Positions 1 through 64,000 of a DNA stretch of 64,000 bases are shown here, one piece after another (the stretch's first letter is position 1; each line of letters starts with the position of its first letter). The translations under genes were made by a program, and so were the position numbers. The stretch spans positions 186,001-250,000 of the forward strand of contig DVEG01000026.1 of the NCBI GenBank assembly GCA_015295835.1, given 5' to 3'. This DNA is from Oscillatoriaceae cyanobacterium M7585_C2015_266 (GTDB taxonomy: Bacteria > Cyanobacteriota > Cyanobacteriia > Cyanobacteriales > Oscillatoriaceae). Under the pieces are notes generated by a model. The model was not told the DNA's origin. It searched no databases and saw only the letters and a list, made by a program, of their open reading frames with translations.

Positions 1-781
1 CCTGCCAGCTAAAACTTCCAAAAGTGCCGCTATTATTGTATTCTGTTGCTAAAATAGCCAAAGTACCTAAAATTAATAATGTTATACTTGTAGTTGTTAC
101 TATCTTAAAATTTAGAGAAAAAACAATACAAGCAGACTTTTTTGAAAAGCGGCACTGTAGCCACAAGTAAATTTCCATAATTACCTTATAGCCAATGCCG
201 CCAAATATAATTAAAAAAGTTACAGTAAAGTTGACGATTGGCGAACGAGCGTAGCGAATTAAGCTATCGGGAAACAAACTAAATCCGGCATTATTAAAAG
301 AACTCACGCTGTGAAAAATTGCCGACCATACTCCTTCTCGAAAGCCCAAATCCGGAACGAAACGCAACATCAACAGAAAGACGCCGCTGATTTCAAAAAA
401 AAGCGTCATACCTATAATTGACTTAACTAACTCCAACACCCCAGCCATACCGGGTTCATCGAGGGATTGTTGAATAGCGATTTTGTCTCGCAAGCCAAAT
501 TTGCGACCAACTAACAAAAGTAAAAAGGTGGTTACAGTCATGTAGCCCAAACCACCCACTTGAACGAGAAAAAGCAAAACTAACTGTCCAAAAAAGGAAT
601 AATCTTTTCCGACATCGACGACAGACAAACCAGTAACACAAACAGCAGAAGTGGCAGTAAAAAGTGCCGTAATAGGATCGCTCCATGAGCCATTACTCAT
701 GGAAAATGGCAACATTAATAGGAAAGTACCTAAAGCGATTATAGCCAAAAATCCCAGACAAATGTATCTAGAAACAGTCAT
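1..781 (-). CDS. ktrB: KtrB/TrkH-family potassium transporter subunit, 3' part beyond window
   Basis: This is the N-terminal 260 residues of a membrane potassium channel-like subunit; the rest lies off the left edge. The minus-strand reading starts at an ATG at 781 with an in-frame stop just upstream (785-787). Two of the four pore-loop repeats of the family are visible: TSAVCVTGLSV at about residues 44-54 and FHSVSSFNNAGF at about 156-167, both carrying the glycine of the selectivity filter and flanked by hydrophobic helices. In the family this subunit forms the K+ (often Na+-dependent) pore and works with a cytoplasmic KtrA/TrkA NAD-binding ring, which would be expected nearby outside the window. 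KtrB is favoured over TrkG/H because the protein starts directly before the first repeat, without extra N-terminal helices. Confidence 0.88.
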   Translation of the reverse strand, partial: MTVSRYICLGFLAIIALGTFLLMLPFSMSNGSWSDPITALFTATSAVCVTGLSVVDVGKDYSFFGQLVLLFLVQVGGLGYMTVTTFLLLLVGRKFGLRDKIAIQQSLDEPGMAGVLELVKSIIGMTLFFEISGVFLLMLRFVPDLGFREGVWSAIFHSVSSFNNAGFSLFPDSLIRYARSPIVNFTVTFLIIFGGIGYKVIMEIYLWLQCRFSKKSACIVFSLNFKIVTTTSITLLILGTLAILATEYNNSGTFGSFSWQ

Positions 782-828
782 GGATTATTTAGAAAAAATT
801 TCCAATAAAAATGGAACAGTAAAAGTGG

Positions 829-1464
829 TTAATTATAATTATTTTCTGCATTCCAAGCTGCTTGGAAAAAGTCTAGTTCGCACTGCATAGCATAGCGATA
901 GGTGGAATGCGCAGCTTCTGCCGCCTTAGTGTAACAGTCAAGCAAACTTTCCAATTGTTGCGCCAAGGGAACGAACTCTGCACTGCTGTATGTGCGAATC
1001 CAGTCTGCATATAGGTGTTCTGGAATCCCATTTTTGGCCAATTCTTGGCCTAAATAAGCATACAATCTCATGCAGGGAGCCATTGCTGCTGCCGTCAAGC
1101 CGACATCATAACTCCAAGCTGTAGCCAGCAAGAAGTCGGTATAGCGTCGCGTTGCCGGATTTGGGGAAACGACGCGCAAGTCAACTCCCCATTGGGCTGC
1201 ATAGCTCTGATGCAGTTTTAATTCTGCCAAGACGCCGTTGGCGAGGGAGTGGAAAACGATAAATCCTTCCCAGTCGGGTGCTTTAGCAGCAGCGATACTA
1301 TAGGCGCGGGCAAAGGCTTGGAGAAAAAAGGTATCTTGCCCGACATAATAGGCAAATAGGCTTTTAGGCAGAGTGCCTGTGGCGATTCCTTGTACGAAAG
1401 GATGTTTTAAACAAGCGCTTGCAATATCTTGATTAGCTTGCCACAAATCCCTCGATAGTGTCAT
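829..1464 (-). CDS. tenA: TenA family aminopyrimidine aminohydrolase (thiaminase II)
   Basis: A 211-residue all-helical TenA protein of normal family length. TenA hydrolyses aminopyrimidine products of thiamin breakdown so that the pyrimidine can be reused for thiamin synthesis. Visible family landmarks are YVGQD with the substrate-binding Asp at 44, the catalytic Cys at 131 in MAPCMRLYAYLG, and the C-terminal Glu at 196 in CELDFFQAAW. It lies just downstream of the ktrB start in the same direction, with no evident functional link. The region upstream was checked for a thiamin pyrophosphate riboswitch core and none was seen, so control by thiamin is not apparent. Assignment to the family is firm; the exact substrate is inferred. 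Confidence 0.9.
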   Translation of the reverse strand: MTLSRDLWQANQDIASACLKHPFVQGIATGTLPKSLFAYYVGQDTFFLQAFARAYSIAAAKAPDWEGFIVFHSLANGVLAELKLHQSYAAQWGVDLRVVSPNPATRRYTDFLLATAWSYDVGLTAAAMAPCMRLYAYLGQELAKNGIPEHLYADWIRTYSSAEFVPLAQQLESLLDCYTKAAEAAHSTYRYAMQCELDFFQAAWNAENNYN

Positions 1465-1848
1465 ATCGATATCTTAAATTTGAAATAATTTATCAGCGAA
1501 TTCAGAAATTTTACCAGAGATGCGCGCCAGCCCATCCCTTTAAGGGATAGATAGATTTTAGTGCTTTATTTGCTACAATTAACAAGTGGGCGTCAAGGAA
1601 TGCTGGCCACCTTCAAGCTGTCCTTTTTTTTGTTTTTGGGATTGATGCGGCGCGGCTACTGCAGTTGTTTGAGGCTTACTGTGGTGAGAGAGGGGGTAGA
1701 AATAAAGAAACAAGGGGAAAATTGACTTGAAAAACAAAAGAAAAAATGTTAGAAGATTATTTTTGGAAAAAGAAAAGAGCGAGCGCCTGCAGTCTGTAAG
1801 AAAGCGCCGCCTAACCTGCTTGCTAAGGAAAGAAATCAAACAATAGAC
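1465..1848. promoter_or_regulatory. Divergent intergenic region with a 15-base palindrome
   Basis: This spacer separates tenA (minus) from the DUF5895-like gene (plus) and must hold both promoters. At 1534-1548 is a palindrome, ATCCCTT-T-AAGGGAT, about 70 bases upstream of tenA, which could be an operator. A GCGAGCGC octamer sits at 1779-1786. No clear riboswitch, tRNA or terminator was seen. Confidence 0.35.
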
Positions 1849-2727
1849 ATGAAAAAAACTGAAATTTTTGATTTCGACGATGAAAAATTCAAAGCACCGC
1901 CTGCGAATACCCTTCCTTGGTGTCAAATGATCAACCCCCAATTCAGCCTTGATGGTATCAAGCCTTACGGATTAGCGATCAAACTAAATCAAGCTCAGGC
2001 GGCAGGCTTCAAGCCCGATGAAAATTGGCAGCAAATCGAACACGAATTCAGTAATGGCAATGTCGCAACCCTGTTTATCAGCAGCCGTCCTCGCTTAGTG
2101 ATTGTGCGGCGTGGTCCAATCTGTATCAAAGATCGAGAAACTGGCGACAACCTAGGGCGTTTGATGGATCACTACGGTGTTTTCAAAGCCGCGCGCCTCA
2201 AATTCAAAACCTTCACCCGGTACCTAATTTTCTTCGTTGGATATGACAAAAAATTTCTCCACTCTATTCCTTTGCGCTTGACGCTAAGCGGTGCTGCCGG
2301 TGTTAGTTTTGCTATAGCTTATCGCCATTCCAAAATGGGAGAAGCGACATCAGGTTTCACTGTAGATCTTGAAAAAGCCTATGCCGAATACCGTAATCAA
2401 CCCTGTGTAACCAAAGGACCTCTTTTTCACGCCCACGGTATTTTTTGCCCGATTTTCGAGGCTGTAAAAAAAGTAATAGGGTCAAATACCGTTTGGATAT
2501 GCGAGACCACTGGATACGAACGTCCGAGTTTTAAAAACGTCACTAATTATCTGATTCCGTCCAATTCTGATGAGTCGTTTCTGCTTGAAAAAATATTTGA
2601 AGAATACAAAGATTTTTGTCAAGAAATCCCCAAGGCGGAATTGGTCAATTTTGATAACAAGCAGGGAATTTCTAATGATTACAATTACCACGATGAATAT
2701 GATTATCAGAACGAGCCTCCTTATTAA
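1849..2727 (+). CDS. Conserved cyanobacterial protein, DUF5895-like
   Basis: A 292-residue soluble protein with no signal peptide or membrane helix. It begins with MKKTEIFDFDDEKFKAPPAN and contains LPWCQMINPQ (about residues 23-32). This pattern, together with the internal RLVIVRRGP stretch, I associate with a cyanobacterial family named DUF5895. No enzymatic motif is apparent. The last 30 residues are acidic and rich in Tyr, Asn and Asp (NYHDEYDYQNEPPY), probably disordered. The start at 1849 is preceded by a purine-rich AAGGAAAG some 15 bases upstream, so the ribosome binding site is weak. It stands alone between divergent tenA and convergent mobA. Function unknown; the family name is given from memory and is uncertain. 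Confidence 0.6.
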   Translation: MKKTEIFDFDDEKFKAPPANTLPWCQMINPQFSLDGIKPYGLAIKLNQAQAAGFKPDENWQQIEHEFSNGNVATLFISSRPRLVIVRRGPICIKDRETGDNLGRLMDHYGVFKAARLKFKTFTRYLIFFVGYDKKFLHSIPLRLTLSGAAGVSFAIAYRHSKMGEATSGFTVDLEKAYAEYRNQPCVTKGPLFHAHGIFCPIFEAVKKVIGSNTVWICETTGYERPSFKNVTNYLIPSNSDESFLLEKIFEEYKDFCQEIPKAELVNFDNKQGISNDYNYHDEYDYQNEPPY

Positions 2728-2769
2728 GTCATTTGCTTAACAACCAGATTTTTTAAAGAAACCGGGTTT

Positions 2770-3384
2770 TTATAAATCTTCTGGTGTATTGCAATTGTGC
2801 AACATTTGCGCTTCTTTGGTGCCAACTGACAGGGGCTTAACTGGAAGGCGAGCGAGCCAGTGCTGTAGGGAGCGACCCCCTTGGGCGATAAAATCCTGCA
2901 AATCTTCCTGTGCCCTTGTTCGATAGAAACCGCACAAAGGTTCCCATCCAAAAGAGTGTAGGGGTACTACTGCCAAAATTTCTTCAGAAACTTCACTTAA
3001 CTGCTGCACCCAACCCTTGAGAATATCAACCTGCAATAAAGGCATATCGCACGCCAACAATAAAACCCACTCTGCGGAAATTGCCGCCAATCCTTGCGCC
3101 AGAGCGACAAGTGGTCCTTGGTGGGGCTGAGTTTCCAGCAGCCAGAAACACTTTTGCTTAACAATTCCCTGATAGCGCTCAACCCAGGGCGTAAGAATAT
3201 AAACCACTGCTCCACATTCTACTGCCACGTTACAGACTCGCTGCAGCATAGGTATTCCTTCCCAAACAATCAATGCTTTATCCTTTCCCATGCGCGAACT
3301 TTTTCCGCCGGCGAGAATAAGTGCCGCGAGAGGAACTCTAGAATGTGCTGTGTGGAGTGTAGAATGTGAGAACGAATTCAGCAT
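2770..3384 (-). CDS. mobA: Molybdenum cofactor guanylyltransferase MobA
   Basis: Transfers GMP from GTP to molybdopterin to make the bis-MGD cofactor used by enzymes such as nitrate reductase. The nucleotide-binding signature LILAGGKSSRMGKDKAL sits at the N terminus, followed by the LLLACDMPLL Mg-binding segment, both typical of MobA. The reading frame is open to a TTG at 3402, but the first ATG is at 3384, giving 204 residues, close to the normal length; the exact start is uncertain because neither has a strong ribosome binding site. It follows the TrpD2-like gene almost without a gap, and ntcB lies upstream in the same direction, which places it in a nitrate-assimilation setting where molybdenum cofactor is needed. 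Confidence 0.88.
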   Translation of the reverse strand: MLNSFSHSTLHTAHSRVPLAALILAGGKSSRMGKDKALIVWEGIPMLQRVCNVAVECGAVVYILTPWVERYQGIVKQKCFWLLETQPHQGPLVALAQGLAAISAEWVLLLACDMPLLQVDILKGWVQQLSEVSEEILAVVPLHSFGWEPLCGFYRTRAQEDLQDFIAQGGRSLQHWLARLPVKPLSVGTKEAQMLHNCNTPEDL

Positions 3385-3403
3385 TTCCGGATGAATACAC
3401 AAG

Positions 3404-4456
3404 CTATTTTAGCGCCCCATTAATTTCCTGCAATTTTGCAGCAGCCTCACCGCCAGAGAGTAAAGCTTCAGCTTTGGCAAATCCTGCTTTCAAGTCTGTG
3501 CATACGCCGCAGCGCCAGAGATAAAAGCCGCCATTCCAGATAGCAGATTTCATCAATTCCGAGGGTTTGCCTTGCAATACGCTGTGTATTTGTTCTACAA
3601 GTTCGGGGGTGGAAGAGAGGGGAACGTCATTTCCTTGGAAGCCGTAGTCGTGGGCGGGCAATAAGAGGCGCTGGAAGTGAGGTTTTCCATCGCTATCCAA
3701 AGAGCAAGTGCCGATAATAGCGGTGCGAGCGCGCGGTAAGTCGCAACTGCCTTCTAATCCTTTGACGGTAGTGAAGTGGCGGGTGCCTCGGAGTGCGTGG
3801 GCTTCTCGGAAAAAGTTTTCTGTGGGGGGATGCACGAAGCCAGAAAAGATGTGAGCGTCGCCAGAGTAAGGACTCCATATTAATTCTAAAGTTGCCAGAG
3901 GGGGGCGTTTGCCGATTTGGGAGCGGTAGGGAACGATTTTATGGGCGAGGGGAAAGTGTGTGGGCAGGTAGACGAATCCTACTAGAGTTTTCTCAAATAC
4001 TTGCTGGCACTGTTTTAGGGAAAGGCGATGCCAGTTGACGCCCAAACCCTGCCAGATTTCTATTAGGGGTGTGCCTTCTTTGGTGGGCATGCGCTCGCCT
4101 CCGTGCTGCACTACGGCAATGCCTGCTGCTGCTAGAATCAGTGCCGTTAGTGGTGTGATTGGTGCATATCGCGAGTGTCCATCGTAGGGGCAGCCTAAAA
4201 CTGCAACTGGTTGCGAGGGTGCGAGCGCTTGTAATTTCGGTCCTAATTTATCGTAAGCATCTAACATTCCTGCCAATTCTTCGCCAGTTAGCCGCTTGAT
4301 GCGGTGAGCGATTAGAAACGCTCCTATCTGTGCCGGTGTTGCTTCCTGCTGCAATATCATCCGGATAGCTGCTTCTGCTTCAGCGCGGGTTAAATTTTCG
4401 CTTGTGTGCTTACCGCTGCCGATTTTACGCAGCAATTCCCTGAATGCATCGCTCAT
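3404..4456 (-). CDS. Anthranilate phosphoribosyltransferase-like protein (TrpD2/YbiB type)
   Basis: A 350-residue member of the glycosyltransferase family 3/TrpD fold. The helical N-terminal domain (TRAEAEAAIRMILQQEATPAQIGAFLIAHRIK, split here by the usual spacing of TrpD) is normal. The glycine-rich PRPP-binding motif GTGGD of true TrpD is replaced by LGCPYDGHSRYAP at about residues 87-99, and the KHGNR..SS.SGSAD segment reads QHGGERMPTKEGTP (117-130). It is therefore unlikely to make phosphoribosyl-anthranilate; TrpD2/YbiB homologues in other bacteria bind nucleic acid. It lies between ntcB (20 bases upstream) and mobA, all on one strand, an arrangement I recall from nitrate-assimilation clusters of cyanobacteria. 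Function unresolved. Confidence 0.75.
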   Translation of the reverse strand: MSDAFRELLRKIGSGKHTSENLTRAEAEAAIRMILQQEATPAQIGAFLIAHRIKRLTGEELAGMLDAYDKLGPKLQALAPSQPVAVLGCPYDGHSRYAPITPLTALILAAAGIAVVQHGGERMPTKEGTPLIEIWQGLGVNWHRLSLKQCQQVFEKTLVGFVYLPTHFPLAHKIVPYRSQIGKRPPLATLELIWSPYSGDAHIFSGFVHPPTENFFREAHALRGTRHFTTVKGLEGSCDLPRARTAIIGTCSLDSDGKPHFQRLLLPAHDYGFQGNDVPLSSTPELVEQIHSVLQGKPSELMKSAIWNGGFYLWRCGVCTDLKAGFAKAEALLSGGEAAAKLQEINGALK

Positions 4457-4476
4457 AATTACCGACTTTAATTACT

Positions 4477-5457
4477 TTAACTAAAGGTATGACGCCCCTT
4501 GAGTGTGAAGGTATTGCAGAGTTTTTTTCTAGTTAATTCTGCAAACTGTACAGGCACTAATTTCCTGGCAATTTCGTAAAAGTGTTTAATCGGAGGAAGC
4601 AGTAGGCGATCGCGGGTTGTCACCAATACCACTTGACGAGTCAGGGGAGGTTCCGAAAATCCCGAGCCGGTTGCAAGGGGGCGAATGGCTAGACTTGGAT
4701 CATTACTTGCTTCCACCAGTGCTAACTGTGGTAGCAAGGCAATTTGTTCTCCCTGGCGCACCACCCCGCGAAAGGCATCGAGGGTATTCAGCTCTAAAGC
4801 CACTTTTAGCTTTATGCCCCGGCGCTCGAATTGTTCTTGCACCAAACGCTGCATTCCATAGCCGTCTTTGAAAACCACTTGCGGATAGCGCCCCAATTCT
4901 GCCCATGGTACTGTTTCGTATTGCGTCAGGGGGTGATTGGCTGCCATGAGGATTTCTAGCGGCTCGTTATAGAGAATTTCTACCACCATTTCTGGGCTTG
5001 CGGTTAAGAAGCGATTGTTCATCACTAGCGCTATGTCTACTAGCCCATCTTTGAGTACTTTCAAGGCGCGATCGCTTCCCAGAGATGTCACCCGCAACTG
5101 TACTTCTGGATAATTCTGTACAAATTTTTGCAGTACTGGCGGTAAACAATAGGCGCATACTGAGTGAATTGCTGCCACACACAATTCTGGTTGTTTCCCG
5201 GCAAGTAAGTCTGCTAATTCCTGCTGTGCTATTTGCCACTCCTGATAGATTTTGCGGGCGTGGGGGAAGAATCGCTCTCCCCCTATGGTCAATTTTGCCT
5301 GCGCTGAGCGGTGGAATAAAGGTAAACCTAAGGCGGTTTCCAGCCCCTGGATTTGTCGGCTGATGGTTGATTGAGTAACTCCACATTTTCGTGCCGCTTG
5401 CTGAAAACTGCCGGTTTCGGCGACTGCTAGAAATGCTTGCAATTGCTCTAGCCGCAT
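4477..5457 (-). CDS. ntcB: LysR-type nitrogen assimilation regulator NtcB
   Basis: A 326-residue LysR-family transcriptional regulator. The winged helix-turn-helix is at residues 1-60 (AFLAVAETGSFQQAARKC, then GVTQSTISRQIQGLE), followed by a periplasmic-binding-protein-like effector domain to about residue 300. The N-terminal sequence closely matches what I remember of NtcB, the activator of the nirA/nrt/narB nitrate operon in cyanobacteria, which responds to nitrite. It is followed by the TrpD2-like gene and mobA on the same strand; mobA supports a nitrate-reductase-related role. The structural nitrate genes are not in the window. Other LysR proteins such as CmpR/RbcR are less likely because they differ in the first helix. 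Confidence 0.78.
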   Translation of the reverse strand: MRLEQLQAFLAVAETGSFQQAARKCGVTQSTISRQIQGLETALGLPLFHRSAQAKLTIGGERFFPHARKIYQEWQIAQQELADLLAGKQPELCVAAIHSVCAYCLPPVLQKFVQNYPEVQLRVTSLGSDRALKVLKDGLVDIALVMNNRFLTASPEMVVEILYNEPLEILMAANHPLTQYETVPWAELGRYPQVVFKDGYGMQRLVQEQFERRGIKLKVALELNTLDAFRGVVRQGEQIALLPQLALVEASNDPSLAIRPLATGSGFSEPPLTRQVVLVTTRDRLLLPPIKHFYEIARKLVPVQFAELTRKKLCNTFTLKGRHTFS

Positions 5458-5554
5458 GGTGGTTTATTTTGGCTTATTGGCATTTTTTATATTAGCTGCT
5501 CCAGGGCTGCATTTTAGTATTACTTGATACAGTCATTTACTTGGGGTGGGTAAA

Positions 5555-6415
5555 CTAAGCATTGGGCTTTTTATTTTTTATCTGTATCAATTGATAAGAA
5601 TTGTAGAGATTGTGGTAAAGTATATAAAACATCGGACCTAGGGCAACTATTGGATTGAGGAGAGAAAGAGAAAGCCAGACAGTAAACATAGTATTTTTTT
5701 GTCCGAGGGATTGGCTTGCTTCCTGCGCGAATTCTTTACCGCCGATAAATCTACCTACCTGGAAGTTTACTGCGCATATAATTAAGGATATGATAGCGAT
5801 CGCAGTAATCATCCCAAGTGATGCATTTGATTCTTCTAAAATAAAATGTGTTGCTTTTGCACTAGCTATAAATAGTATGAGAATCCAAGTATAAAAGCCA
5901 ATTTTTTTTATTTTTATTAAGTAACAAAATAAATCAAAAGATATAATTTTGAGTAAGCGAGATAAAACAAGCGGGGTAAAAAATAAAAATAAAATAGAGA
6001 AAAATAATTTTTGAGTAGAGATGAGATGGCCGGGATGAATAAAGGGTATAATAAAAGGAAGGATGGTGGCTACAATACTATTAGTAAGAATTACTGAAAT
6101 AACGTAATCGACATTTCCCTTTAAAAAACTGATAATTGCGGGGGCTGAGATAGCAGTAGGGCTGATGGCTGTGATAAAAGAGACAAAAGCTAACTCTGAG
6201 TTGAAAGTAGATAAAAGAAAGTAGGCGGAAAAAGCAATAGAAAGATTAGCGATCGCTACCCAAATTGTCTGGAAATAAAATTTATCTATTTTAGCGGTTA
6301 AAAAAGCAAAAAAAAGAACGCTCATCAGCAGATATTGAATAAGAAAAGAATAGACGTGAGCTGAGGGAAATAAAATTCCCAAGAGAATGGCAGCGAAAGG
6401 TAAAAAAGATTGCAT
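5555..6415 (-). CDS. Bile acid:sodium symporter (BASS) family membrane protein
   Basis: A 286-residue polytopic membrane protein with eight to ten hydrophobic helices and short loops. The stretch SPTAISAPAIISFLKGNVDYVISVILTNS (shown over residues about 85-113) resembles the conserved crossover region of the BASS/ACR3 superfamily, where a discontinuous helix binds substrate. Members move bile acids, pyruvate, pantothenate or arsenite; nothing here identifies the substrate. It lacks the Cys of ACR3 arsenite carriers at the expected place, so arsenite export is not favoured. It is downstream of ntcB on the opposite side of no obvious operon partner and upstream of a terminator serving the SPFH genes. 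Superfamily assignment is moderately sure, function unknown. Confidence 0.65.
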   Translation of the reverse strand: MQSFLPFAAILLGILFPSAHVYSFLIQYLLMSVLFFAFLTAKIDKFYFQTIWVAIANLSIAFSAYFLLSTFNSELAFVSFITAISPTAISAPAIISFLKGNVDYVISVILTNSIVATILPFIIPFIHPGHLISTQKLFFSILFLFFTPLVLSRLLKIISFDLFCYLIKIKKIGFYTWILILFIASAKATHFILEESNASLGMITAIAIISLIICAVNFQVGRFIGGKEFAQEASQSLGQKNTMFTVWLSLSLLNPIVALGPMFYILYHNLYNSYQLIQIKNKKPNA

Positions 6416-6444
6416 AAATAAAAAAAATAAAAACTGGTAATAAA

Positions 6445-6468
6445 AGCCCCATATTTACATACGGGGCT
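6445..6468 (-). terminator. Rho-independent terminator after the SPFH gene pair
   Basis: On the minus strand AGCCCC (arm at 6463-6468) pairs with GGGGCT (arm at 6445-6450) around a 12-base loop that can itself form three more pairs, and the hairpin is followed by TTTTATTACC. It lies about 120 bases past the stop of the second SPFH gene and before the BASS gene. Confidence 0.65.
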
Positions 6469-6586
6469 GGGACACAGTTAGGAGGGATCTTATCAATTTC
6501 AATTTATCCCTCAAAATACCTTCTCTGCCATTTTCTTAATAACTTCTTAAGAGAGATTTTTGGCATCCATCTAACTGTATCAACTA

Positions 6587-7414
6587 CTACTTTTGTATCG
6601 GCGATTTTGCCGTATCCAGATTGATAAAAGGCAGGGCACCGTTGCCACCCAATACCATCGGAAAATGACCATCCCATTTTTCGATCGCCTGTTTTTGCAA
6701 GATTTCCGGCGTTAGATTTTCTCTGAGAAGTCGCTGCGCTTCTGCCTGCCCCTTAGCGCGGTTAATTTCTGCTTCTGCTTCTTTCATAGCCTTGAGGGCT
6801 ATAAACTCAGCACGTTTAGCATCTTGTTCAGCAATTTGTTTTGCTTCCACCGCCTCGCTAAACCGCTTTGAGAAATGAATATTTACAAGAGAAATATCAT
6901 CCACCGCAACATTATAATTTGCTAGTCGCGACGTCAATAAATCGTCAATACCTGCTTTAACTTCTCCCCGCCTAGTTATAATTTGCTCAGCTGTGTACTG
7001 TGCCATGACGGCTTTCAGCACTTCTTCGATAGCTGGGTTTATAATTCGCTGCACTATTTGCCCTTCATTTCCCACCTGTTGGAAAACTTTGTTAACTTTT
7101 TCCGGAACAATGTGCCAGTTTAAGGCCACGTCTGTATAAACATCTTGTAAATCTTTCGATGCAGCTTCTGCAGGTATTTGGTGTTTTTGCACCCGCACAC
7201 TTAGTCTCTCGACTGTGTTTACTATCGGAATTATAAAGTGCAGCCCTTCATCGAGTACTTTTTCCTGAACCTGCCCGAATTTCATCATCACTCCCCGTTC
7301 GCCTGCGTTAACAATTACAAAGGGCTGAAAGACTATTAGCAGGAGTGCCAAAACTGCTGCGCTCGCTCCTACAATATAACTTATATTTCTCGACTTCACA
7401 ATCTTTTCTCTCAA
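6587..7414 (-). CDS. SPFH/prohibitin-family membrane protein, paralogue 2
   Basis: A 275-residue prohibitin-like protein: one N-terminal membrane anchor (about residues 12-33), an SPFH/Band-7 domain that begins with VNAGERGVMMKFGQVQE, and an Ala/Glu-rich coiled coil (about 190-240, KQIAEQDAKRAEFIALKAMKEAEAE in two parts). Prohibitins form large ring scaffolds in membranes and protect or organise membrane proteins, in cyanobacteria also in thylakoids. The start appears to be TTG at 7414; the ATG five bases upstream (7419) is out of frame and stops at once, and there is no in-frame Met before MMKFG. It is the second of two adjacent paralogues (gap about 34 bases), evidently a tandem duplication and probably co-transcribed. 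Confidence 0.88.
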   Translation of the reverse strand: MREKIVKSRNISYIVGASAAVLALLLIVFQPFVIVNAGERGVMMKFGQVQEKVLDEGLHFIIPIVNTVERLSVRVQKHQIPAEAASKDLQDVYTDVALNWHIVPEKVNKVFQQVGNEGQIVQRIINPAIEEVLKAVMAQYTAEQIITRRGEVKAGIDDLLTSRLANYNVAVDDISLVNIHFSKRFSEAVEAKQIAEQDAKRAEFIALKAMKEAEAEINRAKGQAEAQRLLRENLTPEILQKQAIEKWDGHFPMVLGGNGALPFINLDTAKSPIQK

Positions 7415-7448
7415 CTCATGCTGTAATCATATCTAATTATCTATCTAA

Positions 7449-8276
7449 TTATCGTTTATTTTCTGCTCCCCCTAAATTATTTGCCTCTATATTAATAAAT
7501 GGCAACACCCCATTACCGCCCATCACGATTGGAAAACGACCATCCCATTTTTCGATCGCCTGCTGTTGCAGTAATTCAGACGTTAAAGTTTGGCGCCGCA
7601 ATCGTTGTGCCTCTGCTTGACCTTTAGCACGATTTATTTCTGCCTGAGCATCTTTCTCTGCTTTCAAAGCAATAAAATCAGCCCTTTTTGCTTCCTGCTC
7701 TGCTATTTGTTTGGCTTCAATTGCTTTAGAAAACTCCGGCGAAAATCCCACATTCACTAATGATACGTCATCCAGTATCACTCCATAAGATAATAACCTA
7801 TCTCTCAGTTGATTGTCAATTTCTTGTTTCAGCTCAGTACGCTTTGTAATAATCTCTTCAGCAGTTTTTTTTGCCGTTGCCGCTTTAACAACTTCAGATA
7901 CTGCTGGAGAAATAATCCGGTTGATAATTTCATTTTCATCCCCCACCCTCTGAAATACTTCATTCACTCTTTTTGGCTCGATGTGCCAATTTACTGCTAC
8001 ATCCATATTAACATTTTGCAAATCTTTTGAAGCTGCCTCTGCTTTTACGTCATTCTTTTGTACTCTGACGCTGATTGTTTTTACAGAGGTTACAATTGGT
8101 AATATCGGATGTATGCCTTCATCTAAAATCGTCTCCTGGACTTTTCCGAATTGCATTACTACGCCCCTTTCGCCTGCATTTACTATTACAAAGGGCTTGA
8201 ATATTATCACCCCTACTAATAGTACAAAACCTCCCACAATATAAATGAGAATAGATGTGTTACTGTCTTCTCTCAT
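7449..8276 (-). CDS. SPFH/prohibitin-family membrane protein, paralogue 1
   Basis: Same length (275 residues) and architecture as its downstream neighbour: N-terminal membrane helix (residues 9-28), VNAGERGVVMQFGKVQE opening the SPFH domain, and the KQIAEQEAKRADFIALKAEKD coiled coil. The two proteins agree closely from about residue 30 to the end, including the C-terminal IEKWDGRFPIVMGGNGVLPFIN segment. It begins at a proper ATG at 8276. Being first in the pair it probably carries the promoter, in the 250-base divergent spacer shared with the small gene at 8555. The role is inferred from the family: assembly of a membrane ring or microdomain, perhaps a hetero-oligomer of the two paralogues like the PHB1/PHB2 complex of mitochondria. 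Confidence 0.88.
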   Translation of the reverse strand: MREDSNTSILIYIVGGFVLLVGVIIFKPFVIVNAGERGVVMQFGKVQETILDEGIHPILPIVTSVKTISVRVQKNDVKAEAASKDLQNVNMDVAVNWHIEPKRVNEVFQRVGDENEIINRIISPAVSEVVKAATAKKTAEEIITKRTELKQEIDNQLRDRLLSYGVILDDVSLVNVGFSPEFSKAIEAKQIAEQEAKRADFIALKAEKDAQAEINRAKGQAEAQRLRRQTLTSELLQQQAIEKWDGRFPIVMGGNGVLPFINIEANNLGGAENKR

Positions 8277-8554
8277 GCTATCTTAACCTCACTAATTATA
8301 TTCAAAATTTAAGAAAATTTCTAGATTTGCCGGCCTTGACTTGAGTCTGTCAAACACTAGTTATAAAATTTATAAAACAGATAGTAGCCAAAAACGAATA
8401 TTTTTACAATTTTTTACAAACCAATATTAAAATATTAAGAAAACCTTTTAAATTTTTAGTGGTTTACCCTACTGTTTAAGTAGCATATATACTTAAAAGA
8501 TGTGGCCATTCGGCATTTGAGAATTGTCGCATGCTCAAAAAAGAGGACTTGCAA

Positions 8555-8809
8555 ATGTCGTTTCACATCTTCGATTTTGGTCCAGTCAGTGGAATGCTAC
8601 AGGAATACGCTGATAAAGATGGGTTTATCCCCGAAGCAGGAGAAAGATGGCAGGATTTCAAATGGACTAATGCTCAAACAAAAGTATTTGCCAATAAACA
8701 AAACGGTGAAAGACTCTGGCAGGAGTTTTTAAAGAAAGCGATCGCAGCTACATCAAAAGCAATAGCGGCGCTTGAAGAGCTGGAGTGGCAGAAGTGGCAA
8801 GATTACTAA
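8555..8809 (+). CDS. Small hypothetical protein
   Basis: An 84-residue protein starting MSFHIFDFGPVSGMLQEYAD. An upstream in-frame ATG exists at 8531, but the start at 8555 has an AGAGG ribosome binding site (8542-8546) at 8 bases, so it is preferred. The sequence is soluble, rich in Trp, Lys and Glu toward the end (LEELEWQKWQDY), with no known motif. It has a normal codon pattern and contains one HIP1 site (8737-8744), and its stop falls two bases from the stop of the convergent multi-kinase gene, so no terminator separates them. No function can be proposed. Confidence 0.55.
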   Translation: MSFHIFDFGPVSGMLQEYADKDGFIPEAGERWQDFKWTNAQTKVFANKQNGERLWQEFLKKAIAATSKAIAALEELEWQKWQDY

Positions 8810-8810
8810 C

Positions 8811-11800
8811 TCAACCTTCGTGTTGCTGTATAGGAATAGCAATCACAAATTCTGCCCCCTCTCCGGGTGCGGAAATACACTCTAAATAACCTTGATGTTT
8901 TTCTACAACGATTTGATGAGCGATCGCTAGCCCCAATCCTGTACCTTTCCCCTCTGGTTTTGTAGTAAAAAAGGGTTGAAATAATTTTTGTCGCACTTCT
9001 TCAGTCATGCCTGGGCCATTATCTTTTATCCGAATAATTGCCAATTGATTATCGCTATTGTGGCATTGCAACTCAGTACGAATATAAATTTGCTTTTCTG
9101 AGCTTAGGCGAGCGCTTTCCATCGCATCGATCGCATTTGCTAAAATATTCATAAAAACCTGATTCAACTGCCCGGCATAACACAAAACTTTCGGCAAATT
9201 ACCATATTCTTTAACTACCTTAATCCCCTTAGCTTCTCCTTTTGGTTTCAGGCGGTGCTGCAAAATCGTCAGGGTACTATCAATACCAGCATGTATATCA
9301 GCAAGTTTTTTCTCAGAATCAATGCGCGAGAAGTTGCGCAGCGACTGCATGAGCTCTCGGATGCGCTCAATGCCAAGGCGCATAGAGTCTATAATATGCG
9401 GCAAGTCTTCAATGAGATAATCAAGTTCAAAATTGGCAATCGCCTCTGCAATTACAGCTGGTGGATTAGGATATTCTTTCCGATAAAGATTAATTAGCGC
9501 GATCGCATTTTGGGCGTATTCCATTGCGTAATTCAAATTGCCAGAAATAAAGTTCACCGGATTATTCACCTCGTGAGCGATTCCCGCTACCAGTTGCCCC
9601 AAACTCGATATCTTTTCAGTATGTACCAGTTGCGCCTGTGTTTGCTGCAATTCATGCAGATATTTTTCAAGCTGTCTTGATTTCTCTTGCTCTTTTTGGT
9701 ATAAACGTGCATTTTCTATAGAAATAGAAACTTGAGAAGATAAAACTTTAAGAATTTCGATGCGCTCGCTTGTAAAAACCCCCGTCGTCAAATGATTTTC
9801 CAAATAAAGAATTCCATTTAGTCTACCTTTATATATAACTGGCACACATAAAATAGATTTAGGCTGCTTAGTAGCAATATAAGGATCGCTGGCAAAATTT
9901 TTAGTGTGGGCAGCCTCATCTAAAACGAGAGGTTTTCTCGTTCTTTCCACATAGTAAATAACGGCTTTTGGTAAATTCTGACTATTCTCTATCGGGATAG
10001 CTTCTTGCAACACAGTCACTTCTTCTGGAGCCAGGGTTCCTTCTGCTTCTATCAACCATTGACTTTCGCGTTTTTCCAACCAACATCCCCTCGTCGCTCC
10101 TGCATTTTCAATCGCTATTTTTATTAACTTCTCAAGCAGATTACTTAGTACCATCTCACTAGAAATAGCTTGAGATGCTTTGATAACTGTTGTTAAATCC
10201 AGCAGTTGGGAATTCCCGCCAGTTGTAGTAATGATTTGCTTTAAATCGCTGCCTATTATATTGTTATTTACAGTATTACTAATAAATAAGTGAGGGTAGC
10301 GTTTTTCTAAATCTCTGACTTTCGTTATAGCTCCCCAGCGAATATAAGTATAATATGCTTCCGTCAAGTAGGTTTTAGCAATTTTTTCTCTGCCAAGGGC
10401 AAGATAAAATTCTGCTGCCAATTCGTAGGCTAGGGCTTCTTCTTGAATATAACCCTGTGCTTTTGCTCCGGCAATGGCGCTATCAAACAACTCCATTGCT
10501 TCTAAATATTTTCCTAAAATTCCATTTCGTACCGCTTCTACTAGCTCATATTTATGCTTGAAGTTAGACGGCGAATGCTCTCCCCACTGACGCATTTCTT
10601 TCTGATTTGTTTCTATTTGCTCTGCGTATATTTTTTGTTCATCTGGGCTAGCATTCACATATAGAGCTAAAGCCGCAAGCGATGAATAAAAGTTGTGCAC
10701 ACCCACGGTAATATATTTCATTTCTGCCCTGAAAAAATGTTGAGCAGCTAATTTTAAATTTTCTAGGGCTTGTGCATAGTCTTTGAAAAGGTAAAGTAAC
10801 ATTCCTTTTGCCAAGTAAGCCGAAAATAGAGACGTGCGATTTTTCGTTGCTATCAAATGCGGCAGCATGGTTGTTTCGTCAAAATTATCGCCGCTCAATT
10901 TCGTCGGCTCTGCTACTGGATGCAAGAGATTTGAAACTACTTGTTGCCAAACTTTTGCGAAATAAATACAATAATCTTGTTTGAGCTCATACAGAATATC
11001 TATACATTCTTTAAACTGGCGCTCGACTGATTCCAGGTTTTCGCCCATCACAAATAGGTATGTGCAGCGATCTTTTAAACACAATCCAGCATATCCTAAA
11101 TTTCCGACTTCCAAGGCGCTGTTGAATGCTTCCATCAGCGGTGCGATAGTTTCTCTCACATGTTCTTTCCAGACTCTTATCATGACGTTAAAGGTACACC
11201 ATACTTTCCCTTTGATTTCTCTGGCATTAAATTTATCCACCATTTTTACTGCTAATTTTCCGAAACGATATCCCGTCTCGAAGTCTCCCACAAGCCCGCA
11301 TAAAATCGCCCCGAAATAATTATACCCTACTGCTGCTAGTGAAGAATTTCCATATTTTACGGATAGGGTAACCATTGTATAGATTATCTGCGGAAATAAT
11401 TCGGGATCTGCAATAAAAGCTGAAGCAATCAGCTTACTGAGAATACGCATTGCAGCCAGTTTGTACGGATCTGTCATTTCTGGTAGCAGGTTTAACTGCT
11501 CGACTGTTACAGGCTGGGGGAGTTGCTTTTCCAGGGAAATGCCGAGGATTTCTAAAACTTTTATGCCCGTATTGAGGGCTGATTGCATCTGGTTTTGCGC
11601 AGTATAAAATTGAATGATAATTTCGTAAACTTTGATGGTATCGAGGAGAGTGGCGGCGTGTTGCAAGATGATTTTAGATAATTCTCGCGCTCGCTCAAAG
11701 TTGGTATTCAAATATTCTGCTTCTGTTGCTTCTACGTGAAGCTCTAGTGTTAATTCATACTGGTTTTGCCAGCTATCTTCTGCCAATAATTCTAACCCAA

Positions 11801-14135
11801 CTCTTAAATATTTTGCTGCTACTTCATAGGCTGTTGCTGTCTTCGCTTTCTTGCCAGCAATTAAATTTAAGCGTGCTAGCTCATCCTTCTGTAAACGACT
11901 ACTCAGCAATTCTCTGCCTATATTCAACTGGTTGACAATATCAAATATATTTTCTTCTAGTGCTTCTTTTGGTGTTTTCTCCAACAGTAGTCTCCCGATT
12001 TTTAAATGGGTGTTTTTTTTCTCTGCTTCTGGAATAAGTGAATATGCTGCTTGTTGAACGCGATCATGTAAAAATTTGTAACTTACCCGGAATTCTTCTG
12101 TAAATAAAACGCCCTGCTCTGCTTCGTCAAAAAATAGAGGAATTTTATATGCTTGACTACAAGGCAGAATTAAACCCATTTGTAGTGCTTCCCACAACTG
12201 ATTGGCAGTTGCGATCGCTGATTTTTCATTGACAACTGCTAGCACGTCCAAATTAAATTTATTGCCTATACATGCAGCTAATTTTAAAATATTTACTGTT
12301 TCCTCAGATAACTTTTGAATATTTCTTGCTAACAATTCAACTACACTGTTTTCAGTAATTCCAAGGGCATATATTTCTTCAATATCCCATTTCCATTGAT
12401 TTTTGTTAAAATCAAACCACAGTATTCTTTCATCATACAGTGTCGAAAGCATTTGTGTCAATAAAAATGGATTTCCCTGAGTTCTTTTGAAAACCAGCTC
12501 TGCTAGTGTTTGTGAATTTTCTGTATCGTGCAGTGTATCGGCTACTAATTGCTTGACACAATCGTAATTCAATGGCTGAAGTACAATATTATTTACCCTC
12601 ACTCCTTTTTCTCGAATTTCTTCCAATGTTTGAATTAAAGGGTGAGTAGGGTTTACTTCGTTATCGCGGTAGGCGCCTATCATTAACAAGGATTCTATTT
12701 CTGAATCTGTTATTAACAATTCGATTAATTTTAATGAAGAATTATCTGCCCACTGCAAGTCATCTAAAAATAAAACTAGCGGGTGTTCTTTTTTCGTAAA
12801 TACGCGAATAAATTGTTTTATTACTCTATTAAAACGATTTTGCGATTCAGTGGGTGGTAAAGCAGGCACGGTTGGCTGAGAACCAATTAGTAATTCTATT
12901 TCGGGAATTACTTCGGCAATTACTTTGCCATTGGCTCCCACAGCCGTGAGTATTTTTTCTTTCCAAATTGCTATTTTTTCCGGAGTTTCTGTTAAAATTT
13001 GATTTACTAACTCGGAAAAAGCTTGCACTAAAGCGGCATAAGGAATATTTCTTTTGTATTGTTCAAATTTCCCGGAGATAAAATATCCTCTCGCCTTTAC
13101 TATTGGTTTGTGTATTTCGTAAATTAGGCTGGATTTGCCGATGCCGGAGTAGCCAGAAACAAGTAAGCAGTTTTTATTACCTCTGCTTACTTCCTCGAAA
13201 GTATCTATTAACTGCTTAACTTCTGCTTGGCGACCATATAATTTTTGGGGTATGAGAAATTGTCCACATTTATCCCGCTGCGCCGGAATAAAGTTTTCTA
13301 TTTTTCCTGTTGTTTCTATTTGTGCTAGACATTCTTCTAAATCTATTTTTAAACCTAAGGCGCTTTGATATCTGTCTTCTGCATTTTTTGCTAATAGTTT
13401 CATTACTATATCAGATATGGGAAGAGGAATGTCTGGTTTTATTTGATGTGGAGGAATTGGCTGTTTGGCTATGTGGCAGTGTACCAATTCCATTGGATCG
13501 TCGGTTGTAAAAGGTAATTGCCCTGTTAAAATTTCGTAAAAGGTGATGCCGAGAGAATAAAAATCGGTACGGTAGTCAATATAGCGATTCATTCGCCCTG
13601 TTTGCTCTGGCGACATGTAGGCTAGAGTGCCTTCTAATAATTGCGGATTCGCGAGCGCTTGATTTTCTCTACTGAGACGGGTGGCAATACTAAAGTCTAT
13701 AATTTTGACTTTAAATGTTTTCGTGTCTATCAGTATGTTGTGCGGCTTTATATCTTTATGTATAATCTTTCTTTGATGCAGTGCCTGTAACGTCTTTGCT
13801 AATTCTATCCCTATCTTCAAAAACAATTTTAGGGTAATCTTGCAGGAATCCATTATTTGTTTTAGCGACTCTTCCCCAGAGTCTTTTAAAATTATCGCTA
13901 ATCCATTTTGATAATTTTCTAGCCCTATTGACTCTACCACTCCCTCTATTTCTTCTAGAGTTTGCAGTATTTGATATTCGTGTCTTAACCGCGTAATTTC
14001 TTCTAAGGTTTGGTATTCTGATTTTAATGTTTTTACTATTACTGAAGTGCGATCGCTTTCTTTTATCCCACGATAAACGATGGTTCTAACTCCTTCATAT
14101 ATAGTTTCCCGGAGTAGATAGCCGTCTAGTGCCAT
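8811..14135 (-). CDS. Ser/Thr kinase-AAA ATPase-TPR-GAF-histidine kinase (HstK-type multi-kinase)
   Basis: A 1774-residue cytoplasmic signalling protein. Order of domains: protein kinase (about 5-270) with Lys35, catalytic loop HKDIKPHN at 126-133 and MSPEQTGRMNRYIDYRTDFYSLG in the activation segment; STAND-type ATPase with Walker A GYSGIGKSS (328-336) and Walker B LVLFLDD (453-459); a long helical TPR-like region (about 680-1290); GAF domain (about 1330-1480); HisKA with phospho-acceptor His1521 in AHEVNNPVNF; HATPase with N-box NILANAIDAME and G-boxes DNGPGM and GTGLGLAIA. This is the architecture of cyanobacterial HstK proteins, which join Ser/Thr and His-Asp signalling. The kinase has HKD instead of HRD and DFS instead of DFG (147-149), both common in this class. 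Signal and target are unknown; no response regulator is adjacent. Confidence 0.93.
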   Translation of the reverse strand: MALDGYLLRETIYEGVRTIVYRGIKESDRTSVIVKTLKSEYQTLEEITRLRHEYQILQTLEEIEGVVESIGLENYQNGLAIILKDSGEESLKQIMDSCKITLKLFLKIGIELAKTLQALHQRKIIHKDIKPHNILIDTKTFKVKIIDFSIATRLSRENQALANPQLLEGTLAYMSPEQTGRMNRYIDYRTDFYSLGITFYEILTGQLPFTTDDPMELVHCHIAKQPIPPHQIKPDIPLPISDIVMKLLAKNAEDRYQSALGLKIDLEECLAQIETTGKIENFIPAQRDKCGQFLIPQKLYGRQAEVKQLIDTFEEVSRGNKNCLLVSGYSGIGKSSLIYEIHKPIVKARGYFISGKFEQYKRNIPYAALVQAFSELVNQILTETPEKIAIWKEKILTAVGANGKVIAEVIPEIELLIGSQPTVPALPPTESQNRFNRVIKQFIRVFTKKEHPLVLFLDDLQWADNSSLKLIELLITDSEIESLLMIGAYRDNEVNPTHPLIQTLEEIREKGVRVNNIVLQPLNYDCVKQLVADTLHDTENSQTLAELVFKRTQGNPFLLTQMLSTLYDERILWFDFNKNQWKWDIEEIYALGITENSVVELLARNIQKLSEETVNILKLAACIGNKFNLDVLAVVNEKSAIATANQLWEALQMGLILPCSQAYKIPLFFDEAEQGVLFTEEFRVSYKFLHDRVQQAAYSLIPEAEKKNTHLKIGRLLLEKTPKEALEENIFDIVNQLNIGRELLSSRLQKDELARLNLIAGKKAKTATAYEVAAKYLRVGLELLAEDSWQNQYELTLELHVEATEAEYLNTNFERARELSKIILQHAATLLDTIKVYEIIIQFYTAQNQMQSALNTGIKVLEILGISLEKQLPQPVTVEQLNLLPEMTDPYKLAAMRILSKLIASAFIADPELFPQIIYTMVTLSVKYGNSSLAAVGYNYFGAILCGLVGDFETGYRFGKLAVKMVDKFNAREIKGKVWCTFNVMIRVWKEHVRETIAPLMEAFNSALEVGNLGYAGLCLKDRCTYLFVMGENLESVERQFKECIDILYELKQDYCIYFAKVWQQVVSNLLHPVAEPTKLSGDNFDETTMLPHLIATKNRTSLFSAYLAKGMLLYLFKDYAQALENLKLAAQHFFRAEMKYITVGVHNFYSSLAALALYVNASPDEQKIYAEQIETNQKEMRQWGEHSPSNFKHKYELVEAVRNGILGKYLEAMELFDSAIAGAKAQGYIQEEALAYELAAEFYLALGREKIAKTYLTEAYYTYIRWGAITKVRDLEKRYPHLFISNTVNNNIIGSDLKQIITTTGGNSQLLDLTTVIKASQAISSEMVLSNLLEKLIKIAIENAGATRGCWLEKRESQWLIEAEGTLAPEEVTVLQEAIPIENSQNLPKAVIYYVERTRKPLVLDEAAHTKNFASDPYIATKQPKSILCVPVIYKGRLNGILYLENHLTTGVFTSERIEILKVLSSQVSISIENARLYQKEQEKSRQLEKYLHELQQTQAQLVHTEKISSLGQLVAGIAHEVNNPVNFISGNLNYAMEYAQNAIALINLYRKEYPNPPAVIAEAIANFELDYLIEDLPHIIDSMRLGIERIRELMQSLRNFSRIDSEKKLADIHAGIDSTLTILQHRLKPKGEAKGIKVVKEYGNLPKVLCYAGQLNQVFMNILANAIDAMESARLSSEKQIYIRTELQCHNSDNQLAIIRIKDNGPGMTEEVRQKLFQPFFTTKPEGKGTGLGLAIAHQIVVEKHQGYLECISAPGEGAEFVIAIPIQQHEG

Positions 14136-14376
14136 ACTTATTTTTACGTTTTTTTTACAAATACTTGAATACTATTTTTTTGCCACTATTGCTAATGAAT
14201 AACACATTTTTTGTCATCAAATAAACCTCAAATCTTAAAATTTATCTTAAAATTTCATTAAGGAATTTTTAGATAATTTTGCTCATGACGCCAGGAGGTG
14301 GAGGGCCAAGTTGAGTTGAGTGCCATAAAATATTATCTTTTGTAGGGATGGCGACTTTTATCGATGAGGATTGGGG

Positions 14377-15852
14377 ATGTATATTGTCCAAATCGCCTCT
14401 GAATGTGCTCCTGTGATCAAAGCCGGGGGCTTGGGGGATGTAGTTTATGGGTTGAGTAGGGAGTTAGAAATCCAGCAGCATTGTGTTGAGATTATTCTGC
14501 CTAAGTACGACTGTATGCGCTATGACCAAATTTGGGGTCTTCACGATGCCTATCGCGATCTGTGGGTACCTTGGTACGGCGGCGCTATTCACTGTTCAGT
14601 CTTCTGCGGCTGGGTACATGGGCGGTTATGTTTCTTCATTGAGCCGCATTCCGAAGATAATTTCTTTAACAGAGGCTGTTATTACGGTTGCAAAGACGAT
14701 AATATGCGCTTTGCGTTTTTCAGTAAGGCGGCGTTAGAATTTCTTTTGCAATCCAATAAACGGCCCGATGTCATTCACTGTCACGACTGGCAAACTGGCT
14801 TGGTTCCTGTCTTACTTTTCGAGATTTACAAATATCATGGCATGTGGAATCAGCGGGTGTGCTACACTATACACAATTTTAAACATCAAGGACTTGCGGG
14901 GGTCGAGGTTCTCTGGGGAACGGGCTTAAATCGAGAAAGCTATTATTTCGATTATGATCGCCTGCGAGATAATTTCAACCCTTTTGCCTTAAATTTAATG
15001 AAAGGTGGCATCGTTTACTCTAATTTTGTCACCACTGTTTCCCCCCACCACGCCTGGGAAGCTCATCACAGTGATATGGGCTACGGTTTAGGCCATACCT
15101 TGCATTTGCATCAACATAAGTTTAAGGGCATTCTCAATGGCATCGATTATGAGGTATGGAATCCAGAAATCGATCGCTTTATCCCCTATCACTACAATAA
15201 GGATTCTTTCACAGAAAAAGAGAAAAATAAAAAGGCTCTGCGCGAACGGCTGTGGTTGCGTCATGCTGATAAGCCTATTGTTTGTTATGTTGGTCGTTTA
15301 GATGATCAAAAAGGTGTTCACCTTGTCCATTATGCCATTTATTATTCTCTCCTTCGCGGAGCTCAGTTTGTTCTTTTAGGATCGGCTACTGAGGATGGTA
15401 TCAACTCTTGGTTTTGGCACGAAAAACAATATCTTAACGATAATCCCGATGCTCATTTAGAACTCGGTTTTAACGAAGAGTTATCTCACCTAATCTACGC
15501 CGGAGCTGATATTATTGTCGTTCCCAGTAATTACGAACCTTGCGGGCTGACGCAAATGATTGGCATGAGATATGGTACCGTTCCAGTTGTGCGGGGTATT
15601 GGCGGTTTAGTTAGTACTGTATTTGATTGGGATTATGATACTATTCACCCGCCGGAAAAACGTAATGGTTTTGTCTTTTTCCAAACTGATCATCGCGCTC
15701 TTGAATCTGCTCTTGATCGCGCTCTTGATTTGTGGTACGAAAAACGTGAAATTTTCAATAAACTAGCAATTCAAGGCATGGAGTACGATTATTCCTGGTA
15801 TAATCCCGCCTGTGAATATCTTAAGGTTTATGATTTCATTCGCCACAAATAA
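14377..15852 (+). CDS. glgA: Glycogen synthase (ADP-glucose glucosyltransferase), GlgA2-type
   Basis: Elongates alpha-1,4-glucan from ADP-glucose for carbon storage. The N-terminal KAGGLGDV motif binds ADP-glucose; the C-terminal half shows GRLDDQKGVHLV and the catalytic-site segment PSNYEPCGLTQMIGMRYGTVPVVRGIGGL, given here as family-typical GT5 features spread over residues about 305-420. Length (491) is normal. The frame is open to a TTG at 14371, but the ATG at 14377 has a GAGGA ribosome binding site at 14366-14370, six bases away, so this start is chosen. Cyanobacteria often carry two synthases; the Cys-rich GCYYGCKDD and MYIVQIASECAPV segments fit the GlgA2 group better than GlgA1 in my recollection. 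It is a single-gene unit followed by a strong terminator. Confidence 0.93.
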   Translation: MYIVQIASECAPVIKAGGLGDVVYGLSRELEIQQHCVEIILPKYDCMRYDQIWGLHDAYRDLWVPWYGGAIHCSVFCGWVHGRLCFFIEPHSEDNFFNRGCYYGCKDDNMRFAFFSKAALEFLLQSNKRPDVIHCHDWQTGLVPVLLFEIYKYHGMWNQRVCYTIHNFKHQGLAGVEVLWGTGLNRESYYFDYDRLRDNFNPFALNLMKGGIVYSNFVTTVSPHHAWEAHHSDMGYGLGHTLHLHQHKFKGILNGIDYEVWNPEIDRFIPYHYNKDSFTEKEKNKKALRERLWLRHADKPIVCYVGRLDDQKGVHLVHYAIYYSLLRGAQFVLLGSATEDGINSWFWHEKQYLNDNPDAHLELGFNEELSHLIYAGADIIVVPSNYEPCGLTQMIGMRYGTVPVVRGIGGLVSTVFDWDYDTIHPPEKRNGFVFFQTDHRALESALDRALDLWYEKREIFNKLAIQGMEYDYSWYNPACEYLKVYDFIRHK

Positions 15853-15882
15853 ATTGCGGCTTTTGAAGAAATAAAATTTTGA

Positions 15883-15907
15883 AAACCCGGAATCAAAAAC
15901 CGGGTTT
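15883..15907 (+). terminator. Terminator after glgA, probably bidirectional
   Basis: AAACCCGG (15883-15890) pairs with CCGGGTTT (15900-15907) around a 9-base loop, followed on the plus strand by ATTTTTTTT. On the minus strand the same hairpin is followed by TCAAAATTTT and can serve the convergent gene ending at 15922. Confidence 0.8.
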
Positions 15908-15921
15908 ATTTTTTTTGTATT

Positions 15922-16413
15922 TCATTCGCAAGTCTCTTTTTGAAATTGAATTGAACGGGTGGCAAAACTTTTAAAATCTGGAGCTAACCAAATCATTTTT
16001 TGCAATACTTCCTCTGTCACCCACAAAACCAGCGGAAATGATAAATTCCGAAATTGATCCCGCACACGATTGCTGTGCCTAAGTACTTCGTCTAGCTCTA
16101 TTACCGACTCTAACCCTAATACCATCAGAGCCTCTGGCGTTTCTTCTCCTATTTCCGCTTGAATATTAAATAATAGTGTCTTGGCTGACGGTTTTAATAT
16201 TAACTCTCTAATGGCAATATTGTATTGTTCTTGCAACTTTTGTCTGCTTAATACTGGCGATCGCTTGTCGGAATAGCGTGCTAAAATTAACGCAAATTCA
16301 CCTCTGGAATATGCAAGCGCTCGCGCTAATGTCTTGAGAGAACGTTCGTTTTCTGCACTTACCTCCTCTAGCGTGTGTTTTTCTGTCATAGCTTTTATTT
16401 CACCCCGGCTCAT
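15922..16413 (-). CDS. Stand-alone N-terminal module of cyanobacterial TPR/CHAT-type proteins
   Basis: A 163-residue protein whose sequence from about residue 20 (ENERSLKTLARALAYSRGEF) to 150 matches the domain I recognise at the N terminus of much larger cyanobacterial proteins that continue into TPR arrays and CHAT or NB-ARC domains. Typical segments are PEALMVLGLESVIELDEVL, FPLVLWVTEEVLQKMIWLAPDF and FATRSIQF. Here the protein stops just after this module, at TCE, and nothing TPR-like follows downstream, where the glgA terminator lies. It could be a naturally free-standing adaptor that pairs with longer family members by self-association, or the surviving part of a truncated gene. Start at 16413 is a Met but another Met nine residues later is possible. 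Confidence 0.7.
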   Translation of the reverse strand: MSRGEIKAMTEKHTLEEVSAENERSLKTLARALAYSRGEFALILARYSDKRSPVLSRQKLQEQYNIAIRELILKPSAKTLLFNIQAEIGEETPEALMVLGLESVIELDEVLRHSNRVRDQFRNLSFPLVLWVTEEVLQKMIWLAPDFKSFATRSIQFQKETCE

Positions 16414-16678
16414 ATTAAAAAGTCGCTAGAAGCAGGGTAAAGGTTTTTCTCTCTGCCTGTAGCGTGCTTTTAAAATCTACAGGAGGAATTGATAAAATCC
16501 TTATAAGCTTCTGCTATTTTGTTTGATTTTATCAATTGCTTTCATTTATAATTCCTCAATCTAAACTATTTTTTTTTATTTGACAAGAGCAGGCTGGATT
16601 TTTTAAAATAAATTAAAAGCTAGAGGAAATAGTTAATAAATTTAGTAGAATAAAAATAAAAATAAAAATTTTAGAACC

Positions 16679-17686
16679 ATGTACAGAAAGGGAAAATTAA
16701 ATGTTTTGATTGGTTGGTTAACGCTATTAGCGATCGCAAGTGGTTGTACTCCCATCAATTCTCCTACTCTTTCCCGAATTGCTTTTGCTTCTGAGCGTGA
16801 CGGCAATTATGAAATTTATATTATGAACGCCGATGGCAGTGGACTTGAGAGATTGACGAATAATTCAGCGGTAGATAGATTTCCAGTTTGGTCTCCAGAT
16901 GGCAAAAAAATTGCTTTTCTTTCTAAACGCGATGGCAATTATGAAATTTATATAATTAACGCTGACGGCAGTGGGCTATTAAGACTGACGAATAATTCAG
17001 CTGATGATGGTGTGCCAGTATGGTCCCCTGATGGACAGCGGCTTGCCTTTGCCTCTTATCAAGATGGAAATGGGGAAATATATCTTATCAATGCCGACGG
17101 CTCTGGGCTTGTCAAACTGACAAACGATCCTGCCGAAGATGGTTTCCCTACTTGGTCCCCAGATGGAAAACAGATTGCTTTTGTTTCCGAGCGCGATGGT
17201 AATAGCGAAATCTATATAATTAATGTTGACGGCTCTAGTCTTAAAAGACTGACTAACCATCCCGCTGATGATAGCTTCCCCACTTGGTCTCCTGCTAACG
17301 GTAAAATTGCCTTTATTTCTGATCGCGATGGTAAATATGCTATTTACACTCTCAATGGTGATGGCTCTGGGCTGACCAAGTTGACTAAAATTTCAACAGA
17401 AGATGGTCTCCCCATTTGGTCTCCAGATGGTAAGCAAATTGCTTTTAATTCTAAGCGGGATATCTACTTAGTTAATGTTGATGGAACAAAAGAGATAAAT
17501 CTAGGAAAAGATTTGGCTGTTGGTGGAACTCTGACGTGGTCTCCCGATGGTTCACGGATTGCTTTTGTTTCCGCTCGCAATGGTAATCCCTCTATTTACA
17601 GTCTCACTGTTAAGGATTTGTCTTTGATAAGGCTAACTAACCATCCCAGTAATAATCGCGATCCCAACTGGCAACCTCTGCCTTAG
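16679..17686 (+). CDS. TolB-like beta-propeller lipoprotein
   Basis: A 335-residue exported protein. It has a lipoprotein signal (hydrophobic 8-20, lipobox AIASGC with Cys23) and then seven tandem PD40 (WD40-like) repeats of about 42 residues, each with the pattern IAF.S.RDGN.EIY..N.DGSGL..LT...., followed by WSPDGK. Seven blades form a closed propeller as in the C-terminal domain of TolB, but the TolB N-terminal domain is missing, so this is not TolB itself. It is expected to be tethered in the periplasm or outer membrane as a protein- or ligand-binding platform. It is a single gene with an AT-rich upstream region, and the next gene starts about 90 bases on in the same direction but belongs to another pathway. 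Confidence 0.82.
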   Translation: MYRKGKLNVLIGWLTLLAIASGCTPINSPTLSRIAFASERDGNYEIYIMNADGSGLERLTNNSAVDRFPVWSPDGKKIAFLSKRDGNYEIYIINADGSGLLRLTNNSADDGVPVWSPDGQRLAFASYQDGNGEIYLINADGSGLVKLTNDPAEDGFPTWSPDGKQIAFVSERDGNSEIYIINVDGSSLKRLTNHPADDSFPTWSPANGKIAFISDRDGKYAIYTLNGDGSGLTKLTKISTEDGLPIWSPDGKQIAFNSKRDIYLVNVDGTKEINLGKDLAVGGTLTWSPDGSRIAFVSARNGNPSIYSLTVKDLSLIRLTNHPSNNRDPNWQPLP

Positions 17687-17775
17687 CTACTTGCTGGCTA
17701 ATTTTTATTTTTTCTTCTTTCTCTTAAAATGGCGATCGCCTACAATATCCTTATTGTCTTTTATATTGCCCGACT

Positions 17776-18261
17776 GTGGTTTTAAAACTTTCCACGGCTC
17801 AACTCGCTGCTATTCGCTCCCATGCTGAAAGCACTTACCCTGAAGAGTGCTGCGGCTTATTCCTCGGCTACATTAAGGGTAGCGAAAAAATGGTTGTTGA
17901 AGTTTGGCCCTCTGAAAATGTTTATAATTCTCAAACTACTGTCGAATTTTTTTCTTCTCCCTCCTTGACAAAAAGACATCGGTATGTTATTGAGCCAAAG
18001 ATATTGTTAAAGGCACAAAAAGAAGCACGAGAGCGCCAACAGGCAGTGATTGGATTTTATCATAGTCATATAGATAGTTCGGCAGTACCCTCAGAATGCG
18101 ATCGCGAATATGCTTGGCCAATTTATTCTTATTTAATTATTTCCGTTCATCAGGGTCAAACTGTAGCTGAGCGTAGTTGGTGTCTCGACGATAATCGTCA
18201 GTTTCAGCCAGAGGAGATACTGTATCTTTCTCCCGCTACAATTAAATTAGATAATCTGTAA
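17776..18261 (+). CDS. M67 family JAB1/MPN (JAMM) metalloprotease
   Basis: A 161-residue zinc isopeptidase-like protein. The complete JAMM signature is present: Glu near residue 23-24 (PEECCG) and HSH at 96-98 followed by Ser106 and Asp109, exactly H-x-H-x7-S-x2-D. Bacterial members such as Mec+ of Mycobacterium remove C-terminal residues from, or cleave adducts of, ubiquitin-like sulfur-carrier proteins (CysO, MoaD, ThiS). The next gene, five bases downstream, is an E1-like MoeB enzyme, which activates such carriers, so the two are very probably one operon for sulfur-carrier processing. Translation starts at GTG 17776. The carrier itself is not encoded beside them. Confidence 0.9.
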   Translation: MVLKLSTAQLAAIRSHAESTYPEECCGLFLGYIKGSEKMVVEVWPSENVYNSQTTVEFFSSPSLTKRHRYVIEPKILLKAQKEARERQQAVIGFYHSHIDSSAVPSECDREYAWPIYSYLIISVHQGQTVAERSWCLDDNRQFQPEEILYLSPATIKLDNL

Positions 18262-18265
18262 GATC

Positions 18266-19438
18266 ATGCTTAATCCAAATTTAGAACAAATTCAACTCTC
18301 TAAAGAAGAATACGAAAGGTATTCACGTCATTTAATTTTGCCTCAAGTAGGGTTGAATGGGCAAAAGCGTCTTAAAGCTGCCAGTGTACTTTGTATTGGT
18401 AGTGGTGGGCTTGGTTCGCCCCTACTATTATATTTAGCGGCTGCAGGTATTGGACGCATTGGGCTTGTTGACTTTGATGTTGTAGATGTTTCTAATCTAC
18501 AGCGACAAATTATTCACGGTGTTTCTTGGGTAGGTAAATCAAAAGTTCAATCGGCAAAAAATCGTATTCACGAGATAAATCCCAATTGTCAAGTTGATAT
18601 ATATGAAACTCGCTTGACATCAGAAAATGCTTTAGATATCCTCAAACCTTATGATGTTATTGTAGACGGAACAGATAATTTCCCCACTCGCTATCTTGTT
18701 AATGATGCTTGTGTACTGCTAAATAAACCCAATGTTTATGGTTCTATTTTTGGGTTTGAAGGGCAGGCAACTGTATTTAATTATCAAGATGGTCCAAATT
18801 ATCGGGATTTATACCCAGAACCTCCACCTCCAGGAATGGTGCCTTCATGTGCAGAGGGCGGAGTATTAGGAATTTTGCCTGGAATTATTGGCGTTATTCA
18901 GGCAACAGAAACGGTGAAAATTATTCTCAATATAGGCACAACTCTCAGTGGGCGCTTATTGTTATATAATGCTTTAGAAATGAAGTTTCGTGAGTTGAAA
19001 CTGCGCCGGAATCCAGTGCGCCCGGTAATTGAGAAGCTTATAGATTATGAATATTTCTGTGGTGTGACTCAAGCTAAGGTTGAGGAGGAAAAACGGAAAA
19101 TGGAAATTCCCGAAATGACGGTACAAGAGCTAAAGCAGCTTATTGATAGCGGGGCGAAAGATTTTGTGCTTATTGATGTTCGCGATCCCCATGAGTATGA
19201 AATTGCTAAAATTCCAGGAGCTGTTTTAGTGCCTCTACCAGATATCGAACGTGGTGAAGGCGTCGAAAAGGTAAAACAATTACTAAATGGTCACCGATTG
19301 ATTGCTCATTGTAAGTCTGGAAGACGCTCGGCAAAGGCGCTAGAAATTCTTAAAGGAGCTGGAATTGAAGGTATAAATCTTAAAGGTGGAATTACGGCTT
19401 GGAGTCGGGAAATCGATTCATCAGTGCCAGAATATTAA
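18266..19438 (+). CDS. moeB: Sulfur-carrier adenylyltransferase/sulfurtransferase MoeB-rhodanese fusion (MoeZ type)
   Basis: A 390-residue E1-like enzyme. The N-terminal ThiF/MoeB domain (1-260) has the ATP-binding GSGGLGSP (45-52), the DFDVVDVSNLQRQ segment and a conserved Cys195 in PSCAEGG; the C-terminal rhodanese domain (about 285-390) has its active-site Cys349 in HCKSGRRSA. It adenylates the C-terminal Gly of a ubiquitin-like sulfur carrier and then passes sulfur to it as thiocarboxylate, for molybdopterin, thiamin, cysteine or tRNA thiolation. The paired CxxC zinc site of E. coli MoeB is absent, as in other cyanobacterial members I recall. Tightly linked to the JAMM protease gene upstream, indicating a shared carrier substrate. 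Confidence 0.92.
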   Translation: MLNPNLEQIQLSKEEYERYSRHLILPQVGLNGQKRLKAASVLCIGSGGLGSPLLLYLAAAGIGRIGLVDFDVVDVSNLQRQIIHGVSWVGKSKVQSAKNRIHEINPNCQVDIYETRLTSENALDILKPYDVIVDGTDNFPTRYLVNDACVLLNKPNVYGSIFGFEGQATVFNYQDGPNYRDLYPEPPPPGMVPSCAEGGVLGILPGIIGVIQATETVKIILNIGTTLSGRLLLYNALEMKFRELKLRRNPVRPVIEKLIDYEYFCGVTQAKVEEEKRKMEIPEMTVQELKQLIDSGAKDFVLIDVRDPHEYEIAKIPGAVLVPLPDIERGEGVEKVKQLLNGHRLIAHCKSGRRSAKALEILKGAGIEGINLKGGITAWSREIDSSVPEY

Positions 19439-19473
19439 AGTTTAGATTTTGACGAGTTTCCCTGACAGTAGAT

Positions 19474-19512
19474 AGCGATCGCTTTTCAATAAAATAAAGC
19501 AAAGCGATCGCT
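19474..19512. terminator. Bidirectional terminator built from two HIP1 octamers
   Basis: AGCGATCGCTTT (19474-19485) and AAAGCGATCGCT (19501-19512) form a perfect 12-base-pair stem with a 15-base loop; T-rich tracts follow on both strands. Each arm contains a complete GCGATCGC. It lies between the convergent moeB and TPR genes. Confidence 0.75.
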
Positions 19513-19535
19513 TTTCCTTTTATATCCCCAAATGG

Positions 19536-21812
19536 CTACTCAGAAGAATCGGAATTGCTGCTAGTAGCCAATTCTTGTGCTTTTTTATTAGCCTCAAGGG
19601 CTTCGCCATAGCGCCCAATTTTTTGGTATGCTAATCCTTTATTTACCCAAGCTTGACGGTAATCGGGTTTAATTTCCAGACACTTATCCCAACAGGAGAT
19701 AGCTTCATCCCAGCGGCTCAAGTCACCGAGGGCGATACCATAGTTAAACCAGGTTTCATAATTATTTGGATTAAGTTTTACTGCTTGTTCAAAACAAGTG
19801 AGCGCTTCTTGAGAGCGCCCTAAATCGCAGAGAGCCTTACTTTTACCGTGCCAAGCGTTAGGATCGTCGGGAATAATTTCAAGAGTACGGTTATAACATT
19901 CGAGAGCTTCTTCATAGCGCCCCAGATTACTGAGGGCGCTACCTTTATTATTATAAGCGGCGGGATATTGAGAATTTATTTCCAGGGCTTTATCATAACA
20001 AGCGATCGCTTCTTCATAGCGCCCCAGATTACTGAGGGCATCACCTTTACCATTCCAAGCAAAGCTAAAAGTCGGATCAATATTTAGACATTGATCATAA
20101 CTATTGATAGCTTCTTCATAACGCCCCATAGCCAAGAGGGTATTACCTTTACCATTCCAAGCATATTCATCTTCCGGATAAATTTCCAGAGCGCGCTCAT
20201 ATGCTGCAAGAGCCTCTTCATAGCGCCCTAAATCATTAAGTACAGCCCCTTTTCCATTCCAGGAATCATAATCATTAGATTCTATTTCCAGAGCGGCATT
20301 AAAAGAAGCAAGGGCTGCTTCCAAATCTCCTTGATTGTATTGCTCTACACCTTTGTTATACAATGTTATAGCTTCGCGATTCATTTTCGTTTCTTTCCTA
20401 TTAGAATTTTCTTTTTCGAGATTTTCTACATTTTCATTTTCTATATTCATTTGTGAAGAAGAATGTTGAATTTCTTCTACTAATACATCAAAAGCTTGGC
20501 CTGATTGTATTTGCTTGATTTCATCTTCTTGATTTTCAATTATTTCAGTTTCTTGTAGTGCTGCTAATTGAGGGGATTTAAAAGTATCTAAATTTTTTTC
20601 TAAAATAGTAGAATCTTGACTATTATCTTGAACAAGATTTGCATTATCTTCTAGTAACTGAGATTGTGACTGAGGGGGTGTAGTTACCGCAACAGATTCA
20701 TCTGTTTCAGAGACTACTGTAATTAACTGGAGAGTGTTACTAGAGGGTAGGGGGGGAGAGACAGGAGAGTTTAAAAGAGTGATAGCCTGATTATTAGCAG
20801 CGATCGCATCTGCCCACCGACCTAACTTTTGAAAAGCGATACCCTTATTAACCCAAGCATCATAGAGATGAGGTTGCTTTTCAAGAGCTTTATCCCAAGA
20901 AGCGATCGCATCTTGCCAGCGTTCTAAAGCTGCCAATGCCACACCCCGATAAAACCAAGCTTGGAAGTCATCAGAGTTCAATTGCAAAGCCTTTTCAAAG
21001 CTAGCGAGAGCCAGTTCCCAGTTTTGCTGTCCTCTGGCCAAAGCGAGGCCACGATTGTACCATGTTTCAGGATCATGAGGTTGTAATTGTAGTGCCTTAT
21101 CCCAGGAAGCGAGCGCCTCTTGAAATTGATTAGCATCAAAAAGAACATCACCGCGATTAATCCAGGCGGGGGGGAAATCAGGTTTAAGAGCGATAGCACG
21201 CTCATAAGAAGCGATCGCCTGTTGGATGCGCCCAAGAGCTGCGAGGGCATTACCGCGATTAATCCAAGCGCGATAATTATTAGGATCAAGTTCAACAACA
21301 CGATCAAAAGCCGCCAGAGCGGTTGAGTTATCACCAGCCTGAAGATGTTCAACCCCGCGTGCAAACCAGACTTGAATTTCATTACTGCCAACTGGGGTAT
21401 GGGCAGCTGCGGGGGGTTGTTGTGGAGCTGGCGGTTGTCGTTGTAATAACTTTTCGCCAATTTCGCGACTCATTTTTCCGATGGCTCCTGATTCTACCTG
21501 ACTCAACTGCACCATTGCCTGTCCCAATTCTGGGTTATAATCAGGTAAGTTTAAAACATTTTCCCCGAAACCCCTAAGCCACTTAACCCACTGCTCATAG
21601 GAGGCGCGGTGTTGCAGCCCTTCAAAAAATCGTGACACCCGTACGCGATCCCAGCCTTGAGTGACACCATAAAGCAATTGCAGGAAAAAATATTCGTAAT
21701 CTTTTTCGGTTAGAGGTTGATTGTCTATTCCTGACGCAGAGATACCAATACTTCCCTCTCTACTCCCGGCGACATTTTGAGGAGGGTTTTTTCTGAAAAA
21801 TTTCATAATCAT
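19536..21812 (-). CDS. Large tetratricopeptide-repeat protein
   Basis: About 758 residues. After a short N-terminal region (to about 145) with no repeats come two TPR arrays: roughly residues 145-365 and 490-755, each unit of 34 residues with the W..rG.al..lgr...A...y..al...P pattern, separated by a Glu/Asn/Gln-rich, probably disordered linker (about 370-490). TPR arrays are protein-binding scaffolds; no enzymatic domain is present. Three Mets cluster at the start: the ATG at 21812 has AGGAG (21823-21827) ten bases upstream and is preferred over 21833 (no ribosome binding site), 21821 (too close) and 21806 (too far). The repeats are nearly identical at DNA level in places, which can promote unit gain or loss. 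Confidence 0.85.
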   Translation of the reverse strand: MIMKFFRKNPPQNVAGSREGSIGISASGIDNQPLTEKDYEYFFLQLLYGVTQGWDRVRVSRFFEGLQHRASYEQWVKWLRGFGENVLNLPDYNPELGQAMVQLSQVESGAIGKMSREIGEKLLQRQPPAPQQPPAAAHTPVGSNEIQVWFARGVEHLQAGDNSTALAAFDRVVELDPNNYRAWINRGNALAALGRIQQAIASYERAIALKPDFPPAWINRGDVLFDANQFQEALASWDKALQLQPHDPETWYNRGLALARGQQNWELALASFEKALQLNSDDFQAWFYRGVALAALERWQDAIASWDKALEKQPHLYDAWVNKGIAFQKLGRWADAIAANNQAITLLNSPVSPPLPSSNTLQLITVVSETDESVAVTTPPQSQSQLLEDNANLVQDNSQDSTILEKNLDTFKSPQLAALQETEIIENQEDEIKQIQSGQAFDVLVEEIQHSSSQMNIENENVENLEKENSNRKETKMNREAITLYNKGVEQYNQGDLEAALASFNAALEIESNDYDSWNGKGAVLNDLGRYEEALAAYERALEIYPEDEYAWNGKGNTLLAMGRYEEAINSYDQCLNIDPTFSFAWNGKGDALSNLGRYEEAIACYDKALEINSQYPAAYNNKGSALSNLGRYEEALECYNRTLEIIPDDPNAWHGKSKALCDLGRSQEALTCFEQAVKLNPNNYETWFNYGIALGDLSRWDEAISCWDKCLEIKPDYRQAWVNKGLAYQKIGRYGEALEANKKAQELATSSNSDSSE

Positions 21813-22023
21813 TTGTAACATACTCCTGAGCATTTACTCATATTAATATTTTATGATTGCGAAGCAGCCTTTAAAGCGCCCGTTTTTAGCATAATACAGA
21901 TGGGGGTGTCGTCCAAGGAGGATGGCCACTATTTCATCAAAATTTTATAATTCTATATCCTGACAAATACACAAAGGCTGTGAACCCTGGTAGAATCAAT
22001 AAAATTTCCAGTTTGTGAATTGT

Positions 22024-23286
22024 ATGATTTTGAAAAAGAAGAGCGAGCGCAATCCATGGACTTTCATTCCCAGTTTATACTTTGCTCAGGGATTACCCAA
22101 CATAATTATTAATAATGTTTCAGTAATTATGTATAAAAAAATGGGAATTCCCAACGAGATCATAACCTCTTCAACCAGTTTTTTATATTTCCCGTGGGTA
22201 ATCAAAATGTTGTGGAGTCCATTTATAGACATTTACTCCACGAAAAGAAATTGGCTCTTGTATATGCAGTCAGCAATGACAGGTTGTTTAGTTTTAGCAG
22301 CCTTATCACTGCAATTACCGAATTTCTTTACAATTTCCATAATAATATTCAGTATAGCTGCATTTATTTCAGCAACTTATGACATTGCTGCCGATGGATT
22401 TTACATGTTAGCATTAAATCCTGAGCAGCAAGCATTTTTTGCTGGAATTCGTTCAGTTTTTTTCCGACTCTCAGTAATTTTTGCCTCAGGGGTATTAGTA
22501 GTAATTGCAGGCAGTTTAGAAAAAAAACTAGGAATTTCCCTAAGTTGGAGTATAGTATTAAGCCTTGCCGCTTTAATTTTTGCTTTCTTATTAATTTACC
22601 ATAAATTTATATTACCATTTCCTGCGAGTGATGTAAAGATAGCTCCAGAGAAACTGAAACAAGAGAAAATACCTTTAGGGGAGATCTTCAGTTCTTACTT
22701 TCGGCAGGAGAGGATTGCAGGGATTTTAGCATTTATATTGCTTTACAGATTTGGAGAAGCGATGCTATTAAAAGTAGCACAACTTTTCCTATTAGATGCA
22801 CCGGAGAAAGGAGGGTTAGGTATTTCAACAACAGAGGTAGGATTAATTTACGGAACGTTTGGAGTATTTTCATTAATAATAGGGGGAGTTGTAGGGGGAG
22901 CAATAATAGCAAAATATGGGTTAAAGAAGACAATTTGGCCATTAGCATTAGCTTTAAACTTACCGGATATATTTTACGTATACATGGCATTGGCAAAGCC
23001 GCCGATTCAAATAATATATCCTCTAGTATCATTAGAGCAATTCGGGTATGGATTAGGATTTACAGCATTTATGGTATATTTAATGAACATAGCGAAAGGG
23101 AGATATAAGACATCTCACTATGCGATTTCGACGGGGATTATGGCATTAGGGTTAATGGTGCCGGGGGCGATAAGTGGAGGGATTCAGCAAGCGGTAGGAT
23201 ATCCGATATTTTTCATTATAGTTTGCATATTAACAATACCAGGAATGTTAACAATATTTTTCTTACCAATAGAGGAAGGGGAATGA
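22024..23286 (+). CDS. Major facilitator superfamily permease, AmpG-like
   Basis: A 420-residue polytopic membrane protein with about 12 transmembrane helices. The N-terminal PSLYFAQGLPNIIINNVS and the LPWVIK..WSP-like segment (FPWVIKMLWSPFID) are characteristic of the AmpG branch of the major facilitator superfamily, which imports anhydromuropeptides in enterobacteria; in other groups the substrate is unknown. A GTG at 22015 precedes the ATG at 22024; ATG is taken as start, without a strong ribosome binding site. The stop overlaps the start of the next gene in an ATGA, so the two are translationally coupled. The 3' half is unusually rich in purine codons (GGA, AGA, GTA, TTA). Confidence 0.78.
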   Translation: MILKKKSERNPWTFIPSLYFAQGLPNIIINNVSVIMYKKMGIPNEIITSSTSFLYFPWVIKMLWSPFIDIYSTKRNWLLYMQSAMTGCLVLAALSLQLPNFFTISIIIFSIAAFISATYDIAADGFYMLALNPEQQAFFAGIRSVFFRLSVIFASGVLVVIAGSLEKKLGISLSWSIVLSLAALIFAFLLIYHKFILPFPASDVKIAPEKLKQEKIPLGEIFSSYFRQERIAGILAFILLYRFGEAMLLKVAQLFLLDAPEKGGLGISTTEVGLIYGTFGVFSLIIGGVVGGAIIAKYGLKKTIWPLALALNLPDIFYVYMALAKPPIQIIYPLVSLEQFGYGLGFTAFMVYLMNIAKGRYKTSHYAISTGIMALGLMVPGAISGGIQQAVGYPIFFIIVCILTIPGMLTIFFLPIEEGE

Positions 23287-23879
23287 TGAGAGGGATAATA
23301 AAATATACAATAATAGGAGGGATAGTGGGAGCGAGCGTATTAAATACAGTAGCAAGAGTAGAAGCATTACCAGGGCAGACAATTGGGGAAGTAGAAACGT
23401 GGATAAAAGCTCACCCTACCTTACGCCCAGGGCGTGGGGAAAGACTAACAGTAAGAAAAGGCGAGCGCCCAACACAAAGATTTGTATTTGAAGCGTCAGT
23501 ATTTTCACCGGGGAGAATTACATCAGGCAGTAGCGGTTTAATTCGTTCAGAGAAACTAGAATTTTATGACGAAGTAGAAGGAGTAGACGGCGAGCGTTTA
23601 GTGGAAGCGTTGCGAATTATTTACGGAGTAGATATATATCAAGATTACCAGAGAGGGAGAGTGATTTACACATATCCAACAGCTGAGCAAATAGAAAGAT
23701 CTAGGAAAGAGAAAAAACCGTTATTAGAAGCACGGAAAGGAGAATTAAGAGTGGGTGAGAGATTTGCTTACTGGGTAGAAGTAGCTCAACCAGAGACAGG
23801 AAAGGCTGTGACTGGGCGTTTAATAGTTTTTTTAAAAGATGATATAGATGATATAGAGAAAGAATTGCGATCGCGTTAA
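23283..23879 (+). CDS. Predicted secreted protein coupled to the MFS gene
   Basis: A 198-residue protein starting MMRGIIKYTII, with an N-terminal hydrophobic segment (about 5-22) and a likely signal-peptide cleavage after VEALPG or similar. The mature part is highly charged (many Arg, Glu) with no recognised domain. The open frame extends further upstream into the MFS gene, but the start is set at the ATGATG at 23283-23288 because it overlaps the MFS stop (ATGA), the usual sign of translational coupling, and because the signal peptide begins there. Probably periplasmic; a partner of the permease is possible but unproved. It is followed by a strong hairpin terminator. Confidence 0.7.
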   Translation: MMRGIIKYTIIGGIVGASVLNTVARVEALPGQTIGEVETWIKAHPTLRPGRGERLTVRKGERPTQRFVFEASVFSPGRITSGSSGLIRSEKLEFYDEVEGVDGERLVEALRIIYGVDIYQDYQRGRVIYTYPTAEQIERSRKEKKPLLEARKGELRVGERFAYWVEVAQPETGKAVTGRLIVFLKDDIDDIEKELRSR

Positions 23880-23885
23880 CTAATA

Positions 23886-23921
23886 AAAGCCCGGTTTTAC
23901 AGTTATAAAAACCGGAGCTTT
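23886..23921. terminator. Bidirectional terminator between convergent genes
   Basis: AAAGCCCGGTTTT (23886-23898) pairs with AAAACCGGAGCTTT (23908-23921) with one mismatch, loop of about 9 bases. It closes the MFS/secreted-protein unit on the plus strand and the his-like operon on the minus strand. Confidence 0.75.
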
Positions 23922-23926
23922 AAGAA

Positions 23927-24154
23927 TTATTGAGGAGTTTGTTGTAATTCGGGGCGTTCTTCAGGGAGAATTGCCCCTTCTACTGGGCATACATTAATAC
24001 AGATTCCGCAATCAATACAGGTAGAGAAATCAATCCAATACCAATTAGTACCCTTAGCATTTTTACCTGGACCTTCATGAATACAAGCAACGGGACAAGC
24101 ATCGACGCAATCGGCAACGCCTTCACATATATTAGTAACAATTGTGTGCGGCAC
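23927..24154 (-). CDS. Ferredoxin with two iron-sulfur clusters
   Basis: A 75-residue soluble electron carrier. Cysteines are at 10, 16, 20 and 24 (ICEGVADCVDACPVACI) and at 46, 49, 52 and 56 (CIDCGICINVCP), giving one classical [4Fe-4S] site and one with a widened first spacing (C-x5-C-x3-C-x3-C) as in seven-iron or Alvin-type 2[4Fe-4S] ferredoxins. It is the last gene of the minus-strand operon, 35 bases after hisG and before the terminator. Such ferredoxins are widespread in cyanobacteria, so it may simply be a neighbour, but its position suggests co-transcription with the his-like genes and a possible redox step there. Nothing else identifies its partner. Confidence 0.88.
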   Translation of the reverse strand: MPHTIVTNICEGVADCVDACPVACIHEGPGKNAKGTNWYWIDFSTCIDCGICINVCPVEGAILPEERPELQQTPQ

Positions 24155-24189
24155 AGTATTCCCTCTCTTTTAATTAACAGATAAATATA

Positions 24190-25224
24190 TTATGAATGTT
24201 CTTGGTAAAGTTCGTCAATAAATGACTGATAAAGACGAGATTTTTCATCAAATACATAGTTAGGGGAGAAGACAGTGATATCAGTACCGCCGACTTGACG
24301 CAGGTGATTAATTGCAGGCATCAACATATTCTGTTCGACGACGATTGTAACGGCAAACCAGTCATTTTCTGTGTGAGAATAAACCTTAGAAATTGTAGGA
24401 CCTTGACGACCTGCGAGTCCGTTTATTTTGTGTTCTTTGGTAAGGCGATCGCATATTTCTTGTTCTGACTTTCCGTGTACATTAGCCGTAATAGAAATAA
24501 ATTTTTTCGCCTTTTGGTGAGCTTCCAACAATTCCAGAATATACTTAGTCACCTCTAACTTACTTTCATCTTCTCGCAGTCGTATTTTATTGCCAATTAA
24601 ACAAGCTTCCGACTCTAAAATTGTCCCCCCTTCAATTTGTTTCAAACGATTTTCTTTCAGGGTTGTGCCGGTGCTAGTGATATCAGCAATCATATCCGCA
24701 TATCCCATATTTGGGGCAGCTTCTATTGCTCCCTGCACTTCTACCAGAGAAAAATTAACAATTCGTTTTTCATAGAGCCAATTTTTCGTTAAATTAGTAT
24801 ACTTAGTAGCAATGCGCAGAGTTTTGCCTTTTTCCTTAAATAAAAGTGCCAAATCTGCTAAATCTTCAATAGTTGCCACATCTATCCAACTTTCGGGAAC
24901 AGCCAGCACCAGAGAACACTTACCATAACCCAATTTATCACAAATTACTATAACATCATCATGTTCTTCCTGGTGTTCACACACCACATCATAGCCAGTA
25001 ATACCGAGTTCGGCAATTCCCTCCTCTACCTTTGTAAAAATATCAGGCGCTCTTTGAAAGAGTACAGTTAATTCTGGCATATATTCTGGCATACTAATAG
25101 AGCCAACATATTGCCTCTCATTAGGGCGCCGAACGCGCAACCCGCAAGCTGCTAGTAATTCATTTGTTGATTTTTCCAGCGCTCCTTTACTAGGCAGCGC
25201 TATTGTCATTTGTTTGTTAAACAT
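24190..25224 (-). CDS. hisG: ATP phosphoribosyltransferase, long form (HisG with C-terminal regulatory domain)
   Basis: Catalyses ATP + PRPP to phosphoribosyl-ATP, the first step of histidine synthesis. The catalytic domain (1-240) has the PRPP loop DITSTGTTLKEN (181-192). A further ACT-like domain follows (about 243-344; GPTISKVYS, then VGGTDITVFSPNYVFDE), which in long HisG binds histidine for feedback inhibition. Cyanobacteria as I know them use the short HisG plus HisZ, so a 344-residue form is unusual and the C-terminal segment resembles archaeal long forms. It overlaps the HisRS-like gene by 8 bases and is thus coupled to it. Either a second, acquired HisG or the enzyme of a special pathway; the reaction assignment is firm, the biological role is not. 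Confidence 0.88.
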   Translation of the reverse strand: MFNKQMTIALPSKGALEKSTNELLAACGLRVRRPNERQYVGSISMPEYMPELTVLFQRAPDIFTKVEEGIAELGITGYDVVCEHQEEHDDVIVICDKLGYGKCSLVLAVPESWIDVATIEDLADLALLFKEKGKTLRIATKYTNLTKNWLYEKRIVNFSLVEVQGAIEAAPNMGYADMIADITSTGTTLKENRLKQIEGGTILESEACLIGNKIRLREDESKLEVTKYILELLEAHQKAKKFISITANVHGKSEQEICDRLTKEHKINGLAGRQGPTISKVYSHTENDWFAVTIVVEQNMLMPAINHLRQVGGTDITVFSPNYVFDEKSRLYQSFIDELYQEHS

Positions 25225-26731
25225 TACACTTCCTCATTTGACGAATCTGATTTCCTACTACTTGCGCTGCTACTCGCACTTGTTCTTCTGATTGCATATT
25301 TTTTAGAGTTACTTCTGAAGTGCGTCTTTCATCGGCACCGACAATAACAGTAAAAGGGATCTCTTGTTTTTTGGCATATTGTAAATTACTGGAAAGGCTT
25401 TTAGAGCGCACATCTATTTCTACCCGTAAACCTTCAGCTCTTAATTTTTCGGCTACGCCGATAGCATAGCTTCTATCTTCTACACTAACAGGCACAACTA
25501 ATACATCTACAGATTGACAAACTACTGGCAATTTTCCTTCTAATTCGAGAGCCAGTGTCAAGCGCTCCAAGCCGCAAGAAAATCCGGTAGCAGGAGTTTT
25601 TTGTCCGCCAAGAATGGCAATTAAGTCATCATATCTGCCACCGCCGCAAATTTGTCTTTCTTCTTCTGGGCTATGATATATTTCAAAAATCATGCCAGTA
25701 TAGTATTGTAATCCTCGGCTCATTCCCAAGTCAATAATAATTGATTTTTGGTCTATATTATATGATTCTAGAAGGTTAAATATTTGCCGCAAATGTTGTA
25801 ATATAGAACAATCTATGCCGTAGGTTGAGAGGAGATTTTCTGCTTCTTTTAAAACCCTTGTAGGTTCTCCTTTCAATTCCCCAAGTTGGCTCATAAATTC
25901 TAGGGCTTTTTCAATGTAGGCAGTTTGCTCCTGACGTTTCATTTTGGTGAGGAGGCGAGTGACAATTTCATCGCGATCGCGATAACCATCTATTTGAATA
26001 TTCATGCTTTCTAGCAAGTCTAGAATTGCAGTTTTTGCTTCCTCATCATTCATGTTTTTAAATAAGTCAGTTATTTTTTTGACTGACTCGTTTTTAGTTT
26101 TTCCTATAGAATAAATTTCCTGTAGGCGGTTTTTTATTTCTTCTTTTCCTTTTTTTCTTAGGTTTTCTAAATTAGCAAGCAAAAAACTGCTTAAACGGTT
26201 TTCTAAGTGGAGGTAATCCAAGAATTTAGTTAAAACTCCAATGTGACTTATAATAAGGCGATAATTGTTTAATCCGACGCGCTCTAAACCTCGACAAGCG
26301 ATCGCAATCACTTCTGTATCTGCCATTGCGTCAGGGGCGCCAATCAGTTCGATTCCCATTTGGGTAAACTGACGATATCTTCCTTTTTGGGGTCTTTCGT
26401 AGCGGAATGCTGCGCCTATATAATATAATCGTATTGGCAAAGGGAAGCTTTGGAGATTGTCTACATAAGCCCGTGCTACTGAAGCAGTAAGCTCTGGGCG
26501 TAAGCTGAGACGACGATTGCGATAAGTGAAATCATATAATTTGTCTACAATATCTTCGCCAGATTTTTTTAGATAAAGTTCGGTGTGTTCAATTAAGGGT
26601 ACTTCTATTGGGCGATATCCAAATGACTCGAAGCAGTTTTTCCATTCCTCTTCGATTTGTTGATAAACTGCACAGATATCTGGTAAAATATCATTAACAC
26701 CTCTGACTCTTTCTACTTTAGTTGTGCCCAT
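25217..26731 (-). CDS. Histidyl-tRNA synthetase-like protein with an inserted helical domain
   Basis: A 504-residue class II synthetase fold. Motif 2 is FRYERPQKGRYRQF (109-122), the histidine-site motif is SRGLQYYTG with Arg339, which is needed for histidine activation and is lost in HisZ; motif 3 is ATGFSCGLERL (381-391). A C-terminal anticodon-binding domain is present (about 407-500), also absent from HisZ. Residues about 190-300 are a Lys/Glu-rich insertion that makes it some 80 residues longer than bacterial HisRS. All sequence signs are for an active histidine-activating enzyme. Its place between HisC- and HisG-like genes suggests a specialised copy, for example as a histidine sensor, a resistant HisRS, or an enzyme using activated histidine; it could also be the sole HisRS of the cell. 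Confidence 0.85.
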   Translation of the reverse strand: MGTTKVERVRGVNDILPDICAVYQQIEEEWKNCFESFGYRPIEVPLIEHTELYLKKSGEDIVDKLYDFTYRNRRLSLRPELTASVARAYVDNLQSFPLPIRLYYIGAAFRYERPQKGRYRQFTQMGIELIGAPDAMADTEVIAIACRGLERVGLNNYRLIISHIGVLTKFLDYLHLENRLSSFLLANLENLRKKGKEEIKNRLQEIYSIGKTKNESVKKITDLFKNMNDEEAKTAILDLLESMNIQIDGYRDRDEIVTRLLTKMKRQEQTAYIEKALEFMSQLGELKGEPTRVLKEAENLLSTYGIDCSILQHLRQIFNLLESYNIDQKSIIIDLGMSRGLQYYTGMIFEIYHSPEEERQICGGGRYDDLIAILGGQKTPATGFSCGLERLTLALELEGKLPVVCQSVDVLVVPVSVEDRSYAIGVAEKLRAEGLRVEIDVRSKSLSSNLQYAKKQEIPFTVIVGADERRTSEVTLKNMQSEEQVRVAAQVVGNQIRQMRKCNV

Positions 26732-26763
26732 GGTTTAATTTCTTGGTGATAGGGATAACTATT

Positions 26764-27834
26764 TTATTTTATAGAAAATTCTGCGATCGCTTCTTTCAAC
26801 CCCGCCAACAATGCTTGATTTTCTGTAGCTGTGCCAACTGCGGTTCGGAAGTAGTAGGCATCTAATCCCGGTTTTAATCCAAAATCTGCTACAAATATTT
26901 GACGGGCACTTAGGGCTTTTACCAATTCGCTTGATGGAATGCCCAGTTTTTTTGTTCTCACAAATAAAAAGTTAGTTTTTGAAGGATAAACTTGTAAACC
27001 TATTTTTTCTAGTTCCTGTGATAATATTTCTCTCTCTTGACATATTTTTTTTAAATTATCGTTGACATATTCTAAATCAGAAAGTGCTGCTTCTGCCGCC
27101 ACTAACGCTAGTTTGTTTACTGGGAATAATTGAGCAGCTCGGTAAAAATAATCTGCGAGCGCTTCATTTGTAATAGCATATCCTATTCTTACTCCCGCTA
27201 ATCCAAAACTTTTAGAAAAACTTCTTAATACTATTAAATTCTGGTATTTCTCAATTAAGTCAACAACAGTTGACTGACATATTTCATAATAACACTCATC
27301 AACTACTACTGCACATTCTACATTCTTAAGTATTTCTATAATTGTTTCCCGTGATACAATATTCCCAGTGGGATTATTGGGATTAGCGATAAAAATAAGT
27401 TTAGTGCGTGGGCTTATCTTATTCAACAATATTTTAACATCCAGCCCGAAATCGGGGTTTCTATTGACAAAAACCGGATTAGCGCCGATAATTTGAGTAG
27501 AGTGCCAATATACGAAAAAAGTCGGCACTGGAATTAAAACTTCTTCTCCCAGTTTAACAAAAACTTTGACAGCCAATTCGATAAGCTCATCGGAGCCGTT
27601 ACCGATGACAATTTGTTCTTTTTTAGCGCCAGTATATTTAGCTAAAGCTTCTCGCAGGCAGCCGCCTAAAATTTCAGGATACCTATTAATAGTTGCAGCA
27701 GCCTCAGAAATTGCTTTTATAACTCGTGGTGAGGGAGGAAAAGGTAATTCTCCTTTATCCAAACGAATCGCTTTTTCACTTTTGACAGCCCCGGCACTCT
27801 TAGGGCTTAAATTTTTAATATGTTCGTTAACCAT
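26764..27834 (-). CDS. Histidinol-phosphate aminotransferase-like PLP enzyme
   Basis: A 356-residue fold-type I aminotransferase of the HisC family. Seen are NPNNPTG (151-157), Asp179 that pairs with the PLP ring nitrogen, and the Schiff-base Lys208 in SFSKSFGLAGVRIGY. In HisC the N terminus normally reads LNANENP.GPSP; here it is LDKGELPFPPSP (25-36), so the Asn that helps recognise substrate is replaced. It may use histidinol phosphate/imidazole acetol phosphate or a related phospho-amino alcohol or aromatic amino acid. It is 12 bases after the HAD gene and 32 before the HisRS-like gene in the operon. Family sure, substrate open. Confidence 0.87.
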   Translation of the reverse strand: MVNEHIKNLSPKSAGAVKSEKAIRLDKGELPFPPSPRVIKAISEAAATINRYPEILGGCLREALAKYTGAKKEQIVIGNGSDELIELAVKVFVKLGEEVLIPVPTFFVYWHSTQIIGANPVFVNRNPDFGLDVKILLNKISPRTKLIFIANPNNPTGNIVSRETIIEILKNVECAVVVDECYYEICQSTVVDLIEKYQNLIVLRSFSKSFGLAGVRIGYAITNEALADYFYRAAQLFPVNKLALVAAEAALSDLEYVNDNLKKICQEREILSQELEKIGLQVYPSKTNFLFVRTKKLGIPSSELVKALSARQIFVADFGLKPGLDAYYFRTAVGTATENQALLAGLKEAIAEFSIK

Positions 27835-27846
27835 ATTTTAATCTAT

Positions 27847-28962
27847 TTAATCTATTTTTAATCCTAACCATTGAGGCAATTCTATAATACTATTTAGGAG
27901 TAAATCACAACCGGCATCGGTTAGTATTTTTTGTTTGTCTCCAGCCAAACCTGTTAAAACACCTATGGATATACAGCCGGCTTGTTTGGCAGCTACTACG
28001 TCAGATGCTGCATCGCCAATATAAGCAGCATATTTTCGCTCTCGGCGTTGAAATTCTTGTTTAAGCAATATTTCATCGGGTTCTTCTGGGTGAATGGCTT
28101 TTAGCACAATAAATGGATGCGGTTTACCCAGTTTGATACTACCAGAGTTTGATAGAATTGACTCCGCTTTTAATACTTCATCATATGTTATAATACGAGT
28201 GGAGTCAAAATATTGTAGCAATCCTAATGCTGTAAGCGGTTGGATGACTTCATTGCGGGGTCTCCCAGTTGCGATCGCTAGCTTATATCCTGAATTTTTT
28301 AGTATTCTCAGCGTCGCCTCTATCTTCTCTAACTCCAATACTGTTTCGTCATCGGGTAAATTATACCCTTTTTTCCCTTCATACCAATCCTGAAAGTTTT
28401 GATAACATAGTTGCCACAAATCCCCTTTTGCTTCCAGTGATAAAAAATTTCTTCCCAAAATTTTCTGGGTAAATACAGTAACATATTCGACTACTTCGTT
28501 TCCCTTTAGCCCACTGGTTTCTCGCCAAAACTGGCAAATCACGCTGGCGCTGATACTAGAATCATACTCTTGCCCTTTGAGAAGTTTTCCCAACTCCTGT
28601 AATTTTTCCTCTATAGTAATATCTTCGCGACTTAGTTTATTTGCCCAATCGTGGTTGATTTGGTTAATTTTAGCAAGAATGCTGACTAGGTGCAAACAGG
28701 TAACAAAAAAGGTTAAATCCCAATTGGAATTCACAGCCCTACTTTTTAGCTCATAGATAAAATCGCTAGCTATTATTTTTTCACCAAATTTTAAAATTTT
28801 GCTGGGCTCTTTTTCTTGGCAGAAATAGTTTTTTAATCCAAGATATTTTTCATTTGTGATTAACTCCCATACTGTCATTCTGGCTGTATTCCAGTATTTA
28901 TTTTCGCTGGTAATAACACCATCTAAATCAAAAATTAGTAGATTAATTTGCTCTAGCACCAT
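27847..28962 (-). CDS. HAD-superfamily hydrolase with a large cap domain
   Basis: A 371-residue phosphatase-like protein. Motif I is FDLDGVIT with nucleophile Asp12 and acid Asp14; motif II is the Thr in AIATGRPRN; the Lys lies in KPHPF and the acidic motif is YIGDAASDV. Between motifs I and II are about 200 residues instead of the usual 60-80, a large helical cap that would set substrate choice. It starts at ATG 28962, overlapping the kinase gene by 10 bases. In its operon it is the only candidate for the phosphatase step (histidinol phosphate to histidinol), for which bacteria use HisB-N, HisJ-type PHP or other HAD enzymes. Equally it may act on a product of the neighbouring kinase. Confidence 0.82.
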   Translation of the reverse strand: MVLEQINLLIFDLDGVITSENKYWNTARMTVWELITNEKYLGLKNYFCQEKEPSKILKFGEKIIASDFIYELKSRAVNSNWDLTFFVTCLHLVSILAKINQINHDWANKLSREDITIEEKLQELGKLLKGQEYDSSISASVICQFWRETSGLKGNEVVEYVTVFTQKILGRNFLSLEAKGDLWQLCYQNFQDWYEGKKGYNLPDDETVLELEKIEATLRILKNSGYKLAIATGRPRNEVIQPLTALGLLQYFDSTRIITYDEVLKAESILSNSGSIKLGKPHPFIVLKAIHPEEPDEILLKQEFQRRERKYAAYIGDAASDVVAAKQAGCISIGVLTGLAGDKQKILTDAGCDLLLNSIIELPQWLGLKID

Positions 28963-30182
28963 ACTCCGCTTGCGATCGCATCTAACTCTCTATCGATTAA
29001 AGTTTTAGAATTTCCCCTACTCCCCATCTCAACTGATAGTGCCAAACCCAACAGCCCAATTTCAGGAGTAAATTTTTGGCGATCGCTTAAATTCATTGTT
29101 AAAAAAGGACAACAAAATAATGCCAATTTTAAGTATTCCTGCCAGTCTTCTGTTAGCCAGCCTTTTGATTTTAGTTCTTCTAATAATGGTTTTAACACAA
29201 ATTGTAACTTCGAGTATAAAAATTCCCTCCTAATTTTCGAAGGCATAAAATCATGTTCTACAATTATTCTATCTCCTTGAATTTTCAGATTTATCGACAG
29301 AGTGCAAGCTACTTCATTTGGAAAATACATCCAAATAGCAAAAACATTGTGGAAGAGTGGTTTTGTCAAATCTAAGAAAGGGGAGTGACGCCCGGCGAAG
29401 GCGGGATCGAAATAAATCAGGCGATTTTCTTCAACAAAGACATTGCCGTTGTGAGCATCGCCGTGCCCTATTATTGATGGTGTATCACAGCGGGAAGGAT
29501 TTAAAGTTGCGCTCGCTCGTTGTATAATCTCCCCCAAGCTATCTTTAAATTCTATCCCATTAATACACCATTTCATTTTCGCTAACTTTTCAAAACTTAT
29601 ACTATATCCCGGTAATATAATTTCTTTCCCCTCATAAAAATTACTGAAGCGCCCCCCAGTTAATCTGTGATAAAATAACTGATGTATAGGAGCTTGGGCG
29701 TGGGCTTCTGCTTTTAATATTTGAAGCGTGTTTTGATAGATTTTCCAAAGTTCTGAGTCAGCTTTTTGTTGGAGTGTTATAATTGAATCAGCATCGTTTC
29801 TTTTTCCGGTTTCTATTTCCCAGGCGACATTAAATAAGGAGGGAGCCTCGAAAAATTCATAAATTAATAACTGTTTGCCCCATTCTGTCGAGCTGAATAT
29901 TGGTTGAATAACAGGATATCCAGCCTCAGCAAGAATACTAGAGTTGTAATATTCGTTAATAATACTTTGAGGCTCGACATGAGTTTTGAAAAATAACTTT
30001 TTGCCGTCTTTTGTAGACAGTATCCCATTAATAGAATTAAGGGAAACTGCCAAAGGGCGGATGTTGACAGATTCTACCTGAAAAGGCAGTTCTTTATTGA
30101 GAAAATTTTTCATTCGTTCATTCGCTGCTTCTAAATTAGTGAACTGCAGCATTTGGATTTGATATAATTCCTTATCTGACAA
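28953..30182 (-). CDS. Aminoglycoside phosphotransferase (APH)/choline kinase-fold small-molecule kinase
   Basis: A 409-residue kinase-like protein. The Brenner motif IIGHGDAHNGNVF supplies catalytic Asp and Asn, and the following IYFDPAFAGR supplies the metal-binding Asp. APH-fold enzymes phosphorylate hydroxyls of small molecules such as choline, aminoglycosides, homoserine or methylthioribose. Start is TTG at 30182 with GGAGA about seven bases upstream. Placed between hisD and the HAD phosphatase with a 9-base gap on one side and 10-base overlap on the other, it is clearly part of the operon. No step of histidine biosynthesis needs such a kinase, which argues for a different or extended product. 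The possible alternative, a resistance kinase, is not excluded. Confidence 0.8.
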   Translation of the reverse strand: MSDKELYQIQMLQFTNLEAANERMKNFLNKELPFQVESVNIRPLAVSLNSINGILSTKDGKKLFFKTHVEPQSIINEYYNSSILAEAGYPVIQPIFSSTEWGKQLLIYEFFEAPSLFNVAWEIETGKRNDADSIITLQQKADSELWKIYQNTLQILKAEAHAQAPIHQLFYHRLTGGRFSNFYEGKEIILPGYSISFEKLAKMKWCINGIEFKDSLGEIIQRASATLNPSRCDTPSIIGHGDAHNGNVFVEENRLIYFDPAFAGRHSPFLDLTKPLFHNVFAIWMYFPNEVACTLSINLKIQGDRIIVEHDFMPSKIRREFLYSKLQFVLKPLLEELKSKGWLTEDWQEYLKLALFCCPFLTMNLSDRQKFTPEIGLLGLALSVEMGSRGNSKTLIDRELDAIASGVWC

Positions 30183-30191
30183 TTTTTTCTC

Positions 30192-31502
30192 CTATTCTCT
30201 AAGTAATTCTTCTCGTTCACGAATTGCCATAGCGTGAGCAGGAAATCCTTCGTAATCGGCAAGAGTAGTAGTAGTTTTTTTCAGGCGCTCGAAACCTTCT
30301 TTTGTTAGATAACCAATACCTGAGCGTTTAAGAAAATCATGAACCGACACAGCAGAATAAGAGCGAGCAAAACCGCCTGTTGGTAAAATTGCATTAACGC
30401 CGAGACAATAATTAGCAGTAGGGATTGGAGTATAGGCACCGAGTAATATTTCGCCCGCATTTTTAATCCGTCCTAAAATAGAAAACGGATCTTTAACTAG
30501 AATTTCCAAATGTTCTGGGGCATATTCATTAACGAAATTAATAGACTCTTCCAGACTAGAAGTTATCAAAATTCCACCGTAGGATGAAAGTCCTTTTTCG
30601 CAAAAATTGCGCCGCCATTCCGGTAATCGCTGTAAGTATTTGGGCACGAATTCCGCAGCTTTTTGCGCCACCTCTTCACTATGGGTTACCAGTAGGGCAG
30701 CAGATTCTGGCCCATGTTCGGCTTCGACAAGTAAGTCCAGGGCTGCTAGTTGCGGATTAGTAGTTTCATCAGCGAGGATAATCGACTCACTAGGACCAGC
30801 AGGAAGTCCAACGTCTACTGTTCCAAAAAGTATGCGTTTAGCGGCAGAGCCATAAACATTGCAGGGACCTGTTATTTTATCAACTTTGGGGATAGTTTCT
30901 GTACCCAGAGCCATTGCAGCGATCGCTTGCATACCTCCCAGCTTATAAATTTCTTTAACACCAGCCATTTCAGCAGCAACTAGAGACACTGGCTCTACTT
31001 CACCATTTTTATCTGGTGGCGTACAAACCATAATTCTAGGAACCCCTGCCACCATTGCTGGGATAGTTAGCATCAACATTACCGAGGGAAAAGCCCCTTT
31101 GCCCCTGGGAACATATAACCCTGCACTAGCAATTGGAGTTACTTTTTCCCCGGCGAAAATCCCCGGTTTAATCTCTATCAGTTGAATTTCCTCTCTGCAT
31201 TGCCGTTGATGAACAGCCTTGATGTTGGTAAACGCTTCTTCCAGAGCAGCTTTCAGTTCGGGATCTACTTTTTCGTGGGCGGCGGCAAACTCTTCCTCGC
31301 TTACTTTTAAATTTTCAACCGTCGCCTCCGCATAATCAAATTTTCTTACGTATTCAATTAACGCTTGATTACCGCGTTGCTTGATTTGGTTGATTACCTC
31401 TTTTGCAATCAACATTGCTTCTTCGATGTCCAACTCCGCCCGCCTTTTCAACGTGGAGATTTCTTCAGACATCATTTCAGCGAGTCGGAGAACCCTAACC
31501 AC
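30192..31502 (-). CDS. Histidinol dehydrogenase-like enzyme, divergent
   Basis: A 436-residue NAD-dependent alcohol/aldehyde dehydrogenase of the HisD family, which oxidises histidinol to histidine in two steps. Catalytic Glu330-His331 (APEHLEI), Asp389 and His423 (EGFPAH) are kept. Differences from standard HisD, judged from memory: zinc ligand Gln is Glu260 in LLVEAEHG (normally SQAEH), the MxAGPSE segment is LPAGPSE (233-239), and the TNHVLPT motif is VNAILPT (369-375) with His replaced by Ala. Such changes occur in HisD relatives that use other amino or sulfo alcohols. Start is GTG 31502 with GGAGG about seven bases before. It follows the symporter gene by 74 bases and leads the biosynthetic part of the operon. 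Confidence 0.83.
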   Translation of the reverse strand: MVRVLRLAEMMSEEISTLKRRAELDIEEAMLIAKEVINQIKQRGNQALIEYVRKFDYAEATVENLKVSEEEFAAAHEKVDPELKAALEEAFTNIKAVHQRQCREEIQLIEIKPGIFAGEKVTPIASAGLYVPRGKGAFPSVMLMLTIPAMVAGVPRIMVCTPPDKNGEVEPVSLVAAEMAGVKEIYKLGGMQAIAAMALGTETIPKVDKITGPCNVYGSAAKRILFGTVDVGLPAGPSESIILADETTNPQLAALDLLVEAEHGPESAALLVTHSEEVAQKAAEFVPKYLQRLPEWRRNFCEKGLSSYGGILITSSLEESINFVNEYAPEHLEILVKDPFSILGRIKNAGEILLGAYTPIPTANYCLGVNAILPTGGFARSYSAVSVHDFLKRSGIGYLTKEGFERLKKTTTTLADYEGFPAHAMAIREREELLRE

Positions 31503-31576
31503 AGCCTGCCTCCTTTGCTAGTTCTTTAGGAATTAAAACTTTTATCTTTACAGAGACTAAACCAGTTTACCACCTT

Positions 31577-32863
31577 TTATATGTTTTTACTATAGAGAGG
31601 CTTTTTCTCTAACAACTTGCCTGCTAAAAATCCGACACCGGAAAACCCAATTCCAACCAGCAATATAGTAAGTTCGGCAGAGCCGGGGATAATGTACTGA
31701 CTATCCACCCGTGTTATTACTGTCATTATCCCTGCCGAGATGATTCCCAGTGATAGTGACAGCCACACGCTCCTATCTAAAAAATTGTATTTATTGTCTT
31801 TGTCTAGTAAGTAAGCGATAAAAGGCAAAAGTACCGCTGCCACATAGATGGCATAAAATGAGACTATCAAATCGACGAGCGCTCCTCCCCTCAAAGCCAC
31901 TATTAGCCCTAACAGCCCATTTATGACTGCAGCGAGCGCATTTTGCTGCCAATTTGTCGGCAATTCGGCAATATCTAACAGAGTTGTATTCATCACCCGT
32001 AGTACACCAGCACCGGAACCCAATGCCGTCACCAACAGTGATAATAACAGAAAAACCCCTACCGGTTGCTCAGTGCCGCCACCTGCCCAGGAAATAATAT
32101 AAGCAATCGCCTGTTTGCCTTCGATACTTGCAGGTAAAATTGCTGCATCTTTAGCGGCACTTACTGCTGCCGAAGGCACAAAGGCTAGTAACATTAATAT
32201 AAGTGCTCCAAGTAGACAGCCGTTATAGGCACTGCGAATATCTTTAGCTTGGATAATGAATTGTTGAAAATCCATACCCAGGATGGTAAGTAGAATCGTT
32301 GTCAGTGGGATGCCTACAAGTTGGGCAGGAGGCACGCAGCTAAGGGCGGGTACAAATTCTAAAGGCGAGCGCAAATATTCTTCTAGCCCTCCCTTAACTG
32401 CCCAAAGGGAATATAGTAGTGCCAAGGAGCTGATTATCAAAAAAATTTGAAATATCCGGCTGACTTGCCCTAGTGGCACTAACGACAAGACTATAATTAA
32501 TGAGCTGAGAATTATTGCACTAGGCAGCAGCGGTAATTCCAATAGTTTAAGTATGAAAGCTCCGCCGAGAATTTGTGACGCTACTACTCCTATCATCCAT
32601 GCCCACGACGCAATTCCTATAAGGATTTTTACTGCTTTGCCGTAGCGTCTGCCTAAAAGTGTCCAAATTGGCTCTATTTCTGTCCAGTAAAATTTTACCA
32701 ATGTTATAATTGCTACTAGCCCCAGACTTGTAGAAACGGCATAAAGGCTGCCTGCTGCGTCGAGGGTAAGTGCTTTTTCTCCTGTTCCTAAAAGAAATCC
32801 TAATCCATAATGTACTGAAACTAGTAGAGCTGCTATTGATAAACTGTCGAGATTTCGACTCAT
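31577..32863 (-). CDS. Sodium:solute symporter-like membrane transporter (LeuT fold)
   Basis: A 428-residue integral membrane protein with about 12-13 hydrophobic helices. The beginning (LLVSVHYGLGFLLGTGEKAL) and the general pattern fit the sodium:solute symporter/APC superfamily with an inverted five-helix repeat. The substrate cannot be read. It lies 74 bases upstream of the HisD-like gene on the same strand and may be the first gene of the operon, in which case it would import a precursor or export or retrieve the product. Upstream, 78 bases away, is the J-domain gene, so a promoter is expected at about 32870-32940. Family assignment is moderate; relation to the pathway is inferred from position only. 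Confidence 0.7.
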   Translation of the reverse strand: MSRNLDSLSIAALLVSVHYGLGFLLGTGEKALTLDAAGSLYAVSTSLGLVAIITLVKFYWTEIEPIWTLLGRRYGKAVKILIGIASWAWMIGVVASQILGGAFILKLLELPLLPSAIILSSLIIVLSLVPLGQVSRIFQIFLIISSLALLYSLWAVKGGLEEYLRSPLEFVPALSCVPPAQLVGIPLTTILLTILGMDFQQFIIQAKDIRSAYNGCLLGALILMLLAFVPSAAVSAAKDAAILPASIEGKQAIAYIISWAGGGTEQPVGVFLLLSLLVTALGSGAGVLRVMNTTLLDIAELPTNWQQNALAAVINGLLGLIVALRGGALVDLIVSFYAIYVAAVLLPFIAYLLDKDNKYNFLDRSVWLSLSLGIISAGIMTVITRVDSQYIIPGSAELTILLVGIGFSGVGFLAGKLLEKKPLYSKNI

Positions 32864-32941
32864 ATTAGTTTCTTATTTTAAAATAAAAATAAAGCAATCG
32901 CTCTTCTATTTATTTTTTCTCCCAGTAGCGAGCGCATCCTT

Positions 32942-33919
32942 TTACTTTTTCTTCCCTCCCCCAAATAAACTGCCAAAAAAACCGCCCCCACCTTGCTCCG
33001 AATTGCCTTTCTTATTTTTTTTATCCCCTGGTTTCTGCGGCTTTTCAAGCATTTTCTGAGCTTCTAATGCCACCGGTTCATTAGGATTCAACTGCAAAGC
33101 ATTTTTAATGTGAACTTTTGCTAGAGTCGGCTGATTTTGTTTTAAATAAACCATCCCTAACAAAGCATGACAACGGCTATTTTTTGGTTCTATTTTCAGT
33201 GCATCTTTTAACTGCAAAACAGCTTGAGTGAAATCTTGAATCGCCATAAATTCTTCAGCGCGCCGATAATAGCTATCTACCTGTGATGAGGATGCAGCAG
33301 AAGTTGCTGTAGTCGGTGATGGCGGTGGTGGTGGCGGTGGCGGTGCTCCCGGTATTTTTGTCTTGTTATCTGCTTTTGTCGAGGGCGGTGGAGGTGCAGG
33401 CGGTTTGGGAAGCGGTGGCTTATTTACTACTGCACCTTTATTTTCTTGCCGCATAATGTAAACTGCATTTAATTCGCTGAGTTCAGCGATAATGTTTGTA
33501 CTTTGTTCTAACGTATTATACTGTTTTTCAGCAAGTTGGTTGACTAGAGATTTATAAGTTGTCTCGTAATCGCTTGCTTGAGATAACTGTCTAGCTGGTT
33601 CGCTCTGTATTTCAATTTTATTGGATTCCTGAATACAACGCTTGCCTATTAAACCTAGTAGGATATTGTGTTCAGCGCGCTCGCGTTCTTTAGAAAGTTT
33701 ACTGTATGCTGGACTTACCAATTTTGAAAATAAGTTACTTGCTAGCTTTTTCTCTTCTTCGCTTTTAGCCTTGCAACTGTCAGGGTGGAGTAGTCGAGAA
33801 ATTACAAGATAGCGTTTACGGATTGTTTTCTCATCCGCATCTATCGGTAAACCTAGAATAGCGTGGTAATCGATAAAATTATCGAATTTAAATAGCCCGC
33901 GATCAATTTGAAAAGACAT
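32942..33919 (-). CDS. J-domain protein with Pro-rich linker and TPR domain
   Basis: 325 residues: J domain at about 16-85 with the HPD signature at 45-47 (RLLHPDSCK), which stimulates Hsp70 ATPase; a Gly/Pro-rich linker (about 170-215) with runs of eight or more prolines; TPR repeats (about 216-290) of the type RAEEFMAIQDFTQAVLQLKDAL; and a Gly/Lys-rich end (GGGGFFGSLFGGGKKK). It therefore looks like a client-binding co-chaperone for a cyanobacterial DnaK. It is 78 bases upstream of the symporter gene and belongs to a separate transcription unit as far as spacing shows. Start ATG at 33919. Confidence 0.85.
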   Translation of the reverse strand: MSFQIDRGLFKFDNFIDYHAILGLPIDADEKTIRKRYLVISRLLHPDSCKAKSEEEKKLASNLFSKLVSPAYSKLSKERERAEHNILLGLIGKRCIQESNKIEIQSEPARQLSQASDYETTYKSLVNQLAEKQYNTLEQSTNIIAELSELNAVYIMRQENKGAVVNKPPLPKPPAPPPPSTKADNKTKIPGAPPPPPPPPSPTTATSAASSSQVDSYYRRAEEFMAIQDFTQAVLQLKDALKIEPKNSRCHALLGMVYLKQNQPTLAKVHIKNALQLNPNEPVALEAQKMLEKPQKPGDKKNKKGNSEQGGGGFFGSLFGGGKKK

Positions 33920-33998
33920 GGTGCCCTGTTTACTTCCAAAGCCCGTTGATTCCTTCTAATGTATCTCTTTTTACTGGATTTGTGCATTAGTGATTTCC

Positions 33999-34835
33999 CT
34001 ATACTGCAGTATTTCCCCACGAAGATAAAGGGGGAACTCGCAACAATTCTTTACTTAAGCTGTCGTGGATATGACCATTTGTAGCAAGAATCCGCCCAGA
34101 GCGGATTTGTAAAGGAGTGCGCTCATAGGCAGTGACTTTGCCGCCAGCTTCTTCTACCAACACTACCCCAGCCGCTATATCCCAAGGAGATAAGCCCCGC
34201 TCCCAATAACCATCTAAGCGCCCACAGGCAACATAAGCTAAATCAAGAGAGGCGGCACCGCTACGTCGCACCCCTTGAGTTAAGTGAGTGAGATAGCAAA
34301 ATTCGGCATAATTGTTATCGGGAGTTTCACGGCGGTCGTAAGCAAAACCAGTAACAAGTAGGCTTTTGCTCAATTCACTGGTTTTGGAAACCTGAATTGG
34401 GCGACGGTTACGCGTAGCACCCTGCCCTTTAGCGGCGCGAAATAATTCGTTGTCAAACGGAGCGAAAATTACACCAACGTAGGGAACATCCTCAATTAGT
34501 AAGCCAATGGATACGGCATAAAAGGGATATTGGTGAGCGTAATTGGTGGTGCCGTCTAAAGGATCGATCGCCCAGATGTACTCGCTATTCTTATTTCCTA
34601 TGATACCACTTTCTTCTGCAAGGATAGCGTGGTGGGGAAAGTGGCGCTTTAGTACTTTTATAATCTCTTCTTCTGCCGCTTTATCAGCTATAGTGACTAA
34701 ATCCCCCTGCCGCCCTTTTTCTTGAATTTCTTCTAAATTTCCCCAGTAAGTTTGTAAAACTGCCCCGGCAGTCATCGCTGCTTCGGTGGCAATATCTAGA
34801 TAAATTTGCAGTTGTTCAGGGGTGGGAGAGATCAT
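33999..34835 (-). CDS. Inositol monophosphatase family protein
   Basis: A 278-residue Mg-dependent phosphatase. Metal-binding motif 1 is DPLDGTTN (91-98) with Glu74/75 upstream, and motif 2 is SPWDIAAGVVLVEEAGG near residue 215. The family hydrolyses inositol phosphates, but members also act on 3'-phosphoadenosine phosphate, NADP, fructose-1,6-bisphosphate or histidinol phosphate. The last activity is of interest because an IMPase-type histidinol-phosphate phosphatase (HisN) is used by actinobacteria and plants, and this gene lies only a few kilobases from the his-like operon; however, it is separated from it by the J-domain gene, so a link is speculative. Length and motifs are complete. Confidence 0.9.
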   Translation of the reverse strand: MISPTPEQLQIYLDIATEAAMTAGAVLQTYWGNLEEIQEKGRQGDLVTIADKAAEEEIIKVLKRHFPHHAILAEESGIIGNKNSEYIWAIDPLDGTTNYAHQYPFYAVSIGLLIEDVPYVGVIFAPFDNELFRAAKGQGATRNRRPIQVSKTSELSKSLLVTGFAYDRRETPDNNYAEFCYLTHLTQGVRRSGAASLDLAYVACGRLDGYWERGLSPWDIAAGVVLVEEAGGKVTAYERTPLQIRSGRILATNGHIHDSLSKELLRVPPLSSWGNTAV

Positions 34836-34882
34836 ATTTTATAAATTACGAATTACTAGTTACTAAGTAGTAATAACTGTGG

Positions 34883-35449
34883 TTAGGGATATTGAGAGCG
34901 AAATTCAGCAGGAGTTTGGCGCATAGGGTTTTCAGGGTTCCAGATGCCTTTGCCCTTGAGTCTAGCCCATTCTTGAGCATAGGCAAAACGTTGATTATAT
35001 TTGGTATTGGGCGAGCGCGGTGAAAACAAAACACAACCTTCTTTGAGAAGTTGTTCGTTTAGCAGGATATCATCTCGCCAAACGTAAGCAAGCAGAAAGC
35101 AACGTTGTAGGTAGCAATATTTTTGCTGGACATCGAATTCTAACAGCAGGGGGTGGCCATCAATTAACTGCTGCAAGCGCTGTTGAGCATTAATTCCCCA
35201 AGGCTGTTGCTTTAAATCTGGCGCATCAATGCCTATGAGGCGTACTAAGGAAGGAATATCATCTCCACCGCTGTTAAAAATTTGCAAGCTCTGCCCGCTG
35301 ATAACCCGTTTTACTTGTACAGTCATACCTTGGGGTTTGATGGGGGCAGCACAGCTAAACAGAAGAGCAAAAGAACATAGCCATAAGAATAAAGTTTTTT
35401 TAAATTGGTAAATAAGAGCGATCGCTCGCCAAAACCGACCTAACATCAA
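34883..35449 (-). CDS. Thermonuclease-family (SNase-like) lipoprotein
   Basis: 188 residues with an N-terminal export signal and lipobox LLFSC (Cys33), followed by an SNase-like OB-fold domain (about 42-180). The catalytic Arg of the family is probably Arg70 in VRLIGIDAPD; the residue that is Glu43 in staphylococcal nuclease is Asp78 here, a conservative change that may lower activity. The second Arg is in YLQRCFLLAYVW. It would act on nucleic acid outside the cytoplasm, anchored to a membrane. Its start ATG overlaps the stop of the upstream ferredoxin gene by four bases (35446-35449), so the two are coupled. A 20-residue hydrophilic N-terminal extension precedes the hydrophobic core. Confidence 0.82.
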   Translation of the reverse strand: MMLGRFWRAIALIYQFKKTLFLWLCSFALLFSCAAPIKPQGMTVQVKRVISGQSLQIFNSGGDDIPSLVRLIGIDAPDLKQQPWGINAQQRLQQLIDGHPLLLEFDVQQKYCYLQRCFLLAYVWRDDILLNEQLLKEGCVLFSPRSPNTKYNQRFAYAQEWARLKGKGIWNPENPMRQTPAEFRSQYP

Positions 35450-35832
35450 TCATCATCGAGAGGCAGCCCTGCCTTTATCTTGCCCTTACCAAAATAGCGT
35501 CCGAACTGGAGTTCGTAAACCTCATCCTCATCTTGAGTTTCCACTTCCAAATCAGAGCGGGGATAGCTGACGCACAATAAAGCATAGCCCCTTTCCCGCA
35601 GTTCAGGAGACAGCCCCATCGCTTCTGGCTGATAAACCTCACCTGATTTTATGCGCACAGCACAGGTAGTACAAGCACCATTGCGACAGGAAAAAGGCAA
35701 TTCCACGCCTTGATTTTCAGCGCTGTGGAGAATATAGCGATCCTCCGGCACCCGTACAACGTAGCGCTCGCCCTTTTGGCGATAGTAAATTTTAACAGTG
35801 TAGGAGCGAGTCATTGATTCAGTCAACTGCAA
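35446..35832 (-). CDS. [2Fe-2S] ferredoxin
   Basis: A 128-residue plant-type ferredoxin fold. Cluster ligands are Cys49, Cys54, Cys57 and Cys87 in FSCRNGACTTCAVR and LLCVSY, the C-x4-C-x2-C...C pattern. It is longer than photosynthetic PetF (about 97) owing to an N-terminal extension and an acidic C-terminal tail (GKGKIKAGLPLDDD), features of the low-abundance Fed-type ferredoxins of cyanobacteria. Translation could also begin at Met7 (MTRSYTVKI). Its stop overlaps the thermonuclease start (ATGA), an unexpected pairing of an electron carrier and an exported nuclease. Confidence 0.9.
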   Translation of the reverse strand: MQLTESMTRSYTVKIYYRQKGERYVVRVPEDRYILHSAENQGVELPFSCRNGACTTCAVRIKSGEVYQPEAMGLSPELRERGYALLCVSYPRSDLEVETQDEDEVYELQFGRYFGKGKIKAGLPLDDD

Positions 35833-35997
35833 AAGGGCTTACTCAATAACGAGTTCATTTCCAGCTTACGACAAAAAATAACACCAAGCTAGACGTCTAG
35901 GGGCACCCCCTCTGAAAAAAATTCAGCAGAGGCTTTACAAAATTGCTGGAGTTTTGCTATTATATACCCTCAGTGAGTAAAACTAAATACTGCACCA

Positions 35998-36084
35998 GGA
36001 GAGGTGGCCGAGTGGCTTAAGGCGCAGCACTGGAAATGCTGTTTGGGGGTAACTTCAACGTGGGTTCAAATCCCACCCTCTCCG
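35998..36084 (+). tRNA. trnS-GGA: tRNA-Ser (anticodon GGA)
   Basis: An 87-base class II tRNA. Acceptor stem GGAGAGG pairs with CCTCTCC, discriminator G at 36084. The anticodon loop is CTGGAAA (anticodon GGA) on a GCAGCA/TGCTGT stem. A long variable arm (TTTGGGGGTAACTTCAACG) and T-loop GTTCAAAT are present, as required for serine. CCA is not encoded. Confidence 0.96.
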
Positions 36085-36105
36085 TTCAAAAAAAAGATAA
36101 ATGGC

Positions 36106-36137
36106 AAGGATGAGCTTTAACCCTGTCATTCATCCTT
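36106..36137 (+). terminator. Hairpin downstream of tRNA-Ser
   Basis: AAGGATGA (36106-36113) pairs with TCATCCTT (36130-36137) over a 16-base loop; the following sequence is ACCCCTTAAATCTTTCTT, only moderately T-rich. It probably ends tRNA transcription and lies just before the stop of the convergent DMT gene. Confidence 0.5.
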
Positions 36138-36169
36138 ACCCCTTAAATCTTTCTTCTATAGTTTACTTT

Positions 36170-37996
36170 TTACTTGCTGGGTTGAACAGCCGATTGAGCC
36201 GCTTGTTGCTCAGCTATCAACTTAGCTACACTTTTAGCAGCAACTGCCGCTGTGATGATTAGCATGCCAACTATTTGCAAAGGTGCTATCGGTTCTTTGA
36301 TCATAAGATAAGCGAACAGAGCCGTAAGAGCAGGTCCGCTTGTGCCAATAATTGCCACCAATGCAGCATTTGCTTGACGAATAGCTAAGTTGTTTAAAAG
36401 ATAACTAGCCAGTGTCAGCACTCCTAATAAGATACTGCCGAAAAGCAAACTAGGCCAAAGATTCCAATCAAATTGGACTGCGAATTGTTTGGGGAGAGGA
36501 ATTAACAGGCTAAGACTACAAAAGATAAATATAGATAAAAACCCAATTAAAGTAAAAGGAATCGGGTGTAGTTTTCTCTGCCCTAGCTGTGCTGTCAGCA
36601 TGTAGCCTGCAAAAGCAAAGCCAGAACCGAGGGAAGTAGCAATACCTAAGGGAATATCACCAAAAGCCGGCATTCCAAAACTCGGCGCTGCAGCCAAAAT
36701 CAAGCCTGCAATAATAGCGCTCATTGTAACATAGTCGAGCAATTGTAGGCGAATACCAAATAGCCACCAAGAGGCTAATGCCGTAACTAGAGGATAAACG
36801 AAAAATATCGTGACGGCAATTCCTGCTTGTATATTACCGATCGCAATATAAATTAAAACCTGCGATAAAAATAGAAAGAAGCCACTGCCAACAACCTTAA
36901 ACCAGGCATCGCGCTCGCCACTGGTAAAAAAGCGCTTCAAATCTTGCCAGACTTGAGGATATAGAAAACTTGCCAAAATTGGCATTACCAACAATACCAC
37001 TACAGTTCGCAACAGTAAAATTAGCAGTGAATTGCCAAAACCAGGAGTGATAAATCCCTGGACATCGAAAAGCCCTAGAATATTGCGGCTTGGAAATTTT
37101 TCGCTTTTGAGAATAATCTTTAAGCAAACGTTGAATAAAGATAACACTACCGAAGAAGCGAGCGCCAATAGCAAACCCACCTGCATTGCCGACGCTGGTT
37201 TTTTCGGCACCGCTTTAGGGGCAGCAGCTTCTGGCACACGTACTTCCGTATGCACTGGCGGCGGGGGTACTGTCGGAGTCGGTGTAGGTTCTAAAACTGC
37301 TGTTGAGTTGTCAGGCGACGAAGATTTGAATTTAGTGCGCTCAAGTTGTTGCAGTAAGGTTTCTAGTGCTTCTGAGGATAGCTCAGTAGTAGTTTGCAGC
37401 CCGCCTGGTTGGTTTTGCATTTTTTCAATTAGGCTGCTGACAAGCCTTTCGATAATTATTTCTCCTTGCTGCTGCAAACTATTAAGGCGCTGGAGATGTT
37501 GATTCAGGCTTGTTTGATAGCTGTTGAATTCTTCTTTTATTGCCTCGTAATCTGCAACTAAGGTGCCGTCTATTGATGCAACAGGTAAGCCTCTTAAGCG
37601 CTCGCGACTTCCACTTACAAAGGCTGAAGCGCTGTTATTTAGTGACGGATTCCCTACACTAGCGAGCGCATCTATCTGCTGCATCAAGCGCTGTTGCAAT
37701 TGATTGGCCAACATCTCCGCCATTTGCTGGACCAATTGTTGTTGTTGCAAGGCTTGTTGCTGGAATATAGTTTCTAGCTGCTGGTTGCGGATTTGCTGTT
37801 GCTGCGCCTTGAGTTTTTCAATATCTTCACTTAGGCGAGATTTTTCCGCCAACAATCGTGTGATATCTTGCGCTAATTGTAGGATTAAATCTTGTTGTAG
37901 ATGTTTGAGTTCGTTCGTCACCGCCTTGAGAGCCATTTCTACTGCACTGCGCTCCCTGGCTCCATAGTTTTCTGGTTCGTTGTCCAGTGGCCCCAT
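36170..37996 (-). CDS. EamA/DMT-family transporter with long N-terminal Gln-rich coiled coil
   Basis: 608 residues. The first 230 are a soluble, Gln/Leu-rich coiled coil (for example QQLVQQMAEMLANQLQQRL), followed by a Pro/Thr-rich linker (about 235-270) and about ten transmembrane helices in two EamA repeats (about 272-600). DMT proteins export or import metabolites such as amino acids, purines or nucleotide sugars; no substrate can be assigned. A 270-residue cytoplasmic extension is unusual for this superfamily, whose members are normally about 300 residues, and suggests oligomerisation or attachment to a cellular structure. The frame is continuous, with no sign that two genes were joined by an error. 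No operon partner. Confidence 0.82.
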   Translation of the reverse strand: MGPLDNEPENYGARERSAVEMALKAVTNELKHLQQDLILQLAQDITRLLAEKSRLSEDIEKLKAQQQQIRNQQLETIFQQQALQQQQLVQQMAEMLANQLQQRLMQQIDALASVGNPSLNNSASAFVSGSRERLRGLPVASIDGTLVADYEAIKEEFNSYQTSLNQHLQRLNSLQQQGEIIIERLVSSLIEKMQNQPGGLQTTTELSSEALETLLQQLERTKFKSSSPDNSTAVLEPTPTPTVPPPPVHTEVRVPEAAAPKAVPKKPASAMQVGLLLALASSVVLSLFNVCLKIILKSEKFPSRNILGLFDVQGFITPGFGNSLLILLLRTVVVLLVMPILASFLYPQVWQDLKRFFTSGERDAWFKVVGSGFFLFLSQVLIYIAIGNIQAGIAVTIFFVYPLVTALASWWLFGIRLQLLDYVTMSAIIAGLILAAAPSFGMPAFGDIPLGIATSLGSGFAFAGYMLTAQLGQRKLHPIPFTLIGFLSIFIFCSLSLLIPLPKQFAVQFDWNLWPSLLFGSILLGVLTLASYLLNNLAIRQANAALVAIIGTSGPALTALFAYLMIKEPIAPLQIVGMLIITAAVAAKSVAKLIAEQQAAQSAVQPSK

Positions 37997-38230
37997 CTGT
38001 GTCTAACCTCTAATCTGTTAATATCAAGCGTTCTAATCGCAAGTTGGTCATTTCGTCAATCTTGCTATTATTTTTGCAAATCAACTCCTCATTTACAGTT
38101 TTTCCATTTTAATAAATGTGATTTTTGCTGTTCAACCTTCTAAAGTAAATTGGATTGCCTGTTTTGGAGAAAACACCCTTTTTGTTATTTAATTTAAAAT
38201 TGCAAAAAAAAGCTCCCAGCTTATCGCTTT

Positions 38231-39541
38231 CTAAAGCAACGCTCGTGCAATTGTGAAGATAGTAGCACCCAAAGCAGCAGTGAGGGGAACTGTTATTAAC
38301 CAGGCTAGGAAAATACCCCAAACAGTAGGCAGTCGAATTATATCTGATGAACTGCTATTATACCACCTTTGTACTATGCCAATACCAACAACGCCACCAA
38401 CTAGGGCATGGGAAGTAGAAACTGGAAGCCCCAAGCGAGAAGCAAATAACACTGTTGTCGCACAAGCAAGTTCGGCACAAAATCCGCCGCTCGGCTGTAG
38501 CGGGATAATCCCTTCCCCAACGGTGGTAATTACTTTTTTGCCAGAGATTGCTAAACCGCAGACAATACCAGCACCGCCAAGAAGTAAAATCCACAAGGGA
38601 ATGCTGAAATTAATCCCTGGTGGGGAACCAGTACGATGAATATAGGCGATCGCTGCTAAAGGGGCTACAGCATTACCAACATCATTCGAGCCATGGGCAA
38701 ATGCCACAAAGCAGGCACTCAATATTTGAAATCCCGCTAGTTGTTGTTCGACAATTGTAAGTGGAGATTTTGATGTTTTATGTATTGTGTTAGCAGGGTT
38801 ATGAGGGTTATGTTTGGTGGATTGTATTTTACTTTCTAATTGTCGCCAATTAATAATAGATAGGCAAAGGGCTGCACTGGCACCAATGCCTAGAGGAATA
38901 TCGTGGCTGGGGAGATGAAAGCCAAAATAGGTTTTAATCCTGGTTTCTATAGCAGGGCTGAAGGTGGGGAGTACTATTGCTCCAAATATGCTTAGTAGTA
39001 ATGAACTAAGCCAGGGAATCCATTCGTTTAATTGTTGTAAGGGTTTGGGGTGGTTGAGAATCCAGTGTTTGATGAGAATGTAGAAGCAGCCTGCGATCGC
39101 TCCGCTTATCAGAGGTGTTGCTAGCCATGTAAGCGAAATAATGCCAATATTTGACCAGTCTACCGCCGTCACACCTTTAGCACTCCAACTAAAGCCCGCT
39201 AGCGCCCCTACAACCGCATGAGAAGAAGAAACAGGCCAGCCTTTATAAGTGGCCACTTGCATCCACAGTCCACAAGCAATCATTACCGACGTCATTCCTG
39301 CTAATAATATCAGCGGTTCGGAAGCAAATATTGCAGGATTAACAATTTCAGTAGCTAGTGTGGCAGCTACATTTTGGCCAAATAGAACTGCTCCCGCCAA
39401 CTCCAGAATTCCCGCAATTAGAAGCGCCCGCTGTAGAGTAAGAGCTTTTGAGCCTACAGACGTACCCATTGAATTGGCTACATCATTGGCCCCTAAATTC
39501 CAAGCGACGTAAAATGCCACAAGAGCTAAAAGAAATATCAT
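38231..39541 (-). CDS. pit: Inorganic phosphate transporter, PiT family
   Basis: A 436-residue membrane protein with the duplicated PiT signature: [14 protein letters not shown] near the N terminus (about residues 15-28) and [14 protein letters not shown] in the second half. PiT proteins are low-affinity, cation-coupled phosphate (metal-phosphate) symporters. A hydrophilic loop between the halves (about 230-265) is normal. It is divergent from rplS, with starts 75 bases apart, so their promoters overlap. On the minus strand a weak stem (AAGCT/AGCTT) and T8 tract after the stop at about 38203-38222 may terminate transcription. Confidence 0.92.
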
Positions 39542-39616
39542 ATTAAATATAAATCAGGGGGCTTGCTTTCTCTATTTTGCCGATATATAATAGAAGGCTG
39601 TGAGTTTTTTGCCGAT

Positions 39617-39979
39617 ATGAACGCTGAAGCGATTATCCGCTCTATCGAAGCGGAACAACTAAAATCAGACTTGCCCGAAATTCACGTTGGCGATACCGTT
39701 AGAGTCGGCGTGAAAATTATAGAAGGGGACAAAGAAAGAGTTCAACCCTATGAAGGCACTGTCATTGCTAAGCGCAATGGCGGTATTAATACTACAATTA
39801 CTGTGCGCCGCATCTTCCAAGGAGTGGGAGTAGAGCGGGTGTTTTTGATCCACTCTCCCCGAATTGAAAGTATTAAAGTTCTGCGTCGTGGTAAGGTGCG
39901 TCGTGCTAAACTGTACTTCCTACGCGAGCGCGTGGGCAAAGCAACCAGACTCAAGCAGCGATTCGACCGAGCGCTTTAG
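39617..39979 (+). CDS. rplS: 50S ribosomal protein L19
   Basis: 120 residues, beginning [20 protein letters not shown] and containing the L19 hallmarks [19 protein letters not shown] and [10 protein letters not shown]...SPRIESI. It sits at the 30S-50S interface. An upstream in-frame codon exists at 39563, but the ATG at 39617 gives the standard length and N terminus. It precedes tRNA-Trp and the secE-nusG-rplKAJL block, an arrangement common in cyanobacteria. Confidence 0.97.
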
Positions 39980-40081
39980 TCAAAAAATTTTGCTTGGCAG
40001 TCTAGCCATAAACGCAGTAATGCGTTATACTAGAAAAAAATAGGCGGTGAATGCCAAGCTTACTCGCCCATACCCTAACGT

Positions 40082-40154
40082 GCGCTCTTAGTTCAGTTGG
40101 TAGAACGCAGGTCTCCAAAACCTGATGTCGGGGGTTCAAGTCCTCCAGGGCGCG
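40082..40154 (+). tRNA. trnW-CCA: tRNA-Trp (anticodon CCA)
   Basis: 73 bases. Acceptor GCGCTCT pairs with AGGGCGC (one G-T pair each at two positions), discriminator G. D-loop AGTTCAGTTGGTAGA, anticodon loop CTCCAAA (CCA), T-arm with GTTCAAGT. It is directly upstream of secE, the usual bacterial order. Confidence 0.96.
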
Positions 40155-40430
40155 CTGAACTAAAAAATTAGAGAAAGCCTAGGGGGGAAACCCTTCCTAT
40201 GGTCTCCCCATGCTGAGCTAAAAGGACAACTTTCTGGTAAAATCAAAAATGGAGTTAAAATAAAGCTACAGCTTTCAACAGACAGTCTGAAAAAAGTTTC
40301 AAGAATCATTAGCCTAAAGGCGATGATAAAATATAGATTGGATTGAACTTTATAGGAGGGCGGCAACAATCCTGGCAAAAAACCACCTCTTTATAAGAGG
40401 GGGTGGGGAAGGAGTCACATTGCCGGAATA
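40155..40430 (+). promoter_or_regulatory. Spacer between tRNA-Trp and secE with hairpins
   Basis: A 276-base region that should hold the secE operon promoter. AAAGCT/AGCTTT (40262-40275) is a small hairpin, and CCACCTCTT with AAGAGGGGGTGG at about 40383-40406 forms a stronger stem close to the secE start; it could affect translation. A GGAGG lies at 40352 and AAGGAG at 40410 just before secE. No terminator was seen, so read-through from tRNA-Trp is possible. Confidence 0.35.
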
Positions 40431-40664
40431 ATGAAGATGGCAAAGAAAAACGAAGCAGAAATACAACAAAATACCTCAACAGGATTTAACATCGTTAAGT
40501 TTCTTGAAGAAACAAAAGAAGAATTAGGCAAAGTAGTGTGGCCATCGCGGCAGCAGTTGATTAGCGAATCACTAGCCGTATTGTTAATGGTAACGCTTGT
40601 AGCAACCTTTATATACCTGGTAGACAACTTCTTTAATTGGGCAGCAATGCAGGTGTTCAAATGA
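40431..40664 (+). CDS. secE: Preprotein translocase subunit SecE
   Basis: A 77-residue single-helix subunit of the SecYEG channel. The amphipathic FLEETKEELGKVVWPSRQQL is the SecE signature, followed by one membrane helix (LAVLLMVTLVATFIYLV). The start may be ATG 40431 or 40437. Its stop overlaps the nusG start in an ATGA (40661-40664). Confidence 0.95.
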   Translation: MKMAKKNEAEIQQNTSTGFNIVKFLEETKEELGKVVWPSRQQLISESLAVLLMVTLVATFIYLVDNFFNWAAMQVFK

Positions 40665-41299
40665 ATTTTGCATCGGAAGAAAGGGCAAATCCAACCCATA
40701 CAGAAGAAACGGCAGACACAAAAGAACTTCGCAAAGGCGAAGCAAGGTGGTATGCTGTTCAAGTAGCGTCAGGCTGTGAAAAACGAGTGAAGACGAACCT
40801 AGAACAGCGAGTTCAAACCCTGGATGTGGCTGACAGGATTCTTCAGGTTGAAATACCCCAGGTTCCGGCTATAAAAATTCGCAAAGATGGTTCGCGAACG
40901 CACTCGGATGAAAAAGTTTTCCCAGGCTACGTCCTAGTCCAAATGATAATGGACGACGAAAGCTGGCAGGTTGTCAAAAACACCCCAAATGTGATTAACT
41001 TTGTAGGGGCAGAACAAAAGCGTCGCTACGGAAGAGGACGGGGTCACGTAAAACCAGTGCCGCTTAGTATCTCAGAAGTAGAACGCATATTCAAGCAAGC
41101 TCGAGAACAAGAACCAATCGTCAAAGTAAATATGGCGATTGGTGACAAAGTAGTCGTGCTTTCAGGTCCCTTTAAAGATTTTGAAGGGGAAGTGATAGAA
41201 GTAAGTCCAGAACGCAGTAAACTGAAAGTGCTACTTTCCATCTTTGGACGCGACACGCCAGTGGAATTAGAATTCAATCAGGTAAAAAAACAAAGCTGA
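40661..41299 (+). CDS. nusG: Transcription termination/antitermination factor NusG
   Basis: 212 residues starting at the ATG that overlaps the secE stop. The NGN domain (about 28-130) contains RWYAVQVASGCEKRVK and the FPGYVLVQM.MDDE segment; the KOW domain (about 150-205) has GDKVVVLSGPFKDFEGEVIEV. It binds RNA polymerase and modulates elongation and Rho action. An in-frame TTG at 40637 within secE is ignored. Confidence 0.96.
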   Translation: MNFASEERANPTHTEETADTKELRKGEARWYAVQVASGCEKRVKTNLEQRVQTLDVADRILQVEIPQVPAIKIRKDGSRTHSDEKVFPGYVLVQMIMDDESWQVVKNTPNVINFVGAEQKRRYGRGRGHVKPVPLSISEVERIFKQAREQEPIVKVNMAIGDKVVVLSGPFKDFEGEVIEVSPERSKLKVLLSIFGRDTPVELEFNQVKKQS

Positions 41300-41306
41300 T
41301 AGATAA

Positions 41307-41732
41307 ATGGCAAAGAAAGTAGTTGCAGTGATCAAATTGGCCATTACTGCCGGGAAGGCCAACCCGGCACCTCCAATAGGACCAGCACTTGGTCAGCATG
41401 GCGTTAATATCATGATGTTCTGCAAAGAATATAACGCCAGAACCGCCGATCAAGCAGGACTAATCGTGCCAGTAGAAATTTCTGTCTATGAAGATAGAAG
41501 TTTCACATTTGTACTAAAAACACCTCCTGCCTCAGTTTTGATTCGCAAAGCGGCAGGCATCGAACGCGGTTCAGGAGAACCAAACCGTAAGCAAGTAGGA
41601 AAAATAACCCGCGCTCAGTTACGGGAAATAGCCGAAACCAAAATGCCCGATCTCAACGCATACGACATAGAAGCAGCAATGAGAATCGTAGCAGGAACCG
41701 CCCGCAATATGGGCGTAGCGATCGTGGATTAG
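41307..41732 (+). CDS. rplK: 50S ribosomal protein L11
   Basis: 141 residues, standard length, with the N-terminal [27 protein letters not shown] signature segment (positions about 8-34) and the RNA-binding C-terminal domain. It forms the GTPase-associated centre with L10-L12. It begins eight bases after nusG. Confidence 0.97.
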
Positions 41733-41738
41733 TCCCTC

Positions 41739-41759
41739 GGTTAGTAAGCGGAGCTAACC
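41739..41759 (+). promoter_or_regulatory. Hairpin between rplK and rplA
   Basis: GGTTAG (41739-41744) pairs with CTAACC (41754-41759) around a 9-base loop, directly after the rplK stop and followed by an A-rich stretch rather than T. In a region where L1 often controls its own operon it may be a protein-binding RNA site; not a terminator. Confidence 0.3.
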
Positions 41760-41825
41760 TAAAAAAAACACGCTCCCAACCAGGGGGAGAGGAAAAAACC
41801 TCGCTATCAACCCCAGGAGAAACAA

Positions 41826-42542
41826 ATGGCAAAAAAAATTTCCCGCAGATTACAAGAACTCAAAAAAAAGATTGAAAATCGCCCCTACCAGCCCCTAGAA
41901 GCTCTCAAACTCCTAAAAGAAACAGCAACAGCTAAATTTCCCGAATCCGCAGAAGCTCACATTCGCCTAGGGATTGACCCTAAATACAGCGATCAACAGT
42001 TGCGGACAACTGTAGTATTACCAAAAGGAACAGGTCAGACAATTCGAGTGGCAGTAATTGCCCGAGGAGAAAAAGTCCAAGAAGCCGTTAAGGGCGGTGC
42101 AGATGTAGTGGGTTCGGAAGAATTAATTGACGAAATCCAAAAAGGTCGCATGGACTTTGATAAACTGATTGCGACGCCAGATATGATGCCACAAGTGGCT
42201 AAACTAGGAAAACTTCTAGGGCCTCGTGGTTTGATGCCTTCGCCAAAAGGTGGCACAGTAACATTTGATTTGGCAGCAGCAATTTCAGAATTCAAAGCAG
42301 GTAAACTGGAATTCCGCGCCGATCGCACCGGCATCGTCCATGTTATGTTTGGCAAGGCGTCTTTTCCAGCCGAAGATTTGCTGGTGAATCTAAAGGCGTT
42401 ACAAGAAACTATCGATCGCAACCGCCCATCAGGAGCAAAAGGCCGCTACTGGCGCACACTTTATGTGTCTGCTACGATGGGACCATCAATTCAAGTTGAC
42501 ATCAATAGTCTACGAGAATTGAAACTGACAGAAGCAGCCTGA
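41826..42542 (+). CDS. rplA: 50S ribosomal protein L1
   Basis: 238 residues with the L1 signature segment [20 protein letters not shown] near residue 135. It forms the L1 stalk at the E site and in many bacteria represses its own mRNA. Clear AGGAG ribosome binding site about 10 bases upstream (CCCAGGAGAAACAA before the ATG). Confidence 0.97.
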
Positions 42543-42619
42543 AAACCAGAAACTATAAATTTGAGATTGGAAAGAAAGGAGTTCTGAAATCAAAAATCTA
42601 AAATTCAAAAACTAAATAG

Positions 42620-42780
42620 GCAATTGCCTATGACAGCAGGTGCCTGTGGCTTAATTTCCTGCCGAGGTTTGTGCCGTGATTGTCTGAATAGCCGAAGTTG
42701 CAATTGCAACAGCGGCTTGGGCAGCAGTCTGTAAAGCACCACCCCGGCATACTCACCGGGGTATTTGATTTTTATTTTAT
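42620..42780 (+). ncRNA. L10 leader (autoregulatory rplJL 5' element) with internal terminator
   Basis: The 274-base rplA-rplJ spacer contains GACAGCAGG...TTAATTTCCTGCCGAGG (about 42632-42667), which matches the kink-turn-containing consensus of the ribosomal L10 leader. It is bound by the L10-L12 complex. Further on, ACCCCGG (42741-42747) pairs with CCGGGGT (42756-42762) and is followed by ATTTGATTTTTATTTTA, an attenuator-type terminator. Binding of L10 would favour termination before rplJ. Confidence 0.8.
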
Positions 42781-42816
42781 ATCTGAGAAAGCAAGCTGTT
42801 AAGGAGGTGAAAAATA

Positions 42817-43365
42817 GTGGGGAGAACGTTAGAAGATAAAAATAAAATTATCGATGAACTCAGGGAAACTTTGAATAAATCACAAATTGCCCTAGTCATC
42901 GACTACAAAGGGCTTACCGTAGCGGAAATTACAGATTTACGCAAGCGACTGCGCCCAACTGGCACGGTTTGTAAAGTCACCAAAAATACCCTGATGAAAA
43001 GGGCGATTGCAGGTGATGCCAAATGGCAACCAATGGAAGAATTCCTGCAAGGAACTTCCGCCTTTTTGCTAGTTAAAGACGACATTAGCGGTGCCATCAA
43101 AGCTTACCAAGACTTCCAAAAAGCAAGCAAAAAAACAGAACTTCGTGGCGGCGTAATGGAAGGGCGGCGCTTGAGTGAAGCCGACGTCAAAGCCATTGGC
43201 GAATTGCCATCCAAAGAACAGCTCATAGCACAAATTGCTGGCGCTATCAACGGATTGGCAACCAAAATTGCCGTGGGGATCAAAGAAGTTCCTGCGTCTC
43301 TTGCTCGCGGAATTCAAGCTATTGTCGACAAAGAAAAAGAAAAAGAAGGAAAAGAAGCCGCCTAA
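42817..43365 (+). CDS. rplJ: 50S ribosomal protein L10
   Basis: 182 residues. Starts at GTG 42817 with an ideal AAGGAGGTGA ribosome binding site at 42801-42810. Standard L10 features: LVIDYKGLTVAEIT..R..LR, then KNTLMKRAI. Its C-terminal helix (Lys/Glu-rich end) binds L12 dimers. Controlled by the leader described upstream. Confidence 0.96.
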   Translation: MGRTLEDKNKIIDELRETLNKSQIALVIDYKGLTVAEITDLRKRLRPTGTVCKVTKNTLMKRAIAGDAKWQPMEEFLQGTSAFLLVKDDISGAIKAYQDFQKASKKTELRGGVMEGRRLSEADVKAIGELPSKEQLIAQIAGAINGLATKIAVGIKEVPASLARGIQAIVDKEKEKEGKEAA

Positions 43366-43434
43366 TCATTTTTAGGTTTCTACTTCACTTGCATAACATA
43401 ACCACAAACTTAAAACATTAACAGGAGTTCACAA

Positions 43435-43833
43435 ATGTCTGCTGCAACTGATGAAATTCTAGAAAAACTAAAAACACTGACTCTCTTAGAAGCAGCCGAA
43501 CTTGTCAAACAAATTGAAGAAACTTTCGGCGTCAGCGCTGCCGCTCCAGCAGGAGGAATGGTAATGATGGCAGCACCCGCTGCAGGGGCTGCAGCTCCAG
43601 CAGAAGAAGCCGAAGTTAAGACAGAATTTGATGTGATTCTTGAAGAAGTACCGGCTGACAAGAAAATTGCAGTTCTCAAAGTCGTGCGTACTCTCACCGG
43701 GTTGGGCTTGAAAGAAGCAAAAGACTTGGTAGAATCTACGCCGAAACCAGTTAAAGAAGGGGTTCCCAAAGAAGCTGCTGAAGATGCTAAGAAGCAGCTA
43801 GAAGAAGCCGGTGCCAAAGTAACTATCAAGTAG
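43435..43833 (+). CDS. rplL: 50S ribosomal protein L7/L12
   Basis: 132 residues: N-terminal dimerisation domain, Ala/Pro hinge (about residues 38-60) and the C-terminal EKTEFDVIL-type domain (here [16 protein letters not shown]) with [12 protein letters not shown]. It recruits translational GTPases. Start has an ACAGGAGTTCACAA ribosome binding site. Confidence 0.97.
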
Positions 43834-43861
43834 TCACACTTTTCTATCTAATATTAAACTC

Positions 43862-43883
43862 AGGGGAGCGGGCGCCCGCCCCC
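43862..43883. terminator. GC-rich hairpin after rplL
   Basis: GGGGAGCGGGC with GCCCGCCCCCT forms a self-complementary stem around GGGCGCCC at about 43863-43883. The downstream plus strand is only mildly T-rich (TACTTAGTATTTCTT). It lies between convergent rplL and the RHH gene and probably ends both. Confidence 0.5.
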
Positions 43884-43904
43884 TACTTAGTATTTCTTAT
43901 GCTC

Positions 43905-45236
43905 TTATGCAGGTTCCCAGTTATCTACTTCCTGGCTATATTCGATCGCAAAATCTTCATTCCATGAATACGAATACTGTGACACTACTTTACTTTTTGT
44001 TTCTTTCAAATCTTTAAGCAACCTTCGCACCAGAAATAGTATTGATTCTCTTGCATCCTCTAAAATACTCCTCACATCCATACCGCGGGCAATCCTTGGG
44101 GTAATGGTTTCTATTTCTTTAATAGTTTTCTCCAACAATTTTTGTGGTGCAGTTGGTGAGCGCATTTCAATAATTTCGTTTGTCTTGTTTGTCTGAGCTG
44201 TCGCCATTTGTTGCTTGAGAGCTTCCAACTCAGCAACCGTCTCTGCCAATTGTTTTTCTAGAGCGGCAATTTGTTCGCGATACTCTTGTTCTATTTGAGC
44301 CACTGTCGGTTCTTCTTTTGTCGGCTCCTCTTCTTTTTCTTCTTTTAGTTGATATTCAGGCGCTGCTGCAAGTAATTGACTAATTACCTCGTTGGGGGTT
44401 ACGCCCCGCATTTCAGCTAGTTGTGTTAATTTACGTTCATCTTCTTCCGAAAGATTGTATGTTGCGATCGCAATCTTTCTTTTACGCCCCCTATTACTAC
44501 TTAAAGAATTTGAAGAACTACTATGCGTACTACTATTATTACTACTATTATTACTACAAGAATTAGAGCTTTTATGGCCATAATTAGGCCCGATTTTCCA
44601 ACCTAGATGTTCTAGGGCTTTGATTGCGTGCCCACGTCGGACAATAAAACTTGTAGCATCTTCAGGCGTATCCGCGAGCGCAAATTGTAATGCTTGTTGT
44701 TTGACACTACAGAGATCACTTTCCGATAAATCATAACGTTCAGCAAGCGCCTCCCATTCCTCATCACTCATATTTGCAGCGGCAGCAACAGCATCACGAA
44801 TACTTTGTGCCGTATGCTTTTTGCGACTCACCACCAACTCTGTAACCATATCCACCGTTAACTTTGGCAGTTCCCGCAACGCCGCCACACTCCACCGATG
44901 GCAATTTTTCACCACTAACCGCTGCACTTTCGAAGGCAGAGTGTTATACCATGCACTAATCTCCATTGCCGCCTTGGCTATGTAGCGAGACGAGCCAAAC
45001 TCCTCCGAACTCAGCCATGCTTCAAAGGCAGCTTTCCCTTCTTGTTTGCCAAGGTAGACTATCAACTCGCTCTTTAACTCCCACAACGCAGAGCCTTGAG
45101 AGATAATCCCTTCAAACGTATGTCTGACAAAGCCCAGAAAACTCAACCGTGTTGATTTGGCTTTTTCTTCTAAACCAATTTTTTTGAAACAGTTGTAAAT
45201 AAAACAGTTAGATGTCATCATAGTATCCAGAATCAT
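43905..45236 (-). CDS. Ribbon-helix-helix/coiled-coil protein of unknown function with phased repeats at its start
   Basis: 443 residues. An N-terminal helical domain (about 28-215, containing ISAWYNTLPSKVQRLV and WSVAALRELPKL), a Ser/Asn linker (222-248) encoded by ACT/ATT-like triplets, a basic RGRKRK patch followed by IAIATYNLSEEDERKLTQLAEMRGVTPNEVISQLL (about 251-289, split here in words), which has the strand-helix-helix spacing of CopG/Arc-type DNA-binding domains, then an acidic segment and a coiled coil (about 311-348), and a C-terminal helical part. I recall similar proteins on cyanobacterial chromosomes and plasmids without a function. Starts at 45236, 45221 or 45218 are all possible and have weak ribosome binding sites. 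TAGTAC-type repeats run from 45221 to 45310, over the start and upstream, suggesting self-regulation. Confidence 0.65.
   Translation of the reverse strand: MILDTMMTSNCFIYNCFKKIGLEEKAKSTRLSFLGFVRHTFEGIISQGSALWELKSELIVYLGKQEGKAAFEAWLSSEEFGSSRYIAKAAMEISAWYNTLPSKVQRLVVKNCHRWSVAALRELPKLTVDMVTELVVSRKKHTAQSIRDAVAAAANMSDEEWEALAERYDLSESDLCSVKQQALQFALADTPEDATSFIVRRGHAIKALEHLGWKIGPNYGHKSSNSCSNNSSNNSSTHSSSSNSLSSNRGRKRKIAIATYNLSEEDERKLTQLAEMRGVTPNEVISQLLAAAPEYQLKEEKEEEPTKEEPTVAQIEQEYREQIAALEKQLAETVAELEALKQQMATAQTNKTNEIIEMRSPTAPQKLLEKTIKEIETITPRIARGMDVRSILEDARESILFLVRRLLKDLKETKSKVVSQYSYSWNEDFAIEYSQEVDNWEPA
44519..44572 (-). repeat. Triplet-rich low-complexity segment inside the RHH gene
   Basis: Plus-strand runs of ACT, ATT and ACTACTATT encode the Ser/Asn-rich linker (residues about 222-245) of the RHH protein. 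The length of such a tract may vary between strains by slippage; a multiple of three keeps the frame. Confidence 0.6.
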
Positions 45237-45310
45237 AGTATTCAGGTACTATATAGTACCAGGTAGTACTAGCAGTACTCAAATAGTACCAACTAGTGCT
45301 TACCTAGTGT
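45221..45310. repeat. Helically phased TAGTAC-like direct repeats (putative operator/iterons)
   Basis: Hexamers on the plus strand begin at 45221 (TAGTAT), 45236 (TAGTAT), 45244 (AGGTAC), 45254 (TAGTAC), 45264 (TAGTAC), 45273 (CAGTAC), 45284 (TAGTAC), 45294 (TAGTGC) and 45305 (TAGTGT). From 45244 on the steps are 10, 10, 9, 11, 10 and 11 bases, one helical turn, so all lie on one DNA face. The first two are part of a 15-base direct repeat, ATCATAGTATYCAGR. Located at the start of the divergent minus-strand RHH gene, whose family binds such tandem sites. Confidence 0.65.
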
Positions 45311-45314
45311 TTGG

Positions 45315-45340
45315 CCACTCTTTACCGGAGTGGTTTTTTC
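45315..45340 (+). terminator. Orphan terminator on the plus strand beside the repeats
   Basis: CCACTC (45315-45320) pairs with GAGTGG (45328-45333), 7-base loop, followed by TTTTTTC. No plus-strand gene precedes it before rplL 1.5 kb away, so it would end either antisense transcription across the RHH gene or a short transcript from the repeats. Confidence 0.6.
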
Positions 45341-45611
45341 TTGGTCATTAACCTATACCGATTCCTATAGCATATCTCTTGGCGTAAGTTTTGTCAAGGG
45401 GTTGGGAAAGTTTTTTTAAAAATTTTTTGTTTTTGGTAGTCCTTTTAGCGAAACTTCACAAATATTAACTGGAAAAAGTAAAGGCCAATGCTAAATTTTA
45501 AGTTATGTAAAGAGTGATCGCTCCCAAAACTACTAACGCAAATTAGGCTATCATCCAGAAAGAAAGATGGGAACCCTCGTCTTTGCTCTAGCCGTTTAAA
45601 AACAACTAATT
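45341..45611 (+). promoter_or_regulatory. Upstream region of the ABA4-like gene
   Basis: AT-rich spacer after the orphan terminator. It must hold the promoter for the ABA4-like gene. A run of A/T at 45410-45435 and no clear -10/-35 pair were noticed. Confidence 0.25.
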
Positions 45612-46070
45612 ATGACACTAGAACAACTTTTTAACTGCGCTAACCTTTTTGTTTTACCATTTTGGACTTTAATGATTATATTACCCAACTGGGGAGTTAC
45701 AAAACGAGTAATACAATCTTATATCCCTTTTCTAGTCTTAGCAATACTTTATCTATTTTTACTCAGTAGCGCCCTCACAGCCGAAAATGCACAAGCCCTT
45801 GCCAATCCAAAGTTAGCAGATATTGCTCAATTTTTCGCTAACGAGCGTGCTACTGCAACTGGTTGGATACATTTTCTGGTAATGGATTTATTTGTCGGGC
45901 GCTGGATTTATTTACAAGGGCAGCAGACAGGCGTTTGGACTATTCATTCTTTACTTTTATGTTTGTTTGCAGGACCTTTAGGGTTGCTTTCTCATATTAT
46001 CACAGATTGGGTAAGTCAGAAATTCTTTCCCCGTAATGAAAAAGAAGCTACACCGCAACCAACACCTTAA
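45612..46070 (+). CDS. ABA4-like family membrane protein
   Basis: A 152-residue protein with four hydrophobic helices. The WIHFLVMDLFVGRWIYLQG segment and the closing GPLGLLSHI are characteristic of the ABA4-like (DUF4281) family, named after the plant protein required for neoxanthin synthesis. In cyanobacteria the function is not settled; a link to carotenoids is possible but the organism would not be expected to make neoxanthin. The C-terminal tail is polar (NEKEATPQPTP). Independent transcription unit upstream of the MerA-like gene, with a gap of about 88 bases. Confidence 0.85.
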   Translation: MTLEQLFNCANLFVLPFWTLMIILPNWGVTKRVIQSYIPFLVLAILYLFLLSSALTAENAQALANPKLADIAQFFANERATATGWIHFLVMDLFVGRWIYLQGQQTGVWTIHSLLLCLFAGPLGLLSHIITDWVSQKFFPRNEKEATPQPTP

Positions 46071-46158
46071 TATAAATTAAGCTCGAAAATTAAAAAGCGG
46101 ATACAAACAGGCAGGAGGTACTTTTTATTATCATATCCTTTTGCCATTAGGTGAAATT

Positions 46159-47589
46159 ATGTCAGTAGAATATGATTTAGTTATAATTGGGGGCGGTTCT
46201 AGCGGTTTAGTTGTGGCAAGTGCGGCGGCGCAATTAAAGGCGAAAGTAGCTTTAATAGAACGCGCTCGCCTGGGAGGGGATTGTCTTTGGTTTGGTTGTG
46301 TTCCCAGTAAATCTATCATTCGGGCTTCTCGTGCTGCTTATGAAGTAAAAAATGCTCGTCGTTTTGGGATTAATTGTGAAAATATAGAGATTGATTTTGC
46401 CAAAGTCAATGCTTACGTAAAAGAAGCGATCGCTACCATTGAACCTCACGACTCGCCAGAACGTTTTCGCAACTTAGGCGTTGAAGTAATTTTTGGAGAC
46501 GGGCAATTTATTGACCGAGAAACTTTTCATGTGAACGGGCGTTTTTTTCGCGCCAGAGCATTTATTATTGCCACAGGTTCTCGGCCAAAAATTCCACCGA
46601 TTATAGGATTGAAAGAAGCCGGATATCTTACTAATGAGCAAATTTTTTCTTTAAAGGAACGTCCGCAATCTATTGCTGTTATTGGGGCAGGACCGATTGG
46701 CTGCGAGTTGGGGCAAGCTTTGCATAGATTGGGATCGGAAGTGACAATTATATCAAGTCGCGATCGCATTTTACCGAAAGAAGACTGGGAAGCAGCTAAA
46801 GTTGTACAGACACAATTTCAATCTGAAGGGATTCGCATTCTTACAAATTCCCCCTGCGATCGCATAGAAGTGTTAGACGACAAAAAACTTCTCAGCTCAG
46901 GCGAGCGCCTCCTAGCCACAGTCAGCGATATTTTAGTTGCCACAGGGCGAATTCCTAATACAGAATCTCTCAATTTAGAAGCAGCAGGTGTAACAGTATC
47001 ACAAAAAGGAATTATTGTCAATAATAAATTGCAAACAACCAATCCCCGGATTTATGCCTGCGGGGATGTTATAGGCGGCTACCAATTCACACACGTTGCC
47101 AGCTACGAAGCCAGCGTTGTTTTAAAAAATGCTCTATTTTTCCCCTTCGCGAAAACTAATTATAGCATTATTCCTTGGTGTATTTTCACTGAACCAGAAT
47201 TAGCGAGGGTTGGATTGACAGAGGAAGAAGCAAGAAAACAGTATGGAGAAGATATTTGCGTACTAAAGCAGGATTTTGCGCTTATAGATCGGGCAGTAGC
47301 AGAAGCAGCAACTAGCGGATTTGCTAAAATTGTAGCCCGCCGCAATGGAGAGATACTGGGCGCTCATTTAGTGGGAGCATCAGCAGGTGAATTAATTCAT
47401 GAAGTAGTAATGGCAATGTCATATAAGCTAGGAGTATCAGCACTGAAGAGGATAATTCATATTTACCCAACTTTGTCGGAGGTGAATGCTAAAGCGGCTT
47501 TGCTATTGACTAAGCAAAGGTATGCAAAAAATCGGCGATTGCAAGGGATTTTGGAGAGGTTTTTTAAATTTAGGCGATTTTTTAGTTAG
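46159..47589 (+). CDS. Pyridine nucleotide-disulfide oxidoreductase, mercuric reductase-like
   Basis: A 476-residue flavoprotein. FAD-binding GGGSSGLVVA at the N terminus, redox-active disulfide in GGDCLWFGCVPSK (C-x4-C), NAD(P)H-binding IGAGPIGCELGQAL, second FAD motif YACGDVIGGYQF, and a C-terminal dimer domain. MerA would carry a C-terminal Cys pair and often a heavy-metal-binding N-terminal domain; both are missing, so mercury reduction is doubtful. The usual His-x-His-Pro catalytic segment reads IHIYPTLSE. The ATG at 46159 has AGGTG seven bases upstream and fits family N termini; an in-frame TTG at 46141 is not used. Cyanobacterial relatives are annotated MerA or Lpd-like, and the real substrate is unknown. 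Confidence 0.85.
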   Translation: MSVEYDLVIIGGGSSGLVVASAAAQLKAKVALIERARLGGDCLWFGCVPSKSIIRASRAAYEVKNARRFGINCENIEIDFAKVNAYVKEAIATIEPHDSPERFRNLGVEVIFGDGQFIDRETFHVNGRFFRARAFIIATGSRPKIPPIIGLKEAGYLTNEQIFSLKERPQSIAVIGAGPIGCELGQALHRLGSEVTIISSRDRILPKEDWEAAKVVQTQFQSEGIRILTNSPCDRIEVLDDKKLLSSGERLLATVSDILVATGRIPNTESLNLEAAGVTVSQKGIIVNNKLQTTNPRIYACGDVIGGYQFTHVASYEASVVLKNALFFPFAKTNYSIIPWCIFTEPELARVGLTEEEARKQYGEDICVLKQDFALIDRAVAEAATSGFAKIVARRNGEILGAHLVGASAGELIHEVVMAMSYKLGVSALKRIIHIYPTLSEVNAKAALLLTKQRYAKNRRLQGILERFFKFRRFFS

Positions 47590-47759
47590 AGTGTACACTG
47601 GGAGCGCGAGCGCCGGAACCTTCTGTGTTAATTCACCAACTAGGTTAATAAACATCACAATTACCTAAAGATCTTTGTCACATAGATAACTAGATAAAAA
47701 AACCACTATAGAAGTATGATTTTCTAATGGCAAAAAAATAGTCCTAGGAGGGACTTGCC

Positions 47760-48143
47760 ATGATATCCAAACCCAGTTTCGATGATCGAAGTCTGGCTCA
47801 ATCCTTTTACCAGACATTACTCAATCGCTTTTGTGAATCTTTTCAATCACCTATAAGTTCTATCTTATGTGAATGCAATTTTGGGATTGCCCCTAGTCCA
47901 AAAGGCGAGAAAACCTTCTTCATCATAACTCCCTCTTTAGATACAGCAGAGCAACTGACGCAAAACATCGACATCATCATTAGCAAAGTCAATAAATGGA
48001 TACCAAGAATAACTCAGACGGCAATATGCATAGTGCCGCCGAAAAGTCAAGAAGACTACCGAGACGAGACAAACAAGCAAAAACAACTCCCCTCAAAGTT
48101 TATGTTAGGAAAAGTATTCCGCCACAATCGGGAATCTTATTAA
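47760..48143 (+). CDS. Hypothetical protein upstream of the partner-switching set
   Basis: A 127-residue soluble protein, no membrane segment or known motif. It has an excellent AGGAGG ribosome binding site at 47745-47751 and an ordinary start ATG. Residues 1-90 look folded with alternating hydrophobics (TFFIITPSLDTAEQLTQNIDIIISKV in words); the end is polar. A hairpin terminator follows 85 bases on. It lies in the same direction as the STAS-sugar transferase gene but ends in its own terminator. Not recognised. Confidence 0.6.
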   Translation: MISKPSFDDRSLAQSFYQTLLNRFCESFQSPISSILCECNFGIAPSPKGEKTFFIITPSLDTAEQLTQNIDIIISKVNKWIPRITQTAICIVPPKSQEDYRDETNKQKQLPSKFMLGKVFRHNRESY

Positions 48144-48227
48144 ATTAAATGAGCACCCACTTGTAACCCTGACGCAACCATCTGCGAGTAGCTCTCTCAG
48201 CAAGCAGGCTCATCTAATTCAGAAAAG

Positions 48228-48275
48228 AGGCAATTCCAGAATGCAAAACTATAGTTTCCCACTCCGGGATTGCCT
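48228..48275 (+). terminator. Terminator after the 47.8 kb gene
   Basis: AGGCAATTCC (48228-48237) pairs with GGGATTGCCT (48266-48275), one mismatch, enclosing a smaller AAACTATAGTTT palindrome (48246-48257), followed by TTTTCTATT. Its 3' arm overlaps the -35 element of the next promoter. Confidence 0.7.
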
Positions 48276-48298
48276 TTTTCTATTCAAGGGGGTATAAT
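48270..48298 (+). promoter_or_regulatory. Candidate sigma-70 promoter for the STAS-sugar transferase gene
   Basis: TTGCCT (48270-48275) and a perfect TATAAT (48293-48298) with 17-base spacing. Transcription would start near 48305, giving a leader of about 330 bases. Confidence 0.5.
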
Positions 48299-48637
48299 AT
48301 TACACAAGGTACAATAAAAAAACGGGTGCATCAAAACAAAACTTGCGAGATAGAAACAACTAGAAATAAGCTGGCATAACCGTCTGTCAGCCTAGCTATG
48401 GCTGCTGAGCTTTTACAAACAATCTTGATGAGAGGCGCTAGCTTTTCACCCCTCTAACACAGGAAAATGCCCCTCTTCTAAGAATGACTGTACTATCCAA
48501 TCAAAAGATTGTTAGGAAAGTCTAAATTTAATTGCTACTTAGCAGTCTCCTAAGCTAGGATGAGCGCATAAACAGAAAAATACTCGGTTATTTCACAATT
48601 CTTAAATAAAAACCTAGTATTACAATTACACGGTTCC
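48299..48637 (+). promoter_or_regulatory. Long 5' leader of the STAS-sugar transferase gene
   Basis: No open reading frame was seen. CAGCC/GGCTG (48388-48392 with 48400-48404) forms a hairpin, and further short stems are possible (GGAG and CTCC stretches at about 48430-48460 and 48540-48550). A leader this long can hold regulatory RNA, but no known class was recognised. Confidence 0.35.
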
Positions 48638-49636
48638 ATGGTTAGCCAAAGTCCAGAACCAATTTTTCAGGTTTCCATCTCCAACCAAAATGCAGTAGTG
48701 CAGTTACCTCCACGTTTAAGCGTACTGGAAGCCGTAGCCTTCAAGCAAACTTGTCAACAGCTATACCAAGAAAACCCAGCCCCCAACCAGATTATCCTCG
48801 ATTTCAGCCAAACCACTTTTATTGACAGCAGCGGAGTAGGAGCATTAGTAAATAACGTCAAAACCGCGCAGCAGCAAGGAGTAAAACTGATATTGCGGGG
48901 CGTACAGCCCCAAGTGATGGCAGTTTTATCACTTACAGGGCTAGATCAAGTTTTGACAATTGAGCCAACAGTCGAAACAAAGCAATTTAGTAAAACCCGT
49001 AAAGTTGAAGAAAATCTGCCAACAACCCATCCCTCAGTACGCTCCTGGGTAAAACGTGCCATAGATATTGTTGGTGCCCTAGTTGGTTTGGCAATTACAG
49101 CAGTTTTGTTGATACCCATTGCCATTGCTGTTAAACTAGATAGTCCAGGCCCAGTTTTTTTCGGTCAGATTCGCTGCGGCTGGATGGGTAAACGATTTAA
49201 GCTGTGGAAGATTCGCTCTATGTACGTAAATGCCGAGGCTATGAAGTCACAAGTACCTAACCAAATCGAGGGGCCACTTTTCAAAAATGAAAATGACCCT
49301 CGGATTACGCGGGTAGGTCGATTCTTGCGGCGAACAAGTCTGGATGAATTGCCACAATTCTGGAATGTCCTTAAAGGAGAAATGAGTCTAGTAGGCACCC
49401 GACCTCCACTTCCAGAAGAAGTAGAACGCTATGATGTTCCCGAATGGCAACGCTTAGATGTTAAGCCGGGTATGACTGGAGAGTGGCAGGTAAATGGTCG
49501 CTCTTCGATTCGCAGTTTTGAAGATGTAATCCGCTTAGATTTGAAGTACCAAAAGAACTGGAGTTTGATGTATGATTTAAAACTAATTATAAAAACAATC
49601 TTAATTTTGTTTAGTAAAAACAGCGGTGCTATGTGA
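48638..49636 (+). CDS. STAS domain-polyprenyl phosphate sugar-1-phosphate transferase fusion
   Basis: 332 residues. Residues 10-105 are an anti-sigma antagonist (STAS) domain with the phosphoacceptor loop FIDSSGVG and Ser64/Ser65. Residues about 135-332 are an initiating glycosyltransferase of the WbaP/PssY type: an N-terminal membrane helix (VKRAIDIVGALVGLAITAVLLI region), DSPGPVFFGQIRCG, RFLRRTSLDELPQFWNVLKGEMSLVGTRPP, and DVKPGMTGEWQVNGRS, given here as recognised family segments. It transfers a sugar phosphate to undecaprenyl phosphate to start exopolysaccharide synthesis. The fusion implies that phosphorylation of the STAS part by the adjacent RsbW-like kinase, reversed by the adjacent phosphatase, controls the transferase. 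Start ATG 48638. Confidence 0.9.
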   Translation: MVSQSPEPIFQVSISNQNAVVQLPPRLSVLEAVAFKQTCQQLYQENPAPNQIILDFSQTTFIDSSGVGALVNNVKTAQQQGVKLILRGVQPQVMAVLSLTGLDQVLTIEPTVETKQFSKTRKVEENLPTTHPSVRSWVKRAIDIVGALVGLAITAVLLIPIAIAVKLDSPGPVFFGQIRCGWMGKRFKLWKIRSMYVNAEAMKSQVPNQIEGPLFKNENDPRITRVGRFLRRTSLDELPQFWNVLKGEMSLVGTRPPLPEEVERYDVPEWQRLDVKPGMTGEWQVNGRSSIRSFEDVIRLDLKYQKNWSLMYDLKLIIKTILILFSKNSGAM

Positions 49637-49722
49637 AAAAAATAAAAAGATAAAGAGAGAATGTGAGGTATGTTATTATTATGAATTAAAGGTGCATATG
49701 TCTGTATTTGATGTTGTAGAAG

Positions 49723-50226
49723 ATGATTCTAGAGAACTTTGAAAGCTGGTGGAAAACCTTTACTTCCCAACTAGGGATACAACAGAAAAAAACTGTTAAA
49801 TGGCGGCGGCGTTCTCATTTGCAAGTAGGGACGGATTTGAAGGCTTTAGCAGAAGTTTTACAATGGTTTGAGCAGTTCAATCTGCCGTGTTTTCCAGCTA
49901 ACCTGTGGTGGCAATGTCAAACTGCTTTAGCTGAAGGGTTTACAAATGCAGTTCGTCATGCTCATAGTGATTTGCCGGAGAGTACCCCCATTGACATCGA
50001 TGTGGAAATATGCGATCGCTATCTAGAAATAAAAATATGGGATCGGGGTAAACCGTTCGATTTAGAAGCAAAATTAGCATCCATTAGTCAAGAGGAATTT
50101 GATCCTTTGGAAAGAGAAAACGGTAGAGGGCTAATATTTATAAGAAAACTAACAGATGAGGTTTGCTACACCCGTACCCCCGATCAGCGAAATTGCCTAT
50201 TGATGCGAAAAAATTTCCGTCTATAA
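49723..50226 (+). CDS. RsbW/SpoIIAB-type serine kinase (anti-sigma factor-like)
   Basis: A 167-residue GHKL ATPase. N-box EGFTNAVRHAH (71-81) with Glu71 and Asn75, G1 box WDRGKPFD (106-113), G2 GRGLIFI (134-140). In partner-switching systems such kinases phosphorylate STAS proteins on the conserved Ser and sequester a partner. It is 86 bases downstream of the STAS-transferase gene. The N-terminal part (1-60) is Trp-rich and lacks similarity to other kinases. An overlapping 14-codon frame (49698-49742) with AAAGG upstream ends inside its first codons, and may be a leader peptide or the sign of another start. Confidence 0.85.
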   Translation: MILENFESWWKTFTSQLGIQQKKTVKWRRRSHLQVGTDLKALAEVLQWFEQFNLPCFPANLWWQCQTALAEGFTNAVRHAHSDLPESTPIDIDVEICDRYLEIKIWDRGKPFDLEAKLASISQEEFDPLERENGRGLIFIRKLTDEVCYTRTPDQRNCLLMRKNFRL

Positions 50227-50558
50227 TTACTTAACTCTTTAAGCTGAACCCTGGCTGCATTTTCTGTTATTACCTTCAATCAGAAAGCTTTTGTCTGACG
50301 GTTGGGTGCCTAGCTGGTGAAAGTCAAAACTCAGCCTAATCAACTGTAAAATATCTCAGATATAAAATTAAAATAATAAAATTTTTTTATATTTATTTAA
50401 GAAAAATTAATAAAAAAAATTGTTTGCTCAAAGAAAAAGGAAAATCTGAAAAACTCCACAATTGGAGATAAATAGCAAATAAAAAGGATTTTTCGTAGCT
50501 TACCTATAGATGTTAGAATAATCTATTCCCTCGAAACGAGTGAAGTGAAATTAGAATC
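50227..50558 (+). promoter_or_regulatory. AT-rich spacer between the kinase and phosphatase genes
   Basis: 332 bases without an open frame. About 50375-50425 is almost pure A/T. A promoter for the phosphatase is likely but no convincing -35/-10 pair or hairpin was seen. Confidence 0.3.
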
Positions 50559-53189
50559 ATGAAGGCACTATCGCCTGATAAAGAACTCCGAAGAAGAGGA
50601 AAGCAAACAGTTGACGAAGCCCTAAAAAATTTGACACGCCTAGCTGCTCATTTAAGCGAAACTCCTATAGCATTGATATGTTTAAGCGAGCAGAAGCGAT
50701 ATTGGCTCACTTCCCAAGAGAAGTGGAAAGAACTATATGTATCACGAGCGATCGCTTTCTGTGCCAAAATAATACAGCACGACTTAGTATTTGTCTTTGA
50801 AGATGCAAGCAAAGATGCGAGACTAGCAACCAGTCCCCTAGTGGTTGGCAAACCTCACATTCGGTTTTGTGCAGGGGCAGCGCTGGTAGCAAGAAACGGT
50901 AGAACTTTGGGCTGTTTGTGCGTGATGGATAACGTTGCGCGAAAGATAAGCCCAGAGAAATTAGAAATCCTGCAAATGCTTGCTGCGCAAGCGAGCGCCC
51001 AATTGCAGTGCTGCATCGAATTGGCAAAGGTGAAAATTTCCCAGATTAAATTACAAAATTCGCTCGAAAAAGCCAGCGTTTTAATTCAAACCACCCGTCT
51101 TAGCGACAGCAGCTTGATTTATGTTAATCAAGGCTGGCGGCAGAGCTTGGGCTACAATAATAGTGAAATAGCTCAACTCTCTGTGTGGGATATTTTGCAT
51201 CCAGAATACCACCAACAGTATACAAACTTGTTAGAAAAACTCCGCAGGGGAGAAGAGATTGAAAAAGCGAAACTGATTTTTTTGACAAAAACCGGGGAGG
51301 CGATTTGGGTAGAAGGAAATGCCAATTGCCTCAGGAAAAAAGGTCAACCCCAGGCAGCGCGCTGGATTTTGCAAGATACAAGCGATCGCAAATACCGGGA
51401 ATTATTTGAACATGCGGCAATTGGACTATTTCAAGCCTCTCTCGACGGATGTTACCACACGGTAAACCCTGCCTTAGCTAAAATTTATGGCTACGATTCA
51501 CCAGTCGAATTAATACAAAGCATTGAAAATATAAGTAAACTCTACGTTGATCCTCATCATTGGGCTGATTGTATGCAAAAACTAGAAGCAGAAGATTGCA
51601 TACAAGATTTAGAATCAGAAGTTTATCAACGCAATGGCTCAGTGATTTGGGTTTGTGAGACAATTCGACTGCTACGAGATGAAAACGGGCAACCAAAAGG
51701 AATTGAAGGAACCGTACAGGATATAACCATTCGCAAACAAGCAGAAGCAACATTGCGACTGGCGAGGAATCAATTACAAGCCGTATTGGATGCCGTACCT
51801 GGATCGGTTTCCCTAATCAGTTCTAATTTTCGTTATCTAGGAGTTAACCGACATTTAGCTGCTAGTTATAATTTGTCTCCTGAAGCTTTTGTCGGAAGAG
51901 AAATCGGTTTTCTCCAGCCGGCATTTGCTGAATTTGTACGAGAATTTTTTGCTAGCCCTGATGAAGAAGTGTGGCGGGAAATTGAGATAGATATAAATGG
52001 CACGCCCCGCACTCACCTGATGATGGCAAAAAAATGGCTCGCTAATGAAGCAGCAGTGTTTGTGGGGATAGATATTAGCGATCGCAAATTGGCAGAAGCT
52101 AATCTCAAAGTAGCTAAAGCGCAACTACAAGCTGTTTTAGATGCTGTTCCCGGTACGGTTTCACTGATTAATTCTCAATTACGCTATGTGGGAGTTAACC
52201 GTCATCTTGCTTCTATTTACAACTTTCCCCCAGAATATTTTATCGATCGCGAAGTAGGCTTTCAGCAATCTGACTTTGGTAAGTTTGTGCGCGAGTTCTT
52301 TTCTATCCCCGCTGAAGAAGCATCCAGAGAAATCGACACAGAAGTTAATGGTATCTTTCGCAGTGATATGGTGATTGCCAAGAAATGGCAGGAAGATAAA
52401 GCTGTTTTTGTTGGCATCGATATCACTCAGCGCAAACAGGCGGAGGCAGCACTCAAAGCTGAATTAGCAGAAGCCGCTGAATATGTTCGCTCCCTCCTCC
52501 CACCCGCTATAACAGAACCCCTAGCAATTGAGTGGCGGTTTATTCCCTCTACACAAGTAGGGGGTGACTGTTTTGATTATTATTGGTTGGATGATGAACA
52601 TTTAGCTATTTATTTGCTTGATGTTTCGGGTCACGGTTCGCGGGCAGCACTGCTTTCGGTTTCACTGTTAAATATTTTGCGCTCGCGCTTTCTTCCCAAT
52701 ACTAATTTTTACCAGCCGTCAGAAGTTTTACAAGCCCTCAATCACGCCTTTCAGATGGATATGCAGCGGAATATGTATTTTACTATCTGGTACGGCGTTT
52801 ACAACCGAATTAAGCGCCGACTCGTTTACTCTAGTGCTGGACATCCTCCTGCTTTATTGCTATCGCGCTCGCCTGCTGGTACTACCGAAATTCGTCAATT
52901 ACAAACTCGTAGTTTGCCTATTGGCATGTTCTCTAACATTGAATATAACAATGTCAAGTGCGACATCAAAACCCCCAGCACCCTTTACGTCTTCAGCGAT
53001 GGCATTTATGAAATTCACTTAGCTGATGGCAATCTTTGGGGGCTAGATAACTTCATCGAATGGCTGTCGAAAGCTTGGAACCTGAATAACTTTAGCCTCG
53101 ATAACATTATAGAACATGCTCGCGGCTTGAGTACCAGACATGCTTTCGACGATGACGTTTCCCTCCTACAAGTTAAATTTAACACATAG
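50559..53189 (+). CDS. GAF-PAS(4)-PP2C/SpoIIE serine phosphatase
   Basis: 876 residues, cytoplasmic. GAF at about 15-155 (LSEQKRYWLTSQEKW, LGCLCVMD), then four PAS domains in series at about 170-285, 290-395, 400-515 and 520-635; the third and fourth are near-duplicates (both with QLQAVLDAVPG.VSLI and VGVNRHLA, and each ending in VGIDI..RK). The last part (640-876) is a PP2C/SpoIIE phosphatase with GGDCFDYYWLDDEHLAIYLLDVSGHG, holding the metal-binding Asp and Gly residues. This is the RsbU/HmpU-type sensor phosphatase that dephosphorylates STAS proteins; the signals sensed by GAF and PAS are unknown. Partners are the adjacent STAS proteins. Confidence 0.92.
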   Translation: MKALSPDKELRRRGKQTVDEALKNLTRLAAHLSETPIALICLSEQKRYWLTSQEKWKELYVSRAIAFCAKIIQHDLVFVFEDASKDARLATSPLVVGKPHIRFCAGAALVARNGRTLGCLCVMDNVARKISPEKLEILQMLAAQASAQLQCCIELAKVKISQIKLQNSLEKASVLIQTTRLSDSSLIYVNQGWRQSLGYNNSEIAQLSVWDILHPEYHQQYTNLLEKLRRGEEIEKAKLIFLTKTGEAIWVEGNANCLRKKGQPQAARWILQDTSDRKYRELFEHAAIGLFQASLDGCYHTVNPALAKIYGYDSPVELIQSIENISKLYVDPHHWADCMQKLEAEDCIQDLESEVYQRNGSVIWVCETIRLLRDENGQPKGIEGTVQDITIRKQAEATLRLARNQLQAVLDAVPGSVSLISSNFRYLGVNRHLAASYNLSPEAFVGREIGFLQPAFAEFVREFFASPDEEVWREIEIDINGTPRTHLMMAKKWLANEAAVFVGIDISDRKLAEANLKVAKAQLQAVLDAVPGTVSLINSQLRYVGVNRHLASIYNFPPEYFIDREVGFQQSDFGKFVREFFSIPAEEASREIDTEVNGIFRSDMVIAKKWQEDKAVFVGIDITQRKQAEAALKAELAEAAEYVRSLLPPAITEPLAIEWRFIPSTQVGGDCFDYYWLDDEHLAIYLLDVSGHGSRAALLSVSLLNILRSRFLPNTNFYQPSEVLQALNHAFQMDMQRNMYFTIWYGVYNRIKRRLVYSSAGHPPALLLSRSPAGTTEIRQLQTRSLPIGMFSNIEYNNVKCDIKTPSTLYVFSDGIYEIHLADGNLWGLDNFIEWLSKAWNLNNFSLDNIIEHARGLSTRHAFDDDVSLLQVKFNT

Positions 53190-53203
53190 TTATTTCCACA
53201 TAT

Positions 53204-53542
53204 TTAAACTCCGGATATTTCTGCCTGAGATAATGCGTTATAAACTGCCTCTCTATTGGTATATATTTCTAGCAGTCTATCTACCCCCGCCAATTCAAAT
53301 AACATTCTTACTTGATTGTTGAGTGAACAAACTACTATTTTACGTCGCGCTGATTTTACTGTTTTTATTGCGTTTACCAGAACCCCCAAACCGGAACTAT
53401 CCATAAATTCTATATTCTGAAAATCAATTAAAACAACGTCAGCTTTTGACGCTATAATTTCATTTATTTCCTGGTCGAATTGAAAAGCCTTATTTCTGTC
53501 TAAAATGCCAGAAGGTTGAACAACTTTTACAATAAAACTCAT
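53204..53542 (-). CDS. STAS-domain anti-sigma factor antagonist
   Basis: A 112-residue single STAS domain, SpoIIAA/RsbV type, with the phosphoacceptor loop FMDSSGLGVLVN and Ser49/Ser50. It is encoded convergently to the phosphatase, 14 bases from its stop. In partner switching, the dephosphorylated form binds the kinase. It gives the cluster a free STAS in addition to the fused one, so that the two could compete for the same kinase and phosphatase, or serve a different target elsewhere. Start ATG with AAGTTTG upstream, no strong ribosome binding site. Confidence 0.92.
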   Translation of the reverse strand: MSFIVKVVQPSGILDRNKAFQFDQEINEIIASKADVVLIDFQNIEFMDSSGLGVLVNAIKTVKSARRKIVVCSLNNQVRMLFELAGVDRLLEIYTNREAVYNALSQAEISGV

Positions 53543-53887
53543 AATTTTTCAAACTAGCTTTAGTTGAAAGTAAGGGACTGCTGCCTTTAGAGTAAGATAA
53601 CTGACTCCTGCATTAGGTTTCCCAAAAAGTGGGGCAAAGGAAACAAGAGATAATGAAAATAAACAAATGCGTGCAGCGCCTGCCAGTGAATCAAGGGTGA
53701 GCTTATCTTAGATAGTGAGCAAACTTTCAGCTGATGCGGTTGTAGTAGTTCAAACCATCAAACAGCCCCTTGCCAAAATAAAGATGCAATCCCGTATATA
53801 ATATACTTATAATAATATACTATGCAGCATTTTAACCGGAAAGTCAAGTTAAAAGGATTTACAAAAATGGGACAATAGAGAGTTGAT
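53543..53887. other. Spacer without recognised features
   Basis: 345 bases between the STAS gene start and the stop of the FIST gene. It should contain the STAS promoter (minus strand). No hairpin, repeat or convincing small gene was seen; a 15-codon frame at 53653 has no support. Confidence 0.3.
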
Positions 53888-55120
53888 TTAAGGTTGGCGG
53901 CAAATTCCAAAAACTGAAGTATAGCCGTGTAGAAAAGTGCTGTTGCCCACGGGGCCAATTTCGCCGTTACAGAAAAAGCCGCTGACAGGGACATTATTAA
54001 AGTAGCGGCTGAATAAATGGGAGTCAAAATGGGGCTGTCCATAAAGTCCCTGTCCTCGTCCAAGACAAGAAAACATCAACGCAGCTTTAGGAGCCGAGTA
54101 AGCATCTATCTTGTAGCGATAGCGTTTCAAGAGCATTTCCAAATCTTCGGCAGAGGTGCGAGCGTCACGCAAGTGAAATTGGATACGTTGCCCAGGGCGA
54201 ACGCGATCGCCGATAGCGATTGCCCCAGTTCTCGGTTCAACTCCCAGCAAATTGCGGATGAGAAAATCCCCATGTTCCAATTGCGATTTAAATTCATCGC
54301 GGGCAATTCCTACAAATAGGGAGTGCTGAGCTAGTTGTCGATCTGAAGAGCTGAGATTTTCAATCTCAGAGCGGAGAATTTCCAGAGGCGAGCGCGACGA
54401 ATTTCTGGGAACAGGGTATTCCTCCAATCCCAAAACGATATTGCGCTCGCCGGCACTAACACGATAAGTCTGCCCGAACGGACGACATCCCTGAGCCACT
54501 ATTGTCTCCAACACAATTTCCCCGCTCAGGGCCACTCCTACCGTTCCCTGGCGGTAAAGCTGGTAATTACAGAACAGAGCATAACTATTGCTTGTCATGC
54601 CACCGCTAGCAAGCCCTCCCACTTTTGACGCCCCTGGATAAGCAAAATCGAGTCCCTGCAGTAAATCAATTGCTTTTGCTCCCAAAGGTTCTGCTAGCAA
54701 AATAAACTGAGGCTGTTTTGAAGGCGGCACCCCAACCAGTTGCACCCAGGCATCTGGAGGGCCATCTAAGTCAGGCAATTCCTCTGCCACTATGTGAAAG
54801 ACACGCACATTCACCCCCGGCAAATAAGCCAGCGTTAGACTCAGCGCCGGTTCACCCTCAATTTCTCGTGCCTCGCCTTGCTGATTCATGCCCACAATTC
54901 CGCCGCCGCTACAGCCTATTATCGCTGGCACCTTCAGAATTTCCTGCAGCAGGGGCATCAGCCGCGAATACTCACTGGCAAAGGCTGCTGAAATAAACAC
55001 CAGCCCTAAATCTGGCGGCTCCTCTAATTGCTGCTGCGCCCTCTCGACAACTTCTTTAACTGCCGCTTCTAGAGAAGGACGAGTGGATAAGGCGTTTACC
55101 CATTTCATTTGCTCTGCCAT
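53888..55120 (-). CDS. FIST-domain signal transduction protein
   Basis: About 410 residues: FIST N-terminal domain (about 25-210; ALVFISAAFASEYSRL type, IIGCSGGGIVG) and FIST C-terminal domain (about 220-395; IAIGDRVRPGQRIQFHLRDA, ALMFSCLGRGQGLYG, SGFFCNGEIGPVG). FIST proteins are thought to sense small ligands such as amino acids and are usually fused to kinases, cyclases or chemoreceptors; this one is free-standing. The frame is open to a GTG at 55189, but the ATG at 55120 (MAEQMKWVNALS) gives the usual N terminus and is chosen. Divergent from cp12. Neighbouring partner-switching genes may be functionally related, but no link is visible. Confidence 0.83.
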   Translation of the reverse strand: MAEQMKWVNALSTRPSLEAAVKEVVERAQQQLEEPPDLGLVFISAAFASEYSRLMPLLQEILKVPAIIGCSGGGIVGMNQQGEAREIEGEPALSLTLAYLPGVNVRVFHIVAEELPDLDGPPDAWVQLVGVPPSKQPQFILLAEPLGAKAIDLLQGLDFAYPGASKVGGLASGGMTSNSYALFCNYQLYRQGTVGVALSGEIVLETIVAQGCRPFGQTYRVSAGERNIVLGLEEYPVPRNSSRSPLEILRSEIENLSSSDRQLAQHSLFVGIARDEFKSQLEHGDFLIRNLLGVEPRTGAIAIGDRVRPGQRIQFHLRDARTSAEDLEMLLKRYRYKIDAYSAPKAALMFSCLGRGQGLYGQPHFDSHLFSRYFNNVPVSGFFCNGEIGPVGNSTFLHGYTSVFGICRQP

Positions 55121-55570
55121 AGATTCTTTCCCTGATAGGGATGCAACATCCTCACGAGGGCCAACGCCTATACTATAACGCAATTGCACACCGTTTGAAA
55201 GCTATCTGGGAATTTTTCTTTCTGCTGTGTTATAATTTCCGAGTTATTATAGCGCCTTGCCTAAAATTAGTTATAGCCAGCCCTTGCAGCGAATACGATA
55301 TGATAGAATAGCGGCAGCCTGTGTAAAGTACCTACTCTTTCAGGGAGGGATATAACATAAAAACCGTAACGCAGAACTCAGCAGTAAACTGACTTCGGCG
55401 TTTCCTTAGCAGCCCAATCTAAGAAAAACATAGATTCCGTAAGGCTGCAGTGGCTTCAGGTTAATAATAAGCATTAACCAGCAGGAGCCACCCCATAATC
55501 AAAGCTTGAGGTAGCTCAATTTAGCTATTTTTCAGGTACTGATCTCAACGTTGTTCAAACCAATAACTCT
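55121..55570 (+). promoter_or_regulatory. cp12 upstream region with a structured 5' leader
   Basis: Nested helices precede cp12: GCAGCC (55409-55414) with GGCTGC (55443-55448), enclosing AATCTA (55416-55421) with TAGATT (55431-55436); then GGTTAAT (55459-55465) with ATTAACC (55473-55479); and TTGAG (55506-55510) with CTCAA (55515-55519), followed by TTTAGCTATTTTT, which resembles a terminator. TAGAAT at 55304-55309 is a possible -10. No known riboswitch class was matched. Confidence 0.5.
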
Positions 55571-55792
55571 ATGAGCGACATCCAAAAAGAAATTGAAAAA
55601 GAGCGCCAACTGGCTCGTGAAATCTGTAATATAAAGGGCGCAACCTCTAGCGAATGTGCAGCCGCGTGGGATGCAGTTGAAGAATTACAAGCAGAAGCTT
55701 CCCACCAGCGTCAAATGAAGCAGAAAACTTCTTTTGAAAAATATTGTGATGACAACCCCGATGCGGCTGAATGTCGCATTTATGACGAGTAG
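55571..55792 (+). CDS. cp12: CP12 domain protein, Calvin cycle regulator
   Basis: A 73-residue, conditionally disordered protein. Both redox cysteine pairs are present: C...C in CNIKGATSSECAAAWDAVEEL and YCDDNPDAAECRIYDE. It carries the AWDAVEEL core and the C-terminal GAPDH-binding tail. In the dark it joins GAPDH and phosphoribulokinase into an inactive complex and releases them when reduced by thioredoxin in the light. It is a single-gene unit whose long leader and 3' region both contain strong hairpins. Confidence 0.95.
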   Translation: MSDIQKEIEKERQLAREICNIKGATSSECAAAWDAVEELQAEASHQRQMKQKTSFEKYCDDNPDAAECRIYDE

Positions 55793-55879
55793 AGCGTACT
55801 TATAAGCAAGCCAGCTCGGCGCTCCACCTTAAAATGCCTGCACTCTGGTTTAGCAGCGATTCGAGTTGGATGATGCTAC

Positions 55880-55980
55880 TGGCGTCTGCGTTGAATGTTT
55901 ACTCACTTTCCGCAGGCGCCAATGCAAGTTTAGTCAGCAACTGGAATCTTGTAAGGTTCCGGTTGCTCGTGTTTTTTGTT
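55880..55980 (+). terminator. Two strong hairpins after cp12, the second a terminator
   Basis: First, TGGCGTCTGCG (55880-55890) pairs with CGCAGGCGCCA (55911-55921) with one mismatch. Second, a stem at 55937-55966 (GCAAC...GTTGC outer arms) is followed by TCGTGTTTTTTG. The second ends cp12 transcription; the first could stabilise the mRNA end or belong to a small RNA. Confidence 0.65.
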
Positions 55981-56063
55981 ATATAATTTTCAAATATATC
56001 AGCTTGTTAATAAGTATCTGACAAGCATAAATTATTTTATTTGAAATACATTGGCAAAATACA

Positions 56064-56681
56064 ATGGAATTGATATTAGCTGCTACCATAGATGAACCTT
56101 GGTTTGCACCTCTAGTCTGGACAGACTATCGAGTTGCAGTTTTATTTACAGTGTTTATTCCTCTTATTTTGCTGATTTGGGCATTTGTTCAAAAATATGA
56201 TGCTATCGTCCGTTTAATGATTATTTATTGGCGGGTGGCGTCACTGTTGGCAATTACAGTGTATTTGATGATTGCCTCGTTTCCTATAAGCTTTTTGTCG
56301 GCATTGATAGCGCGTATTTTGATCCCTATTTCTCTATGGTTTTGGGTAGATATTAACGAGGAAATTGACGATCGCCCTCCTTCTCCCCTGAAACTAACCT
56401 TGACTTCGTGGCGATGGGCAATGACAGTTTACAATGGCATAGGTGCCTTGTGCCTAATTCCTTTTTTATCTTGTGCAGTAGATTCAAAATTGCTCGCCAC
56501 TCGCTACTGTCAAGTCTGGCTCGAGCCAACGTTTCTTTACAAGCAGTATTTTCACCCCAATTCCACAACTGGATTTTTGGGTTTTCTTGGTATTATAGGT
56601 TTAATCATATATTTCCTTTGCCTGAGTTATTTTGTTTTAGTTAGACTAGGTCGCCAAGGACGTTCTGCAATGGGGCATTAA
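56064..56681 (+). CDS. DUF3177 family membrane protein
   Basis: A 205-residue protein with about five hydrophobic helices, found in cyanobacteria as far as I recall. Helices lie at about 25-43, 55-75, 75-95, 135-155 and 175-195. The WVDINEEIDDRPPSPLKL loop is the most polar conserved part. No catalytic motif. It is followed by the small gene at 56723 after about 40 bases, so they may be co-transcribed. Function unknown. Confidence 0.8.
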   Translation: MELILAATIDEPWFAPLVWTDYRVAVLFTVFIPLILLIWAFVQKYDAIVRLMIIYWRVASLLAITVYLMIASFPISFLSALIARILIPISLWFWVDINEEIDDRPPSPLKLTLTSWRWAMTVYNGIGALCLIPFLSCAVDSKLLATRYCQVWLEPTFLYKQYFHPNSTTGFLGFLGIIGLIIYFLCLSYFVLVRLGRQGRSAMGH

Positions 56682-56722
56682 TTGCTCTGTGTTGGGGATT
56701 TTTAATCTAATTAATCGCTGAT

Positions 56723-57022
56723 ATGGTTAATTATTTTGGGTTGCGTCTAGAAAGATATACCGCCAAGCGTCCTGAAGAAGTTCTGATTGTAACAGCAGAA
56801 ATCGACTCAGAGACTGATCGCATTATCATTTTTAAGGGCTTTTCTAGTTCACTTACACGCCCGACTGCTTTTGATCCGGAAGTACCAATATTGCCAGATT
56901 CAGCCCGTATTATCACAATTGACCGGGTAGCGAGTCCCTACAATCCAGATAATCCCAAATATTTGCAGCAAGGACTTACAGTAGAAACTATGCAGTCGCT
57001 CCTTGCAGAAGTGGGAGTGTAG
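56723..57022 (+). CDS. Conserved small cyanobacterial protein
   Basis: A 99-residue soluble protein with the regular strand pattern EEVLIVTAEIDSETDRIIIFKGFSSSL (in words) and the ending ITIDRVASPYNPDNPKYLQQGLTVETMQSLL, which I recall in a cyanobacterial and plastid family possibly named DUF7734. It lies just after DUF3177, in the same direction. No enzymatic residues are evident. Function unknown; family name uncertain. Confidence 0.65.
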   Translation: MVNYFGLRLERYTAKRPEEVLIVTAEIDSETDRIIIFKGFSSSLTRPTAFDPEVPILPDSARIITIDRVASPYNPDNPKYLQQGLTVETMQSLLAEVGV

Positions 57023-57210
57023 AATATTTATATTATTTTTATTATATTATTTTTATATTATTTTTATATTTAATTTAGTTTCGGTTTAATTTTTTTTAGT
57101 TAGTGCTGAGTGTTCAGGAATATGTATATAGATTGTTAAGTTATTTTAAACTCCTGACTTTTTCTCAGCACTCAGAAATTAAAACTTTACTTTCTCTTTT
57201 TCTTTTGGAA

Positions 57211-57618
57211 TTAGACCATGCCGCCGGCAGCTTGAAAGCGGCTGCGAGCGCGTTTGAGGGCTTGCTTAGCTTGAATTTGTTCTTGACGGGTGCCGTTTAG
57301 GGATTGCTCGAAACGGGCTAGAGCTTGGTTATAGGCGGCGCGGGCTTCTTCAAGATCGATAGTATCGCCCCGATAGGCACCGTTGACGAGAATGGTTACT
57401 TCATCGTTTTCAACTTCGGCGAAGCCACCCATGAGAGCGATCGCCACCCATTCGCGATCAGGGCGTACTCGCATGACGCCGGTATCCAGGGCTGTCAGCA
57501 GAGGAGCGTGCCCAGGAAGGATACCCAACTGACCAGTAGTACTTGGCAGAATCACCTCTTGAGCGCTGCCATCCCAAACTGTTTTATCTGGCGCAATTAC
57601 GCGAACTGTTAAACTCAT
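57211..57618 (-). CDS. atpC: ATP synthase epsilon subunit
   Basis: A 135-residue subunit. The N-terminal beta-sandwich has [15 protein letters not shown] and [17 protein letters not shown], and the C-terminal two-helix hairpin follows. It regulates rotation and ATP hydrolysis by the F1 part. It follows atpB after about 97 bases; cyanobacteria keep beta and epsilon in a separate operon. Confidence 0.97.
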
Positions 57619-57715
57619 TTGTTTTTTATCCTTTGTCGAATGTCAATTGGGTAATCGGCAATAGGGAGGTAATCATTACCTATTACCAATTACCTATTAG
57701 CCTTTTGCCTAAGAC

Positions 57716-59542
<1,827 letters not shown>

Positions 59543-60322
59543 TTAATTGCTGTTGTTTTTTTTCGGCTTTTTGTTTGCGCTAATACGAGAGCGAGTCACA
59601 AAAGCCGCAAATGCCAGGGTACCGGCAATCGTCGCCGGTTCGGGAACTGCCTCTGGTTCGGCTGTGGTGGAGACAGCTTCGCTCCAACGGAATTCCCCCA
59701 TTGCAAAACCATAAGCTTCACTGGGAGCAGAAATTGTGATTGAGGAGATTAGATCTGTGCCGGTTGTGTAGAAGCCAAAATACCTGCCTCCCACATCACC
59801 CCTGACTCCCTGAGTCTGCAGGTACTGGGTGCCACCACCGAAGGCTGTGATTGCAATATTGAATATTATTGGTGCTACAGAGTTTGTCTCTACGACTAAA
59901 TCTAAAGCTGCAACTGCTCTAGCTAGGGAGATAGTTATAGAGTCACTTGGGTTAAAGTATACAGGGCTACCGATTGTGAAGCGCGAGTTGGCCAATTTTG
60001 ACCACTCAGTGCCTACATAAGATTTGTAAACGGTGTTGCTGAAACTAAAGGTGTTGGTGGGCGATGAGATTTGGTTGAGGGGAGTAAATCCTCCTGGGAT
60101 AGTGGGATTATCCGGAACTGCCTGCATATTAAAGCCCAGATTCGAGAGGGTGTTTTCTCCTCCTACTCCCCACCGCGCTGCATCTCCTACTGCTAAAATG
60201 GCTGCACTAGCTGAGGGAGCATTGGCTAGTGTTCCGGCAACGGCAAGTAATGTAGCGGCTACAGCAGTTATTAATTTATTTTTCACATAATGCGACCCTG
60301 ACATAGTATTTATTCCTCTCAA
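59543..60322 (-). CDS. PEP-CTERM sorting-domain protein
   Basis: A 259-residue exported protein. Signal peptide (about 14-40, ending ASA), an extracellular body rich in Ser, Thr and Gly with beta-strand character, and a C-terminal sorting signal VPEPATIAGTLAFAAFV followed by a basic RSRISANKKPKK tail. Exosortase/archaeosortase-type enzymes process such tails in exopolysaccharide-producing bacteria, which fits the sugar-transferase found upstream in the window. The body has no recognised domain. Start may be at Met1 or Met7. Confidence 0.85.
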   Translation of the reverse strand: MRGINTMSGSHYVKNKLITAVAATLLAVAGTLANAPSASAAILAVGDAARWGVGGENTLSNLGFNMQAVPDNPTIPGGFTPLNQISSPTNTFSFSNTVYKSYVGTEWSKLANSRFTIGSPVYFNPSDSITISLARAVAALDLVVETNSVAPIIFNIAITAFGGGTQYLQTQGVRGDVGGRYFGFYTTGTDLISSITISAPSEAYGFAMGEFRWSEAVSTTAEPEAVPEPATIAGTLAFAAFVTRSRISANKKPKKNNSN

Positions 60323-60852
60323 AAATAACGCAATTTCTTTGTTTTAAGAGAATTTATAAATTTGCTTTCGCAAACTTTCTCTCTACAACTATATCAAAAC
60401 GAGTATTTTTATTTAAAATTTTTTAAAATTTTTTATCAATTTAATTGGCGATCGCTCCCTTTCTTACTTATTTCTTGGATTTGCCTTACTGCTTTTGCCA
60501 ATCTCACCCCCTATTTGGATAACGCCTACGTCTACAGAGCTGCTGACTTAGCTGAGAATCGAGCCTTTTTAACCTCTCCCTGCTCTTAGAGCAATCAGAA
60601 GGTTTTGGATATTTTTTTATATTATCACTTTATTTGCCTGTTCTCGTCATTGTTGAAATTACTCAAATGTAGCGGTGGAGTTGTGTATGCTCAGTTTTGT
60701 TTATCCGCATTTTTACTGATTTTTTAATAAAAAAGACGATAGTATTCTCAAAACTGGCACTGTGGGGGCTACCGCGTGGGTAATGTAGGGGGAAAACTCT
60801 ATATTCTCTGAGGGGCGAGCTATTAAAAGCTCGGTAAATATTCTGTAAATTT
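60323..60852. other. Intergenic region with little recognisable content
   Basis: 530 bases between the PEP-CTERM gene start and the ADP-ribosylglycohydrolase stop. A hairpin CGAGCT/AGCTCG (60816-60821 with 60828-60833) lies near the latter; a smaller palindrome TGCTC/GAGCA is near 60582-60592. A 75-codon frame starting with TTG at 60362 is not supported. It should contain the PEP-CTERM promoter. Confidence 0.3.
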
Positions 60853-61821
60853 TTAGTATAATAACCTGTTAGCTGAGTTGGTTTTAAAAATTGCGTTTTC
60901 TAAACGCGCTGCCAAGTCAATAATATCATCCTTGCGAGCAATAACTTCAATCCATTCCTGAGGAATGCCTTCTATACCCCAATAAATCCCCGCTAAACCA
61001 CCCGTCACGGCTGCAGTGGTATCTGTATCTTCTCCCAAATTGACGGCTTTTAGCACGGCTTCAGAATAAGATGAAGCATTTAAAAAACACCATAAAGAAG
61101 CCTCTAGGGTATGAATCACATAACCACTCGATTTTATTTCTTCTAATTTTAAAGTATATACTTGAGCATTTAATATATTTTTAAAATGAGACAATTCAGA
61201 GATGTAAGGGGCTTGAGAATAAATTTTAGCTATATTTTTTATGCCCTGAATATAAGCTTCTTTAGGAGAAGCTCCTTGCAGCAGATTAACGGCAATGCTG
61301 ATATAAATACCGCAGGCAATTTGCGAGCGCAAGTGAGCGTGAGTAAGACAAGAAACTTGATGAGTGCGCTCGATTAATTCTGAAAAGTCCAGAGTTTGGT
61401 AATAATAGGCAAGCGGCAAAATTCGCATTAGAGAACCATTACCATTACTTTTCTCGCTCCTGCCACCTGCTTGCAGTAGCGGCACGCCTCTTTCTAGGTT
61501 TAAAATTGCTTCTCTAGTTGTGTTACCAATGTTGAAAACATAACCGTGGGGTGTCCAGTAGTTTTCCCGATACCAACGACAGAAAGAACGAGCGATCGCT
61601 TCAAGAGAAAACCCCTCACACATCGATTCTGCTAAACAAAACATTAGTGAACTATCATCAGACCAAGTGCCAGGGGGCAAATTGTAAGTTCCGTAGCCTG
61701 TCATCCCTGTAACAGGCGAGCGCATTCTTTCAGCGCGACTGGTAAATTCTACTGGCACCCCCAGCGCATCCCCTACACACGCCCCCATTAAACCAGACAA
61801 GACTTTTGAATTTGATTGCAT
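60853..61821 (-). CDS. ADP-ribosylglycohydrolase family protein (DraG-like)
   Basis: A 322-residue Mg-dependent hydrolase. N-terminal GACVGDALGVPVEF, TWSDDSSLMFCL metal-binding Asp pair and the C-terminal GEDTDTTAAVTGGLAGIYWG carry the dinuclear metal ligands of the DraG/ARH family, which removes ADP-ribose from Arg or Ser or hydrolyses related adducts. In nitrogen fixers DraG reactivates dinitrogenase reductase; here no DraT or nif gene is visible, so the substrate is unknown. Start ATG at 61821. A divergent small secreted-protein gene starts 230 bases away. Confidence 0.9.
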   Translation of the reverse strand: MQSNSKVLSGLMGACVGDALGVPVEFTSRAERMRSPVTGMTGYGTYNLPPGTWSDDSSLMFCLAESMCEGFSLEAIARSFCRWYRENYWTPHGYVFNIGNTTREAILNLERGVPLLQAGGRSEKSNGNGSLMRILPLAYYYQTLDFSELIERTHQVSCLTHAHLRSQIACGIYISIAVNLLQGASPKEAYIQGIKNIAKIYSQAPYISELSHFKNILNAQVYTLKLEEIKSSGYVIHTLEASLWCFLNASSYSEAVLKAVNLGEDTDTTAAVTGGLAGIYWGIEGIPQEWIEVIARKDDIIDLAARLENAIFKTNSANRLLY

Positions 61822-61966
61822 GGTTTTTCCTGCTTTAATCTGCCTTATTCAGAGCTTTACTTATTGCAATATATTATACATTTGGTATGGACGCGGGAGT
61901 ATTCGCAGTGCTATCCTAGCAGGAATTTTCGTTTTTAATGATAAAAAAGTCTCAACTCGTAAATTA

Positions 61967-62003
61967 GGAAAGCGGCAAGTATTAAGAAGCCGCCCCGCTT
62001 TCC
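61967..62003. promoter_or_regulatory. Inverted repeat upstream of the 62.1 kb gene
   Basis: GGAAAGCGG (61967-61975) pairs perfectly with CCGCTTTCC (61995-62003) across a 19-base loop. On the plus strand it is 48 bases before the small secreted-protein gene and could be an mRNA hairpin or operator. Confidence 0.4.
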
Positions 62004-62051
62004 CTTCCTGACTGTCTTGTGCTTGTCAGGGGTATCTAGCGGCGAATTTTT

Positions 62052-62480
62052 ATGAAATTACTGCAAATACTAATTCCGATTTTGTCTGTGACGTTTATGG
62101 CGAGCGCAGTTTCTAGCAGACAGTCGCCGCCCAGCAACTGGCTAGAAATCACCCAGTCTCCAAGGGGCGATCGCTTTCTTGTCGATCTGAATTCCTTTAG
62201 CCCTAACACAAAAGAGAAAAACCGGCAGATCAATTTTCAGGTGCAAGTGCAGTATAAAATCCCGGCTAAAGATGGTACCACTAAAGCGATCGCTATTTTT
62301 AGAGCAGACTGCCTCAACGAAAGACTCATCCGCCTGCAAAGTACTCGGTACAATCGCTCCAATCAAATCTTAGACATTGACCAAAAAAATATAACCTTAC
62401 CAGTCGAACCTGACTCTACGTGGGAGGCGCTTTACAATTACGGGTGCAAACACCTCTCTAAAGAAAACGCAAATCAATAA
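62052..62480 (+). CDS. Predicted secreted protein, possibly surface-adhesin E-like
   Basis: A 142-residue protein with a signal peptide (about 1-22, ILIPILSVTFMASAVSS). The mature part, NWLEITQSPRGDRFLVDLNSFS followed by a Cys (FRADCLNERLIRL) and a closing YNYGCKH, has two cysteines likely to form a disulfide. The layout resembles small periplasmic proteins of the surface-adhesin E type (W..I..s..G....D..s), but similarity is weak. Function unknown. Confidence 0.6.
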   Translation: MKLLQILIPILSVTFMASAVSSRQSPPSNWLEITQSPRGDRFLVDLNSFSPNTKEKNRQINFQVQVQYKIPAKDGTTKAIAIFRADCLNERLIRLQSTRYNRSNQILDIDQKNITLPVEPDSTWEALYNYGCKHLSKENANQ

Positions 62481-62542
62481 TAAAAGTGCCAAAAAATAGG
62501 GTGAGCATAGCCCGCCCCAGCTCTTCTTTTGCACAAACATAG

Positions 62543-63124
62543 CTAGCGCTTTCTCCGCTGCCGCCCTTCCTCAGAACTGGCAATTTTCCGGCGCAGCTCC
62601 CGCAGCGTCATTCCCTCTGCCAACTCTCGTTTCCAGGTTCTCAAACCATCGCGATCGGCATTTCTACCGAGGACTTGTTGATAAATGCGGTTGATCGCAT
62701 CTTCTGCTTCTCGACTTTCAGCAATTTTTTTGCGCACGTCGCGTAGCGAAGAACCATCCGCTAACTGCTCTGTCCAAGTTTCTAAACCCATATAATCTGC
62801 TTCCCGCCCCAGTACTTCTGCATAAATTTTCCTGATTTTGTCTTTAGCTTCGGGGCTACGGGCAATATCTTTGCGAATGTCCCTAAGTGAGGAGCCTCTT
62901 TCTAGTTGTCTCGACCATGTTTTCAATCCACGATAATCGGCATCGCGCTCCAGAACTTCTCGATAAATTCGGTTGATCGCCTCAAAATTTTTGTATTCGT
63001 CTCGATTTTGGGCAATTAGCACTTCTGCGAGCGCTCGCTCTTTTACTTCACTAGCCGCTCTTACTGGTAGAGCATAACTCATGCTTAATATCAGTGCTGT
63101 AATTGCAAGTAATTTCCCTTTCAT
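62543..63124 (-). CDS. Exported protein with three DUF4214-like repeats
   Basis: 193 residues: signal peptide (1-23, ending RAA) and three 45-residue repeats of the form IYREVLERDADYRGLKTWSRQL..G.SLRDIRKDIA, at about 50-93, 94-138 and 139-183. These match DUF4214, a helical domain found in S-layer and extracellular proteins, and also in phycobilisome-linker-like settings. It ends in a basic RQRRKR tail. Its product is probably extracellular or periplasmic. A 524-base region separates it from the next gene. Confidence 0.8.
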   Translation of the reverse strand: MKGKLLAITALILSMSYALPVRAASEVKERALAEVLIAQNRDEYKNFEAINRIYREVLERDADYRGLKTWSRQLERGSSLRDIRKDIARSPEAKDKIRKIYAEVLGREADYMGLETWTEQLADGSSLRDVRKKIAESREAEDAINRIYQQVLGRNADRDGLRTWKRELAEGMTLRELRRKIASSEEGRQRRKR

Positions 63125-63648
63125 AGTATTTAATGCTTATCAAGCTTTGCTCCTGCTATAATATTTTTTCAATTCCAGTATAGCTCTTATTTCCTAAAAT
63201 CACATCTGTTTGCCTGCCTCATTTCCGCTTAATCTATTTTTAATTATAACTTTTTTCATTCTAATTATTTTAACCGCCTTTTACAAAAGATAAAGTAAGC
63301 GTTGGCAAAGCGCTCGCACCTTCAACTGTCAACTCTGGTGAAAGGTCAATGGCCACGCCATTCCCGATTTTGGAAAAAGCAACTCTAAAGCACACACTTT
63401 TTGCTAGAATAAAGTTTTTACCCATGAAGTCCATCATGGATTATTTTTTTCTGCGCAGCCCAGATAAGGTTAAATCAGACTAAAGTAGTAGATAAAAGCA
63501 AGCCAGTGTCAAAATTTACATTACCAGAGAATGAAACCTGACTTTAGGCAATAAGTGTTTACTGAATTACAGACGCTATTTTTAGCAATAAAAAAAAGAT
63601 TTTTGAAATTTTATCGCGTCATCTTTTAAAAATTAAGGATAAACGTCT
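63125..63648 (+). promoter_or_regulatory. Intergenic region with a possible small RNA and terminator
   Basis: AATGGC/GCCATT at about 63349-63363 forms a tight hairpin, and CCATGA (63422-63427) with TCATGG (63434-63439) is followed by ATTATTTTTTTC, like a Rho-independent terminator, with no plus-strand gene before it. A transcript of about 100 bases could end there. The pentapeptide gene start follows 200 bases on. Confidence 0.4.
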
Positions 63649-64000
63649 ATGAGTGGGTTACTAAACAACAAAAATCTTAATAGCCAAGAAATGAGTCTAA
63701 CCCACTTCAACCCGGCACAGATGAAGGGGGAAAACCTCAGCGGCGCTAACCTCAAAGGTGCCAACCTTAGAAGCGCCAACTTGAGCGGAACCAACTTCAG
63801 CGAAGCCAACCTCAGCTACACAGATTTAGTAGATGCTAATCTCAGTCGTAGCAACCTGAATGGAGCAAACCTTAGCAAAGCAAGCCTGAACCTAGCCGAT
63901 TTAAGCGAATCCACTCTCAGAGGAGCAAACTTGAGCGGGGCAAACTTAGTTGGAACTAACTTAAGCGAAGCGGATTTAAGCGGAGCAAGTCTAAGAGAAG
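63649..64000 (+). CDS. Pentapeptide-repeat protein, 3' part beyond window
   Basis: The first 117 codons of a pentapeptide-repeat protein; it runs open off the right edge. After a 24-residue N-terminal segment come continuous A(D/N)LSx-type repeats (for example GENLSGANLKGANLRSANL), which fold as a right-handed beta-helix. Start ATG at 63649 with AAGGA about 10 bases upstream. Cyanobacteria have many such proteins; function cannot be told from repeats alone. Confidence 0.9.
   Translation, partial: MSGLLNNKNLNSQEMSLTHFNPAQMKGENLSGANLKGANLRSANLSGTNFSEANLSYTDLVDANLSRSNLNGANLSKASLNLADLSESTLRGANLSGANLVGTNLSEADLSGASLRE

Follow-up and report, generated by a model that had tools for sequence, protein, structure and literature searches.

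A STAS-sugar transferase fusion and its linked RsbW-like kinase in cyanobacteria: a candidate partner switch with an enzyme as its output

What does a partner-switching kinase control when no sigma factor gene lies beside it and the neighboring STAS domain is fused to an enzyme? The question is raised by a four-gene locus at positions 48638-53542 of the window, that is, the whole 64,000-nt stretch of contig DVEG01000026.1 of Oscillatoriaceae cyanobacterium M7585_C2015_266 that was analyzed. The original prediction saw here a partner-switching set whose output would be a glycosyltransferase initiating slime or sheath synthesis.

The first gene (48638..49636, forward strand) encodes a protein of 332 aa in which Pfam recognized a STAS domain (PF01740, residues 18-114, 66.3 bits) and a Bac_transf domain (PF02397, residues 139-325, 227.2 bits against a cut-off of 27). 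The protein also exceeded the NCBIfam cut-off for EPS_sugtrans (TIGR03025; 300 versus 295.55), and by both the Bac_transf and the TIGR03025 profiles it is a monotopic phosphoglycosyl transferase (PGT) or EPS sugar transferase. It carries Asp236-Glu237, presumably the catalytic pair of monotopic PGTs. Its probable role is to prime an exported polysaccharide by transferring the first sugar phosphate onto the lipid carrier. The second gene (49723..50226, forward) encodes a 167-aa serine kinase of the RsbW/SpoIIAB-like type (HATPase_c_2, PF13581, 81.5 bits) whose N-box retains Glu71 and Asn75. Its scores lie below the RsbW equivalog cut-offs of NCBIfam (NF003144, 43 versus 145; TIGR01924, 35.1 versus 155.05), so that the earlier label “RsbW-like” is correct and “RsbW” would be incorrect. 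The third gene (50559..53189, forward) encodes an 876-aa serine phosphatase, a putative sensor input, in which Pfam found GAF, several PAS and a SpoIIE/PP2C domain (141.2 bits). The fourth (53204..53542, reverse), convergent with the phosphatase gene, encodes a free single-domain STAS protein of 112 aa, also recognized by Pfam.

Counting in the translations placed the DSSG serines at Ser64/Ser65 of the fusion and Ser49/Ser50 of the free STAS, exactly where they had been predicted, and the four genes were all found with the expected domains, DSSG sites and catalytic motifs. Ser65 (window 48830-48832, forward) is the candidate phospho-acceptor of the fused STAS on the basis of its conservation over 96 fusions. 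Three parts of a partner switch are thus present: a kinase with an intact N-box, STAS domains with the DSSG serine, and a PP2C/SpoIIE-type phosphatase. Upstream of the fusion lies a forward ORF of 127 aa (47760..48143) with no Pfam match, which is a possible accessory part of the set. A FIST protein (53888-55189) was considered as a further member and rejected, as the six related loci of the family gave no FIST match. Promoter and terminator scans gave 20 versus 12.1 (sd 3.2) and 6 versus 5.4, respectively.

Structure comparisons were consistent with these assignments. The single kinase sequence gave no match in a search of the PDB, and the profile of the kinase family matched RsbW (6m36) and SpoIIAB (1til). 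The PP2C part of the phosphatase matched 3es2 (1.7e-20) and, weakly, SpoIIE (5ucg, 0.00059), and the free STAS matched SpoIIAA (1th8, 1.5e-12). AlphaFold modeled the fusion (mean pLDDT 72.1, pTM 0.54) as two folded parts, which match PglC-type transferases and SpoIIAA/RsbV, separated by a low-confidence stretch at about residues 113-131 that we regard as a flexible linker; at this pTM the arrangement of the domains relative to each other is unreliable.

The rest of the genome holds further proteins of the same kinds. HATPase_c_2 exceeded its cut-off in five frames of 143-182 aa and in a sixth of 1402 aa; there are six SpoIIE matches, four of them near full length, and eight STAS matches, two of which belong to frames as long as a sulfate permease (586-587 aa). 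Two more PGTs, both non-fused, are encoded elsewhere. The search with Sigma70_r2 revealed eight genes in the genome and none on the contig of the window, so the predicted absence of a sigma factor gene holds as far as this profile shows, and no cognate sigma factor accompanies the set.

The four-gene set is well conserved in the family. Six of seven other genomes had a full-length fusion (75-78% identity), and in all six the fusion, the kinase, the PP2C phosphatase and the convergent free STAS retained their order and orientation, accompanied in each case by a homologue of the small upstream ORF. The comparison excludes the seventh genome (G392), which is about 66% complete and yielded no fusion of full length. 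One locus (L224) has its phosphatase divided between two frames. Among the best 80 matches of the wider search, the same four genes were found in Laspinema palackyanum (L257), and an alternative arrangement of fusion, kinase, STAS and opposed PP2C in Richelia sinica FACHB-800 (L259) and Nostoc sp. FACHB-280 (L260). Conservation of the set in 6/6 relatives indicates more than chance.

Linkage of the fusion to a kinase extends far beyond the family. Across 386 sampled genomes of the phylum there were at least 95 full-length fusion loci besides that of the window; these were hand-picked, with the query covered from residue 19 or earlier to residue 328 or later, and most rows of the search scored no more than five candidates for each genome, so the counts are lower bounds. 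Among the matches listed, a kinase gene lay within 0.9 kb downstream of the fusion in 38/95 loci from 12 of the 16 family codes; it shared the strand of the fusion in 37 of the 38 and lay on the opposite one in the other (L147). The frames overlap in 17 of these loci, are 0-150 nt apart in 13 and 342-851 nt apart in 8; spacing was measured from frame to frame, whatever genes intervene, and the overlaps are perhaps overstated because frames were counted from the first start codon. Neighbors were sought in flanks that stop where a contig stops, with profiles seeded with the proteins of the window (E 1e-5), so that remote kinases and phosphatases may be missed. Within the matches listed, the kinase was the most widely kept neighbor, followed by a DUF3318 gene with seven family codes. 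PP2C was found in the flanks of only 6/38 kinase-linked loci (L121, L141, L142, L148, L149, and L150) and a free STAS likewise in 6/38 (L051, L121, L141, L142, L148, and L150; within 1 kb in four). That the kinase is kept in 12 of 16 codes, with PP2C or free STAS near few of the fusions, favors the fused STAS as the kinase’s own target. To this extent the predicted tie between the switch and the initiating transferase gained support, of an indirect kind.

The 57 loci with no adjacent kinase include, among the matches listed, 45 of a single Nostocaceae-like clade (code f6), named so because a fusion of this clade finds records of Nostoc, Calothrix, Anabaena, and Trichormus first. One locus (L143), with a kinase 2.5 kb from the fusion, was counted as non-adjacent and omitted from the alignment of 44 kinases. 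A similar picture emerged for named organisms: among the best 80 matches, 22 loci had a full or near-full STAS-PGT match (L243-L263 and L266), with a kinase beside five of them (L257, L259, L260, L261, and L266), and 11 of the 17 with no adjoining kinase were Nostocaceae and similar (L243-L253). On the fusion tree, from which L228 (G386; it reads DSSA and retains S65) was omitted, seven changes suffice to explain the distribution of adjacency.

Non-fused PGTs served as the control. In the best 80 matches, 24 cyanobacterial loci of this kind (L264, L265, L267-L273, and L275-L289; flanks up to 8 kb, shorter at contig ends) had no kinase, PP2C or STAS nearby. The difference in linkage gave a Fisher p of 3.9e-5, a value that ignores kinship and compares loci drawn from different collections. 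Taken with the conservation of the four-gene set, this control rules out chance co-location. Among the same best 80 matches, a non-fused PGT of Chitinivibrionales (L319) has a PP2C/kinase-like ORF in its vicinity, so such neighbors are not wholly peculiar to fusions outside the cyanobacteria.

The kinases of fusion loci form a lineage of their own. In a tree of 73 kinases, in which kinases with identical ends were merged and part of the f6 kinases was included, 44 of the 45 from fusion loci fell into one group (SH-aLRT 93), apart from the 28 others; the outlier belongs to L143, where the kinase sits within a separate module. Details inside the tree are unsure owing to long branches in several rows. 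A search with the kinase of the window showed that all thirteen f6 genomes have other kinases, and the sole fusion-type kinase among the f6 kinases placed adjoins a paralogous fusion of G042. The same search gave no match in G014 and G076, whose fusions are divergent.

Across 44 fusion-kinase pairs, the distances between STAS domains and those between kinases were correlated (r 0.84). The partial correlation of STAS and kinase given the PGT was 0.61 (0/2000 permutations as high), versus 0.24 (3/2000 as high) for PGT and kinase given the STAS. With only the fastest PGT columns as the control the values were 0.59-0.76 versus 0.16-0.29. Restricting the comparison to 36 of the pairs gave 0.49 versus 0.28. 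This matched divergence favors contact between the kinase and the fused STAS, a signal that is incompletely separable from their shared history.

The sites on which a switch would depend are nearly invariant. D63 and S64 are present in 96/96 fusions and S65 in 95/96 (Cys in L140); the PGT pair D236-E237 is kept in 96/96, and E71 and N75 in 44/44 fusion-linked kinases. Serine is also retained in the 45 Nostocaceae-like fusions that have no neighboring kinase, which implies that a kinase would act from elsewhere or that the site is otherwise used. S65 has been lost in three long STAS-PGT proteins that have no kinase nearby (Met in L229, Leu in L230, and Ala in L274), and it is kept in a further long form in the same situation (L262). 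L229 and L230 come from genomes (G390 and G391) whose other fusions (L225 and L224) belong to the full four-gene set. A permease-sized STAS protein of the window’s genome (L080), which reads DGSA, has Ser at the same position, so Ser alone is no proof of a phosphosite. Residue 28 is Ser or Thr in 91/96 fused STAS domains versus Asp in 20/27 free ones. In the Synechocystis Slr1861/Ssr1600 pair, Asp25 is listed among the interface residues in the accessible text of PMC12329169. Aligned by eye, residue 28 of the fused STAS falls at this position, and the mode of kinase binding may differ accordingly between fused and free domains.

Based on these results, we lean, by a little over even chances, toward a partner switch that has an enzyme as its output: the kinase would bind the fused STAS, phosphorylate Ser65 and gate the PGT. 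The core unit would be the gene pair of fusion and kinase. The kinase is predicted to recognize the fused STAS of the membrane phosphoglycosyl transferase and to phosphorylate Ser65, and this binding and phosphorylation would together gate the priming transferase; as to the sign, we infer that the unphosphorylated, kinase-free fused STAS would be the active state. In the family of the window, the GAF-PAS phosphatase may extend this core by resetting the STAS domains upon its signal, and the free STAS may compete for the kinase, drawing it off the fused STAS. Phosphatase and free STAS would then be an optional input.

Several other explanations have to be weighed against this model. The kinase could serve as anti-sigma factor to a sigma factor whose gene lies elsewhere, with the fused STAS as one of its antagonists, so that the enzyme would report to transcription in the manner of a trigger enzyme rather than be controlled; such a sigma factor could also be a second output beside the enzyme. 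Precedent exists in Synechocystis, where Slr1861 acts on SigC, the operon listed in the available text of PMC12329169 has no sigma gene, and the antagonist Ssr1600 is encoded elsewhere; the eight Sigma70_r2 genes outside the window’s contig would supply candidates. We consider this explanation unlikely, given that 12 of the 16 family codes have the kinase with the fusion and that its divergence tracks the STAS domain, although the latter is partly predicted by an anti-sigma role too. The kinase might otherwise control the free STAS only, with the fused STAS unphosphorylated and positioning the transferase, as a scaffold or a ligand-binding domain. The serine of the permease-sized L080, the absence from 91/96 fused domains of the Asp common in free STAS, and the persistence of Nostocaceae-like fusions with no neighboring kinase all fit such a role. 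Free STAS and PP2C each occur in the flanks of just 6/38 kinase-linked loci, however, and S65 is kept in 95/96 fusions yet lost in three orphan long forms, which makes a mere scaffold rather improbable in our judgment.

The linkage itself could have a simpler cause: both genes might be left from an old operon passed on by descent, their products having no functional interaction. Since the order is uniform, always fusion and then kinase (37/38 on the same strand), and is repeated in close relatives, and since adjacency needs just seven changes on the fusion tree, the linkage could be inherited in this way. Other neighbors, by contrast, are found in at most seven family codes versus 12 for the kinase, indicating that the kinase link outlasted the rest of the neighborhood, and the divergence of STAS and kinase is matched. 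Descent alone thus seems to us a very improbable explanation, and we retain the enzyme-level switch as the preferred reading.

The wider gene context of the fusions fits a priming role. Among the matches listed, a GT4-type transferase neighbors the fusion in 31 loci, and upstream Alg13-like and Alg14-like genes were found in 12 and 8, respectively. Alg13-like, Alg14-like, STAS, and PGT parts are joined in one chain in Pseudanabaena (L262 and L274) and in two proteins of the window’s family (L229 and L230), and Alg13-like, STAS, and PGT parts in L147; the Alg13-like part of L274 is slightly below the cut-off. As for the product, slime or sheath was a guess of the original prediction: among the ORFs between about 44 and 58 kb, inspected by eye and with six proteins scanned against Pfam, no other polysaccharide gene was recognized. 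The fusion-kinase pair may act as an on/off switch for slime production.

As a tentative generalization, somewhat short of even likelihood in our estimation, the switch may be phylum-wide. A dedicated RsbW-type kinase would hold the priming transferase through its fused STAS, as Bacillus kinases hold a sigma factor; certain lineages would use a free STAS, once the sensor phosphatase has dephosphorylated it, to release the transferase. In the main Nostocaceae-like clade the switch domain would stand with no local kinase, and a few lineages would add fused second-sugar enzymes of the Alg13/Alg14 type, some minus the phosphosite. Among the best 80 matches, no STAS was found in 33 non-cyanobacterial PGT loci (L290-L322). 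One locus labeled Chloroflexaceae (L266) holds a split fusion, its best segment 80% identical to the query, with a kinase adjoining; we suspect a cyanobacterial contig within the MAG. Given this locus and a scan limited to the best 80 matches, restriction of the fusion to cyanobacteria is unproven.

Overall, the reading of the original prediction is plausible and better grounded than before. If it is true, the synthesis of a cyanobacterial polysaccharide would be turned on and off post-translationally, at its first step. For the STAS proteins HmpV and SypA the target is open, with motility, polysaccharide or biofilm as the read-out and no known sigma factor; a priming transferase that carries its own STAS domain and is inherited together with a kinase offers a concrete target and a question amenable to a two-protein assay.

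Comparison with known systems shows which part is new. On one point the original prediction is not supported as worded: the fusion is no peculiarity of this locus. It is widespread in cyanobacteria, and according to the accessible text of PMC8256260 the glycosyltransferase All4160 of Anabaena sp. PCC 7120 has a STAS domain at its N terminus, by this description the same domain order as in the window. The heterocyst envelope polysaccharide depends on all4160, which lies outside the HEP island and is under SigC/SigE (accessible parts of PMC4390870); in the available text of both papers the gene is treated through SigC/SigE-dependent transcription, and no kinase or partner switch is named. The main-clade Nostocaceae-like fusions of our sample have no neighboring kinase, unlike the window. 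In the literature within reach, which excluded most subscription journals, we found no paper that connects STAS, or an anti-sigma factor antagonist, to a sugar transferase, a phosphoglycosyl transferase or a glycosylphosphotransferase, and the titles and abstract openings listed there describe no kinase for a STAS-PGT fusion. The fusion is already known; what appears to be new is the lineage of linked kinases, together with the conserved set.

HmpU, HmpV, and HmpW of Nostoc punctiforme are a PP2C phosphatase, a STAS protein and a kinase, with the STAS as the output and its target undefined in the accessible text of PMC8256260 and PMC6495340; the available part of the L. boryana paper gives the orthologues there by locus tag. 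HmpV is a single-domain STAS, whereas that of the window is fused to an enzyme, the Hmp system being compared here by its published description. In Vibrio fischeri, according to the available text of PMC4517449 and PMC8256260, the STAS protein SypA, under the serine kinase/phosphatase SypE, decides biofilm formation with an undefined partner; SypA is likewise free, in contrast to the PGT-fused domain of the window. The Synechocystis IcfG cluster has a PP2C in its operon and the kinase Slr1861, which phosphorylates STAS proteins and targets SigC (accessible text of PMC12329169). Slr1861 and the kinase of the window share the same fold, and STAS proteins are the substrates of Slr1861 there; the output of Slr1861-Ssr1600-SigC is, however, SigC, and the word “glycosyl” is absent from the main text of that article. 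The monotopic phosphoglycosyl transferases (PglC, WbaP, and TIGR03025), for their part, share the catalytic domain, the Asp-Glu pair and the fold with the fusion of the window, which differs from the 33 non-cyanobacterial PGT loci among the best 80 matches by its STAS domain.

In the window, the four-gene set is preceded by a 127-aa ORF without a Pfam match (47760-48143, forward strand), and a homologue of this ORF lies 5' of the fusion in all six family relatives, that is, the other members of the family with a full-length match to the STAS-sugar transferase fusion. On the other side, the set adjoins a gene for a FIST-domain sensor-like protein (53888-55189, reverse strand); no FIST matches were found in the six related family loci. 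The GAF-PAS-PP2C phosphatase (50559-53189, forward strand) is 876 aa long in the window, compared to 781–798 aa in five of the six relatives, and has adjoining PAS stretches at approximately residues 400-515 and 516-635, which by eye look like a recent tandem duplication.

Among the sampled cyanobacterial loci, a DUF3318 gene was found 5' of the fusion in 61 loci from seven taxonomic family codes (for example, L044:10257-10895). Other repeated neighbors were radical SAM (near 37 loci), RsfS and CGLD27-like genes (near 30 loci each).

Several fusion proteins are longer. In L262:7023-9170, L274:7029-9149, L229:6990-8984 and L230:7812-9806, a single chain combines STAS and the sugar transferase with glycosyltransferase parts of the Alg13-like and Alg14-like kinds, and the chain at L147:8001-9416 has the Alg13-like part, STAS and the transferase, without Alg14. 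The phospho-site Ser has been lost from three of these five proteins (L229, L230 and L274).

Two loci carry non-cyanobacterial labels. A MAG contig labeled Chloroflexaceae contains a split STAS-transferase frame and a kinase (L266:951-2405); the top segment of the split frame shares 80% identity with a Nostocaceae-like fusion, and the contig is possibly a misplaced cyanobacterial one. The other locus belongs to a Chitinivibrionales MAG, where an ORF of 403 aa (L319:2715-3923) matches PP2C and, weakly, the kinase; about 1.8 kb separates it from a non-fused sugar transferase gene (5746-7122).

Elsewhere in the window's genome, a gene pair for a PP2C and a kinase has a Sigma70_r2 gene at a distance of about 5 kb (G000, contig C23:168179-169201 and 173888). 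Modules of STAS, PP2C and kinase genes without the fusion are separate and recurrent (L231, L232, L233, L234, L236 and L162), and they occur in several genomes, including that of the window itself.
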